Of a stretch of DNA of 42,376 nt, positions 1 through 42,376 are shown in pieces. A model generated the notes under the pieces. The model did not search any database. It was not told where the DNA came from and was given only the letters and a program-made list of their open reading frames with translations. This DNA comes from Rubrobacter taiwanensis (GTDB lineage Bacteria; Actinomycetota; Rubrobacteria; Rubrobacterales; Rubrobacteraceae), in NCBI RefSeq assembly GCF_004337705.1, contig NZ_SKBU01000037.1:1-42376 (forward strand). Reading direction: 5' to 3'. Position 1 is the first letter of the stretch, and each line of letters starts with the position of its first letter. The translations under genes and the position numbers were made by a program.

Positions 1-442
1 TGATCAGGATCACCCCATCCCGCTCCAGACGCTCAACCAGAGCCAGCGCCTCAGAGGAGATCACAGGCCCTATGAGGAAGTCCACCCCGTCCCGGCCCAC
101 AAGCTGCCGGTAGAGGCGCAACGCCACCTGAGGATCCCCCTCGCTGTCCTCGTAGCGCACCTCAACCTCCCGCCCGGCTATCTGCCGGTCGTTCAGATCC
201 AGGAAGAGCTCCATCCCCTCCCGGATGCTCTCCCCCAGAGAGGCATAAGGACCGGTGAAAGGCAAGAGGCCTCCGATCCTGATGGGCTCACCCTCTCCCC
301 CCTGAGTGCCCGCGCCGTCTCCCCCACAGCCCGTAATTCCCAAGAGCGCCGCCCCGGCGAGCCCGCCCCCGGCCAGCCTCAGGAAATCCCGCCGGCCGAT
401 CCTCCTCTTCTTCTTCTTGCCCAGATGCCCTTCAGCCCTCAT
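1..442 (-). CDS. Tat lipoprotein solute-binding protein of an ABC importer (Leu/Ile/Val-type fold), 3' end outside window
   Basis: Only the first ~147 residues are present; the gene runs off the left edge. The start is ATG at 442 with GAGGAGGAG just upstream. The N-terminus has a lysine-rich stretch, a twin-arginine motif (RRDFL), a hydrophobic segment and a lipobox (GITGC), so the protein is probably exported by Tat and lipid-anchored. The mature part (PIRIGGLLPFTGPY) is typical of Peripla_BP_6 binding proteins, some of which bind aromatic acids. It is a close paralogue of the gene at 18775-20013, and the DNA coding for the signal region is almost identical between them. It follows the NTF2-like gene by 76 nt in the ligM transcription unit, so an aromatic ligand is a reasonable inference. 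Permease genes may lie beyond the edge. Confidence 0.85.
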   Translation of the reverse strand, partial: MRAEGHLGKKKKRRIGRRDFLRLAGGGLAGAALLGITGCGGDGAGTQGGEGEPIRIGGLLPFTGPYASLGESIREGMELFLDLNDRQIAGREVEVRYEDSEGDPQVALRLYRQLVGRDGVDFLIGPVISSEALALVERLERDGVILI

Positions 443-518
443 AGACTCCTCCTCAATACCGGCAAGCTCCCCACCTTCGCCTCCCGTATCTCATCGCGAC
501 GGTGCTCCGCCGGAGTGT

Positions 519-1106
519 TCACCCCGAGGCATGCTCCAGACGGTTCAGGAGCTCCTGGTGTATCTCCGCCGCCCGTTCGGGAGTGATGACCTCGTCGTCA
601 TCTACCTTCTGAACAGACGCACTGGTCTCATCCACGTACAGATGCTCCCCGATGAGCCTCGCCCGCTCATCATACGGCCAGACGAAAGCCTGGCGGGTCT
701 TGAAGTGGTAGTACGATTCCCCGTCGTCTACCTCCACACCGAATTCCCCGAGAATCTCGCCGGTGACCAGGAAGTTGAAGGTCAACTCGTCGCACAGGCC
801 CCAATCGGCGACCGCGATCATGTCTTCCGAATTCCACATTACGTATCTTCCGGCGCTACGATAGAAATCGAGCACGCCCTGCTTGCCCCGGATCACCGTC
901 GGCTCGCCCCAGTTGATCCGGTAGACGGGTTCCTCGACCATCATGTCCGGGGCGACTATCCTCTCGTACTGTCCGGACCCCTCGAGATGGACGTGGAGCC
1001 GGTAGTTCTCGAGAATGGCCCGGTGATGCGGATCTTCCGTAACCTCCAGAAGCTCCGCAACCGGGTCCATACACCGGTAGATCTCCTCCTCGAACCTGTT
1101 CACCAA
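519..1106 (-). CDS. NTF2/SnoaL-like protein of unknown role, partner of ligM
   Basis: 195 residues, no signal peptide, rich in aromatic and acidic residues. The alternation of short strands (RLHVHLEGSGQYERIV, YYHFKTRQAFVWPY) and the segments DFYRSAGRYV and LTFNFLVTGEI suggest an NTF2-like alpha+beta cone fold (SnoaL/ketosteroid-isomerase superfamily). This assignment comes from pattern, not a diagnostic motif. It begins 27 nt after the O-demethylase gene stops, so the two are very likely co-transcribed. NTF2-like proteins can be small isomerases, hydrolases or binding subunits; here it could help the O-demethylase or act on a methoxylated aromatic. The substrate is not evident from sequence. 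Confidence 0.7.
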   Translation of the reverse strand: MVNRFEEEIYRCMDPVAELLEVTEDPHHRAILENYRLHVHLEGSGQYERIVAPDMMVEEPVYRINWGEPTVIRGKQGVLDFYRSAGRYVMWNSEDMIAVADWGLCDELTFNFLVTGEILGEFGVEVDDGESYYHFKTRQAFVWPYDERARLIGEHLYVDETSASVQKVDDDEVITPERAAEIHQELLNRLEHASG

Positions 1107-1133
1107 AAACCTCCCTTTGCCCCGTTCTCTTCT

Positions 1134-2510
1134 CTATGAGCTCCTGTAGGCAGTGCGGGCGAACTCCACAAGAGGAGCGGGAGCGACAGTAGCCCTTATC
1201 TCAACCTGCCGGTGCTCCTCCACCTGCGGCTTCGAGCTGTTGGGCTCCTCCCCCCACAAGAGCACCACCTCGGTACCGGGCTCGGCGACTTCCTCCTCCA
1301 CCATCGCCAAAGAGAGCATCGCCCGTTCGTTGTAGCTGTAGCCGCAGTAGGTGGAGATGCCGACGGACTCGCCGCCGCTCAGCACCCGGTCATACTGATG
1401 TACCGCATACCAGGCGGAGGGCATGTTGATGTACTTGGCGGGAAGAGCCTCCCTCTCGAAGAGCGTGCCGAAGACGCGGGCCACGTCCTCCCCGTCCCAC
1501 ACCAGCGTCACCTTCTTCCGGCCGGGGTTTCCGGACATCTCCTCCAGCGCTTCTCTGCCCACGAAGTCGTGGTCAAACTTAACCATGTGCCCGTAGCCGA
1601 GATCGTAGGGCGTGAGGTAGTAATCGGTTATGTCCTCCGAATAGAAGCTCCCTCCGAGCGAAGCGGTAGCCTCATACCCGTCCGCGGGCAGCCACTCCCT
1701 GTAGGGTTTCATCTTCTCCCCGGTGTAGACGGCCGGAAGGGGACACGGTATCCAGCCGGATTCTGAAGTGGCGGTCTGATAGGCCAGAGAGCCCGCCTGC
1801 TTCAGGCCGAACTTCTCGCCGGCCTCGAGTATGGCCTCCCGAACAGCCTCAGCGTCCTCCCAGGGCCCGGAGAGCTCATACCCGGCCTGCCCGGCCATCC
1901 CATGCCGCAACGCCCTCACCCCGCAGCCCCCAATGACCACCCCAGCCGTGTTGAAGAACTTCACCTCCGGCAGATCCCCCTCAACAACCTCCCGCATCAG
2001 AGAGAGCGCCCGAGGCCCCTGAACCTGATAGCGGTACACCTTCGGCGGCCCCTTCCTCACCGCCGAGTTCTCATCCCGCTCGAACGTCACGTCATACCCG
2101 CCGGTCTCGGCCCAGTACTGCACCCAGTTGGGCACCGCCGGACGCCCGACCAGATCTAACCGGTTCTCATCCAGATAGTAGAGGATCATGTCCCCAATGA
2201 CGTACCCTTCGTGGTTGCAGGCGACGAACTGCTTGGCCTTGTCGGGCGTAAAGCCCTCGAAGCTGTTTACCCCCAGCTCGGAGAGCAGCCTCAGAGCATC
2301 AGGCCCCTCTATGTAGAGGTCGGTCATGTGGTGGGACTGGTCCAGCAGCACACAACTCTCCCTCCACCCCCGCTGCTCCTCCCGCCAGTTGCTGAACTCA
2401 GCCGGTACCCCAGGAAAGACCCGCGGCCCCGTCTGAGAGTTGTACAGGATCTCAACGGGACCGCTTACCTCTCCGAGCAGATCTTCAAGGCTCTTCCTCT
2501 CCCGTCTCAT
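1134..2510 (-). CDS. ligM: LigM-like tetrahydrofolate-dependent aromatic O-demethylase (GcvT family)
   Basis: 458 residues, the length of LigM/DesA O-demethylases rather than of glycine-cleavage T protein (~365). The N-terminal part carries the segments NSQTGPRVFPGVPAEFSNW, LLDQSHHMTDLYIEGPDAL and LLSELGVNSF, which I recognise from Sphingobium LigM (vanillate/3-O-methylgallate demethylase). The family moves the methyl of an aryl methyl ether to tetrahydrofolate, giving a free phenol and 5-methyl-THF. Vanillate to protocatechuate is the most likely reaction here, because a full protocatechuate 3,4-cleavage operon lies in the same window. It is the first gene of a unit with the NTF2-like and solute-binding genes. 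Its promoter carries the same operator-like element as the acetovanillone operon. Syringate or another methoxyarene is possible as substrate. Confidence 0.87.
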   Translation of the reverse strand: MRRERKSLEDLLGEVSGPVEILYNSQTGPRVFPGVPAEFSNWREEQRGWRESCVLLDQSHHMTDLYIEGPDALRLLSELGVNSFEGFTPDKAKQFVACNHEGYVIGDMILYYLDENRLDLVGRPAVPNWVQYWAETGGYDVTFERDENSAVRKGPPKVYRYQVQGPRALSLMREVVEGDLPEVKFFNTAGVVIGGCGVRALRHGMAGQAGYELSGPWEDAEAVREAILEAGEKFGLKQAGSLAYQTATSESGWIPCPLPAVYTGEKMKPYREWLPADGYEATASLGGSFYSEDITDYYLTPYDLGYGHMVKFDHDFVGREALEEMSGNPGRKKVTLVWDGEDVARVFGTLFEREALPAKYINMPSAWYAVHQYDRVLSGGESVGISTYCGYSYNERAMLSLAMVEEEVAEPGTEVVLLWGEEPNSSKPQVEEHRQVEIRATVAPAPLVEFARTAYRSS

Positions 2511-2542
2511 GACTCCCTGACACCTCCTCTCGATGTAAGGAC

Positions 2543-2582
2543 AGTTTAGATTACTCTAGACAAAATTGTCAACAAAATTGAC
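2543..2582 (-). promoter_or_regulatory. Promoter of the ligM unit with embedded palindromic operator
   Basis: Read on the minus strand: TTGACA (2572-2567), 18 nt, TAAACT (2548-2543). The -35 is embedded in an inverted repeat, GACAA-AA-TTGTC (2559-2570). A second arm, TTGAC (2578-2582), pairs with GTCAA at 2568-2572. The same arrangement occurs at 13636-13657 ahead of the acetovanillone operon. A repressor bound here would cover the -35 and spacer. The regulator is not identifiable in the window. Confidence 0.65.
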
Positions 2583-2617
2583 GACTTAGAGTGGAGCCGG
2601 CGGCACGCTGGCCATAT

Positions 2618-4591
2618 TCAGCGGGGATTCCGGGATGCCGCATACCTCGCGTAGGCGTCGAGAGCGGCCGGGTCGAGGAGGGAGTCGCGGCCTGCGACCT
2701 CTTCCGGGTTAGCGCCGAGCAGGATGCGCTTGACCGGCACCTCGAGCTTTTTCTGGGAGAGCGTGCGGGGCACGGAGGGAACGGCCTCGATGGTGTCCGG
2801 GGCGTGGCGCGGGGAGAGCTCCCGGCGGACCGTAGAGACGATGCGTCTACGAAGCGCCTCATCCAGCTCCACCCCCGGTGCGGGGACGACGAAGAGCAGC
2901 AACTCTCCGGGGCCGCCTTCGGGGTCCTCGAGGTGGACGACCAGGCTGTCGGCGACCTCTTCCATGGACTCGACGGCGGCGTAGATCTCTCCGGTGCCGA
3001 GCCGCACGCCGCCGCGGTTGAGCGTCGCGTCCGAGCGCCCGGAGATCACACAGCTTCCGCGCTCGGTGAAGCGCACCCAGTCGCCGTGGCACCAGACGCC
3101 GGGGAAGCGTTCGAAGTAGGCGGCGCGGTAGCGCCTGTCTCCGGGGTCGTTCCAGAACCCGACCGGCATCGAGGGCATGGGGGCGCGGATCACGAGCTCG
3201 CCGAACTCGCCCACGACGGGGTGGCCGCGCTCGTCGTAGGCGGCGGCGTCGACCCCCAGGCAGGGGCCGGAGATCTCACCCCGGTAGACGGGCTGGAGCG
3301 GGCTCCCCTGCACGATGCCCGTGCACACGTCGGTTCCGCCGCTGCCTATGTTCAGCAGCACGTCGGGGCCGAGCTGCTCGTAGACCCAGTCGAAGCCCTC
3401 GGGGGGCAACGGGGAGCCCGCAGCCCCTATCTGCCGCACGCCGGAGAGGTCGAACTCCCGGCCGACCTCGAGGCCGGCCTTGCGGCAGGCCATCAGGTAC
3501 GCCGGGGCGACACCGAGCATCGTCGCGCCGGTCCGCTCGGCCAGGCGCCACTGGAAGGCGAGATCCGGATACAGCGGGTTGCCGTCCATCGTGACTATCG
3601 CCGCACGCAGCAGCAGGGCCGAGACGAGGGCGTTCCACATCATCCAGGCGGTTGTCGTGAACCACATGAGCCGGGCTCCGGGACGGAGATCCCAGGTCAG
3701 CCCGAGGTTCTTCAGGTGCTCGAGGAGGATGCCTCCGTGCCCGTGGACTATGGCCTTGGGCTTACCGGTCGTACCCGAGGAGAAGAGTACGTAGAGCGGG
3801 TGGTCGAAGGCGACCGGCTCGCAGCCAAGCGGCCCGGACTCCGAGAGGAGCTCCTCCCACCCCGTTGCCGCCGGCAGTTCGTCCTCCGGCCCGCCGATAT
3901 AGGGAACGTGCACGAGGTGCTCAACGGTGGGCAGGGCCCTGCGGATGGCCTCCACCTCCGCCCGGCGGTCGATGCGCTTCTCCCCGTAGCGGTAGCCGGC
4001 GATCGCGAGCAGCACCTTCGGTTCGAGCTGGCCGAAGCGGTCGGTCACGCTGCGGGGACCGAACTCCGGGGCGCAGGCCGCCCAGATGGCCCCCAGGCTC
4101 GCGGTAGCGAGGAAGGCGACCACGGTTTCAGGGATGTTGGGAAGGTAGGCGACCACGCGGTCGCCGGGGCCGACCCCGAGGCGCCGGAGCCCGGCGCGGG
4201 CCCGGGCCACCTGCTCGCGCAACTCGCCGAAGGTCAGCTCGAAGGGGACGCGCGTCTGGGAGTGGGCGAAGATCGCGACCTCCCCATCGTCGCCGGCGGG
4301 CGCGAGGATCCTCTCCGCGTAGTTCAGGCGCGCGCCCGGGAACCAGCGGGCGCCGGGCATCTCGCGCGAGGCGAGCACCCGCTCCGGAGGGGTGTGCGCG
4401 CGCACCCCGTAGAAGTCCCAGACAGAGCGCCAGAACGCCTCGAGATCCCCCACCGACCATCGCCAGAGCTCGTCGTAGCCCTCGAACCCAAGCGCCCGGT
4501 TCTCGCGCAGCCAGCGCAGGTAGCGTCCGATCTCGGTGATCTCCAGGACGTCCGGCGGAGGCCGCCAGAGCACCTCGCCCGTCAGAGCCAC
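2618..4591 (-). CDS. Acetoacetyl-CoA synthetase-like acyl-CoA ligase, predicted aroylacetate-CoA ligase
   Basis: 657 residues from a GTG start at 4591, which overlaps the stop of the phosphatase gene by 10 nt; the open frame extends further upstream but that part is shadow. The length and N-terminus fit acetoacetate-CoA ligases. The ANL signature is [21 protein letters not shown] at about residue 270, followed by WMMWN and GTDVCTGIV. The family adenylates a 3-oxo acid and transfers it to CoA. In an operon that should make a 3-oxo-3-arylpropanoate, the inferred substrate is vanilloylacetate or 4-hydroxybenzoylacetate, which structurally are aryl-substituted acetoacetates. The CoA ester could then be cleaved to the aromatic acid and acetyl-CoA. 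Plain acetoacetate activation is the alternative, but the operon position argues against it. Confidence 0.85.
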
Positions 4592-5385
4592 TGCAGGATC
4601 TCCCCCACTCCCTCTACTACGGCGTCCGGACGCCGGCGCTCCGGCACCCGCGCCAGGTCGACCGACCCGCTGGTACCGCTGCGCACCAGGATGGTACGCG
4701 AGCCTCCGAGGCGTCCCAGCCCGATGTCCATGTCCAGGTCGTCGCCGATCACCGCCATCTCCTGAGATCTCACCCCGAGCCGCTCGCAGGCCGCGCGCAC
4801 CGCGGCCCGCGACGGCTTCCCGACGATCACCGGACGCGCTCCGGTGGCCTTCGCCAGCGCCGCGGTCACCATCGCACCCCGGCTGAAGATCATACCGTCC
4901 GCCCCCCAGTATCCGGGACCATAGCTGGCCGTAAGGAGCCGCGCGCCCCGGGTGATGGCGCGTGCGGCGCGCTCCAGAGATTCGAAGTCCACCTCGTTTA
5001 CGTGGGTAACGAAGACCACCTCGGCATCCTCGCCGTCCGTGAGCTGCACGCCGGCCTCCGCCATGCGCCTGCGGGCGGTCTCGGAGCCGAAGACCATGGC
5101 CCGCCGCCCGTCGTGGCGGCGTTTCAGATACCCCAGCGCGCTGCACACCGGGGTCAAGACCTCGTCGTCGCGCACGGGAAGCCCTCCCTCGCGCAGCCCC
5201 CTCGCGAACTCCTCGGGGCGCAGGTGCGTCCCGTTGGTGAACAGCACCAGCGGGCGTCCCGAAGCCCGGATCTTCTCCAGCACCTCCGGCGCCCCGGGGA
5301 GCGGGCGCGGGCGGAAGTCAGCGTCGCGGTGTACGAGCGAGCCGTCCACGTCGAAGACGAACCCGCGGATGCCGTCAAGCTTCAT
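4582..5385 (-). CDS. NagD-type HAD phosphatase, HpeD-like: predicted 3-oxo-3-(4-phosphoaryl)propanoate phosphatase
   Basis: 267 residues from ATG 5385, which overlaps the carboxyltransferase stop by 11 nt; an upstream ATG at 5418 would add 11 residues that do not look like family sequence. HAD class IIA motifs are all present: DVDGSLV (motif I), FTNGTH (II), GKPS (Lys, III) and GDDLDMDI (IV). Family members such as NagD, p-nitrophenylphosphatase and phosphoglycolate phosphatase hydrolyse small phosphomonoesters in the cytoplasm. Sitting between the carboxylase and the CoA ligase, it is expected to remove the phenolic phosphate after carboxylation, the role described for HpeD in Rhodococcus rhodochrous GD02. 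I cannot tell from sequence alone whether it is specific for the aryl phosphate. Confidence 0.85.
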   Translation of the reverse strand: MKLDGIRGFVFDVDGSLVHRDADFRPRPLPGAPEVLEKIRASGRPLVLFTNGTHLRPEEFARGLREGGLPVRDDEVLTPVCSALGYLKRRHDGRRAMVFGSETARRRMAEAGVQLTDGEDAEVVFVTHVNEVDFESLERAARAITRGARLLTASYGPGYWGADGMIFSRGAMVTAALAKATGARPVIVGKPSRAAVRAACERLGVRSQEMAVIGDDLDMDIGLGRLGGSRTILVRSGTSGSVDLARVPERRRPDAVVEGVGEILQWL

Positions 5386-6853
5386 GTCGCCAGACAATGG
5401 TGTCTCCCGTACGTTCATCCTCTAACCGGAAATAGGAGATGGACTTGCGCCTGGAGAGCTCGTGCAGAAGCCGCACGAGCGGGGCGCGCCCCGGACGGAC
5501 CAGCGGCTCCCGCTGCTTGCCGCGCTCGGCGACCATCGCGTCGACCTGCTCCGCGGGCATCGTCAGGCGCAGCAGGAGCTCCTCGTCGGAGATCCGCCGC
5601 CCGAAGCGCTCGCGGGCCCCGTCCAACGAGATGGGGCGAAGATCCTTCAGCTCGGCCGCGCGGGGCGTCGAGAGCACGCGGTCGGCGATATCGGGGTCGA
5701 CGGGCGCCGGGGGCTCGTAGTAGTGGCCGAGGAAGTAGCGCACCATCTCGTCCGAGACCCTCGACCAGCGCTCCCCGGAGATGACGTTCATCACGGCCTG
5801 GGTGGCAACGAACTGCGAGACTGGGGTGACCATGATCGGATAACCCATCTCCGCCCGCACCCGGGGAACCTCCTCGAGCACGGCATCGAAGAGATCCGGC
5901 CTCCCCAGCTCCTGCAGCTGCCGGCGGGTGGTGGTGATCATCCCGCCCGGCATCTGGTGCCGGAAGTAGGCGCCGTCGAACTCCCTCGGGCTGCCGGGCG
6001 GCAGGCCGCGCTCGCGGGCCAGCTCCTGAAAGTATTTGGAGACGGTATCGAGGGCCTCCGCATCCAGGTCGCACGAGAATCCCTCGGCCTCCATGTTGCG
6101 CAGCGTGGCCCCGGCGGGCGGGTTCGAGCTCCCGCTGCCCAGAGGCTCCACCGCGGTGTGCAGCGTCCGCACCCCGGAGCGCAGCCCCTCGACGTAGGCG
6201 AGGGGGCCGAGCCCGATCGTGCAGTGGCTGTGCAGCTCGACGGGGCGGGGCGCGAACCGCTCGATAAAGCCGGGGATGAGGGTGCGCACCGCCTCCGGCA
6301 TCAAGAGCCCTCCCGGGTCCTTGAGGTAGAGCCGGTCGATATCTTCGGAGCGGGCTACGGCCGAAGCCCGCTCCAGGTAGTAGTCGTGGGTGTGGACCGG
6401 GCTTATGGAGTAGGTCAGCCCGACGACGACCTCCTCGAAGCCCTCCTCGCGGGCGATGTGGGCCATCCGGATGAGCGCTTCGGGCTGGTTCGAGGGGTCG
6501 ACTATCTGGATCCTGCGCATCCCGTTGCGCACCCAGCAGCGGAAGGCGAGGCGCATGACGTCCTCGCCAGCGGGCACCCACCGGATAAAGCGCATGCCGG
6601 TCGTGATCAGGCCCAGCGGCGTGTTTGGCATGGCGGCGCTGACCATCCGGATCCGCTCCCAGGGATCCTCCCGGTGGAAGCGGACCGAGATCGCCATGTG
6701 CGTGCTGGAGGTGAAGTCCAGCGCGTGGAAGCCGACACGGTCCATCGTCGGGGCGATCGCGAACACATCCTGGGTGGTAAGCCCCGTCGCGGACCACAGG
6801 CTCTGGTTACCGTCGCGAACGGTCGTATCTATGATCTCGATCTTCTCGCTCAT
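5375..6853 (-). CDS. Carboxyltransferase subunit (pyruvate carboxylase B-like) of a biotin-dependent aryl-ketone carboxylase
   Basis: 492 residues. An HMGL-like TIM barrel starts at once (IIDTTVRDGNQSLWS), with the lysine-containing strand LYLKDPGG and the metal-binding ELHSHCT. It is followed by a PYC/OADA conserved carboxylase domain (RHQMPGGM). This is the carboxyltransferase architecture of pyruvate carboxylase subunit B and oxaloacetate decarboxylase alpha, without their C-terminal biotin domain; the carrier is encoded separately two genes upstream. Its ATG overlaps the biotin carboxylase stop (ATGA). With the kinase and phosphatase on either side, the expected acceptor is the acetyl methyl carbon of a 4-phosphorylated acetophenone, giving a 3-oxo-3-arylpropanoate. 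Pyruvate or 2-oxoacid carboxylation is the alternative. Confidence 0.85.
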   Translation of the reverse strand: MSEKIEIIDTTVRDGNQSLWSATGLTTQDVFAIAPTMDRVGFHALDFTSSTHMAISVRFHREDPWERIRMVSAAMPNTPLGLITTGMRFIRWVPAGEDVMRLAFRCWVRNGMRRIQIVDPSNQPEALIRMAHIAREEGFEEVVVGLTYSISPVHTHDYYLERASAVARSEDIDRLYLKDPGGLLMPEAVRTLIPGFIERFAPRPVELHSHCTIGLGPLAYVEGLRSGVRTLHTAVEPLGSGSSNPPAGATLRNMEAEGFSCDLDAEALDTVSKYFQELARERGLPPGSPREFDGAYFRHQMPGGMITTTRRQLQELGRPDLFDAVLEEVPRVRAEMGYPIMVTPVSQFVATQAVMNVISGERWSRVSDEMVRYFLGHYYEPPAPVDPDIADRVLSTPRAAELKDLRPISLDGARERFGRRISDEELLLRLTMPAEQVDAMVAERGKQREPLVRPGRAPLVRLLHELSRRKSISYFRLEDERTGDTIVWRHEA

Positions 6854-8196
6854 GCTGCCAGCACCGCCTCCTCGAGCCAGGCCGTGTCCACCGCGGCATC
6901 CGTAAAGTCCGGGTGGGCGAGAACGTGCATAAGCAACTCCCGGTTGGTGGGAACCCCTTCCACCACCAGGCCGCCGAGCGCCTCGCGCATCTTCCCGACG
7001 GCCTCGTCCCGGTCACCGGCGTGGAAGATCAGCTTCGCGATCAGGGAGTCATAGTAGGGGGGTACCAGCGTCCCCTCCTCACAGTGGGTGTCGACCCGCA
7101 AACCGGGAAGCTCGGGAACCGAGAAACGGGTGATCCTGCCGGGCGTGGGGCGGAAGCCGTGGGCGGCATCCTCCGCGGTCAACCGGCACTCTACGGCATG
7201 GCCGCTGAAGCTCACCTCCTCCTGCGAGACCCCGAGCTTCCCGCCCGCCGCGACCCTGAGCTGGTCGGCCACGAGGTCCCGCCCGGTGATGGCCTCGGTC
7301 ACCGGGTGCTCGACCTGGATGCGGCAGTTCATCTCGAGGAAGAAGAACTCGCCGCTCTCGGCGTCGACCACGAACTCGACGGTGCCGAGGTTGCGGTAGC
7401 CGATCTCCCGGGCGAAGGTGACGGCCGCGCCATGGAGCGCCGCGCGCGTTCCCGGTTCCAGCGCGGGAGCCGGGGCCTCCTCGACGATCTTCTGGTAGCG
7501 GCGCTGCACGGAGCAGTCGCGCTCTCCGAAGTGGAGCACCCCGCCGTGATCGTCCGCCGCCACCTGAACCTCGACGTGGCGCGCCCGGCGTATTAAACGC
7601 TCCACGTAAAGGCGCTCGTCGCCAAAAGCCGCCCCCGCCTCCGCCGAGGCGATACCGAACAGCTTCTCCAGCTCCTCCCGGCTCCAGGCCAGCTTGATGC
7701 CCCGCCCGCCACCGCCGGCCGCGGCCTTGAGCAGCACCGGATAGCCCACATCGTCGGCAAAGCGCACGGCGTCCTTGAGGGTGCGTACCTCGCCGCCGGG
7801 TACGACCGGCAACCCGGCCTCGGCCGCGACCCCGCGTGAGCGCAGCTTGTCCCCGGCAAGCTCTATCACCTCCGCCGGAGGACCGACGAAGCGCAGCCCG
7901 TTCTCGTGCGCCGTGGACGCCAGCGCCGGGTTCTCGGAGAGAAAGCCGTAGCCGGGGTGGATGGCATCGCAGCCGGTGCCGAGCGCCGCCTGCACAACGG
8001 CCCCGACGTTCAGGTAGCTCCGTGCCGGCGCGGCAGGGCCGATGCACACCGCCCGGTCCGCCATGCGGGCCGCCAGGCTGCCGCGGTCGGCCTCGGAGAC
8101 CCCCACGACCACCTCCAGCCCCAGCTCGCGGCAGGCCCTGACGATCCGCACCGCGATCTCACCCCGGTTGGCCACGAAGACGCGCCTTATCGTCAT
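6850..8196 (-). CDS. Biotin carboxylase subunit (AccC-like)
   Basis: 448 residues, the full length of AccC-type biotin carboxylases. The N-domain begins VFVANRGEIAVRIVRAC. The ATP-grasp region has the glycine-rich loop AAAGGGGRGIKLAW, the lid-side GERDCSVQRRYQKIVEEAP, and the catalytic FLEMNCRIQVEHPVTE. The usual EMNTRIQVEHPVTE has Thr where this protein has Cys. It carboxylates biotin on the partner carrier with ATP and bicarbonate. The start overlaps the carrier stop by ATGA and its own stop overlaps the next start, so expression is translationally coupled. The operon has no acyl-CoA carboxyltransferase of the AccA/AccD or PccB type, so this is not a conventional acyl-CoA carboxylase set. 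Confidence 0.92.
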   Translation of the reverse strand: MTIRRVFVANRGEIAVRIVRACRELGLEVVVGVSEADRGSLAARMADRAVCIGPAAPARSYLNVGAVVQAALGTGCDAIHPGYGFLSENPALASTAHENGLRFVGPPAEVIELAGDKLRSRGVAAEAGLPVVPGGEVRTLKDAVRFADDVGYPVLLKAAAGGGGRGIKLAWSREELEKLFGIASAEAGAAFGDERLYVERLIRRARHVEVQVAADDHGGVLHFGERDCSVQRRYQKIVEEAPAPALEPGTRAALHGAAVTFAREIGYRNLGTVEFVVDAESGEFFFLEMNCRIQVEHPVTEAITGRDLVADQLRVAAGGKLGVSQEEVSFSGHAVECRLTAEDAAHGFRPTPGRITRFSVPELPGLRVDTHCEEGTLVPPYYDSLIAKLIFHAGDRDEAVGKMREALGGLVVEGVPTNRELLMHVLAHPDFTDAAVDTAWLEEAVLAA

Positions 8197-8675
8197 CGGT
8201 CAGGCTCCACCCGAAAGAGCGGCTGGCCGTACTCCACGAGAGCCCCGTTCTCGGCGCAGACCTCGACTATCCTCCCGGACACCCCGGCCCTGATCGAGTT
8301 CATCATCTTCATGACCTCGATCAGGCAGACCACCGTGTCCGGCTCGACGCGGCTCCCGACCTCGACGTAAGGCTTCGCCCCGGGCGCCTCAGCCCGGAAG
8401 AAGGTCCCGACCATCGGCGCCTCGATCGTCAGGGTGCCGTCCGGGCTGGAGACCGTCTCCTTCTCGCCGGTCGCAGACTGTCCGGCGGGCGGTACCTCCT
8501 CCCGCTGCTCCGCAGCCTCCACCTCCCGGCCCGTTGCGGGAGTATCCTCGAGCGGTGGCGCCCCGCCGCGCCGCACGTACAGCCGCAGCCCGTTCGTCTC
8601 GATCCTCAGCTCGTCCAGGTCGGACTCGTCGATGATCCTCAGGATCTCACGAACATCATCGTCCGAGAGCGGCAT
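8193..8675 (-). CDS. Biotin carboxyl carrier protein (AccB-like)
   Basis: 160 residues from ATG 8675, one base after the kinase-subunit TGA, with GGAGG 11 nt upstream. The longer open frame above this point is shadow. The N-terminal region DDVREILRIIDESDLDELRI is AccB-like. A Pro/Glu-rich linker follows, then a lipoyl/biotinyl domain with EVMKMM. Lys123 is the expected biotinylation site; the usual EAMKM alanine is valine here, which is tolerated in the family. It should shuttle carboxybiotin between the biotin carboxylase (8196-6850) and the pyruvate-carboxylase-like carboxyltransferase (6853-5375). The three genes form a three-subunit carboxylase matching the HpeCBA description. Confidence 0.92.
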   Translation of the reverse strand: MPLSDDDVREILRIIDESDLDELRIETNGLRLYVRRGGAPPLEDTPATGREVEAAEQREEVPPAGQSATGEKETVSSPDGTLTIEAPMVGTFFRAEAPGAKPYVEVGSRVEPDTVVCLIEVMKMMNSIRAGVSGRIVEVCAENGALVEYGQPLFRVEPDR

Positions 8676-8676
8676 T

Positions 8677-9768
8677 TCAGGACCTGCCTCCGTTGTCGGG
8701 GACCACGCCAAACGTTCCCATGACGAGCTCGATGGCCGAACGGGCCTTCGGAAGCCCTTCACTCCTGCGGCGCGCGGTGGTGACGGGCCGGGACTGGACG
8801 ATGAACAGCGAGCCGGGCATCTCACGACCCCGGGCTATCGCCCACTCGATATCCTGGTGGGTGCCGAAGTGCCGTTCCACCCGGCGGGCGATCTCCACCA
8901 GCGCCTGCAGGTGCTCCTCCTCCAGACAGGGCACCCCCTGACGCGCCTGCTCAACCTCCACCACCCGCACCCCGGCAGAGGAAGGATCGGGGCGGTACTC
9001 CAGGTGCTTGCGGCCGATGGACCTGTGCAGCACCTCTCCGGTCACCTTGCTCAGGCGGTACTCGTCCGGGGTCACCTCCCCCGCCACCACCGCCTCGCCC
9101 AGACCCCAGCTCGCGTTCACCGCTACCGTGCTGGGATCCCCGCTGAGGGGGTTGCAGGTGAACATCACCCCGGCAACCTCGGCGTCGACCATCATCTGCA
9201 CGGCCACCCCCATCGCCGGCTCGCCTCCCGCTGCGGCCATCCTGGCGCGGTAGCTCAGCGCCTCGGGGCTGTAGAGGCTCGCCCAGCACTTGCGGACCGC
9301 CTCGCACACGCCTTCCGCGCCGCGCACCCACAGGTAGGTCTTCTGCTGGCCCGCGAAGGTCGCCTGCTCGCTGTCCTCGCCCACCGCGCTGGAGCGCACC
9401 GCGACCGGCGGGTTCTCCTCCCCGGCGAGCTCTGCGAGCTCACGGTACCGGTGGATTATCTCGCGCGCCAGCCCTTCGGGCAGGGATGCGGAGCAGACAG
9501 CCCCGGAGAGCTCGCCGGAGATCCTCCGCAGCCCCCCTACATCGTCGGGGTCGGCGGAGCGCAGGCTCCGCCCCACCCGCTCGCGGATACCGTTCTCCTC
9601 GAGGAACCGCCTGAAAGCACCGGTGGCGATGGCAAACCCGGGCGGCACCGGTATCCCGCTCGCCAGAAGCTCCCCGAGGTTCGTGCTCTTCCCGCCGAAG
9701 CGGGGTTCTGCCGCACGCCCCAGCTCCTCCAGCCGGACGGTATGCCGGGTCGCCGCCGGGTTAGCCAT
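8677..9768 (-). CDS. Aryl kinase small subunit: PEP-synthase-like ATP-binding protein (PpsB/HpeHI/AcvAB type)
   Basis: 363 residues, only the PPDK_N ATP-grasp part of PEP synthase. It shows GGKSTNLGELLASGIPVPPGFAI near residue 25, AVRSSAVGEDSEQATFAGQ around 125, MFTCNPLSGDP near 200, and the C-terminal DIEWAIARG...FIVQSRPVT. There is no phosphohistidine swivel domain and no PEP-binding barrel; the swivel domain is in the neighbouring gene, whose end it overlaps by 8 nt. Size and split match PpsB (~40 kDa) of Thauera aromatica phenylphosphate synthase and the two-subunit kinases of acetovanillone catabolism. It should transfer a phosphoryl group from ATP to the histidine of its partner, which then phosphorylates the phenolic hydroxyl. 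The exact phenol is inferred from context. Confidence 0.88.
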   Translation of the reverse strand: MANPAATRHTVRLEELGRAAEPRFGGKSTNLGELLASGIPVPPGFAIATGAFRRFLEENGIRERVGRSLRSADPDDVGGLRRISGELSGAVCSASLPEGLAREIIHRYRELAELAGEENPPVAVRSSAVGEDSEQATFAGQQKTYLWVRGAEGVCEAVRKCWASLYSPEALSYRARMAAAGGEPAMGVAVQMMVDAEVAGVMFTCNPLSGDPSTVAVNASWGLGEAVVAGEVTPDEYRLSKVTGEVLHRSIGRKHLEYRPDPSSAGVRVVEVEQARQGVPCLEEEHLQALVEIARRVERHFGTHQDIEWAIARGREMPGSLFIVQSRPVTTARRRSEGLPKARSAIELVMGTFGVVPDNGGRS

Positions 9769-11572
9769 CCAGGATCACCACCCGACCGCTCGTGCCGTCG
9801 ACCCGCAGCCGCTGGCCGGTCTTGATCCGGGAGGTCGCCGTCCCGGTGCCGACCACGGCGGGCAGCCCGTACTCCCGCGAGACGATCGCGGCGTGGGACA
9901 TGATCCCGCCGATATCGGTGACGGTGGCCTTGATCTTGCTGAAGATCGGAGCCCAAGCCGGCGAGGTGGACGTACAGACCAGGATGTCCCCGGCCCGCAC
10001 CTCGGAGATCTCATCGAGCGAGCGCACCACCCGCGCCGGCCCCTCGACCTCACCGGGCGAGGCGGCGGCACCGGAGAGCTCGTTGCCCCCTCCGTCGCGC
10101 TGCGCCCGCGCCCACTGCTGCAGCTGCTGCGGCGTGACCCCCCAGAGCATGGCGATCGCGGGGTCGACGACCGCCTCCGGCATCCTTCCCAGCGCGGGCG
10201 GCGGCGTCCACCCCTCGAGCCTCTTCAAGAGCTCCTTGCGCCGCCTTGCGACCTGCGGCCAGTGATGCGGCCCGAGAGCCTCGCCGCCGGTCGACCAGGT
10301 GAGAGCGAGCTCCTCGAGGGCCTGCATCACCTCGTAGCGGGAGAGCTGGAAGATGTCCTCTCCGTCCTCGAGAAACCCGTGCCGGGCGAGCAGGGCGCCG
10401 AACTCCCGGATCTTGTTAAAAAACCGCGACTGGAACCAGTAGTCGCAGTAGAACTTGTGCTCCTCGACGTACGGGAATACCTTGCGCGAGAGCCCGAGCA
10501 GCTCCCGGAAGGTCCGCCGCGCCTCCTCGTCCAGCAGCGCCTCGTACTCCCTGACGAGCCGGTCTCTCCTCTCGGCCAGCTCGCGCGTGGGCCGCTCGAT
10601 GTCCTCACCGGCCTGCAGCGCCGCGATGTGCCCGATGAGCGAGCTGTAGGGGATGCTGGGGTCATCGTGCCAGCTCCCGTAGTAGTGGTAGAGCCCGTCG
10701 CCGGTCCCCATGTTGAACCAGGGGTCCTTGACCTTCTCGAGCTCCTCCAGCCAGCGCCGGCCGGCGTCGCTGCGCCCGAGCTCGGCCTCGATCTCATCCG
10801 GCGAGCGCCCCTCCCGGAAGGCGTCCGCGACCCCGAGATCTATCGCCAGCCGCGCCAGGCGCCGCAGCTCGGCGTCCGGACGGAAGAGCACGACGTCGAT
10901 GCCCGCGACCATCTGGGAGATGTGCTGGTCGGGTATGTCGGGCAGGGCCTGCTTGCAGAACTCCGAGAAGGTCAGGTACGCGCCGTAGCCGAGCAGCAAA
11001 AACTCGAAGTGGTACTGCCACATCCGCTCGATGCAGTCGAGCGCCCGCCGGTAGCTTGCGAGCAACGTGGCCCAGCTCGGCTCTCCGCCCTCGAAGACGA
11101 CGGCATCCGGCTCATACTCCGGAAGCTCGGGCACCGGGATCTCGGAGACCTCGCGGTTCAACGCCTCCATCCGCTCCCGCCACCGGCCGTAGAGCTCGTC
11201 CCAGTTCTCGAAGTAGTAGCCAGCGCGCTGCTGGAAGAAGCGCGCCCGCTCGGCCATCTTCTCGGGATCGGTCACGGGGTTGGAAGAGATGTACACGTAG
11301 CCGTTGACCACCCGGTAATCCACACCGGCCGCCGCCGGCACCGCGAACGCCCGGTTCTGCCATCCGCCCAGAGCGTAGTAGGGCGTGTCGACCTCGACCA
11401 TGTCGAAAGCGGGCATGGGCACCGGGAAGTGCATCGAGTTCCAGAACCACAACCGGTTCTCGTCGTGCTCCCGCCGCCGCTCGTCGAAGAGCGCCCACGG
11501 TGGATACATCTCCTCCCACCCCTCGCATCCCTCCGGCGTCTCGATCGAGAACGGGCTCGCAAATTCCGCCAT
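9761..11572 (-). CDS. Aryl kinase large subunit with phosphohistidine swivel domain (PpsA/HpeHI/AcvAB type)
   Basis: 603 residues (~68 kDa). The first ~490 residues are a Trp/Tyr-rich region (WFWNSMHFPVPMPAFDMVEVD, YHYYGSWHDDPSIPYSSL) that I expect to hold the phenol site. The C-terminus is a PEP-utiliser mobile domain with GDILVCTSTSPAW and GGIMSHAAIVSREYGLPAVVG; His560 is the predicted phosphorylated residue. Thauera PpsA has the same size and a comparable C-terminal histidine. No PEP/pyruvate barrel follows, so this is not a PEP synthase. The gene starts 2 nt after the GMC oxidoreductase stop and overlaps the ATP-binding subunit by 8 nt. Predicted reaction: ATP-dependent phosphorylation of the 4-hydroxyl of acetovanillone or 4-hydroxyacetophenone. 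Confidence 0.88.
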   Translation of the reverse strand: MAEFASPFSIETPEGCEGWEEMYPPWALFDERRREHDENRLWFWNSMHFPVPMPAFDMVEVDTPYYALGGWQNRAFAVPAAAGVDYRVVNGYVYISSNPVTDPEKMAERARFFQQRAGYYFENWDELYGRWRERMEALNREVSEIPVPELPEYEPDAVVFEGGEPSWATLLASYRRALDCIERMWQYHFEFLLLGYGAYLTFSEFCKQALPDIPDQHISQMVAGIDVVLFRPDAELRRLARLAIDLGVADAFREGRSPDEIEAELGRSDAGRRWLEELEKVKDPWFNMGTGDGLYHYYGSWHDDPSIPYSSLIGHIAALQAGEDIERPTRELAERRDRLVREYEALLDEEARRTFRELLGLSRKVFPYVEEHKFYCDYWFQSRFFNKIREFGALLARHGFLEDGEDIFQLSRYEVMQALEELALTWSTGGEALGPHHWPQVARRRKELLKRLEGWTPPPALGRMPEAVVDPAIAMLWGVTPQQLQQWARAQRDGGGNELSGAAASPGEVEGPARVVRSLDEISEVRAGDILVCTSTSPAWAPIFSKIKATVTDIGGIMSHAAIVSREYGLPAVVGTGTATSRIKTGQRLRVDGTSGRVVILDG

Positions 11573-11574
11573 GA

Positions 11575-13518
11575 CTACACCATCCTTCCGGCGATTCCGC
11601 GGGCGATCCTGTGCGCCGCCGCTTCTATCGTGACCATAGGGTTCACCCCCAGCCCCGTGGGCAGTACTGCCCCATCGACCACGTACAGATTCTTCACCTC
11701 CCAGGTCTGGCCGGTGGCGTCACAGACCGAGTCCTCGCGCGAGTTGCCCATCCGGGCCGTGCCCATCAGGTGGAAGGAACCGAGCGTCACCTGGGCCGGT
11801 CCCCAACCGCAGCGATCCGCGGCCGCGAGCAGCCGCTCGCGGCCGCCGCGCCCCGGCTCGTAGGAGACCCAGCCGGCATGCGACGAGTAGATGCGCCGCG
11901 CGCCGCCGGCCTCAAGAATCTGCGCCGCACCGTCGAGTCCCCTGCGCATCACCTCGCGGTCGAAGTCCGAGAGCGCCCAACGCGCCACGGGAAGTCCGTC
12001 GCGGCCGACCGCGATCTCGCCGCCCTCCCGCGCCCGCTGAAGCGCGCCGTAGCCGGCCGTATAACGGAGCGCCTGCATCAGTTCGGCGCTCTCGCGTGAA
12101 CCCCGCCAGGGCGCGAAGATGGCCAGGATGCCGGGCGGAGTGGCGGCCTGCTCGTACTTAACGCCATAACCCTGGCCCAGATTAAGGTGCTCATCGGAGT
12201 AGGTGGCGCCGAGCGTACCCTCCCAGGGATTGACCTCTTCGTCGAAGATGCCCCAGGTGATCAGCACCGGATGCAGCATCAAATTCTTCCCGATCGCCGG
12301 ACTGTTCATGCCCGACCTGACCATGATCGCCGGCGTGTGAATGGCACCGGCCGCAAGCGCCACAACCCGCGCACGCACGGTTACCCTGTGCCCGTCGGCG
12401 GTCCGCGCCTCCACACCGCGCGCCCTTCCGCCCTCGATCAGCACGCGGTCGACCGGCGTGCGTACCAGGATGCGCGCGCCGCCGTCGTAGGCGTCCTGCA
12501 GCCATGTCTTGAGCGTCGACTGCTTGGCCCCGATCTGGCAGCCGTAGTGACAGAGGCGGCAGACCTCCTCCCTGCACCCCCTGCAGTTGCGCTGCATCAC
12601 CTCCGAATGCCACCCGAGCGCCTTAAGCCCCCGGCGCATGAGCTCGTCGCGCTTCGAGGGGATGCTGCTCTCCGCACTTATCGAGAGCCGCTCCCAAACC
12701 GCGTCAAGGCTCTCGTCGAAGTCCCTGCCGGCCCAGTCGGAAAGCCCGAAGCGCTCCCTCCACTCCTCGCGTACGAAGTCCGGCGGGCGGAAGCACCAGG
12801 TGTAGTTCACGACCGTGCCTCCCCCCAGACACGAACCGGCCAGTAGCCCGATGCTCTGGTCCTCGGTCGCTATGCTGCCCCCGTTGAGGTAGAGGCGCGC
12901 GTACCCCGACAACTCCTCACCATCGAAATCTTCCTCACTGTAGTAGCCGCCGGCCTCAATGATGATCACATCGAGCCCCGCAGCAACGAGCACGCCCGCA
13001 GCCGTGCCCCCGCCGGCCCCGGAGCCGACCACACAGACATCGCACTCCAGCTCGGTGTCCGCACTCACCTCGAACGGCTTCACGGTCTTCGGCGGCGGGT
13101 CCTCGGGCGGCCCGAGCGGCCCGGGATATCCGAGCGCTTCGTATACCGGGTTTGGCCTCTCGCCCTCGTGCGGCAGACAGTAGTAGCTCAGCAGAACCCC
13201 CTTGCGGAGCGCCTGAAACACCGCACGGGACTGCACGTCGGGCGCGTCCGCGAAACGCAGCAGCGTGCGCTCGCGCTCGGCCCGGGGAAGCGACGAGAAC
13301 GACGCCTGCCCGGAACCGGCGAGCCGTGTGTCCCAATCCTCCAGCAGAGCCGCAAACCGCTCGCGCTCGGCAGCCGACGGGTTGGCGCCGACCGCCGCGA
13401 TCATGGCCTCCGGTACGCCGCGCTCGGTCGCAGATGGCAACCCCTCCCCACCGGGAACGAAGGTGTCGCAGATCGAATCGAGCGCCCTGCGCGCCCCGCC
13501 GCTGAGCGTGAGCACCAC
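11575..13518 (-). CDS. GMC-family FAD alcohol oxidase/dehydrogenase
   Basis: 647 residues from GTG 13518 (GTG also at 13515). A helical N-terminal extension of ~155 residues with gluconate-2-dehydrogenase-subunit-3/long-chain-alcohol-oxidase character precedes the Rossmann motif CVVGSGAGGGTAAGVL. The FAD region has LAGSCLGGGTVVNY, and the C-terminal GMC signature SFHLMGTARMG is followed by VVDGAVLPTGLGVNPMVTI. A cysteine cluster (C-x2-C-x4-C-x2-C-x3-C, in CRGCREEVCRLCHYGC) lies mid-protein; Cys-rich motifs also occur in long-chain alcohol oxidases. It is the first gene of the operon encoding the aryl kinase and carboxylase. That suggests it oxidises an aryl-ethanol such as apocynol to the acetophenone before phosphorylation. 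A role on other lignin alcohols is equally possible; the acceptor (O2 or a carrier) is unknown. Confidence 0.83.
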   Translation of the reverse strand: MVLTLSGGARRALDSICDTFVPGGEGLPSATERGVPEAMIAAVGANPSAAERERFAALLEDWDTRLAGSGQASFSSLPRAERERTLLRFADAPDVQSRAVFQALRKGVLLSYYCLPHEGERPNPVYEALGYPGPLGPPEDPPPKTVKPFEVSADTELECDVCVVGSGAGGGTAAGVLVAAGLDVIIIEAGGYYSEEDFDGEELSGYARLYLNGGSIATEDQSIGLLAGSCLGGGTVVNYTWCFRPPDFVREEWRERFGLSDWAGRDFDESLDAVWERLSISAESSIPSKRDELMRRGLKALGWHSEVMQRNCRGCREEVCRLCHYGCQIGAKQSTLKTWLQDAYDGGARILVRTPVDRVLIEGGRARGVEARTADGHRVTVRARVVALAAGAIHTPAIMVRSGMNSPAIGKNLMLHPVLITWGIFDEEVNPWEGTLGATYSDEHLNLGQGYGVKYEQAATPPGILAIFAPWRGSRESAELMQALRYTAGYGALQRAREGGEIAVGRDGLPVARWALSDFDREVMRRGLDGAAQILEAGGARRIYSSHAGWVSYEPGRGGRERLLAAADRCGWGPAQVTLGSFHLMGTARMGNSREDSVCDATGQTWEVKNLYVVDGAVLPTGLGVNPMVTIEAAAHRIARGIAGRMV

Positions 13519-13565
13519 GGCTATATCACCCCCTCACCGCCCCCCGAACGGCGAATCGTAAAAGA

Positions 13566-13583
13566 TATGTGACACCTCACATA
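13566..13583. promoter_or_regulatory. Inverted repeat in the leader of the acetovanillone operon
   Basis: Perfect 7-bp arms TATGTGA / TCACATA separated by CACC. It lies 48-65 nt upstream of the GTG start and about 30-48 nt downstream of the predicted transcription start, so it could be a roadblock operator or an mRNA hairpin. The half-sites resemble Crp/Fnr half-sites (TGTGA/TCACA), but the 4-nt spacer is shorter than the usual 6. Confidence 0.5.
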
Positions 13584-13620
13584 CTTCCCCTTCCCTCAAA
13601 CACCTCCTCCTTCCACCCGG

Positions 13621-13657
13621 AATATACACTCGCCAGACAATATTGTCAACAAGATTG
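13621..13657 (-). promoter_or_regulatory. SigA-type promoter of the acetovanillone operon with palindromic operator
   Basis: On the minus strand there is TTGACA (13649-13644), a 17-nt spacer and TATATT (13626-13621), a near-consensus housekeeping promoter. The -35 lies inside a perfect palindrome, GACAATATTGTC (13636-13647), followed by AACAAGATTG. The element matches the one at 2559-2580 at 20 of 22 positions. Predicted transcription starts near 13614, giving a ~96-nt leader before the GTG at 13518. Confidence 0.72.
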
Positions 13658-13674
13658 CGGTCAAAAAAGCGGCT

Positions 13675-14613
13675 CTACCCTTCGACCCGCAGGACTGCCT
13701 TGCCGGTAAACTCTCGCTCCATCAGACTCCGCGCCACCTCTCCAACCCGCACCCACGACTCCTCAACAGAGATGTGCGGCCTCAGCTTCCCCTCGGCCAC
13801 CAGCCGCACCAGCCTGGCGAGTCCGTCGCCGGCGGGTTTCTTCTTCAGTTCGTGGAAGATGATCATTCCGTAGAGCCGTGCTCCGCCGGTGAGGAAGAAG
13901 CGGCGGGCGTCGAAGGTGGTCTCGGGGGTGGCCGAGACCCCGAAGGCGACGCAGAGGCCGTCGGGCGCGAGCATCCCGAGCGCGTTGCCCAGCACCTCTC
14001 CGCCGACGGAGTCCAAAATCAGGTGGTATGGTCCGTACTCGGCTGCCGCGGCCCCGGTCTCGTCCACCACTGCTTCGTGCGCTCCGGCTCCCAGAACCAG
14101 TTCCCGGTGCTCTTCCCGGCGCACCAGCGCGACCACCCGGGCTCCGGAGAGGTTCGCGAGCCGGATCGCGAAGTCCCCCGCTCCGCCCGAGGCTCCGGTT
14201 ACGAGGACGGTTCGCCCTGCCACGCCGCCTGTGAGATCCAGCGAGTAGAGCGGGGTGAGGCCGGCTATGGGGAGGGTGGAGGCCGTCACGAACGTCACCG
14301 GCTCCGGGAGCTCTGCCAGCGACCGGGTCGGCACGGCGACCATCTCTGCCCACGCGCCTTCGGGGACGAAGCCCACAACCCGCGCTCCTTCCGGGGGTCC
14401 GGAGCCGTCGGCCGCCGCCCGCTCGACGGTCCCGGCCAGGTCCCAGCCCGGCCGCCGGCCGTCCGGGGCAGCCTGAGCCCGGCGCACCTCGCCCCGGTTG
14501 AGCGAGAAGGCTGCGACGCGCACCAGCGCTTCGTCTGCGGCGGGTGTGGGGGGCTCCACCCGCTCCAGCGTCAGGCGCGTCGGGGTACCCGTATCTACGA
14601 CCACCGCTCGCAT
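13675..14613 (-). CDS. Zinc-independent quinone oxidoreductase-like MDR enzyme
   Basis: 312 residues from ATG 14613. An N-terminal GroES-like domain ([35 protein letters not shown]) is followed by a Rossmann domain with [30 protein letters not shown]. No zinc-ligand cysteines are visible, so it belongs with NAD(P)H:quinone reductase/enoyl reductase-like medium-chain dehydrogenases. It is the last gene of the side-chain shortening operon, 15 nt after the amidohydrolase, and ends just before the promoter of the next operon. Reduction of an alpha,beta-unsaturated carbonyl or aryl ketone is a plausible role. The substrate cannot be fixed from sequence. Confidence 0.8.
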
Positions 14614-14628
14614 AACGCGCTGCCTCCG

Positions 14629-15492
14629 CTACCCGTCTCCGCCGAGGCCCAGGAGTTCTATGGCGTTCTCCTTGAGGATGAGGGGCTTCACCTCGTCCCG
14701 GAAGCCCGCCCTCTCGAAATCCTCGATCCACCTCTGCGGCTTTATGGCCGGGTAATCGGAGCCGAAGAGCATCTTGTTCTTAAGCAGGGTATTGGCGTAG
14801 TGGATGAGGTTCTCCGGGAAGTACTTGGGCGACCAGCCGGAGAGGTCTATGTAGACATTGGGTTTGTGCAGGCACACCGAGAGCGCCTCGTCTTGCCAGG
14901 GGAAGGAGGGGTGGGCGAGTATGATCTTCATCTCCGGGAAGTCCACCGCCACATCATCGATGTACATCGGGTTGGAGTACTTGAGCCGGATGCCTCCCCC
15001 GCCCGGCATCCCCGTCCCCATACCTGAATGTCCGGTGTGGAAGAGGGATATGAGCCCGGCTTCGGCGATAGCCTCGTAGAGCGGGTAGGCCATCCGGTCG
15101 TTGGGATAGAAGTCCTGCAGGTTGGGGTGGAACTTGAAGCCCCGCACGCCCTCTTCGATGAGCCTTCTGGCCTCCCTCACGCCCATCGCACCGCGCGCCG
15201 GGTGGATGCTGGCGAAGGGGATGAGCACGTCCGGGTTCTCGCGTGCGGCCTCGAGTATCTCTTCGTTGGGGACCCTCTCCTCCCCTGTTTTCATCTCCAT
15301 ATCTACCGTGAAGATGACGGCCGCCATCCGGAGCTCCCTGTAGTATTCGGCCACCTCCCAGGCGTTTGGGTGCTCGCTCTCCCCGAAGTACTTCTCCGCC
15401 GCCTCCGCGAAGGCGTGTTTGGCGCCGGGGTTGTGCCGGGAGGTCTCGGCGTGCGTGTGCACATCTATGGCTTTGAGCTGCTCTACGTTCAT
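14629..15492 (-). CDS. Amidohydrolase-2 family enzyme, CouO-like: predicted beta-ketoacyl-CoA hydrolase of aromatic side chains
   Basis: 287 residues. The metal-binding barrel of the amidohydrolase-2 (ACMSD/resorcylate decarboxylase) family is visible: DVHTH near residue 10, FKFHPNLQDFYP, LAHPSFPW and FGSDYP. AGGAGAGCG precedes the ATG. It directly follows CoA-ligase, hydratase and dehydrogenase genes. That order matches the logic of the Rhodococcus jostii RHA1 cou genes, where the amidohydrolase CouO hydrolyses 4-hydroxybenzoyl-acetyl-CoA to 4-hydroxybenzoate and acetyl-CoA. The predicted products here are vanillate or 4-hydroxybenzoate. A ring decarboxylase is the main alternative in this family, but no carboxylated-ring substrate is suggested by the neighbours. 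Confidence 0.8.
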   Translation of the reverse strand: MNVEQLKAIDVHTHAETSRHNPGAKHAFAEAAEKYFGESEHPNAWEVAEYYRELRMAAVIFTVDMEMKTGEERVPNEEILEAARENPDVLIPFASIHPARGAMGVREARRLIEEGVRGFKFHPNLQDFYPNDRMAYPLYEAIAEAGLISLFHTGHSGMGTGMPGGGGIRLKYSNPMYIDDVAVDFPEMKIILAHPSFPWQDEALSVCLHKPNVYIDLSGWSPKYFPENLIHYANTLLKNKMLFGSDYPAIKPQRWIEDFERAGFRDEVKPLILKENAIELLGLGGDG

Positions 15493-15513
15493 CGCTCTCC
15501 TGACCTCTCTCGC

Positions 15514-16281
15514 CTACCGGGGCCCCATCCGGATCCCGCCGTCCAGCCGGATGGTCTCGCCGTTTATCATCCGGTTCTCGATTATGTGCTTGACCAGCGC
15601 GGCATACTCCTCCGGCCTCCCCAGCCGCGGGGGGAAGGGCACCTGCCGCTCCAGCGACTCGCGGGCCTCATCGGGCAGACCGGCGGCCATCGGGGTCTCG
15701 AAGAGACCGGGCGCCACGGTCACGATCCGGATCCCGAACCGGGCGAACTCCCGGGCGATGGGGAGTGTCATGCTCACTATGCCGCCCTTGGAGGCGGCGT
15801 AGGCGGCCTGCCCGATCTGGCCCTCGAAAGCGGCCACCGAAGCGGTGTCGACGATCACCCCGCGCTCGCCGTCCCCGCGCGGTTCCTCCTCCGAGATGCG
15901 CGCTCCGGCCAGGCGGATGACGTTGAAGGTTCCGACGAGGTTGACCCGAACGGTCTCGGCGAAGAGGTTCAGGGGGTGCGGCCCCTTGCGGCCGAGAACC
16001 CTCGCGGCGGTGCCGATGCCGGCGCAGTTCACGGCTCCGCGGAGCCCGCCGAAGGCGCGCCCGGCCGCCTCCACCGCCTCCCGGACGCTCTCCTCATCGG
16101 TCACGTCGGTGCGCACGAACTCCGCCCTCCCGCCGATCTCCGCCGCGACGCTCTCGCCGGCCTCCTCGCGGATATCCGCGATCACCACGTTCGCGCCGCT
16201 CTCCGCGAGCGCGCGGGCGGTTGCGGCCCCGAGCCCGGAACCGCCCCCGCTGACCAGAAACGTGCCGTCCCGCAGCTCCAC
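15514..16281 (-). CDS. SDR-family 3-hydroxyacyl-CoA dehydrogenase (HSD17B10-like, CouN-like)
   Basis: 255 residues from GTG 16281 with GAGGGGG 6 nt upstream; the longer open frame is shadow over the hydratase gene. It has the SDR cofactor motif [23 protein letters not shown], the acidic DI after strand 2 (NAD preference), NCAGI, a catalytic Ser ([11 protein letters not shown]) and YAASKGG. Its start and length match type-II 3-hydroxyacyl-CoA dehydrogenases. In this operon it should oxidise the 3-hydroxy-3-arylpropanoyl-CoA made by the hydratase to the 3-oxo thioester, which the amidohydrolase would cleave. Confidence 0.87.
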
Positions 16282-16291
16282 GATAACCCCC

Positions 16292-17065
16292 TCACCGGCC
16301 TCTGAAGTCGGGCTTGCGCCGTTCGGAGAAGGCGGCCATGCCCTCCCTCGCGTCCTCAGTGGTGAACAGGAGCGCGAACAGATCCCCCTCATGCTCTATG
16401 CCGCTCGCGAGATCGGTGTTTCTGGCGATGTTCATCGCGATCTTCGCATTCCTGACGGCGAGCGGGGCGTTTCTGGCTATCCGGCGGGCCAGCTCCTTCG
16501 CCGCCTCCAGGGCTTCGCCCTCCTCGACGACGCGGTCTACCAGCCCGATCTCCTTCGCCTCACTCGCGTCGATCATCCGGCCGGTGAAGACGAGCTCGCG
16601 GGCCACGCCGCTGCCGACCACTCTCGGCAGACGCTGGGTTCCCCCCGCGCCGGGCATGATGCCAAGTGTAACCTCCGGGAAGCCCAGCCGGGCGTTTTCG
16701 GCGGCGATGCGTATGTCGCAGGCCAGAGCCAGCTCCAGCCCGCCCCCCAGGGCGTAGCCGTTGATGGCCGCGATAACGGGGACCGGAGCGGTCTCTATGG
16801 CCTCCATCATCCGGGTCCCGATCCGCCCGAACTCCCGGATCTCCAGGGGGTTCATCTCCTGCATACCGCCTACATCCGCCCCGGCCACGAATGCCTTCTC
16901 GCCGGCCCCGGTTATGACGGCGGCCCGGACCTCTCCCGGCGAGATCGCGGCGAATACCTCGGTGATCTCCTCCTGGACCCGCGCGTTCAGGGCGTTGAGC
17001 TTCTCCTGACGATCTATGGTGATGACGGCCACCCCGCCTTTCCGGTCTAACCTGATATGTTCCAA
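16292..17065 (-). CDS. Enoyl-CoA hydratase/isomerase (CouM-like)
   Basis: 257 residues from TTG 17065, preceded by GAGAGGAGAGAG; a TTG at 17104 overlapping the ligase stop would add 13 atypical residues. Crotonase-fold signatures are [16 protein letters not shown], the oxyanion-hole region [12 protein letters not shown], and [30 protein letters not shown] with the catalytic glutamates in [14 protein letters not shown]. It should hydrate the side-chain double bond of an aryl-propenoyl-CoA such as feruloyl- or coumaroyl-CoA. It lacks obvious features of feruloyl-CoA hydratase-lyases, and a dehydrogenase and hydrolase follow, which favours the non-retro-aldol route. Confidence 0.88.
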
Positions 17066-17100
17066 ACTCTCTCCTCTCGGGCCGGTTGGATCGTTCCCCT

Positions 17101-18717
17101 TCAACTGCTTTCAGCTCTCCCGCGCTCTTCCTCGGCGAGCACCCGCCGCAGGAGCTTGCCCACGGCGCTCTTGGGCAGCTCGTCCCGGAATTCGAGCAGC
17201 TTCGGCACCTTGTAGGGCGCGAGACTCCCCTCGCAGTGGGAGATAAGCTCTTCTTCCGTCACGGCACTGCCCGCCCTCTTTACGACGAACGCTTTGACGG
17301 TCTCGCCGCGATATTCATCGGGCACGCCGACGACCACGGCCTCCACGACCTCCGGGTGCTCGTAGAGGACCTCTTCGACCTCGCGCGGATAGACGTTGTA
17401 GCCGGAGGTGATGATCACATCCTTCTTGCGGTCGACGATGTAGAAGTAGCCCTCCTCGTCCATGCGGGCGACATCCCCGGTGTAGAGCCAGCCACCCCTC
17501 AGAACCTCGGCCGTCTCACCGGGCATGTTCCAGTACCCCTTCATGACCTGAGGCCCCTTTATGATGAGCTCTCCGGGCTCCCCCGGGGGGAGATCCTCCC
17601 CCCCGGTCCGCAGATCGACTATCTTAGCGTCCAGGGTCGGCATGGGCACCCCGATGCTCCCGGGAACCGGCCCGCGCAGGTAGGTGTTGATGGTTACCGT
17701 CCCGGCCTCAGAGAGGCCGTATCCCTCCCAGATGTCGCGGCCGGTCTTGCGCTTGAAGGACTGCATGAGCTCCACCGGCACGCTCGCTCCGCCGGAGATG
17801 TAGAGCAGCACCTCGTCCAGTCCGTACTCCTCCATCCCGGGGTAGTTGTGCAGCGCCACGAAGAGGGTCGAGACTCCACCGAGCATGGCGGGTTTCTCGC
17901 GCCTTATGAGCTCCATCATCTCATCCACCTGAAACCGGGGTACGATCAGCAGGTTCATCCCGTAGTGGATGGAGGTCAGCAGCACAACCACGGTCCCGAA
18001 GATGTGGAAGAAGGGCGCCACGGCGACGGTCTTGCCGCACTCGAGAACCCGCGGATCTTCCAGCGCGAGACTCATGTTCGCCTCTATGTTCACCAGCAGG
18101 CTGCGATGGGTGAGCATCGCGCCCTTAGAAACACCGGTCGTTCCCCCGGTGTACTGCAGTACGGCCAGGTCCTCAGCAGGGTCTATCTCCGCCTCCGGCA
18201 CAGAACCAGAGCCAGCTCCGAGGAAGGATTCGAAGGTAACGTCCGATCCTCCGAGATCCGCCACCTCACCGACCACGACCGCCCGCCTGAGCGGCAGGGA
18301 CTCCCGCACCGCGCACACTTTAGGATACGCACTCGCGTGCACCACTATCGTCTCCGCGCCCGAGTTGCGCAGGATATGCTCCAGCTCGCGCTCGACGTAC
18401 ACGGGGTTGACCTGGGTGACGATCGCCCCCAGCCGCGCAGCTGCGAAGAAGGAGACGACGTACTCCGGAGAGTTGGGGAGCATGAGGGCCACCCGGCCGC
18501 CCTTCCTCACCCCGCTCTCCGCAAAGGCAGCGGCGAGCCGCTCGCTCTCCTCGAGCAACTGCCCGTAGGTCGTCTGCCGCCCCCGGAACGTCATCACGGG
18601 CCTCTCCCGGTAGCGCTCTACGGCGGCCTCGAGGAAGCGGGTGAGAGAGGTCTCTATGGTCCTGTAAGAGATTTTCCCCTCGTAGAGCGAGAGCCAGGGT
18701 CTTCTCTCATCCGCCAT
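17101..18717 (-). CDS. AMP-forming acyl/aryl-CoA ligase (CouL-like hydroxycinnamate or long-chain acyl-CoA ligase)
   Basis: 538 residues from ATG 18717 with GGAGG 9 nt upstream. ANL motifs are complete: LQYTGGTTGVSKGAMLTHRS, WEGYGLSEAG, LYTGDVARMDEEGYFYIVDRKKD and the C-terminal PKSAVGKLLRR with the adenylation lysine. Similar proteins are annotated as long-chain fatty acid-CoA ligases. With enoyl-CoA hydratase, SDR and amidohydrolase genes directly downstream, activation of a phenylpropenoid acid (p-coumarate, ferulate) is the better guess. Its stop overlaps the region of alternative hydratase starts, indicating a tight operon. Confidence 0.87.
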   Translation of the reverse strand: MADERRPWLSLYEGKISYRTIETSLTRFLEAAVERYRERPVMTFRGRQTTYGQLLEESERLAAAFAESGVRKGGRVALMLPNSPEYVVSFFAAARLGAIVTQVNPVYVERELEHILRNSGAETIVVHASAYPKVCAVRESLPLRRAVVVGEVADLGGSDVTFESFLGAGSGSVPEAEIDPAEDLAVLQYTGGTTGVSKGAMLTHRSLLVNIEANMSLALEDPRVLECGKTVAVAPFFHIFGTVVVLLTSIHYGMNLLIVPRFQVDEMMELIRREKPAMLGGVSTLFVALHNYPGMEEYGLDEVLLYISGGASVPVELMQSFKRKTGRDIWEGYGLSEAGTVTINTYLRGPVPGSIGVPMPTLDAKIVDLRTGGEDLPPGEPGELIIKGPQVMKGYWNMPGETAEVLRGGWLYTGDVARMDEEGYFYIVDRKKDVIITSGYNVYPREVEEVLYEHPEVVEAVVVGVPDEYRGETVKAFVVKRAGSAVTEEELISHCEGSLAPYKVPKLLEFRDELPKSAVGKLLRRVLAEEERGRAESS

Positions 18718-18774
18718 CTACCCCCACCTCCGAAGGCCCGAAGCCATCCGAATACACCGCCCGTCCCCGGCCGG

Positions 18775-20013
18775 CTATCCAACCGGCGGGCTGGGCGGCA
18801 TGGCGACCTCCTCGATGGTCTCTATGACCTCAACCTCTATCCTCTCCCCGTCCCACACGTTCTCACCTATGTAGTAGTTCTGGATGGGGTTGTTGGTCTC
18901 AGGGTCTATGGTTATAGGACCGCGCGGGCTCTCTATGGAGATCCCCCTCAAAACCTCTATTAGAGCCTCGGGCTCGGTGCTCCCCGCTTCTTCTACCGCC
19001 CTTGCTATGACCTGCCCCGAATCGTACCCCTGGCAGTTGAAGGCGTTGAGCAGCCGGTCGTGCCTGCTCTGGAACTCCTCGACGAAGCGGCGGTTGGTCT
19101 CGTTGTCTATGCCGGGCAGGTAGTGAGAGCCGGAGATTATGCCCTCGGCCGACTGGCCGGCGGGGTCGGTGACGAGCGGGTCTCCGAGCTCGACCGTTCC
19201 GGTGAGCGGTATCTGGCCCTTGAGTCCGAAGCTGTCGTACTGCTGGATGAAGCGTATGGCGTCGGTGCCGGAGAGGAAGGCGAACACCAGTTCGGGATTG
19301 GCTCGTCTTATATTGGTGAGATACGTCGCGAAATCGTTGGTCCCCAGAGCGGGATAGGCCTCCTCTATTACCTCTCCGCCGGCCTCCTCGTAGGCGAGCC
19401 TGAAGCCCTCTATGGCCTCGTAGCCGGCGACGTAATCCGGAGCGACTGTGAACGCGGTTCTTCCCACGTTTTCGGCGATGTAGCGGGCGCCGGCCGAACC
19501 GTTCTGGTAGTTGGAGAAGGAGACGCGGTAGGCGTAGTCGCTCTTCTGCTCCCAGGAGAGCTCGTTGGCCGCAGCGTTGGCCACGATCAGCATGACGCCA
19601 TCCCGCTCCAGACGGTCGATGAGCGCGAGTGCCACAGTAGAGATTATTGGCCCCACGATGAAATTCACTCTATCCCGGCCCACAAGCTGCCGGTAGAGGC
19701 GCAACGCCACCTGAGGATCACTCTCGTCGTCCTCGTAGCGCACCTCAACCTCCCGCCCGGCGATCTGGTTGCCGTTCAGCTCCAGGAAGAGCTCCAGCCC
19801 CCTCCTGATATCCTCGGCGAGCGGCGTGTACACACCGCTGAAAGAGAGGAGCGCTCCGATCCTGATGGGCTCATCCTCTCCCCCCTGAGTGCCCGCGCCG
19901 TCTCCCCCACAGCCCGTAATTCCCAAGAGCGCCGCCCCGGCGAGCCCGCCCCCGGCCAGCCTCAGGAAATCCCGCCGCCCGATGCTTCTGCCCGAATAAC
20001 CTTCGCCCTTCAC
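18775..20013 (-). CDS. Tat lipoprotein aromatic-acid-type ABC solute-binding protein
   Basis: 412 residues from GTG 20013 with GGAGGAG upstream. The signal carries GRRDFL (twin arginine), a hydrophobic run and the lipobox GITGC. The mature Peripla_BP_6 domain starts PIRIGALLSFSG and continues through GPIISTVALALIDRL, YAYRVSFSNYQNGSAGARYI and SGTDAIRFIQQYD, ending with a Pro-rich tail. Related binders (for example CouP) capture p-coumarate and other aromatic acids. It heads the side-chain shortening operon, consistent with uptake of its substrate. No permease or ATPase genes are nearby, so it must share a transporter encoded elsewhere. It is paralogous to the gene at the left edge. Confidence 0.88.
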   Translation of the reverse strand: MKGEGYSGRSIGRRDFLRLAGGGLAGAALLGITGCGGDGAGTQGGEDEPIRIGALLSFSGVYTPLAEDIRRGLELFLELNGNQIAGREVEVRYEDDESDPQVALRLYRQLVGRDRVNFIVGPIISTVALALIDRLERDGVMLIVANAAANELSWEQKSDYAYRVSFSNYQNGSAGARYIAENVGRTAFTVAPDYVAGYEAIEGFRLAYEEAGGEVIEEAYPALGTNDFATYLTNIRRANPELVFAFLSGTDAIRFIQQYDSFGLKGQIPLTGTVELGDPLVTDPAGQSAEGIISGSHYLPGIDNETNRRFVEEFQSRHDRLLNAFNCQGYDSGQVIARAVEEAGSTEPEALIEVLRGISIESPRGPITIDPETNNPIQNYYIGENVWDGERIEVEVIETIEEVAMPPSPPVG

Positions 20014-20094
20014 CGGCTCCTCCTCACCTCCAGCACGAGATGCCTTCCCGGCTTCTACCCCACCTCTGACGGGTTAATTTTGATCTCCCTCCGG

Positions 20095-20131
20095 ACTATA
20101 GTTCAAATACCGGTTAAGTCTTTCAGGTATA
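20095..20131 (-). promoter_or_regulatory. Promoter and bipartite LysR-like site upstream of the solute-binding/side-chain operon
   Basis: Minus-strand -10 TATAGT (20100-20095) with no good -35, as expected for an activated promoter. Upstream are CTATAGTTCAAATACCG (20096-20112) and TCTTTCAGGTATA (20119-20131), both nearly identical to blocks at 27083-27099 and 27119-27131 beside the LysR gene. ATACC and GGTAT form inverted arms 14 nt apart. Confidence 0.62.
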
Positions 20132-20177
20132 TGCTTCGAATATAGCAAACCCGATATATGCGGCGTGGGCTAACGAG

Positions 20178-20591
20178 CTACTCTTGCTCTCCCGATGCTC
20201 CTGCTTCTGCGGCTTCGACGCCATGCTCGGAGAGGGCGCGGCGGGCGACGGCGAAGGCGGAGTTGGCGGCGGGGACCCCGCAGTAGATGGCGCTGTGCAG
20301 GATGACCTCTTTTATCTCGTCGGGGGTGAGCCCGATCCTGAGGGCGGCCCGGACGTGCATCTCGAGCTCGTCCAGCCTCCCCAGAGCTATGAGAGCGGTC
20401 ATGGTCATGCAGCTGCGGGTCTTGCGGTCGAGGCCGGGGCGGGCCCAGATCTCACCCCACGCATACCGGGTGATGAAGTCCTGGAAGTCCGAGGTGAACC
20501 TCGTCGCCGAGGCCAGCGCCCGGTCTACGTGCTCGTCGCCGAGCACCTCCCGGCGGATTCTCATCCCGCGGTCATAGTTCGGGTCGCTCAA
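20178..20591 (-). CDS. pcaC: 4-Carboxymuconolactone decarboxylase
   Basis: 137 residues from a TTG start at 20591 that overlaps the enol-lactonase TGA. The AhpD/CMD fold is shown by RGMRIRREVLGDEHVDRA, FITRYAWGEIWARPGLDRKTRS and HVRAALRIGLTPDEIKEVILHSAIYCGVPAA. It decarboxylates gamma-carboxymuconolactone to beta-ketoadipate enol-lactone. In many actinobacteria the activity is fused to PcaD as PcaL; here the two are separate but overlapping genes. It is the last gene of the pca operon. Confidence 0.95.
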   Translation of the reverse strand: MSDPNYDRGMRIRREVLGDEHVDRALASATRFTSDFQDFITRYAWGEIWARPGLDRKTRSCMTMTALIALGRLDELEMHVRAALRIGLTPDEIKEVILHSAIYCGVPAANSAFAVARRALSEHGVEAAEAGASGEQE

Positions 20592-21373
20592 GATCCCCTC
20601 CCCTCCAGCACCGGGGAGAGGTGCTCGAGCAGGGCCTCGGTGAACGCCTCGGGCTGCTCGATGTTGGCGAGATGCGCCGCGTCCTCTATGATCACCATGC
20701 GGGCATCCGGTATCGCCTCGCGGAGGCTCTCGCCGTGCTCCGGAGGGGTTGCGGGGTCATCGGCGGCGGAGATCACCAGGGTGGCGGCCCGTATCCTGCC
20801 CAGCCGGTCCCGCAGGTCCATCTCCCTTATGGCCTCGCAGCATCCGGCATAGCCCTCGGGGGGCGTCTCGCGCAGCATGCGCTTCGCCCGCTCTACCACC
20901 TCCGGCTGCCCCTCGCGGAACGCCGGGGTGAACCAGCGCTCGACCACGGTATCTGCCAGCGCGTCCATGCCCTCGCTCCGGGCCACCCGCGCCCGCTCGT
21001 CCCACAGCTCCCTGGGGCCGAGCACGGCCGCGGTGCAGCAGAGCACGAGGCGCTCCACCCGCTCCGGCACCTCGCCGGCGAGCCACATCCCCACCATCCC
21101 GCCGAGCGAGAGGCCGCAGAAGGAGAAGCGCTCCACCCCCAGCCGGTCGAGCGTGGCGAGAACGTCGCGGCCCAGCTCCGCGATGGAGTACGGCCCGGGA
21201 GGCACGGGCGAGCCGCCGTGCCCCCGGTGGTCGTAGCGCACGAGCCTGAAGCGCTCCCTGAGAGCGGGTGCCTGCGGGTCCCACATCCTGTGGGTCGTCC
21301 CCAGCGAGCTGGAGAGCACCAGCACCGGGGCGTCCTCGGGGCCCTCGATCACGTGATGAAGCTCTACCGTCAC
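20588..21373 (-). CDS. pcaD: 3-Oxoadipate enol-lactonase
   Basis: 261 residues from GTG 21373 with GGAGGG upstream. Alpha/beta-hydrolase with SSSLGTTHRMWDPQ, RYDHRGHGGS, the nucleophile elbow FCGLSLGG (Ser89), and DAAHLANIEQPEAF with the catalytic His; ISAADDPATPP carries the acid region. It hydrolyses beta-ketoadipate enol-lactone to 3-oxoadipate. It lies directly before pcaC and follows pcaB by 2 nt. Confidence 0.95.
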   Translation of the reverse strand: MTVELHHVIEGPEDAPVLVLSSSLGTTHRMWDPQAPALRERFRLVRYDHRGHGGSPVPPGPYSIAELGRDVLATLDRLGVERFSFCGLSLGGMVGMWLAGEVPERVERLVLCCTAAVLGPRELWDERARVARSEGMDALADTVVERWFTPAFREGQPEVVERAKRMLRETPPEGYAGCCEAIREMDLRDRLGRIRAATLVISAADDPATPPEHGESLREAIPDARMVIIEDAAHLANIEQPEAFTEALLEHLSPVLEGRGS

Positions 21374-21375
21374 TT

Positions 21376-22716
21376 TTATCCCTCCCTCCGGTACTTCTCC
21401 AGCGCCCGGTCCACGAACTCCCCGGCCGCACCCAGGTAGCGGGCCGGGTCCAGGGCGGCATCTATCTCCTCCTCCGGGAGAACCTCGCGCAGCCCGGGCT
21501 CGGCGAGTAGCTCCTCCCGCAGCGACCCTCCCCCCTCCACGACCCTCCGGCAGGCGGCCTCGACCATCTCGTGGGCCTTGAGCCGCCCCAGATGCGCGGC
21601 GGCCAGGGTGGTTACGTTCTCAGCCAGGATCAAACCCTCCGTGATCCCGAGGTTCTCCTGCATCCTGCCGGGGTCGACCTCCAGTCCCTCCAGCGCCTCG
21701 CGCACCGCGGCGGCGGCCCCGCCGGTCAGGGCCAGGGATTCGGAGAGGGCCTCCCACTCGGAGTGCCAGGCCCCGGCGGCCCGCTCGTGCTCCTGGGCCA
21801 GGGCACCGTAGAGGGTGCGGGCGTGGTCCTGCACCCGCCGGGCGGCGGCGGAGGCGGTGACCGAGAGGATGGGGTTCCGCTTGTGCGGCAGGGTTGAGGA
21901 GCCGCCGCGCCCGCCGCCGGAGGGCTCCGCGACCTCCCCCACCTCCGTCTGGGCCATGAGGATGATGTCGAGCGCCACCTTGTGCAGGGTACCTGCGGCG
22001 AGCGCGAGCGCCCCGCCGAGCTCCGCGATCCTGAACCTCGCCGTGTGCCAGGGGAGCTCGGGCTCGGGGAGCCCGAGCTCCCGGGCGTACTCCCGCAGCA
22101 CCTCCGGCCCCTTCTCCCCCAGGGAGGCGAGCGTCCCCGCCGCCCCGCCGAGCTGGGCCGCTAGGCCCCTCTCCCTCGCCTCCCGCAGCCTGCGGCGGGC
22201 CTCCAGGGTTGCCACGAGCCACCCGGCGGCCTTGAGGCCGAAGGTCGTGGGCAGGGCCTGCTGCAGGAGGGTCCTCGCGGGCATGAGGATGCCGCGGTGC
22301 TCCTCGGCGAGCCGGGCGCAGGCGGCGCACAGCGCGTCGAGCTCGGAGAGGATCAGGGCGAGGGCCTCCCGGCAGACCAGCATGGCGGCGGTGTCGGTGA
22401 TGTCCTGGCTGGTCGCGCCCTTGTGGACGTGGCGGGCGGCCTCTTCGGGGACCTCCGCGGCCAGGGCCTTCACCAGCGCGGGGACCGGGTTGCCCGCCGC
22501 CCGGCCGCGCCGGCCGAGCTCCTCCGGGTCGGGGTCCATCTGCCGGCAGCGGCGGGAGATCTCCCCGGCGGCCTCCTCGGGGATCAGGCCCACCCGCGCC
22601 TCCGCCCGGGCGAGCGCGGCCTCCGCCTCCAGCATCGCCCGCACCCAGGCCCTCCCCGAGACCGCCTCCCGGAAGCGGCCGGGTACGAAGATCGGACCGA
22701 AGAGCTCCCCGCTCAT
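21376..22716 (-). CDS. pcaB: 3-Carboxy-cis,cis-muconate cycloisomerase
   Basis: 446 residues. Fumarase/aspartase superfamily protein with HVHKGATSQDITDTAAML, the signature GGSSTLPHKRNPILS, and the helical lyase core. The C-terminal extension AEPGLREVLPEEEIDAALDPARYLGAAGEFVDRAL is typical of PcaB and adenylosuccinate lyase-like members. It lactonises beta-carboxymuconate to gamma-carboxymuconolactone. ATG 22716 overlaps the pcaG stop. The gene is very GC-rich like the rest of the operon. Confidence 0.94.
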   Translation of the reverse strand: MSGELFGPIFVPGRFREAVSGRAWVRAMLEAEAALARAEARVGLIPEEAAGEISRRCRQMDPDPEELGRRGRAAGNPVPALVKALAAEVPEEAARHVHKGATSQDITDTAAMLVCREALALILSELDALCAACARLAEEHRGILMPARTLLQQALPTTFGLKAAGWLVATLEARRRLREARERGLAAQLGGAAGTLASLGEKGPEVLREYARELGLPEPELPWHTARFRIAELGGALALAAGTLHKVALDIILMAQTEVGEVAEPSGGGRGGSSTLPHKRNPILSVTASAAARRVQDHARTLYGALAQEHERAAGAWHSEWEALSESLALTGGAAAAVREALEGLEVDPGRMQENLGITEGLILAENVTTLAAAHLGRLKAHEMVEAACRRVVEGGGSLREELLAEPGLREVLPEEEIDAALDPARYLGAAGEFVDRALEKYRREG

Positions 22717-23303
22717 GCGGAGAGCTTGAAGAAGGCGGTCTGGCCCTCGCCCTGCAGGCGTATGTCGAAGCGGTAGAGGCTTCCGGCCTCTTTGCGGGCG
22801 ATCAGGGTGCTCCTCACCCGCTCGTCCCCTATGGAGCGCAGCACGGGGTCCTGCCCGTTGGCCTCCTCCTCGTCTTCGAAGTAGATGCGGGTTATGAGGT
22901 GCTTCAGGAGCCCCCGGGCGAAGACCGCGACCATCACGTGCGGTGCCTGGGTGGTCCCTCCGGGGCCGGGCACGGGACCGGGCTTGAGGGTGACGAACGA
23001 GAAACGCCCCTCTTCCTCGGTGCCCGAGCGGCCGAAGCCGTGGAAGCCCTCCTCGAGGGGGAGCTCCTCGCGGCCGTCGGCCGGGTGGTCGTAGCGGCCT
23101 GAAGGGGCGGCCTGCCAGATCTCTACGAGCCCGTCCGTCACCGGTTCCCCCGCACCGTCGTAGAGGGTCCCCTCTATCCGTATGGCCTGCGGGTGGCCGG
23201 GAGGGACGAGCTTCGACCAGTCCTCCCGCAGAAGCCCCAGGCTCAGGTAGGGACCGACCGTCTGGGAGGGGGTGAGCCGGAGACTTTCCTTCCTCCCCAT
23301 CAT
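22713..23303 (-). CDS. pcaG: Protocatechuate 3,4-dioxygenase alpha subunit
   Basis: 196 residues from ATG 23303 overlapping the pcaH stop as ATGA (a second ATG follows at once). Sequence features are LTPSQTVGPYLSLGL, GLVEIWQAAPSGRYDHP, GFGRSGTEEEGRFSFVTLKPG and APHVMVAVFARGLLKHLITRIYF, the intradiol dioxygenase core. It lacks the His-x-His iron ligands present in PcaH, as expected for the alpha subunit. With PcaH it forms the Fe(III) enzyme that cleaves protocatechuate between the two hydroxylated carbons. Confidence 0.95.
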   Translation of the reverse strand: MMGRKESLRLTPSQTVGPYLSLGLLREDWSKLVPPGHPQAIRIEGTLYDGAGEPVTDGLVEIWQAAPSGRYDHPADGREELPLEEGFHGFGRSGTEEEGRFSFVTLKPGPVPGPGGTTQAPHVMVAVFARGLLKHLITRIYFEDEEEANGQDPVLRSIGDERVRSTLIARKEAGSLYRFDIRLQGEGQTAFFKLSA

Positions 23304-24040
23304 GCGTGCGGCCTCTCGAACGGGGTGGCGTCCCGGCCCTCGAGCACGATGTCGAAGCGGAAGCCCAGGGCCTCCTCCGGGATGGTCGCCTCCAGGTCGA
23401 AGGAGGAGATCATGCGCCCCCGCGCCTTCTCGTCGCGCACGGAGTTGAAGATCGGGTCCTGGAAGAAGAGCGGGTCGCCGGGGAAGTACATCTGGGTAAC
23501 CAGCCGGCTCCTGAAGGCCCTCCCGAACAGGGAGAAGTGGATGTGGGCCGGACGCCAGGCGTTGTAGTGGTTCTGCCAGGGGTAGGCCCCGGGCTTTATG
23601 GTGATGAAGCGGTAGTAGCCGTCGTCGTCGGTGAGGGTCCTCCCCGCCCCGCTGAAGTTGGGGTCTATGGGGGCGGGGTGCTGGTCCACCTTGTGCCGGT
23701 AGCGCCCGGCGGCGTTGGCCTGCCAGATCTCCACCAGCGTGTTTCTGACCGGCCGGCCGTCGCCGTCGAGCACCCGGCCGTGCACGATGATCTTCTGCCC
23801 CTGCGGCTCGCCCCCGTGCTGGCGGGTGAGGTCGTTGTCGAGCTCGCCCGGCTTGCGGTGGCCGTAGACCGGCCCGGTGATGTCCGAGAGGGTCTTGGGC
23901 AGGATGATCAGGGGCTCTTTGGGCGCTCTGAGCCGCGTCCCGACGTAGCCGGGGTAGAGGTAGGGCGGCTGCTCGAGATCGTCCTCCTGCGGGACGAGGA
24001 TTTCCCGCTGCTGCTCCTGTGCTGGTCCGTGCTGCTGCAC
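23300..24040 (-). CDS. pcaH: Protocatechuate 3,4-dioxygenase beta subunit
   Basis: 246 residues from GTG 24040. The N-terminal dioxygenase region YLYPGYVGTRLRAPKEPLI is followed by the intradiol core VEIWQANAAGRYRHK and YRFITIKPGAYPW. NHYNAWRPAHIHFSLFG holds one Tyr and the two His ligands of the non-haem Fe(III); the other Tyr is expected in RYRH. It is the catalytic partner of PcaG. The GGAGG ribosome site abuts the GTG, so an alternative start cannot be excluded, but no better one is seen. Confidence 0.96.
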   Translation of the reverse strand: MQQHGPAQEQQREILVPQEDDLEQPPYLYPGYVGTRLRAPKEPLIILPKTLSDITGPVYGHRKPGELDNDLTRQHGGEPQGQKIIVHGRVLDGDGRPVRNTLVEIWQANAAGRYRHKVDQHPAPIDPNFSGAGRTLTDDDGYYRFITIKPGAYPWQNHYNAWRPAHIHFSLFGRAFRSRLVTQMYFPGDPLFFQDPIFNSVRDEKARGRMISSFDLEATIPEEALGFRFDIVLEGRDATPFERPHA

Positions 24041-24055
24041 CCCTCCGGCCTCCTC

Positions 24056-25330
24056 TCAGTCCACCTTCTCGACGACCATGGCGATGCCCTGCCCCACCCC
24101 TATGCACATGGTGGCAAGCCCGTAGCGCACCTCTTCTCTGCGCTTCATCTCGTGCACGAGGGTGGTGAGTATCCTGGCCCCCGAGCACCCGAGAGGGTGC
24201 CCCAGGGCTATGGCTCCCCCGTTGGGGTTGAGCCTCTCGTCCTCGGGGTCCATCCCCCACTCGTAGAGCACCGCCAGGCTCTGTGCCGCGAACGCCTCGT
24301 TCAGCTCGATGAGCCCCACTTCGTCCATCCCGATGCCGGCCCGATCCAACGCCTTCCTCGTCGCCGGTACGGGCCCTATGCCCATCACCCGGGGCGGCAC
24401 CCCGGCAACCCCTATGCTCCTTATCTTCGCCAGGGGCTCGAGCCCGTGGGCCCTCGCGTACTCCCCGGAGACCACAAGCACCGCCGCGGCCCCGTCGTTC
24501 AAGGGAGAGGAGTTGCCCGCGGTCACCGTGCCCCCCTGCTTGAAGACGGGCTTGAGCTTCGCGAGCTTCTCCAGAGAGGTGTCGCGCCTGGGCCCCTCGT
24601 CGGCCTCGACGAGCCTCTCCTCCTTGCGGGTCTTCACCGGCACGGGAACGATCTCGTCCCTGAAGCGCTTCGCATCCTGGGCGGCAACCGCCTTCTGGTG
24701 GCTCCTCAGGGCGAAGCGGTCCTGCTTCTCGCGCGAGATGTCGTAGCCCTCGGCGAGCTCCTCGGGCTTCTGCTCCTCGGCGGTGAGCTTGAAGCGCTCC
24801 TGGACGAGGTTCTCCGCGGTCATCCCCAAAGAGTCGGTGTGGCCCATCTGCTCCATCCTGGGGTTCGTGAGCCGCCAGCCCAGCGTCGTGTCGTACATGG
24901 TCGTATGTCCGGTGGGGTAGGCCCTCTCCGGCTTCGGCACCACCCACGGCGCCCGGCTCATGGACTCCACCCCGCCGCCCACGTAGACGTCGGCCTCCCC
25001 GAGCATGATGGCCCTCGCCGCCTGGGAGACGGCCTCGAGCCCCGAGCCGCACAGGCGGTTTACCGTGGCTCCTGCCACCCCTTCCGGGAAGCCCGCCAGC
25101 AGCAGGCTCATCCTGGCGACGTTGCGGTTGTCCTCCCCCGCCTGGTTGGCGCACCCGAAGTAGACGTCCTCCACCTCGGAGGGAGGTACGCCGGTGCGCT
25201 CCATGAGGGCCTCCAGCGCCAGAGCCCCCAGGTCGTCGGGCCTCACCGGGCTCAAGGCCCCGCCATGTCTGCCGATGGGGGTCCTCACCGCCCCCACGAT
25301 CCAGGCCTCGCCGACTCCTCCGTACGCCAT
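24056..25330 (-). CDS. pcaF: Beta-ketoadipyl-CoA thiolase
   Basis: 424 residues from ATG 25330 with GAGGAG 10 nt upstream; GTG 25339 would add three residues. Thiolase signatures: active Cys in NRLCGSGLEAV, ESMSRAPW, NSSPLNDGAAAV, NEAFAAQ, GGAIALGHPLGCSGAR and the second active Cys in CIGVGQG. It cleaves beta-ketoadipyl-CoA to succinyl-CoA and acetyl-CoA. Its place in the pca operon fixes the assignment over general acetyl-CoA acetyltransferase. It could also thiolyse aroylacetyl-CoA from the neighbouring operons, though this is not shown by sequence. Confidence 0.93.
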   Translation of the reverse strand: MAYGGVGEAWIVGAVRTPIGRHGGALSPVRPDDLGALALEALMERTGVPPSEVEDVYFGCANQAGEDNRNVARMSLLLAGFPEGVAGATVNRLCGSGLEAVSQAARAIMLGEADVYVGGGVESMSRAPWVVPKPERAYPTGHTTMYDTTLGWRLTNPRMEQMGHTDSLGMTAENLVQERFKLTAEEQKPEELAEGYDISREKQDRFALRSHQKAVAAQDAKRFRDEIVPVPVKTRKEERLVEADEGPRRDTSLEKLAKLKPVFKQGGTVTAGNSSPLNDGAAAVLVVSGEYARAHGLEPLAKIRSIGVAGVPPRVMGIGPVPATRKALDRAGIGMDEVGLIELNEAFAAQSLAVLYEWGMDPEDERLNPNGGAIALGHPLGCSGARILTTLVHEMKRREEVRYGLATMCIGVGQGIAMVVEKVD

Positions 25331-25345
25331 CAAACTCACACTCCT

Positions 25346-26131
25346 CTAACCGGTAATCCGTCCGGCTCCTTTTCTGGACGCCTCCGTGCGGGCCTTCAGC
25401 TCCCTCAAGACCTCCAGCTCCTCCCGGGCAGGCGGCTCGGTCGTCTCGAGGTCTTCGGAGACGCGCAGCTTCCAGCCCGTCTCCCGCTGCACATCGTCCA
25501 CGCTCACACCGGGGTGCAAGGCGGTGAGGGTCAGCTCCCTGCTCTCGGGGTCGGGCCTCAGAACGCCGAGGTCGGTGATCACGGCCACCGGCCCCGCCCC
25601 CGGATAGCCCAGCCCCTTGCGCGATTCGCCGCCCTCGAGGTGCCCGACGGAGGTGATGAAGTCCAGCCTCTCTACGAAAGCCCGCCGCTTGTGCCGGAGC
25701 ATCACTATAACCTCTTTAGCAGAGGCGGCTATCTCGGGGGCCCCTCCCGCTCCGGGAAGGCGGACCTTGGGGGTGCGGTAGTCCCCTATGACGGTGGTGT
25801 TGAGGTTGCCGTAGCGGTCTATCTGCGCGGCCCCCAGGAATCCGACGTCTATCCTTCCCGCCTGCAGCCAGTAGTTGAAGATCTCCGGCACCGAGACCAC
25901 AGAATCCGCGTACTCGGCCAGCTCCCCGTCTCCTATGCTGAGCGGCAGGACCTCAGGCCTGGCCCCGATGGCACCCGATTCGTAGACGAGAATGGCGCCC
26001 GGCGCGTGAGTCTTCCGCGCCAGGTTCGCAGCCTCCGAGGGAAGCCCTATCCCCACGAAGCACACCACCCCGTCTTTCAGCTCCCTCGCGGCGGCGATCG
26101 ACATCATCTCATCCGCGGTGTAGGCGCTCAA
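25346..26131 (-). CDS. pcaJ: 3-Oxoadipate CoA-transferase subunit beta
   Basis: 261 residues. CoA-transferase family I subunit with CFVGIGLPSEAANLARKTHAPG, YESGAIGARP (catalytic-glutamate region), FLGAAQIDRYGNLNTTVIGD and ITDLGVLRP. It is the partner of PcaI, whose stop it overlaps by ATGA. Together they move CoA from succinyl-CoA to beta-ketoadipate. The subunits resemble glutaconate-CoA-transferase-type proteins more than the short Pseudomonas PcaIJ, which is common in actinobacteria. Confidence 0.9.
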   Translation of the reverse strand: MSAYTADEMMSIAAARELKDGVVCFVGIGLPSEAANLARKTHAPGAILVYESGAIGARPEVLPLSIGDGELAEYADSVVSVPEIFNYWLQAGRIDVGFLGAAQIDRYGNLNTTVIGDYRTPKVRLPGAGGAPEIAASAKEVIVMLRHKRRAFVERLDFITSVGHLEGGESRKGLGYPGAGPVAVITDLGVLRPDPESRELTLTALHPGVSVDDVQRETGWKLRVSEDLETTEPPAREELEVLRELKARTEASRKGAGRITG

Positions 26132-26988
26132 GCCTTGATCACCTCTTCCTTCCGGATGCTCTTCAGGTGGGAAGCGTAGTCCTCAACCTCCAGCACGTGC
26201 CGTTCCATCCACTGCAGAAACTTCTCCCGCTCGCGGCTGATCCCGTCCCACTCCTCGTAGAAGGTATTGTCCCGGGGGTAGTAGCCGTGCGCGTAGGAGG
26301 GATAGGCCCCGCCGGGCACGGCACAAACGGCGTCGACGGCCACCGAGGGCAAGACGATCTGGAAGGGTTTCGGCTCGAACTTCTCCACGACTTCCTCGAC
26401 CGTAACGATGACACGCTCCGCGGCCAGTGCGGCCTCCTTCTGGATGCCCGTTATCCCCCAGATGGCCACGTTGCCCTTGCGGTCGGCCTGCTGAGCGTGG
26501 ATTATAGTTACGTCCGGATTGAGCGCGGGGACGGCCATGAGCTGCTCGCCCGTAAACGGGCACCTCACGGGAGCAATGGTCTCCGTGACTTCGGGCAGAT
26601 CCGTGCCGACATACCCCCTCAGCACGGCAAACGGCAGGTTGGACGCCCCGGCCACATAGCGGTTCGCCATCCCGGCGTGGGAGTGCTCCTCTATCTCGAG
26701 CGGGCGCGGCCAGCCGTTCTCGATGGCGTCCCTGAATCGGTGCAGAGAGCCCACGCCAGGGTTCCCTCCCCAGGAGAAGATGAGCTTATCTGCGCAGCCC
26801 ATCCCGATCATCTGGTCGTAGATGAGATCCGGGGTCATGCGGATGAGCGTCAGGTGACGCTTCCCCTGGCGGATGATCTCGTGCGCCGCAGCCGAGGGAA
26901 TGAGGTGCGTAAAGCCCTCAAGCGCTACCGAGATCCCATCCCGGACCAGTTCACCTACCGCTTCCCGCAGATCTACTACCTTATCCAC
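26128..26988 (-). CDS. pcaI: 3-Oxoadipate CoA-transferase subunit alpha
   Basis: 286 residues from GTG 26988 with GGGAG upstream. CoA-transferase family I alpha subunit: GISVALEGFTHLIPSAAAHEIIRQG, FSWGGNPGVGSLHRFRDA, and HAQQADRKGNVAIWG, with C-terminal GYYPRDNTFYEEWDGISRER. First gene of the pca operon, divergent from lysR. The promoter shows -10 TATAGC at 27087-27082 and upstream LysR-like elements. Confidence 0.9.
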   Translation of the reverse strand: MDKVVDLREAVGELVRDGISVALEGFTHLIPSAAAHEIIRQGKRHLTLIRMTPDLIYDQMIGMGCADKLIFSWGGNPGVGSLHRFRDAIENGWPRPLEIEEHSHAGMANRYVAGASNLPFAVLRGYVGTDLPEVTETIAPVRCPFTGEQLMAVPALNPDVTIIHAQQADRKGNVAIWGITGIQKEAALAAERVIVTVEEVVEKFEPKPFQIVLPSVAVDAVCAVPGGAYPSYAHGYYPRDNTFYEEWDGISREREKFLQWMERHVLEVEDYASHLKSIRKEEVIKA

Positions 26989-27081
26989 CGCTCTCCCTCA
27001 CCGGTGCCGCCATACAACCGGATTCCTCCCGCGCGTGCCGAAACGCCCTTTTCTCCATCCTGACATTTTGATGCTCCCGAA

Positions 27082-27133
27082 GCTATAGCGCAAATACCGA
27101 ATGCATCCAGTAGATATATCTTTCAGGTATACT
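27082..27133. promoter_or_regulatory. Divergent pcaI/lysR promoter region with LysR-like operator
   Basis: For pcaI (minus) the -10 is TATAGC (27087-27082). For lysR (plus) the -10 is TATACT (27128-27133), only 6 nt before the ATG, implying a leaderless lysR mRNA. CTATAGCGCAAATACCG (27083-27099) and TCTTTCAGGTATA (27119-27131) recur at 20096-20131. The second block overlaps the lysR -10, which suits autorepression, and AGATATATCT (27112-27121) is a perfect palindrome. The same site could activate pcaI. Confidence 0.65.
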
Positions 27134-27139
27134 ACCGGC

Positions 27140-28060
27140 ATGGATCTGCGGCGTCTGAGATATTTTGTGGCGGTTGCGGAGGAGCGGAGCTTCAACCGCG
27201 CGGCCCGGCGGCTACACATGGCGCAGCCGCCCTTGAGCACCCAGATCAAGCAGCTGGAGAAGGAGCTGGGAGTCCGGCTCTTCGAGAGGAGCAGCCGGGG
27301 CGTGAGGCTGACGGAGGCCGGGGAGCTGCTTCTGGAGGAGGCGCAGCGCATCTTCGTGCAGCTGGATCAGACCGTCAGCATCGTGCGGCGGGTGGGGCAC
27401 GGCGAGGTGGGCCGGCTCACGCTGGGGTTTGTGCCCTCGGCCTCGAATGAGGCGCTGCCGACCATTCTGCGCGCGTTCAGAGACCGCTTTCCGGAGGTCG
27501 AGCTCTTCCTGCGCGAGATGCGTCCGGACCGGATCGTGCAGCGGCTGCATGATGGGCAGATAGACGCGGGCTTCCTCTACCTGCCGCTGGAAGACGCCTC
27601 GCTCAACGTAGAGTGTGTCTCGCGCGAGGCGCTGGTTTTGGCGCTGCCGGAGACCCATTCTCTCGCCTCGGAGCCCGAGGTCGAGCTGCGGGCTCTGGCG
27701 GACGAGCCTTTTATCTTGCCCGCGCGCTATCAGAGGATGCCGGGGCTCTACGGGCAGGTCACGGAGACGTGCCGCAGGGCCGGCTTCGTTCCCGATGCGG
27801 TACAGAAGGACGTGTGGCTGATGCAGACCATCGTCGGGCTGGTCGCCGCGGGCATCGGTGTGGCCCTGGTACCGGCCTCGGTGCGGAACCTGCGGCGGAC
27901 GGGCGTGGTCTACCGGCCGGTGCGCGGGCTCTCGCCCACGGTGGAGCTGGGTGTGATCTGGCGCCGGGAGGACACCGGGGCGGTCCTGAGCTCGTTCCTG
28001 CAGGTGGTGCGGGAGGAGTCTCGAGACAGGTCCGCCTCGGCGCGGGAAGAGCTCTGTTAG
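27140..28060 (+). CDS. LysR-family regulator (CatR/BenM-like) of the pca operon
   Basis: 306 residues from ATG 27140 (MDLRRLRYFVAVAEE); an upstream in-frame ATG at 27101 would add 13 residues lying over the promoter. The winged helix spans residues 1-60 (SFNRAARRLHMAQPPLSTQIKQLEKELGVRLFERS). The effector domain begins near 90 (GRLTLGFVPSASNEALP) and resembles the CatR/CatM/BenM group that senses muconate-type intermediates. It is divergent from pcaI and shares an operator-like block with the promoter at 20095-20131, so it probably controls both operons. The inducer (protocatechuate, beta-ketoadipate or carboxymuconate) is not predictable. Confidence 0.9.
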   Translation: MDLRRLRYFVAVAEERSFNRAARRLHMAQPPLSTQIKQLEKELGVRLFERSSRGVRLTEAGELLLEEAQRIFVQLDQTVSIVRRVGHGEVGRLTLGFVPSASNEALPTILRAFRDRFPEVELFLREMRPDRIVQRLHDGQIDAGFLYLPLEDASLNVECVSREALVLALPETHSLASEPEVELRALADEPFILPARYQRMPGLYGQVTETCRRAGFVPDAVQKDVWLMQTIVGLVAAGIGVALVPASVRNLRRTGVVYRPVRGLSPTVELGVIWRREDTGAVLSSFLQVVREESRDRSASAREELC

Positions 28061-28101
28061 AATTCCCCGTGTCAGGGGTGAAACGGAGCGGGAGGCGGAA
28101 G

Positions 28102-29772
28102 ATGCGAGCCGAGGAGATCCAGGGTCTTACCGTGGGCGGGCTGCTAGATCTGGTGGCCGGGCGGCGTCCGGATCACGACGCGCTGGTCTATCCGGAGCAC
28201 GGTCTGCGCTACTCCTACGCTGAGTTCAGGGAGGTCGTCGAGCAAGCGGCGCGCGCCCTCATGGCGCTCGGGGTCAAGAAGGGAGATCACGTCTCCATCT
28301 GGGCCCAGAACCTGCCGGAGTGGGTGATACTGCAGTTTGCGACCGGCAAGATCGGGGCCGTACTCGTCACCGTCAACCCGGCCTACCGCTCGGCGGAGCT
28401 GGAGTACGTTCTGGACCAGTCGGACACCACCACCCTCTTCCTCTCCACCGGTGTGAAGGGCGCGGACTTCCCCCAGATCGTCTACGACACCGTTCCCGAT
28501 CTTGCCGGCTCCGAGCCCGGCAGGCTTAGCTACGAGAAGCTTCCATACCTCAAGAACGTGGTCGTCTTCGACGATGGAGAGCACCCCGGCATGTTCCGCT
28601 GGCGGGACGTGATGGAGCTGGCGGACCGGGTAACACCGGAAGAGCTGGCCGAGCGCCAATCCTCGCTCGACGCCGAGGAAGTTATCAACATGCAGTACAC
28701 CTCCGGGACTACCGGCTTCCCCAAAGGCGTGCAGCTCACGCACTCCAACATTGTCAAGAACGCCTTCTACATCGGCGAGTGCATGAAGCTGGGCCCGGAG
28801 GATAGGGTCTGCATCCCGGTCCCGTTCTTCCACTGCTTCGGGTGCGTACTCGGGACGCTCAACACCGTCACGCACGAGGGTACGATGGTGCCGGTCGAGC
28901 AGTTCGACCCGGAGAAGGTGCTAAGGGCCATCCACGAGGAGCGCTGCACGGCGGTGCTCGGGGTGCCGACGATGTTCATAGCGGAGCTCGAGCACCCCAA
29001 CTTCGAGCGGTACGACACTTCATCGCTCAGGACCGGCATCATGGCCGGAAGCCCGTGCCCGATTGAGGTTATGAAGAAGGTAGTGGACGTGATGGGGGCC
29101 TCGGAGATAACCATCGCCTACGGCCAGACGGAGGCCTCCCCCGTCATAACCCAGACGCGGACCGAAGACCCGATAGAGCTCCGGGTCTCCACCGTGGGCC
29201 GGGCGCTGCCGGACGTGGAGGTGAAGATAGTGAGCCTGGAGACCGGCGAGGAGGTCGGTCCGGGCGAGCAGGGCGAGCTCTGCACCCGCGGCTACCACGT
29301 CATGCGCGGCTACTACAAGATGGAGGAGAGGACCCGCGAGGTCATAGACGAGGACGGCTGGCTGCACACCGGGGATCTCGCGGTCATGGACGAGAACGGG
29401 TACGTCAGGATCACGGGCCGGGCGAAGGACATGATCATCCGCGGAGGAGAGAACATCTACCCGCGCGAGATCGAGGAGTTCCTCTACACCCACCCGAAGA
29501 TAAGCGACGTGCAGGTCTACGGCGTCCCGGACGAGAAGTACGGCGAGCAGGTCGCAGCCGCCATCAAGGTCAAGCCGGGCGAAGAGCTCACCGCGGAGGA
29601 GGTGCGGGAGTTCTGCCGGGAGAGGATAGCCCGCTACAAGATCCCACACTACATAGACTTCGTGGACGAGTACCCGATGACGGCGAGCGGCAAGATCCAG
29701 AAGTACAAGCTGCGCGAGGCCGCAATCGAGAGGTACGGCTTGCAAAAGGCCGCCGCGACGGAGACCGCGTAG
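28102..29772 (+). CDS. Fatty-acyl-CoA synthetase-like AMP-forming ligase (ACSF2/FadD-like)
   Basis: 556 residues from ATG 28102 with GGAGG 6 nt upstream, 41 nt after lysR; the open frame above is shadow. Motifs: MQYTSGTTGFPKGVQLTHSN, ITIAYGQTEASPV, LHTGDLAVMDENGYVRITGRAKDMIIRGGENIYPREIEEFL and TASGKIQKYKLRE with the C-terminal lysine. The domain order is that of medium/long-chain acyl-CoA synthetases. Co-transcription with the pca regulator suggests a carboxylic acid feeding the same metabolism, but fatty acid activation fits the sequence as well. The unit ends at a strong hairpin. Confidence 0.87.
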   Translation: MRAEEIQGLTVGGLLDLVAGRRPDHDALVYPEHGLRYSYAEFREVVEQAARALMALGVKKGDHVSIWAQNLPEWVILQFATGKIGAVLVTVNPAYRSAELEYVLDQSDTTTLFLSTGVKGADFPQIVYDTVPDLAGSEPGRLSYEKLPYLKNVVVFDDGEHPGMFRWRDVMELADRVTPEELAERQSSLDAEEVINMQYTSGTTGFPKGVQLTHSNIVKNAFYIGECMKLGPEDRVCIPVPFFHCFGCVLGTLNTVTHEGTMVPVEQFDPEKVLRAIHEERCTAVLGVPTMFIAELEHPNFERYDTSSLRTGIMAGSPCPIEVMKKVVDVMGASEITIAYGQTEASPVITQTRTEDPIELRVSTVGRALPDVEVKIVSLETGEEVGPGEQGELCTRGYHVMRGYYKMEERTREVIDEDGWLHTGDLAVMDENGYVRITGRAKDMIIRGGENIYPREIEEFLYTHPKISDVQVYGVPDEKYGEQVAAAIKVKPGEELTAEEVREFCRERIARYKIPHYIDFVDEYPMTASGKIQKYKLREAAIERYGLQKAAATETA

Positions 29773-29789
29773 CAAGGGAAGATAAGACA

Positions 29790-29811
29790 ACCGGAGCCCG
29801 AAGGCTCCGGT
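29790..29811. terminator. Hairpin terminator between convergent genes
   Basis: Perfect 9-bp stem ACCGGAGCC/GGCTCCGGT with a CGAA tetraloop, 18 nt after the ligase stop and 20 nt from the end of the convergent secreted-protein gene. There is no U-tract, so termination may be weak or Rho-assisted, but the site can serve both strands. Confidence 0.75.
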
Positions 29812-29830
29812 AGGGTACCATTTGCCGAGT

Positions 29831-30547
29831 TTACGGCAAGGGGGTCGAGGCGTCCCGGATCAGGACCACCGTCTGCGCCTTCCCTTGGTGGAAGCCCGAG
29901 CGGGGATCGAGCGGATCGCTGGGTTTCACCGCGCTGCTTATGATCCAGGTGCCCTCGGTTAGCGTCCTCACGGTGGTGTCCGAGACCGACTCCATCTCGT
30001 CGTTCTTCAGGAGCAGTCCTCTCTCTTCCCCGGTGCAGTTCGCTCCGGTGTCCGTCGTCTTCCGGGCGCTCGGGCAGAAGAGGACCCGGTTCTCGCCACT
30101 GGCGTACTCGTAGAAGGTCGCCTCGGCGGTGATCAGGGCCTCATAAGTCTTGCCCGCCGGAACGGTGACCTGGACCCGCACACACTCGTTCCAGGCATTC
30201 ACAGCGCTGCACTCATCGGTGAACTGCATCCCGCTCTTTATGAGCTTCATGCCGAACGCGCCGGAGTCCAGACCGTCGAGCTTGTCGGCGTTGAGGTTGG
30301 CCACCCTCGCACTAGAGTTGAGCATCATGGGGGGCTGCCCGGGTCCGACCAGCAGCCTCAGCGCAGGCCCCGGTCCCTGCTTTATGAGGGTGCTCACCGT
30401 CTTGGAGTAGTTGTTGTGTCCCAGGTGGAAGAGCCCTCTGTAGCCGCCGTGGGCGAAGACCGCCGGCGCCGATACCAAGACTAGCGCTACCACCACGGCC
30501 AGCACCGTCACCTTTCCTCTACCCAACATCCCGCGCATCTTCTTCAC
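29831..30547 (-). CDS. Secreted protein of unknown function with NADKLDGLDS motif
   Basis: 238 residues from GTG 30547, with AGGAGG 7 nt upstream. A basic N-terminus and a hydrophobic segment end at VFAHGG, giving a Sec signal peptide with probable cleavage after AHG or VFA. The mature part contains ANLNADKLDGLDSGAFG, a motif recurrent in actinobacterial surface proteins and phage-tail-like proteins. Four cysteines (SAVNAWNEC region and CPSARKTTDTGANC) may form disulfides. No enzymatic motif is seen. A LuxR-type palindrome copy lies 71-90 nt upstream of the start. Confidence 0.75.
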   Translation of the reverse strand: MKKMRGMLGRGKVTVLAVVVALVLVSAPAVFAHGGYRGLFHLGHNNYSKTVSTLIKQGPGPALRLLVGPGQPPMMLNSSARVANLNADKLDGLDSGAFGMKLIKSGMQFTDECSAVNAWNECVRVQVTVPAGKTYEALITAEATFYEYASGENRVLFCPSARKTTDTGANCTGEERGLLLKNDEMESVSDTTVRTLTEGTWIISSAVKPSDPLDPRSGFHQGKAQTVVLIRDASTPLP

Positions 30548-30617
30548 GTGCCGGCCTCCTTTCCCTGTACCGTTCCTTTCCGCTAGACCGAGGTTAGCTT
30601 GCGGAGGGCGACCTTCC

Positions 30618-30637
30618 TATCCCAGATTCCTGGGGTT
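30618..30637. promoter_or_regulatory. Imperfect copy of the TATCCCAGA palindrome
   Basis: TATCCCAGATTCCTGGGGTT matches the perfect-arm palindrome at 35985-36004 at 16 of 20 positions. It lies upstream of the secreted-protein gene (start 30547), so the LuxR-type regulator at 36038 could act on it. Confidence 0.45.
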
Positions 30638-30664
30638 TTGCGGCGTCCGCCGCCACTCCCCGCG

Positions 30665-31159
30665 CTACCCTTGCGGTGGCGGCACTATCTCCAGGCCGTA
30701 CCTGGGGGCGACCGCCAGGAGCTTCTCGACGTCCTCCGGGCCGGGCGGGGGCGGCGGGGCGGACGGGTCCGTCGCGGGCGTGGCTATCTCCTCGAACATC
30801 TTCTCCAGCCCCGCGGGGGTGACCATGATCAGGGCCCGGCTGGTCCTCGTCCCCACGTTCTTGAACCTGTGCAGGGTGCCCCTGGGGATGTACACGAAGG
30901 AGCCCGCGCCTCCCGGGAAGGTGTGCTCGCCCTCCAGGAACTCTATCTCCCCTTCCAGCACGTAGAAGCTCTCGTCCTCCCGGTGGTGGATGTGCGGCGG
31001 CGGTCCGGCCTGCGGAGGGATTACCGCCTCCCACAGCGCGAAGGCGCCGTTCGTCTCCTCGCCCGTGACCTTGAAGGCGTACAGGTCCCCCACCAGGTAC
31101 AGCAGGTTCCCCTCGCCCGGCGGGACGTACGTCACAGTCCTTTTCGCCACGTCCTCCAT
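30665..31159 (-). CDS. Cupin-domain protein
   Basis: 164 residues from ATG 31159 (GGAG 6 nt upstream); ATG 31165 is too close to the ribosome site. A single cupin barrel shows GPPPHIHHREDESFYVLEGEIEF with the metal-ligand set His/His/Glu, and GSFVYIPRGTLHRFKNVG with the last His. C-terminal Pro-rich linker then a short helix. Clearly paralogous to the cupin at 35424-35915 (shared HHREDE, YVLEGE, PATD, CEI/LEI endings). Such stand-alone cupins bind a metal and small ligand or act as dioxygenases/isomerases. The substrate is unknown. It is divergent from the XRE/NB-ARC regulator. Confidence 0.85.
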   Translation of the reverse strand: MEDVAKRTVTYVPPGEGNLLYLVGDLYAFKVTGEETNGAFALWEAVIPPQAGPPPHIHHREDESFYVLEGEIEFLEGEHTFPGGAGSFVYIPRGTLHRFKNVGTRTSRALIMVTPAGLEKMFEEIATPATDPSAPPPPPGPEDVEKLLAVAPRYGLEIVPPPQG

Positions 31160-31200
31160 GCTCATCTCCTTTCCTCAGGGGAGCCTTGCCTGTACCCGGA

Positions 31201-31226
31201 GTCTGCCGCCGCGCCGGGCGGCAGAC
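31201..31226. promoter_or_regulatory. 10-bp inverted repeat upstream of the cupin
   Basis: GTCTGCCGCC and GGCGGCAGAC are perfect arms around a 6-nt centre. It lies 42-67 nt upstream of the cupin start, between the cupin and the divergent regulator. It could be an operator or, if transcribed, a strong leader hairpin. Confidence 0.5.
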
Positions 31227-31250
31227 CAGACACACCGCACGCACACTACC

Positions 31251-31270
31251 CACACAGTCGCGACCGTGTG
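31251..31270. promoter_or_regulatory. 20-bp near-perfect palindrome before the XRE regulator
   Basis: CACACAGTCGCGACCGTGTG is symmetric except for one base pair. It ends 33 nt upstream of the regulator start. A candidate operator for the adjacent XRE/NB-ARC regulator, or for the cupin. Confidence 0.55.
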
Positions 31271-31302
31271 GCATTATGAGCACCGTCGGGCTTTGGTAAC
31301 AT

Positions 31303-33612
31303 GTGATGCGTAATGGAGTCGTGTTCGGGCAGAGGGCCGAGCTGAGAGCGGTTGCCGACACTTCGTTCGGGGCGCGGCTGAGACGGTTGCGGGAAGTCGC
31401 GGGTCTGACGCAGGAGGAGCTGGCGGCGCGGGCGGGACTCAGCCCCAACGCCGTCGGCGCGCTGGAGCGCGGCGTGCGGAGACGGCCCTACCCGCACACC
31501 GTCCGGTCGCTCGCAGAAGCGCTGGAGCTGTCCGAGAGCGAACGGGCTGCCCTCCTCGCTTCCGTACCGAAGCGGGGTGCTGCCGCTGCTACCGCCGCAC
31601 CGGAGATCGTTGCGGAGTTCGCCGTTACGGTGCCTCACACCCCGCTCCTGGGCCGGGAACGGGAGCTGGAGGAGATCGAAGCCTTCCTGCGGAACCCGGG
31701 GGTGCGGCTGCTCACCCTTACCGGGACCGGCGGCGTGGGAAAGACGCGCCTCGCTATCCAGGCGGCGCGAGACACCGCGGGGCTCTTCCCCGACGGCGTG
31801 GCGTTTGTCGCCCTGGCATCGCTGGGGGATCCCTCCCTCGTCGTCCCGACCGTCGCGCGTTCGCTGGGTCTGAGGGAGGCAGGTGGCCAGAGCTTGGGCG
31901 AGGCCCTGCGCGCCCGCCTGCGAGGTAAGCGGCTGCTCCTGGTGCTCGACAACTTCGAGCACCTGCTGGAGGCGGCTCCCGAGGTCGCCGGGCTCATCGA
32001 AGACTGCCCCGATCTCGTCGTGCTGGCCACCAGCCGCGCTCCCCTGCGCGTCCGGGGCGAGCAGGAGTACCCGGTGGGCCCCCTGGCGCTGCCCGCCTCC
32101 ACCCGGTCGCCGGCCGCGGAGGAGGTCCTCGGCTCGCCCTCCGGGCGACTCTTCGCGGAACGCGCCCGGGCGGTCTCTCCGGCCTTCAGGCTTGAAAGGG
32201 GTAACGCCGCCGTGGTCGCGGCGATCTGCTGGCGACTGGCCGGGCTGCCGCTCGCCCTGGAGCTGGCGGCGGCGAGGGTGAGGTTCCTGGACCCCGCCAC
32301 GCTCCTCGCGCGCCTCGACCGGGCGTTGTCCGCGCCCTCCGGGGCGCGGGACCTTCCCGAGCGTCAGAGGACTATGTGGGCGACCCTCGACTGGAGCTAC
32401 GACCTCCTTCCGGAGGCGGAGAGGGCTCTGTTCCGGCGGCTGTCGGTGTTCGCCGGGGGCTTCTCGCTTGAGGCGGCGGAGGAGGTGGGCGCGTCGGGGA
32501 GCATCGCCGCCGAAGACGTGCTGGAGCTCCTCGGACGGCTGGTCGAGCAGTCGCTGGTCGCGGCGGAGCCCGCCGGGGAGGAAGGCGGGGTGCGCTACGG
32601 GATGCTGGAGCCGGTGCGACAGTACGCGCGGGAGAAGCTGGTGGAGAGCGGGGAGGCCGAAGATGCTCAACGGCGACACGCCGCCTACTTCTTGCGTCTG
32701 GCGGAGGAGGCGGAGCCGGCCCTGATCGGCCCGGAGGAAGAGGTCTGGATGGACAGGCTCCAGCGCGAGCACGACAACCTCCGAGCAGCCCTGCGGTGGG
32801 CGAAGGAGCGGGGCGAGGTCGAGGCCGGGCTCCGCCTCGTCGGGGCGCTGAACTGGTTCTGGTGGATGCGCGGGTATCTCGCCGAGGGGCGCGGCTGGAT
32901 CGAGGGCTTCCTGGAGGCCGCGCACGGCCTCCGAGCCACCGACGGCACGCGGGCCAGAGCCCTGCTCGGGGCGGGCAGGTTGGCTATCGCCCAGGGCGAC
33001 CTCGACAGGTCTTTCGCGTTCCTTGAGCAGAGCCTCGCGATGTATCGCAGGCTCGGGGACGAGGCCGGCATCGCCGGGCTCCTCGCCGAGCTTGGGCAGG
33101 CGGCGCGCGCCCGGGGCGATGATGAGCGGGCGGAGGCGCTGAGCGAAGAGGGCCTGCGCCTGAGCAGGGCCCTGCAGGACCGCAGGTCCGCCGCCATCTC
33201 GCTCATCACCCTGGGGAACATCGCCCGCCGCCGGGGCGACCTCGGACGGGCGGCGGATCTTTTCGAGGAGGCTCTCGCGCTCTTCAAGGAGCTGGGCCAC
33301 GGGCGGGGCCTGGCCTACTCCTTATGCAACCTCGGCGTCGTGGCGCTCGAACGCGGCGAGGCCGGACGCGCCCTGGAACTGCACCAGGAGAGCCTCGGAC
33401 TCTACGAGGCGCTCAAGGACAAGGCGGGACGGGCCTTCGCCCTGACGAATCTCGGAGATACGGCGCATGCTCTGGGAGAGGAGGACCGGGCCTTCTCCCT
33501 CTACGAGGAGAGCCTGGCCCTGCACCGTAAGCTGGGCAACAAGAGGGGCATCGAGCGCGCCCTCAAACGACTCGAACGGGGACGGCAGAGCGCGAAGCTC
33601 CGGGAGGCGTAG
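31303..33612 (+). CDS. XRE-HTH/NB-ARC/TPR (STAND) transcriptional regulator
   Basis: 769 residues from GTG 31303 (ATG 31306 also possible; no clear ribosome site). The N-terminal XRE helix-turn-helix covers about 20-75 (RLRRLREVAGLTQEELAARAGLSPNAVGALERG). A STAND ATPase follows, with P-loop GTGGVGKT at 141-148, Walker B LLLVLDNFEHLLEA, RNBS-like ATSRAPLRVRGEQEYPV and GLPLALELAAARV. From ~470 a WMDRLQREHDNLRAALRWA segment leads into TPR-like repeats to the C-terminus. STAND regulators switch by ATP and an inducer sensed by the repeats. Divergent from a cupin with palindromes between, so local control is likely. Confidence 0.88.
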   Translation: MMRNGVVFGQRAELRAVADTSFGARLRRLREVAGLTQEELAARAGLSPNAVGALERGVRRRPYPHTVRSLAEALELSESERAALLASVPKRGAAAATAAPEIVAEFAVTVPHTPLLGRERELEEIEAFLRNPGVRLLTLTGTGGVGKTRLAIQAARDTAGLFPDGVAFVALASLGDPSLVVPTVARSLGLREAGGQSLGEALRARLRGKRLLLVLDNFEHLLEAAPEVAGLIEDCPDLVVLATSRAPLRVRGEQEYPVGPLALPASTRSPAAEEVLGSPSGRLFAERARAVSPAFRLERGNAAVVAAICWRLAGLPLALELAAARVRFLDPATLLARLDRALSAPSGARDLPERQRTMWATLDWSYDLLPEAERALFRRLSVFAGGFSLEAAEEVGASGSIAAEDVLELLGRLVEQSLVAAEPAGEEGGVRYGMLEPVRQYAREKLVESGEAEDAQRRHAAYFLRLAEEAEPALIGPEEEVWMDRLQREHDNLRAALRWAKERGEVEAGLRLVGALNWFWWMRGYLAEGRGWIEGFLEAAHGLRATDGTRARALLGAGRLAIAQGDLDRSFAFLEQSLAMYRRLGDEAGIAGLLAELGQAARARGDDERAEALSEEGLRLSRALQDRRSAAISLITLGNIARRRGDLGRAADLFEEALALFKELGHGRGLAYSLCNLGVVALERGEAGRALELHQESLGLYEALKDKAGRAFALTNLGDTAHALGEEDRAFSLYEESLALHRKLGNKRGIERALKRLERGRQSAKLREA

Positions 33613-33645
33613 CCACCTGAAGAGGTTCCGGGCGTAGTTTTCCTC

Positions 33646-33834
33646 CCTATCCCGGCTGCGCTTTCTGGTACATCAGGGACCGCCCGAAAAGTCCGGATGG
33701 ATCCAAACCGAAGCCCTTGCGAACCGACGAAACGTGGCGAAGAGTTCCCATGCCCTTCCCGCTCATGACGGCGAGGCGGGAGTTCGAGAGGGTTTCGGCT
33801 ACGGCCTGGTTCTCTCTTCGCTGTAGCTAGACGA
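33646..33834 (-). pseudogene. Possible gene remnant or small protein
   Basis: In the 222-nt gap after the STAND regulator, one minus-strand frame is open from near the TAG at 33830 to a TAG at about 33646 and reads like real protein (NQAVAETLSNSRLAVMSGKG, then VRKGFGLDPSGLFGRS). A 39-residue ORF could start at an ATG near 33765, but without a convincing ribosome site. I do not recognise the family. It may be the decayed end of a gene displaced when the protoglobin segment arrived. Confidence 0.3.
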
Positions 33835-34410
33835 CTACCAGTCGCCGTCCTTCACATAAGGATGACTCCATAAGATCACAGACAGCATCAGAGCCTTGGT
33901 CCAGGCCTGGTGCATCTTGTCCACCTCTTCGTCACTATGGTCTTTCCGAGCCAGGAAGGGGCGGATGGCAGACATAGGATAGACGACGGCCCATAGGTAG
34001 CGGAAATGCACGATAGGCACAGAGTCCACATTGTCGGTCTGGTTCTTCTTGGTGCGATGGTGGCGCAGGCCGATCTCATGCTGGTAGTTGAGCCAGTCCT
34101 GGTCGTAGGTGCGGTTGCAGGTGTCGAAGATCCACTGAACGAAGCGTGGGTGAGCAGCCCCTAGGTACCGTTCGTCCGGCGTGCCATCGGGTCCTGCGAA
34201 GTAGGACATGAAGATGGGACCGAAGAGGCTCATCCAGTGCTCGAAGAGGGCGTCTGTCTGGTCGGAGAGGGCCTCCCCAACCATGCGCAGGTACTCGTGA
34301 TCCTCCTCGCTGAACTGGATGGTCTGCTTGAGCTTCTCAAGATCCTCAAGAGAAACAGGCGATCGGGCGACTTCTGCGGTGCCGTAGGTGTAACCTGGAA
34401 TATCTGCCAT
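33835..34410 (-). CDS. Protoglobin (single-domain haem globin of the globin-sensor lineage)
   Basis: 191 residues from ATG 34410; GGAGG is 13 nt upstream, a long spacing. The sequence IPGYTYG at the N-terminus, SPDGTP-like AGPDGTPDERYL, WIFDTCNRTYDQDWLNYQ and EIGLRHHRTKKNQTDNVDSVP match Methanosarcina acetivorans protoglobin closely; length is also the same (195). One of His117/His118 is the expected proximal haem ligand. Protoglobins bind O2, CO and NO; the physiological role is unsettled. No sensor output domain is attached. Base composition here and in both flanks is lower in GC than the neighbours, suggesting later acquisition. It is apparently transcribed alone. Confidence 0.93.
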   Translation of the reverse strand: MADIPGYTYGTAEVARSPVSLEDLEKLKQTIQFSEEDHEYLRMVGEALSDQTDALFEHWMSLFGPIFMSYFAGPDGTPDERYLGAAHPRFVQWIFDTCNRTYDQDWLNYQHEIGLRHHRTKKNQTDNVDSVPIVHFRYLWAVVYPMSAIRPFLARKDHSDEEVDKMHQAWTKALMLSVILWSHPYVKDGDW

Positions 34411-34744
34411 GGTGGTTGGTGTGCCTCCTTCCTCTCCCGCTTTCCCTTAGCGGTTAGCTCCTACACACCCGCATGTTGGCACACAGCGACGCCTGGCGCA
34501 TCTGTAGCAAGGTCTATTGCACTCAGCACTGTGGATCTGGAACGGGCTGTACTCCCCCAGCCTGACAAAAAGGCACAAGCCTTGCCGGGCTGCTCTCAGA
34601 GTGCGTCCAACTTGCCTAATATGGGGCCTTTTCGAGCAACGGTGCGTCAAACGGCCTGCAATGGTCTTTCCCTCATTTCTTCGACAACCTGTACCCAACG
34701 CTGTTGAGGTGGCTGCGAGGCATAGGCGAGAGGGGCTGGGAGTC
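34411..34744. other. 334-nt low-GC stretch without a clear gene
   Basis: No convincing gene. Base composition is noticeably lower in GC than the surroundings and codon bias is lost in all frames. A short plus-strand frame reads FPHFFDNLYPTLLRWLRG near 34675-34730 and could be a remnant of a coding end. The protoglobin ribosome site and presumably its promoter lie at the left end. I find no terminal inverted repeats that would define an insertion sequence. Confidence 0.4.
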
Positions 34745-35284
34745 CTACCGCTCGGAAGGCGGCGGTCCTTCGACCGTGAGACCGTGGCGCTCGGCGAGCA
34801 CGGGGATGGAACCCAGGTCCATCTCCAGCCCGTACCTGGCCATTATGGCGCCGAGCGCTCGCTCGTCGGGAGGCCCGTTGTGGGCGGGCGGGAGCAGCGG
34901 CGCCACCTCCGCGAAGTAGCGCTCGAAGCCTGCGGGGGAGATGATCTCCAGCGCCCGCGCCGGCCCGTCCCCCACGTTCCAGAAGGCGTGCGGCACGCCC
35001 CGGGGCTTGAAGACGAGGTCCCCGGGCCGGGCCACGCGGACCTCGTCGCCGACCTGGACGCCGATCTCTCCCTCCAGCACGTAGGTGTACTCGTCCTCGT
35101 ACCGGTGGGTGTGCACCGGCGCGGCAAGCGCCCGCGGCCCGATCGGGTGCTCTACCAGCGCGAAACTGCCGCCGCTCTCCTCCGCCCCGACCATGAACCG
35201 CACGCCGAGCCCGCCGATCACCACCTTCTCACCCTCGTTCGCCGCCAGCACGATACGCGCCCGCGAGTCTCCTTTTACGCCCAT
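34745..35284 (-). CDS. Cupin-domain protein, divergent member
   Basis: 179 residues from ATG 35284 with GGGAG 8 nt upstream; the frame extends 25 codons further upstream in non-typical sequence. The cupin core has APVHTHRYEDEYTYVLEGEIGV (His, His, Glu metal ligands) and GDLVFKPRGVPHAFWNVGDGPARALEIISPAGFERYF. It is related to but clearly more distant from the other two cupins here. The C-terminal segment ALGAIMARYGLEMDLGSIPVLAERHGL is common in small cupins annotated as quercetin-dioxygenase-like. Substrate unknown. It follows the cupin at 35424-35915 on the same strand with a ~139-nt gap. Confidence 0.83.
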   Translation of the reverse strand: MGVKGDSRARIVLAANEGEKVVIGGLGVRFMVGAEESGGSFALVEHPIGPRALAAPVHTHRYEDEYTYVLEGEIGVQVGDEVRVARPGDLVFKPRGVPHAFWNVGDGPARALEIISPAGFERYFAEVAPLLPPAHNGPPDERALGAIMARYGLEMDLGSIPVLAERHGLTVEGPPPSER

Positions 35285-35423
35285 GAACGGTCTCCCTTCC
35301 CTGTTTCGCCGATGTTTCGTTGCCCTGGCCCCACCGGGCGACTCCCCGCCCGGAGACACCTCTGCCGAAAAGCGTAGAGAGGATCGGGTTTATCAACACT
35401 CCCTCAATCGCGGCCCCTCCCGG

Positions 35424-35915
35424 TCACTCCCCGGGAGGCGGCGGTATCTCGCAGCCGTACTTCGCGGCGGTGGCCACGAGCCTCTCCACGTCCGGCGGGC
35501 CATCCTGGACCGGCGGGGAGGACCTGTCGGTGGCCGGCTCTCCGGCCTCGAAGAAGAACCTCTCGAAGCCGCCCGGCACGACCGTCACCAGGAACCTGGC
35601 GGGCGCCGCTCCCACGTTCTTGAAGGTGTGCATGGTCCCTTTGGGGACGTGGATGAAGGAGCCGGCCCCGGCCCCGACGGTGTTGCCGCCGACCAGGAAC
35701 TCCAGCTCGCCTTCGAGGACGTAGAAGGTCTCGTCCTCGCGGTGGTGGAGGTGCGGCGGCGGGCCACCTCCGGGAGGGGAGAGCGTCTCCCAGAGCGCGA
35801 AGGCTCCGCCGGTGTCCTCGCTCACCGCCTTGAACGTGTACAGGTCGCCCAGAAGCCACACCGATTCGCCCTCTCCGGGCGGGAGGTAGGTGGCGCTCCG
35901 ATTGCTCGTCTCCAC
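35424..35915 (-). CDS. Cupin-domain protein, paralogue of the one at 30665
   Basis: 163 residues from GTG 35915 with AAGGAG 7 nt upstream. Cupin motif 1 GPPPHLHHREDETFYVLEGELEF and motif 2 GSFIHVPKGTMHTFKNVG give the His/His/Glu/His metal site. It aligns end to end with the 164-residue cupin at 30665-31159, both ending in a Pro-rich tail. It is divergent from the LuxR-type regulator, with a perfect-arm palindrome in the shared upstream region, so the two are likely a regulator/target pair. Biochemical role unknown. Confidence 0.84.
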   Translation of the reverse strand: METSNRSATYLPPGEGESVWLLGDLYTFKAVSEDTGGAFALWETLSPPGGGPPPHLHHREDETFYVLEGELEFLVGGNTVGAGAGSFIHVPKGTMHTFKNVGAAPARFLVTVVPGGFERFFFEAGEPATDRSSPPVQDGPPDVERLVATAAKYGCEIPPPPGE

Positions 35916-35984
35916 GGTCCTGCTCCTTCCGGGTTGTGTCCGACATTGCTAAAATGAAATGTAGCATGTGGTACGAGAGCCGGG

Positions 35985-36004
35985 TATCCCAGATCTCTGG
36001 GATA
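35985..36004. promoter_or_regulatory. Palindromic operator in front of the LuxR-type gene
   Basis: TATCCCAGA-TC-TCTGGGATA has perfect 9-bp arms, 20 bp overall, the size LuxR-family dimers usually bind. It lies 34 nt upstream of the regulator start and 70 nt upstream of the divergent cupin. A 16/20 match occurs at 30618-30637. Confidence 0.62.
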
Positions 36005-36037
36005 TTTGCGATCCGGTCCGGTTGTGAAGGGTGGGCG

Positions 36038-37138
36038 ATGGAGACTCCGTACTCTCTGGAGGAACGGGCCTTCCGGGAGATCAAACGCCTCTGCTACGCG
36101 GGGCTCGACGCGAGGGCGCTCCGGCTCGAAGTAGCCGAGGTCTTGAGGCGTGTGGTGCCGTTCGACAGGCACTGCCTCTTCACCTCGGACCCTTGGAGCG
36201 GGCTGCCGACCGACGTGGTGGTGGAGAGGGTGGGGGAGGAGGAGATGCGCTTCTTCCTCGAGAACGTCATGTTCGAGGACGGGGTGAACACCTACGACTG
36301 GATGGTGCGGAGCCGGCGGCCGGTAGCGCTGCTCTCCGAGGGCACCGGCGGCAGGCTCGAGCGGGCCCTGCGGTACCGCGAGATCCTTGCGCCCAACGGT
36401 TTCGGTTATGAGCTGAGGAGCGTCTTTGCCGTCGGCCGGCTTCCCTGGGGCGGCGCGGAGCTTGCCAGGGAGCGCGGGCGTTCCGACTTCGACGCCCGAG
36501 AGGTAGCGTTCGTCCGGCGCGTCGCTCCCCACCTCGGGGCCGGGCTCAAGGCGGCGGTGTTGCGCGAGCAGGCTTTGCCGGAGGCGGAGGGAGGGAACGT
36601 TTCGGGGGTCTTGACCCTGGACCGCCGTATGCGGGTGATACAGCACACGAAGGCCGCGGAGGATCTGTTGCGGGAGATCGGGGACCTCGGGCCGGGGTGG
36701 CTCGAGGGCGAGGGGCTTCCGGCGGTTGTCTGCGCGGTGGTGGGCGCGCTGCGGAGCGCCCTCGATCCTGGGGCCGGTGCGGATGGCGAGTCCGCACCGC
36801 GCGTCTGCGTCAGGGCACGCTCGGGGCGCTGGATGACGCTTCAGGCCGACCTCACCGAGCCGACCGGCGCCCGCCCGAGCGAGGTGGTGGTCGTCATCGA
36901 GCCGGCGGGACCCAAAGAGGTGGGGTGGCTGCACATGGCTGCCTACGGGCTGAGCCCCCGGGAGCGGGAGATCGTAGAGCTCATCGTTCGCGGGGCCCAG
37001 AACAGGGAGATAGCCGCTGCTCTGTACATCTCCGAGTACACCGTCCAGGATCACCTCAAGAGCATCTTCGAGAAGGTTGGGGTGCGGGGTCGAGGCGCGC
37101 TGGTGAAGAAGCTCTTCCTAGGCACCATCTTTTCGTAG
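36038..37138 (+). CDS. LuxR-type transcriptional regulator
   Basis: 366 residues from ATG 36038; the upstream in-frame ATG at 35936 would place 34 residues over the palindrome and is unlikely. The N-terminal ~300 residues look like a GAF/PAS-type sensor pair (ALRLEVAEVLRRVVPFDRHCLF, SGVLTLDRRMRVIQHTKAAEDLL), without a receiver Asp. The C-terminal HTH is LSPREREIVELIVRGAQNREIAAALYISEYTVQDHLKSIFEKVGV. It is therefore probably controlled by a ligand, not phosphorylation. Divergent to a cupin gene and likely autoregulated via the palindrome at 35985. Confidence 0.87.
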   Translation: METPYSLEERAFREIKRLCYAGLDARALRLEVAEVLRRVVPFDRHCLFTSDPWSGLPTDVVVERVGEEEMRFFLENVMFEDGVNTYDWMVRSRRPVALLSEGTGGRLERALRYREILAPNGFGYELRSVFAVGRLPWGGAELARERGRSDFDAREVAFVRRVAPHLGAGLKAAVLREQALPEAEGGNVSGVLTLDRRMRVIQHTKAAEDLLREIGDLGPGWLEGEGLPAVVCAVVGALRSALDPGAGADGESAPRVCVRARSGRWMTLQADLTEPTGARPSEVVVVIEPAGPKEVGWLHMAAYGLSPREREIVELIVRGAQNREIAAALYISEYTVQDHLKSIFEKVGVRGRGALVKKLFLGTIFS

Positions 37139-37232
37139 CTCTTTGGATAGTCTCTCCCGAGAACCAGAGCAGAGGCCCCGGTTATAACTGCGTGGACGAG
37201 TACTAATGGCCGTGAGTGGCAGCACGGAGCGC

Positions 37233-37261
37233 GCATTTGCCCCGTCAGACGGCACGGCCTA
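37233..37261 (+). promoter_or_regulatory. Putative promoter of the 36-residue membrane protein
   Basis: TTGCCC, about 17 nt of spacer, then TAAACT, roughly 45 nt before the ATG at 37309. The motif match is moderate. Confidence 0.4.
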
Positions 37262-37308
37262 AACTAGTCGGAGGAATCCGCGCGTGAAAAGCAGAAAGGA
37301 CGAGACGC

Positions 37309-37419
37309 ATGAGCATAGAGCGCATGGTTCTGGCGCTGGGCATAGCCATCGCCGTAGGCACGGTGCTGGTCACGATCTTCGCGATAATCTCCTTCATCGC
37401 CGGGGCTCACCACCCCTGA
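37309..37419 (+). CDS. 36-residue single-span membrane protein
   Basis: ATG 37309 with AAAGGA 9 nt upstream, ending TGA at 37419. The protein is MSIERMVLALG followed by an uninterrupted hydrophobic segment (about residues 6-31) and a short tail GAHHP, so it should be one transmembrane helix with a tiny cytoplasmic end. No family is recognised. Its codon use is GC-rich as in the neighbours and it has its own ribosome site, which supports expression. It overlaps the 3' end of the convergent small gene by 26 nt. Confidence 0.55.
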   Translation: MSIERMVLALGIAIAVGTVLVTIFAIISFIAGAHHP

Positions 37420-37591
37420 TCTCCAGCGCCTTCCGGGCGGTCCGGAATAGCCCGGAGAACCGGGTGAGAGCGTTCCGCGGCAACAGGCTGCGGCTCTTCC
37501 CGCGATCCCGGAGCTTTCGCCTTGCCCGGGCTGCTTCCGCCGCGCGCAGCAGATCCCGCCGGTGCTGCCGGTACGTATCGTACTCGTACAT
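37394..37591 (-). CDS. Small arginine-rich protein of unknown function
   Basis: 65 residues from ATG 37591, preceded by GGAGGGAGACGAGAG. The composition is strongly basic (MYEYDTYRQHRRDLLRAAEAA, ARARRKLRDRG) and probably helical. No family is recognised. The good ribosome site and its own intergenic space upstream favour a real gene. It could be a nucleic-acid-binding or membrane-associated peptide, but nothing in the sequence decides this. Its 3' end overlaps the small membrane protein gene in antiparallel. Confidence 0.5.
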   Translation of the reverse strand: MYEYDTYRQHRRDLLRAAEAARARRKLRDRGKSRSLLPRNALTRFSGLFRTARKALEIRGGEPRR

Positions 37592-37700
37592 CTCTCGTCT
37601 CCCTCCTGCCGATCTTCCGGATCAAGGCTAACCGGAAGCTAAACGCCGGGGACCGGCCGTCGGGCGGGAGACTCGCCCGCGAAATCGTACGGGGAGGCGA

Positions 37701-37718
37701 CCTGTACCGGGGTACAGG
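37701..37718 (-). terminator. Hairpin after the response regulator gene
   Basis: CCTGTACC and GGTACAGG are perfect 8-bp arms around GG, 2 nt past the response-regulator stop. No U-tract follows, so it is a weak or Rho-assisted terminator candidate. Confidence 0.5.
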
Positions 37719-37720
37719 CT

Positions 37721-38350
37721 CTAGAGCTCCACGAGGCCGCGCCGGGCGGCTAAGGAGACGAGCTCGGTGCGGTTGTTCGCGCCTAGCTTCCGCATGAGGG
37801 AACTGATGTGGAACTTGACGGTGCGCTCGCTGATAAAGAGGCGGGAGGCGATCTCCTTGTTCTGCAGCCCCCGGGCCAGGAGCCGGAGGACCTCCAGTTC
37901 GCGGGGCGTCGGCCTCCCGGGGCTCCCCTCTTCCCCGCTGACGTGCCGCAGGAGTTTTCTGGCAACCACGGGCTGCAGCAGCGAGCCGCCCGAGTAAACC
38001 ACGCGGATGGCGTCGAAGATCTCCTCCCGGGTGGTTCCCTTGAGCAGATAGCCATGAGCTCCGGCATGGACGGCGCCCAAGATACGCTCGTCGGTATCGA
38101 AGGCGGTCAGCACCAGCACCCGCGCCTCCATTCCCGACTCCTTCAGGCGCTTTAGAACCTCCACGCCGTCCATTCCGGGCATCTCCAGGTCCAGCAGCAC
38201 CACGTCCGGTCTGAGGCGCTCGGCCTCCCGCACTGCCTCCTCTCCGTCTCCCGCCTCCCCCACAACCTCGAAGTCCGGCTGGGTGCCGAGCACGGCCGCG
38301 AGTCCCTCCCGGAGCACCGGGTGGTCGTCGGCGAGGAGTATGCGGATCAT
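37721..38350 (-). CDS. NarL/FixJ-family response regulator
   Basis: 209 residues. The receiver domain has ADDHPVLREGL, the phospho-acceptor Asp54 in VLLDLEMPGMDG, the Thr of VLTAFD and the Lys of YLLKGT. The C-terminal LuxR HTH is PTPRELEVLRLLARGLQNKEIASRLFISERTVKFHISSLMRKLGA. Its ATG overlaps the stop of the histidine kinase gene (ATGA), so they are a two-component pair. Confidence 0.95.
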   Translation of the reverse strand: MIRILLADDHPVLREGLAAVLGTQPDFEVVGEAGDGEEAVREAERLRPDVVLLDLEMPGMDGVEVLKRLKESGMEARVLVLTAFDTDERILGAVHAGAHGYLLKGTTREEIFDAIRVVYSGGSLLQPVVARKLLRHVSGEEGSPGRPTPRELEVLRLLARGLQNKEIASRLFISERTVKFHISSLMRKLGANNRTELVSLAARRGLVEL

Positions 38351-39534
38351 GACCCCTCCAGAGGGAGGGCCACCTCCACACGTGTACCCGTCCCGGGCGT
38401 GCTCTCCAGGTTCAGCTCCCCGCCCAGCAGCCGGACCCTTTCGTTCAGCCCCACGAGCCCGAACCTCCCCTCCGGGATGCGCCCGGGGTCGAAGCCCGCC
38501 CCATCGTCCTCGACCACCAGCCTCACGCTCCCCGGCTCCGCCGTGAGCTCGATGCTCACCTTCCGGGCCCCGGCGTGCCGCACGACGTTGGCCAGCGCTT
38601 CCTGACAGATGCGGTAGATGCCGGTCTCCACGCGGACCGGAAGCGGGCGGTGTTCTCCGGTGGCCCGCAACTCCACCCGCAGGCCACCCCGCTCGCCGGC
38701 TTCCTCCGCGAGCCGGCGCAGGGCCTCGGGCAGGGTGCTGTCCTCAAGCGGCGCGGCGCGCAGGTCCATCACCGACCGGCGCGCCTCTTCCAGGCCGGCG
38801 CGCGTGAGCTCCAGAGCCCGCCGCACGGCGGTCCGGGCCCGGCCGGGCTCCATCTCCATCAGGGCGTCGGCGGTCTCCAGCTGCAGGGCGGCCGCCGTGA
38901 GCCCCTGGGCGAGGGTGTCGTGAATCTCGCGCGCCAGGCGGTTGCGCTCCTCGACCGCCCCGAGCCGGACGTTGCGGGCCGAGAGCCGGGCGCGCTCGAC
39001 GGCTACACCCAGGAAGTCCCCGACGGTATACAGCAGCTGCAGCTCCTCCGGAGAGAGCCGCCGCCACTCCGGGCTCGCCACGTTGAGCACGCCGAGCTTC
39101 TTCCTCCCGGCGTAGAGCGGGATGCTGGAGTGGTAGCGCAGGCCGCCGGTCCCGTCCACAAGCCCGGCGAGCCGGCTGCACCCCACGACGTTAACGTTGG
39201 CCGCACCGCGCATGTCTCCGGCCCGGTAGGTGTCCAGGCAGTAGCACCCGCCCTCCATGCGCCGGGGGTTACCGGCCAGTCCCGGTGGCAGGTTCTGCGC
39301 AGCGGCCAGATACGGCTCACCGGTGCTCTCGTTCAGGAGCCAGACCCACCCTGCCTTGAGGTTCATGAGGTCCACAGTCCGGGCCAGAGCGGAGCGCAGC
39401 AGCGCGTCCAGGTCCCCGGAGCGGTTGACCTCCCGGGCGATGGCGTTCAGGATCGAGAGCTCCCGGTTGCGCCGCCGCAGCTCACTCTCTGCCGCTCCCT
39501 CCCGGAAAGCACCTCCGTCGCGCTCGGTGTACAC
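38347..39534 (-). CDS. GAF-domain histidine kinase (NarX/DegS-type HisKA_3)
   Basis: 395 residues from GTG 39534; ATG 39536 is in another frame. A GAF domain spans roughly 28-185. HisKA_3 has VEERNRLAREIHDTLAQGLTAAALQLE with phospho-His205. The HATPase region is NVVRHAGARKVSIEL, VEDDGAGFDPGRIPEGRFGLVGLNERV and GTGTRVEVALP. No transmembrane segment, so it is a cytoplasmic sensor. The GAF domain carries Cys97, Cys99 and Cys119 in CYC and GCSRL, possible ligands for a metal or Fe-S centre. Predicted -10 TATTAT overlaps the divergent TATAAT of the YihY gene. Confidence 0.92.
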   Translation of the reverse strand: MYTERDGGAFREGAAESELRRRNRELSILNAIAREVNRSGDLDALLRSALARTVDLMNLKAGWVWLLNESTGEPYLAAAQNLPPGLAGNPRRMEGGCYCLDTYRAGDMRGAANVNVVGCSRLAGLVDGTGGLRYHSSIPLYAGRKKLGVLNVASPEWRRLSPEELQLLYTVGDFLGVAVERARLSARNVRLGAVEERNRLAREIHDTLAQGLTAAALQLETADALMEMEPGRARTAVRRALELTRAGLEEARRSVMDLRAAPLEDSTLPEALRRLAEEAGERGGLRVELRATGEHRPLPVRVETGIYRICQEALANVVRHAGARKVSIELTAEPGSVRLVVEDDGAGFDPGRIPEGRFGLVGLNERVRLLGGELNLESTPGTGTRVEVALPLEGS

Positions 39535-39545
39535 ATCACCAAGTT

Positions 39546-39552
39546 TATAATA
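39546..39552. promoter_or_regulatory. Overlapping divergent -10 elements
   Basis: TATAAT (39546-39551) on the plus strand and TATTAT (39552-39547) on the minus strand share the same bases between the kinase and YihY genes. The kinase start is only 12 nt from its -10, so the kinase mRNA has little or no leader. -35 boxes are poor. Confidence 0.45.
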
Positions 39553-39596
39553 GTTTATGCGGCCCGTGGGTCCCGGCTGGGAGAGGGTGAACTGAC

Positions 39597-40562
39597 GTGA
39601 CTCCGGAGAGAATCAGAGCGGCAAAGCTGCGCGGCGTAGTAGACCGCCGGGGGTCGGGATCCATGCTGGGATTCTTCAGAGACCTCTGGACGCTTATGAG
39701 CCTCGAGGCCCTCAAGCGCACCGTGCGGGAGTTTCAGAGGGACGACGTAACGGCGCTGGCCGCCCAGCTGGCATACTACCTGGTCCTGGCCATCTTCCCC
39801 CTGCTGCTCTTCCTGGTCGCGCTGCTGGGGACCTTCGGCAGCCAGGATCTCGCCGAGAGCGTGCTCGGCTACTTCCGGCAGGTCGTTCCGGTACAGGTCT
39901 ACGAGCTCATCGACACATACCTGGGCAACGTCCTCTCCGGAGAACGGCCGGCGCCGGGTCTGGTCTCCTTCGGCATCCTGGCCACCATCTGGGCGGTGTC
40001 CAACGCGTTCGCGGCCCTCATCCACGCGCTCAACAAGACCTACGACGTGGAGGAGACCCGGCCCTTCTGGAAGGTGCGCCTGCTCTCCGTCTTGATGACC
40101 TTCGGGCTGTCGGTCTTCATCATCCTGGGCGTCCTGCTTTTAGTCGGCGGCTCCGCCCTGGGGGGCTGGCTGGCCGGGCTCCTCGGCATGGGCGAGCTCT
40201 TCGAGGTGGTCTGGAACCTCGCGCGGTGGCCCATAGCGCTCCTCCTGCTGGGCGTCGCGCTGGCGCTGATCTACTACTTCGCCCCGGATGTGGAGCAGCC
40301 TTTTCGCTGGATCACCCCCGGAGGCGTGATCGGGCTGCTGCTCTGGGTTCTGGCGAGCCTGGCCTTCTCCTACTACGTCAACAACTTCGGCGCCTACGAC
40401 CGCACCTACGGCTCCATCGGGGCCGTGATCGTGCTCCTGCTGTACCTGTACATATCCTCGATCATGATCCTCTTCGGCGCGGAGTTGAATGCAACGCTGG
40501 CCAAGATGAAGGAGGAGCGCTCCGGGAAGCAGATAATCGAGGGAAGGCCGGAGGAGTGCTAG
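39597..40562 (+). CDS. YihY/BrkB-family inner-membrane protein
   Basis: 321 residues from GTG 39597. The family pattern FQRDDVTALAAQLAYYLVLAIFPLLLFLVALLG begins near residue 47. Further membrane segments (about six in all) follow, with LIHALNKTYDVEETRPFWKVR, YYFAPDVEQPFRWITPGGVIG, SYYVNNFGAYDRTYGSIGAVIVLLLYLYISSIMILFGAELNA. This family was once called tRNA-processing RNase BN but is a membrane protein of uncertain function. The stop overlaps the convergent panB stop by 3 nt. Confidence 0.9.
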   Translation: MTPERIRAAKLRGVVDRRGSGSMLGFFRDLWTLMSLEALKRTVREFQRDDVTALAAQLAYYLVLAIFPLLLFLVALLGTFGSQDLAESVLGYFRQVVPVQVYELIDTYLGNVLSGERPAPGLVSFGILATIWAVSNAFAALIHALNKTYDVEETRPFWKVRLLSVLMTFGLSVFIILGVLLLVGGSALGGWLAGLLGMGELFEVVWNLARWPIALLLLGVALALIYYFAPDVEQPFRWITPGGVIGLLLWVLASLAFSYYVNNFGAYDRTYGSIGAVIVLLLYLYISSIMILFGAELNATLAKMKEERSGKQIIEGRPEEC

Positions 40563-41398
40563 AGACCGCTTCTGAACCTCCGCTCCTCTTCCGCGTCCAT
40601 TGCATAGCCGTGGACCTCCTCCGGGAACCGGCCCTCCTTGACCTCGGAGACGTATCGGCCCGCCGCCTCCACGATCGTCCCGGCGAGGTTTGCATAGCGT
40701 TTCAGGAAACGCGGGCTCAGCTCCTCCTGCAACCCGAGCATGTCCGGCGTGACGAGCACCTGCCCGTCGCACCCCGCTCCGGCCCCGATCCCGATCACCG
40801 GCACCTCCAGCGCCCGACTGATAGCCTCCCCCACCGGAGCGGGAACTGCTTCGACCACGACCATGAAGGCCCCGGCGGCTTGCAGATCCCGCGCGCCCTG
40901 TAGCAGCTCCCGCGCCTCCGCAGCGGTCTTGCCCTGCACCCGGAAACCGCCGTACCTGCCCGCCGACTGCGGCAGAAGCCCGACGTGCCCCACGACCGGG
41001 ATGCCAACCCGGACCACGGCCTCCACCGCCGCAACCATCTCCGAACCGCCCTCCAGCTTCACGGCGTCGCATCCTCCCTCCTTCACCAGACGCGTCGCCG
41101 AGCGGACGGCCTGACCGGGGCTCTCGCCGTAGGAGCCGAAAGGCAGGTCCCCGACCACCAGCGCCCGGCTCGTTCCCCGCACCACGGCCTTCACGTGGTG
41201 GATCATCTCCTCCAGCGTCACGGGCACGGTGGAGTCGTAGCCCAGAGTCACCATACCCAGCGAATCCCCGACCAGGATCACCTCCACCCCGGCCCGCTCC
41301 AGCAGCCGGGCCGTGGGGTAATCATAGGCGGTCAGCATGGCGATCCGCTCGCCCCGCCGCTTCATCTCCAGAACCGAAGGTACTGTGACCCTCTCCAA
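40559..41398 (-). CDS. panB: 3-Methyl-2-oxobutanoate hydroxymethyltransferase (pantothenate synthesis)
   Basis: 279 residues from TTG 41398, with GGAGG 8 nt upstream; the longer frame would run into the tRNA-Ser gene. PanB signatures: MLTAYDYPTARLLERAGVEVILVGDSLGMV, VTLEEMIHHVKAVVRG, VVGDLPFGSYGESP, AVKLEGG, VGHVGLLPQS and IGIGAGAGCDGQVLVTPDMLG. It transfers a hydroxymethyl group from 5,10-methylene-THF to 3-methyl-2-oxobutanoate in pantothenate and CoA synthesis. Confidence 0.96.
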   Translation of the reverse strand: MERVTVPSVLEMKRRGERIAMLTAYDYPTARLLERAGVEVILVGDSLGMVTLGYDSTVPVTLEEMIHHVKAVVRGTSRALVVGDLPFGSYGESPGQAVRSATRLVKEGGCDAVKLEGGSEMVAAVEAVVRVGIPVVGHVGLLPQSAGRYGGFRVQGKTAAEARELLQGARDLQAAGAFMVVVEAVPAPVGEAISRALEVPVIGIGAGAGCDGQVLVTPDMLGLQEELSPRFLKRYANLAGTIVEAAGRYVSEVKEGRFPEEVHGYAMDAEEERRFRSGL

Positions 41399-41440
41399 CC
41401 GCGCCACCTCCTGCCCTTTAGAAATCCGGCAACCCTCTGG

Positions 41441-41446
41441 TATAAT
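41441..41446 (+). promoter_or_regulatory. -10 element of the tRNA-Ser gene
   Basis: Perfect TATAAT 11 nt before the mature tRNA start, with a weak TTTAGA-like -35 about 18 nt upstream. It lies inside the region between panB and the tRNA. Confidence 0.7.
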
Positions 41447-41457
41447 AACGGCTCCTC

Positions 41458-41546
41458 GGAGGAGTGGCCGAGCGGCCGAAGGCGGCACCCTGCTAAGGTG
41501 TTATACCTCTAACGGGGTATCGAGGGTTCGAATCCCTCCTCCTCCG
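41458..41546 (+). tRNA. tRNA-Ser (anticodon GCU)
   Basis: The 89-nt cloverleaf has acceptor GGAGGAG/CTCCTCC with discriminator G, an anticodon loop CTGCTAA giving anticodon GCU (41492-41494), a long variable arm typical of class II serine tRNAs (TACCTCTAACGGGGTA) and T-arm GAGGGTTCGAATCCCTC. It reads AGC/AGU. CCA is not encoded. Confidence 0.96.
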
Positions 41547-41594
41547 CTCTCCCCGGCAAGAACGGAATTTAACCCGCTTTTAACCCAACCCCCT

Positions 41595-41622
41595 TTGCGG
41601 GTTCGCAACACATCGTTACAAT
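41595..41622 (+). promoter_or_regulatory. Putative promoter of the right-edge gene
   Basis: TTGCGG (41595-41600), 16 nt, TACAAT (41617-41622), about 40 nt upstream of the GTG start at 41664. Confidence 0.5.
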
Positions 41623-41663
41623 AACTCGCATGAACGGAACTCTGATCCTGCGGAGGAGCGGCT

Positions 41664-42376
41664 GTGAGTGACAAGGGTCCGATCATAAAACCGCACACCG
41701 TCGCGGCGGCCGGGATGGCCTCCGCCATAGCGGCTTTCTTTACCTCCAGCATCGGGGTCGCGGGGACCCTGATCGGGGCCGCGTTGACCTCCATGATCAT
41801 CACCACCGCCTCGGCCTTTCTGAACGTGAAGCTTGAGAGCGCCTCCAGCAGGCTGGCCCGGATCCCGCAGACCGTGCGTCAGAGGGTCGCCACTTCGGCC
41901 CGGCCGGGCGGCGGCGGAAGCCCGGAACCCCGACCGGCTTCCGGCGGTATGAAGCTCTACGGCAGCCGGCGGCGCTTCTCGAAACTCTCGCCCCGGCGGC
42001 GCAAGTCGGTGCTGGCGACCGGTATCGCGGCTGGCGCCCTGGCGTTCTTCCTGAGCATGGGCGGGATAACGGCCGTGGAAGCCGCCGTCGGCAAGTCCTT
42101 CACCTGCTTCTGGCAAGACTGCACCGCCGAGGCGGGAATCGGCCAGCAGGCGCCGAGCACTACCCTCGGTGCGATTACCGAGCGGGCCCGGAGCGGAGCC
42201 ACCGCCCCCGAGCAGCCCACCGCCCCTCAGATCCAGCAGCCCGGGAGCGTGCAGCAGGAGCAGCCCGGATGGCTGGACCGGGTGGGAGGTAGCGGCCAGC
42301 AGCAAACGCAACCCGCACCCGGCATGCAGCCCGCTCCGGGGTCTCAGCCCGCCCCGGGAACCCAGCCCCAGCCCAC
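41664..42376 (+). CDS. Membrane protein with Pro/Gln-rich tail, 3' end outside window
   Basis: GTG 41664 with GGAGGAG 4-5 nt upstream; the frame is open to the right edge (237+ residues). Residues ~10-50 form a hydrophobic segment (VAAAGMASAIAAFFTSSIGVAG). A basic region with RRRFSKLSPRRRKS leads into a second hydrophobic segment (SVLATGIAAGALAFFLSMGG), then a low-complexity tail rich in Gln and Pro with repeats of QPAPG. Two cysteines (FTCFWQDC) follow the second segment. No family is recognised; the topology suggests an anchored protein with a disordered extracytoplasmic tail. Confidence 0.7.
   Translation, partial: MSDKGPIIKPHTVAAAGMASAIAAFFTSSIGVAGTLIGAALTSMIITTASAFLNVKLESASSRLARIPQTVRQRVATSARPGGGGSPEPRPASGGMKLYGSRRRFSKLSPRRRKSVLATGIAAGALAFFLSMGGITAVEAAVGKSFTCFWQDCTAEAGIGQQAPSTTLGAITERARSGATAPEQPTAPQIQQPGSVQQEQPGWLDRVGGSGQQQTQPAPGMQPAPGSQPAPGTQPQP

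Follow-up and report, generated by a model that had tools for sequence, protein, structure and literature searches.

The assembly of Rubrobacter taiwanensis holds an intact protoglobin gene of divergent composition, whose product has a well-predicted fold and unusual haem-pocket residues, and also a broken, syntenic copy of the protoglobin usual in its bacterial family. Taking these together, we think it fairly probable that the intact gene encodes a working haem protoglobin that came from outside the family and now replaces the broken family copy. The transfer, the replacement of function and the ligand chemistry are what we infer here.

An intact protoglobin gene in a low-GC patch

The window, that is, the whole stretch of 42,376 bp that was analysed, is the entire contig C30 of a 3.04 Mb assembly with 57 contigs (99.69% complete, 0.4% contaminated). 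Its protoglobin gene (Table 1) encodes a single-domain protein of 191 residues, the family norm being about 195, and PF11563 (Protoglobin) was the sole Pfam match (E 1.3e-21; 77.7 bits against a cut-off of 25; profile positions 3–157 of 158). As no output domain is fused to it, a globin-coupled sensor was ruled out, and sensor globins were far weaker structural matches (TM 0.52–0.66 by query length). The codon-position GC (0.602/0.372/0.743) is of the coding type, and the 191 codons run without stop or frameshift. The earlier note had claimed a full-length resemblance to Methanosarcina protoglobin, and this was borne out by the M. acetivorans protein (MaPgb) in the PDB, which matched residues 3–191 with an E-value of 2e-72 and 59% identity. 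An AlphaFold model built from 33 aligned sequences (mean pLDDT 93.4) resembled the full-length MaPgb structures with TM 0.95–0.97 and rmsd 1.1–1.2 Å, as far as a predicted model can be compared, and its first helix begins at residue 21. The protein thus has in common with MaPgb (PDB 2veb and mutants) whole-length homology, the predicted fold and an N-terminal extension of about 20 residues. The Aeropyrum pernix protoglobin (ApPgb) has the same fold as the model (TM 0.88–0.91 by query length). By family, length, predicted fold and haem-ligand position, the protein is assigned to the protoglobins.

The patch at 33613–34744 has a GC content of 58.0% against 67.3% for the contig, and it is the contig's lowest-GC 1.1 kb: only 33 of 41,245 segments of 1132 bp were equally low, and all start at 33562–33626, so that they represent the patch itself. 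The gene has 57.2% GC and a GC3 of 0.743, and GC3 ranges from 0.848 to 0.928 in eight neighbouring genes. This GC and codon profile agrees with the earlier description of the gene and both flanks as GC-poor relative to the neighbourhood. The GC3 also lies far under that of the protoglobin remnant in the same genome (0.916) and below five of six intact family copies, the G010 copy being lower still. Other family members likewise have protoglobin genes that are GC-poorer than the DNA around them (in one case, 0.639 in a locus of 0.669), and part of the dip therefore stems from the protein.

The flanks had been described as decayed sequence without intact genes. The second part of that description stands, whereas decay found no backing, since no relative of the flanks was detected in the same genome (matches at E 0.019 or weaker, the globin remnant aside), in 60 related genomes for the longest flank fragment (best non-self E 0.06), in the collected protoglobin loci (best DNA E 0.17; best translated E 0.007, in the same contig as the window gene) or in plasmid DNA, where matches to the patch lay within the globin gene alone. 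An 83-aa frame of the upstream flank was without Pfam match, and we found no homology that would make the fragments remains of a MarR or transposase gene. The motif AGGAGG in the upstream flank ends 13 bases ahead of the start codon; a promoter-like match was not seen at the gene, which carries little weight as 0.4 were expected by chance.

We recognised no mark of a mobile element or genomic island at the patch. An integrase or transposase was not seen by eye among the window ORFs, ten of which were scanned with Pfam. Inverted or terminal repeats were absent at the patch, where a single 11-base direct repeat has one copy inside the gene. Rfam reported no RNA element in the patch, its sole match being the only tRNA of the window (41458–41547), and none lies at the patch edge.

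On the other side of the patch edge, the neighbouring cupin has an ortholog in G019, a genome of the same family, with 86% protein and 87.6% DNA identity, and the DNA match starts at window position 34745, exactly at the edge. G019 has no globin patch beside this cupin, and its protoglobin sits in a conserved block elsewhere (see below). The comparison of the locus in related genomes that the earlier note had proposed thus found, for G019, the cupin ortholog present and the patch absent. Near its cupin, G019 has more cupin and LuxR relatives, about 52% identical. In the window, three related Cupin_2 genes lie within 5.3 kb (30668–31165, 34745–35284 and 35427–35915), with LuxR and STAND-type regulators there too. 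That the globin stands beside regulators and cupins has little functional weight, as the STAND regulator is convergent and the G019 cupin is without protoglobin; a function of these neighbours with the globin was dropped on the latter ground. We take a STAND-type gene to follow the protoglobin in four Thermoflexus-type loci as well.

Table 1. Positions of the features discussed, in window coordinates unless a locus (L) or contig (C3) is named
Feature	Position	Strand	Basis
Protoglobin gene, intact, 191 aa	33835..34410	-	ATG start; ORF list, Pfam, PDB match, AlphaFold model
Downstream flank, low GC (59.9%), no recognised gene, no relatives found	33613..33834	.	
Upstream flank, low GC (58.1%), no recognised gene, no relatives found	34411..34744	.	
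HTH/NB-ARC/TPR (STAND-type) regulator, convergent with globin gene; not clearly part of its system	31303..33612	+	
Cupin gene adjoining patch edge	34745..35284	-	Pfam; DNA homology to G019
His117 codon, equivalent to the proximal haem ligand His120(F8) of MaPgb	34060..34062	-	Alignment, His in 123/123 rows
Trp59 (B9, kept) and Met60 (B10; Tyr61 in MaPgb) codons	34231..34236	-	Alignment
Codons 142–146: Val142 (Phe145 in MaPgb), Met146 (Ile149 in MaPgb), distal side	33973..33987	-	Alignment
Broken family protoglobin and broken Cys4-tailed MarR, adjacent, usual family block	L011:3199-3929 = C3:29698-30428		
Example Cys4-tailed MarR regulator by protoglobin	L033:4035-4652		
Example Cys4-tailed MarR regulator by protoglobin	L034:6072-6857		
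Example Cys4-tailed MarR regulator by protoglobin	L035:1837-2499		

An altered haem pocket

The pocket was compared in an alignment of 123 rows, a few of which duplicate one gene; the short fragments L065 and L100 and the C3 remnant were excluded. The window protein and MaPgb both have the proximal His, TrpB9 and PheE11, and these positions hardly vary, with Trp at B9 (Trp59) in all 123 rows and Phe at E11 (Phe90) in 122. At B10, 104 rows have Tyr, 17 have Arg and one has Thr, and the window protein alone has Met; TyrB10 is thus typical of the family without being a defining feature. The window protein is also the only one with Val in place of Phe145, and it shares Met at the Ile149 site with one other row. 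Relative to MaPgb, Met replaces Tyr61(B10) and Ile149, Val replaces Phe145 and Trp replaces Val143, and the protein is shorter by two residues after helix B and by one in the 150–154 region. The changes at B10 and Phe145 and the two-residue loss are unique to it among the 123 aligned proteins. The Chloroflexota copies, to which it is closest overall, have neither the loss of TyrB10 nor the shortening after helix B.

The 17 relatives with Arg at B10 come from Niastella/Longitalea, Acidobacteriota and Rhodanobacteraceae loci (for example, L088, L058 and L101). They are separate in a quick tree and form a possible second functional class.

According to PMC3680402, His120(F8) is the proximal haem ligand of MaPgb, TrpB9 and TyrB10 supply two hydrogen bonds to bound cyanide, and with Ala in place of TyrB10 the cyanide off-rate is about seven times higher (4.2e-4 against 5.8e-5 per s). 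When O2 is bound, TyrB10 makes its bond with helix E and not with the ligand, and the same text terms the biological role of MaPgb still unknown. Nitrite reduction and peroxynitrite isomerisation by MaPgb are described in PMC4020757. By analogy, the haem of the window protein would be held by His117 inside a buried globin pocket. Its most probable function is to bind NO, O2 or CO, or else to react with reactive nitrogen species; the two MaPgb reactions would be its likeliest use. Together, the distal changes are expected to cost one hydrogen bond to anionic ligands and to alter the shape of the pocket. From the TyrB10 data for MaPgb (PMC3680402), we anticipate that such ligands are held less tightly, and we make no firm prediction for O2.

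In PMC11739421, the protoglobins of Aeropyrum pernix and Pyrobaculum arsenaticum were engineered for carbene chemistry above the distal haem face, at positions including W59, Y60 and a Phe. By their numbering, W59 and Y60 are presumably the B9/B10 pair. The pocket changes in those proteins were made by hand, whereas the change in the window protein is natural.

A broken family copy and the origin of the intact gene

Searching the genome for protoglobins gave two matches in all, the window gene, which is thus the sole intact protoglobin found in this assembly, and a partial match at C3:29707–29985. The latter aligns solely with residues 103–195 of the G009 protoglobin, the first approximately 102 residues being missing, and it starts a few bases past the stop of a zinc-type dehydrogenase gene (PF00107, PF08240). 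The MarR gene beside it is also broken, with residues 21–119 and 178–227 in different frames and the middle missing. The remnant falls inside the family clade with support of 99/98 (one copy from another family, G290, lies within) and of 99/99 in a second tree.

Six other family genomes (G001, G008, G009, G010, G019 and G022) have a protoglobin, the same Pfam-type protein in its usual family form, 49–52% identical to the window protein. In all of them except G010, the protoglobin is followed by MarR, MOSC and Lar_N genes, as is the C3 remnant (the names MOSC and Lar_N come from Pfam matches of the copies in our genome, MarR from that in G009). In G008, G009 and G019, the protoglobin is preceded by this dehydrogenase and by a NAD_binding_4/HAD protein of 662 aa; in G001 and G022 the dehydrogenase ends about 4 kb away, with other frames in between. 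The block around the remnant is therefore common to the former three genomes, and its MarR-to-LarA part to the latter two. Thus, five of six family copies stand by the MarR–MOSC–LarA block, whereas the family copy in this genome is broken; both genes of the usual protoglobin–MarR pair being broken on C3, that pair is lost here. Near the G010 protoglobin (8 kb read, from the contig end) we found no block genes, and the G010 genome gave no MarR with the four-cysteine (Cys4) tail described below; a protoglobin out of place is thus not unique to this genome.

The closest of 88 confirmed relatives (80 kept; one genome per species) were from thermophilic Chloroflexota, namely a Caldilineae MAG (J102; 65% identity), an Anaerolineae MAG (S141_23; 63%) and Thermoflexus (62–63%), in a scan that favours look-alikes because its peptide patterns came from the window protein. 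In one alignment, identity was 65.4% to L026 (Caldilineae) and 63.3% to both L027 and L028, 58.5% to MaPgb, so that Methanosarcina is not the closest relative, 52.9 and 53.5% to copies of another family of the phylum (G042 and G056), and 48.4–51.6% to three own-family copies; L026, L027 and L028 exceeded the family copies in both protein halves. The motif AWT of the window protein is shared with L026 and the Thermoflexus copies and occurs in 9 of 123 rows, WSHPY in 7, and the Lysobacterales copy L084 has both. A best identity of 65–66% is too low to point to one donor. In the order of the Caldilineae genome, where 3 of 20 genomes have a protoglobin, the best copy still reached 66%, and a closer donor was not found there.

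Protoglobins were present in 9 of 60 related genomes and 14 of 396 genomes of the phylum sample (own genome included in both), and in 38 of 400 genomes of Chloroflexota, the phylum of the Thermoflexus genome G398. Copies from Rubrobacter xylanophilus, Chloroflexus, Thermobifida and Thermosynechococcus were already listed in 2006 (PMC1457004), and a protoglobin in the Rubrobacter group is thus unsurprising. The Bacteroidota loci L045, L063 and L064 carry tandem protoglobin pairs, the second copy being about 47% identical to the window protein. A viral origin was discarded, no relative being found among viral contigs or phages, as was a plasmid origin, since the protoglobins of seven plasmid records were all less than 60% identical and plasmid DNA matches were confined to the gene.

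In trees, the window protein fell outside the family clade, on a long branch (0.54–0.85 changes per site) among Chloroflexota and other copies. The AU test nevertheless keeps a clade of the window copy and the family (lnL 16.7 lower, p 0.184; 17.7 lower, p 0.070 in the second tree), and in the second tree it keeps groupings with L026 (p 0.31) and with L026 and L027 (p 0.196) as well. The phylogeny suggested in the earlier note therefore places the protein outside the family, but does not firmly exclude the family, and leaves its position unsettled.

Identity, composition, place and the broken home copy combined, more than the tree alone, make transfer the best-supported origin of the window gene; from these sequence data we consider it fairly probable, short of proof. 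The transfer that the earlier note had suggested is favoured by the Chloroflexota kinship, the composition, the C3 remnant and the empty site in G019, and weakened by the AU values and the long branch. Counting against it, too, the L027 and Thermoflexus copies have a Cys4-tailed MarR nearby, whereas the window copy and the examined flanks of L026 are without one, and no integrase, transposase or terminal repeat was recognised at the patch. The gene would have come into this lineage as a short segment lacking its neighbours, the likeliest source outside the bacterial family being a thermophilic Chloroflexota-like donor, and would now stand in for the family protoglobin that was broken together with its MarR partner on C3.

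The window copy could instead have arisen within the family, by an ancient duplication of its protoglobin followed by a change of place and rapid divergence, and would then only look foreign. Such a history would fit the AU test, which keeps it with the family, its flag as a long branch, and the occurrence of moved and second copies elsewhere, as in G010, outside the block, and in the Caldilineae genome G396, with two protoglobins. Fast evolution by itself, however, would not raise identity to an outside group, and the protein is nearer to three Chloroflexota copies than to three family copies over its whole length and in both halves; its GC3 is also under that of the remnant and of all intact family copies except G010. 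On this evidence we regard a paralogue as possible, though rather unlikely. That the gene is a transferred relic turning into a pseudogene, with pocket residues that reflect relaxed selection, seems improbable to us. It is true that 27 states of the window protein occur in at most two of the 122 other rows, that the flanks hold no recognised gene and the globin no operon partner, and that the promoter search, which says little, gave nothing. But the reading frame is unbroken, the fold is predicted with high confidence from 33 sequences, the haem His, Trp59, Phe90 and 42 of 45 strongly conserved sites are retained, and 13 of the 27 odd states cluster in 24 of 188 distal positions (odds ratio 12.7, with regions chosen post hoc). 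An unbroken frame and coding-type GC, combined with a long branch and only 3 of 45 strongly conserved sites changed, suggest that selection has kept the protein. Finally, the low GC, the flanks without relatives and the occurrence in a single genome could point to an assembly chimera or contamination, with a patch foreign to this genome. We judge this very improbable, as the patch lies inside a 42 kb contig, next to a cupin that is 87.6% identical in DNA to that of a family member, in an assembly with the completeness and low contamination given above.

A Cys4-tailed MarR regulator beside protoglobins

Around 125 protoglobin loci, the commonest neighbour was a MarR-type regulator. At 66 of them, from many phyla (64 of 122 when counted by distinct protoglobin sequence), this regulator carries the tail C-x2-C-x(11-17)-C-x15-C and lies within about 3 kb of the protoglobin, mostly on the same strand; absence at other loci is not proof, because flanks were 1.5 kb for part of them and shorter for others. 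In three to five of these proteins, Pfam matches were confined to MarR-like winged helices in the body, the tail matching no family, and NCBIfam matches for the proteins scanned were all under cut-offs. The predicted model of the L035 regulator has confidence values of 94–98 over residues 171–210, tail included, and its 50 best structure matches were MarR-kind regulators where named, with at most 153 of 220 columns aligned.

We then compared the occurrence of the tail in genomes with and without protoglobin. Among the relatives, it was found in 8 of 9 genomes with protoglobin and in none of 51 without (Fisher p 4e-9); one of the eight is the broken MarR of our own genome, and the exception is G010. 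The phylum sample gave 12 of 14 with and 7 of 382 without (p 2e-16), and Chloroflexota 25 of 38 with and 3 of 362 without (p 5e-27), shared ancestry being ignored in all three tests. For the latter two counts, scoring was limited to at most 17 candidates in each genome. Because the tail profile (A4) derives from tails beside protoglobins, tails in other settings may escape it; the protoglobin and tail counts were paired on the assumption that both searches covered the same genomes, and the genomes listed agree. The two genes lie several kb apart in G527 and G583 and on different contigs in G591. Within the literature searched, by titles and abstract openings, no description of the pair was found.

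Two other neighbours were seen. In Bacteroidota, a DUF2024 protein (PF09630) directly follows the protoglobin (L043:1164–1571 and L046:5583–6170); the domain was confirmed for these two proteins, and the cluster of related neighbours spans 19 loci. At seven loci without MarR (L085, L117, L118, L133, L135, L139 and L140, with L085 and L133 being the same gene), a gene lies divergently just upstream of the protoglobin, which we take from one sequence to be of LysR type.

Going by the MarR pairing, protoglobins may be under the control of a redox, metal or NO signal, and our guess is that the four cysteines of the tail form a metal or cluster site. It is conceivable, although we doubt it as a whole, that protoglobin and Cys4-tailed MarR, the tail being a likely metal or Fe-S, redox or NO switch, make up a two-gene module that is induced to respond to reactive nitrogen or oxygen species, and that in R. 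taiwanensis this module was lost and is succeeded by an unregulated foreign copy with a more open pocket and a changed ligand or reaction.

What is new here is the state of loss and replacement, the pocket and the neighbour pattern. The inherited protoglobin is broken along with its regulator, and a copy of different origin is intact elsewhere, which makes the genome a natural before-and-after case. The protein naturally combines Met at B10 with Val in place of Phe145, a pocket for which we came across no study, in a part of the protein that is a target of protoglobin engineering towards new chemistry. The pairing with the Cys4-tailed MarR, in turn, points to a regulator on which the inducing signal of protoglobins can be sought by direct tests.
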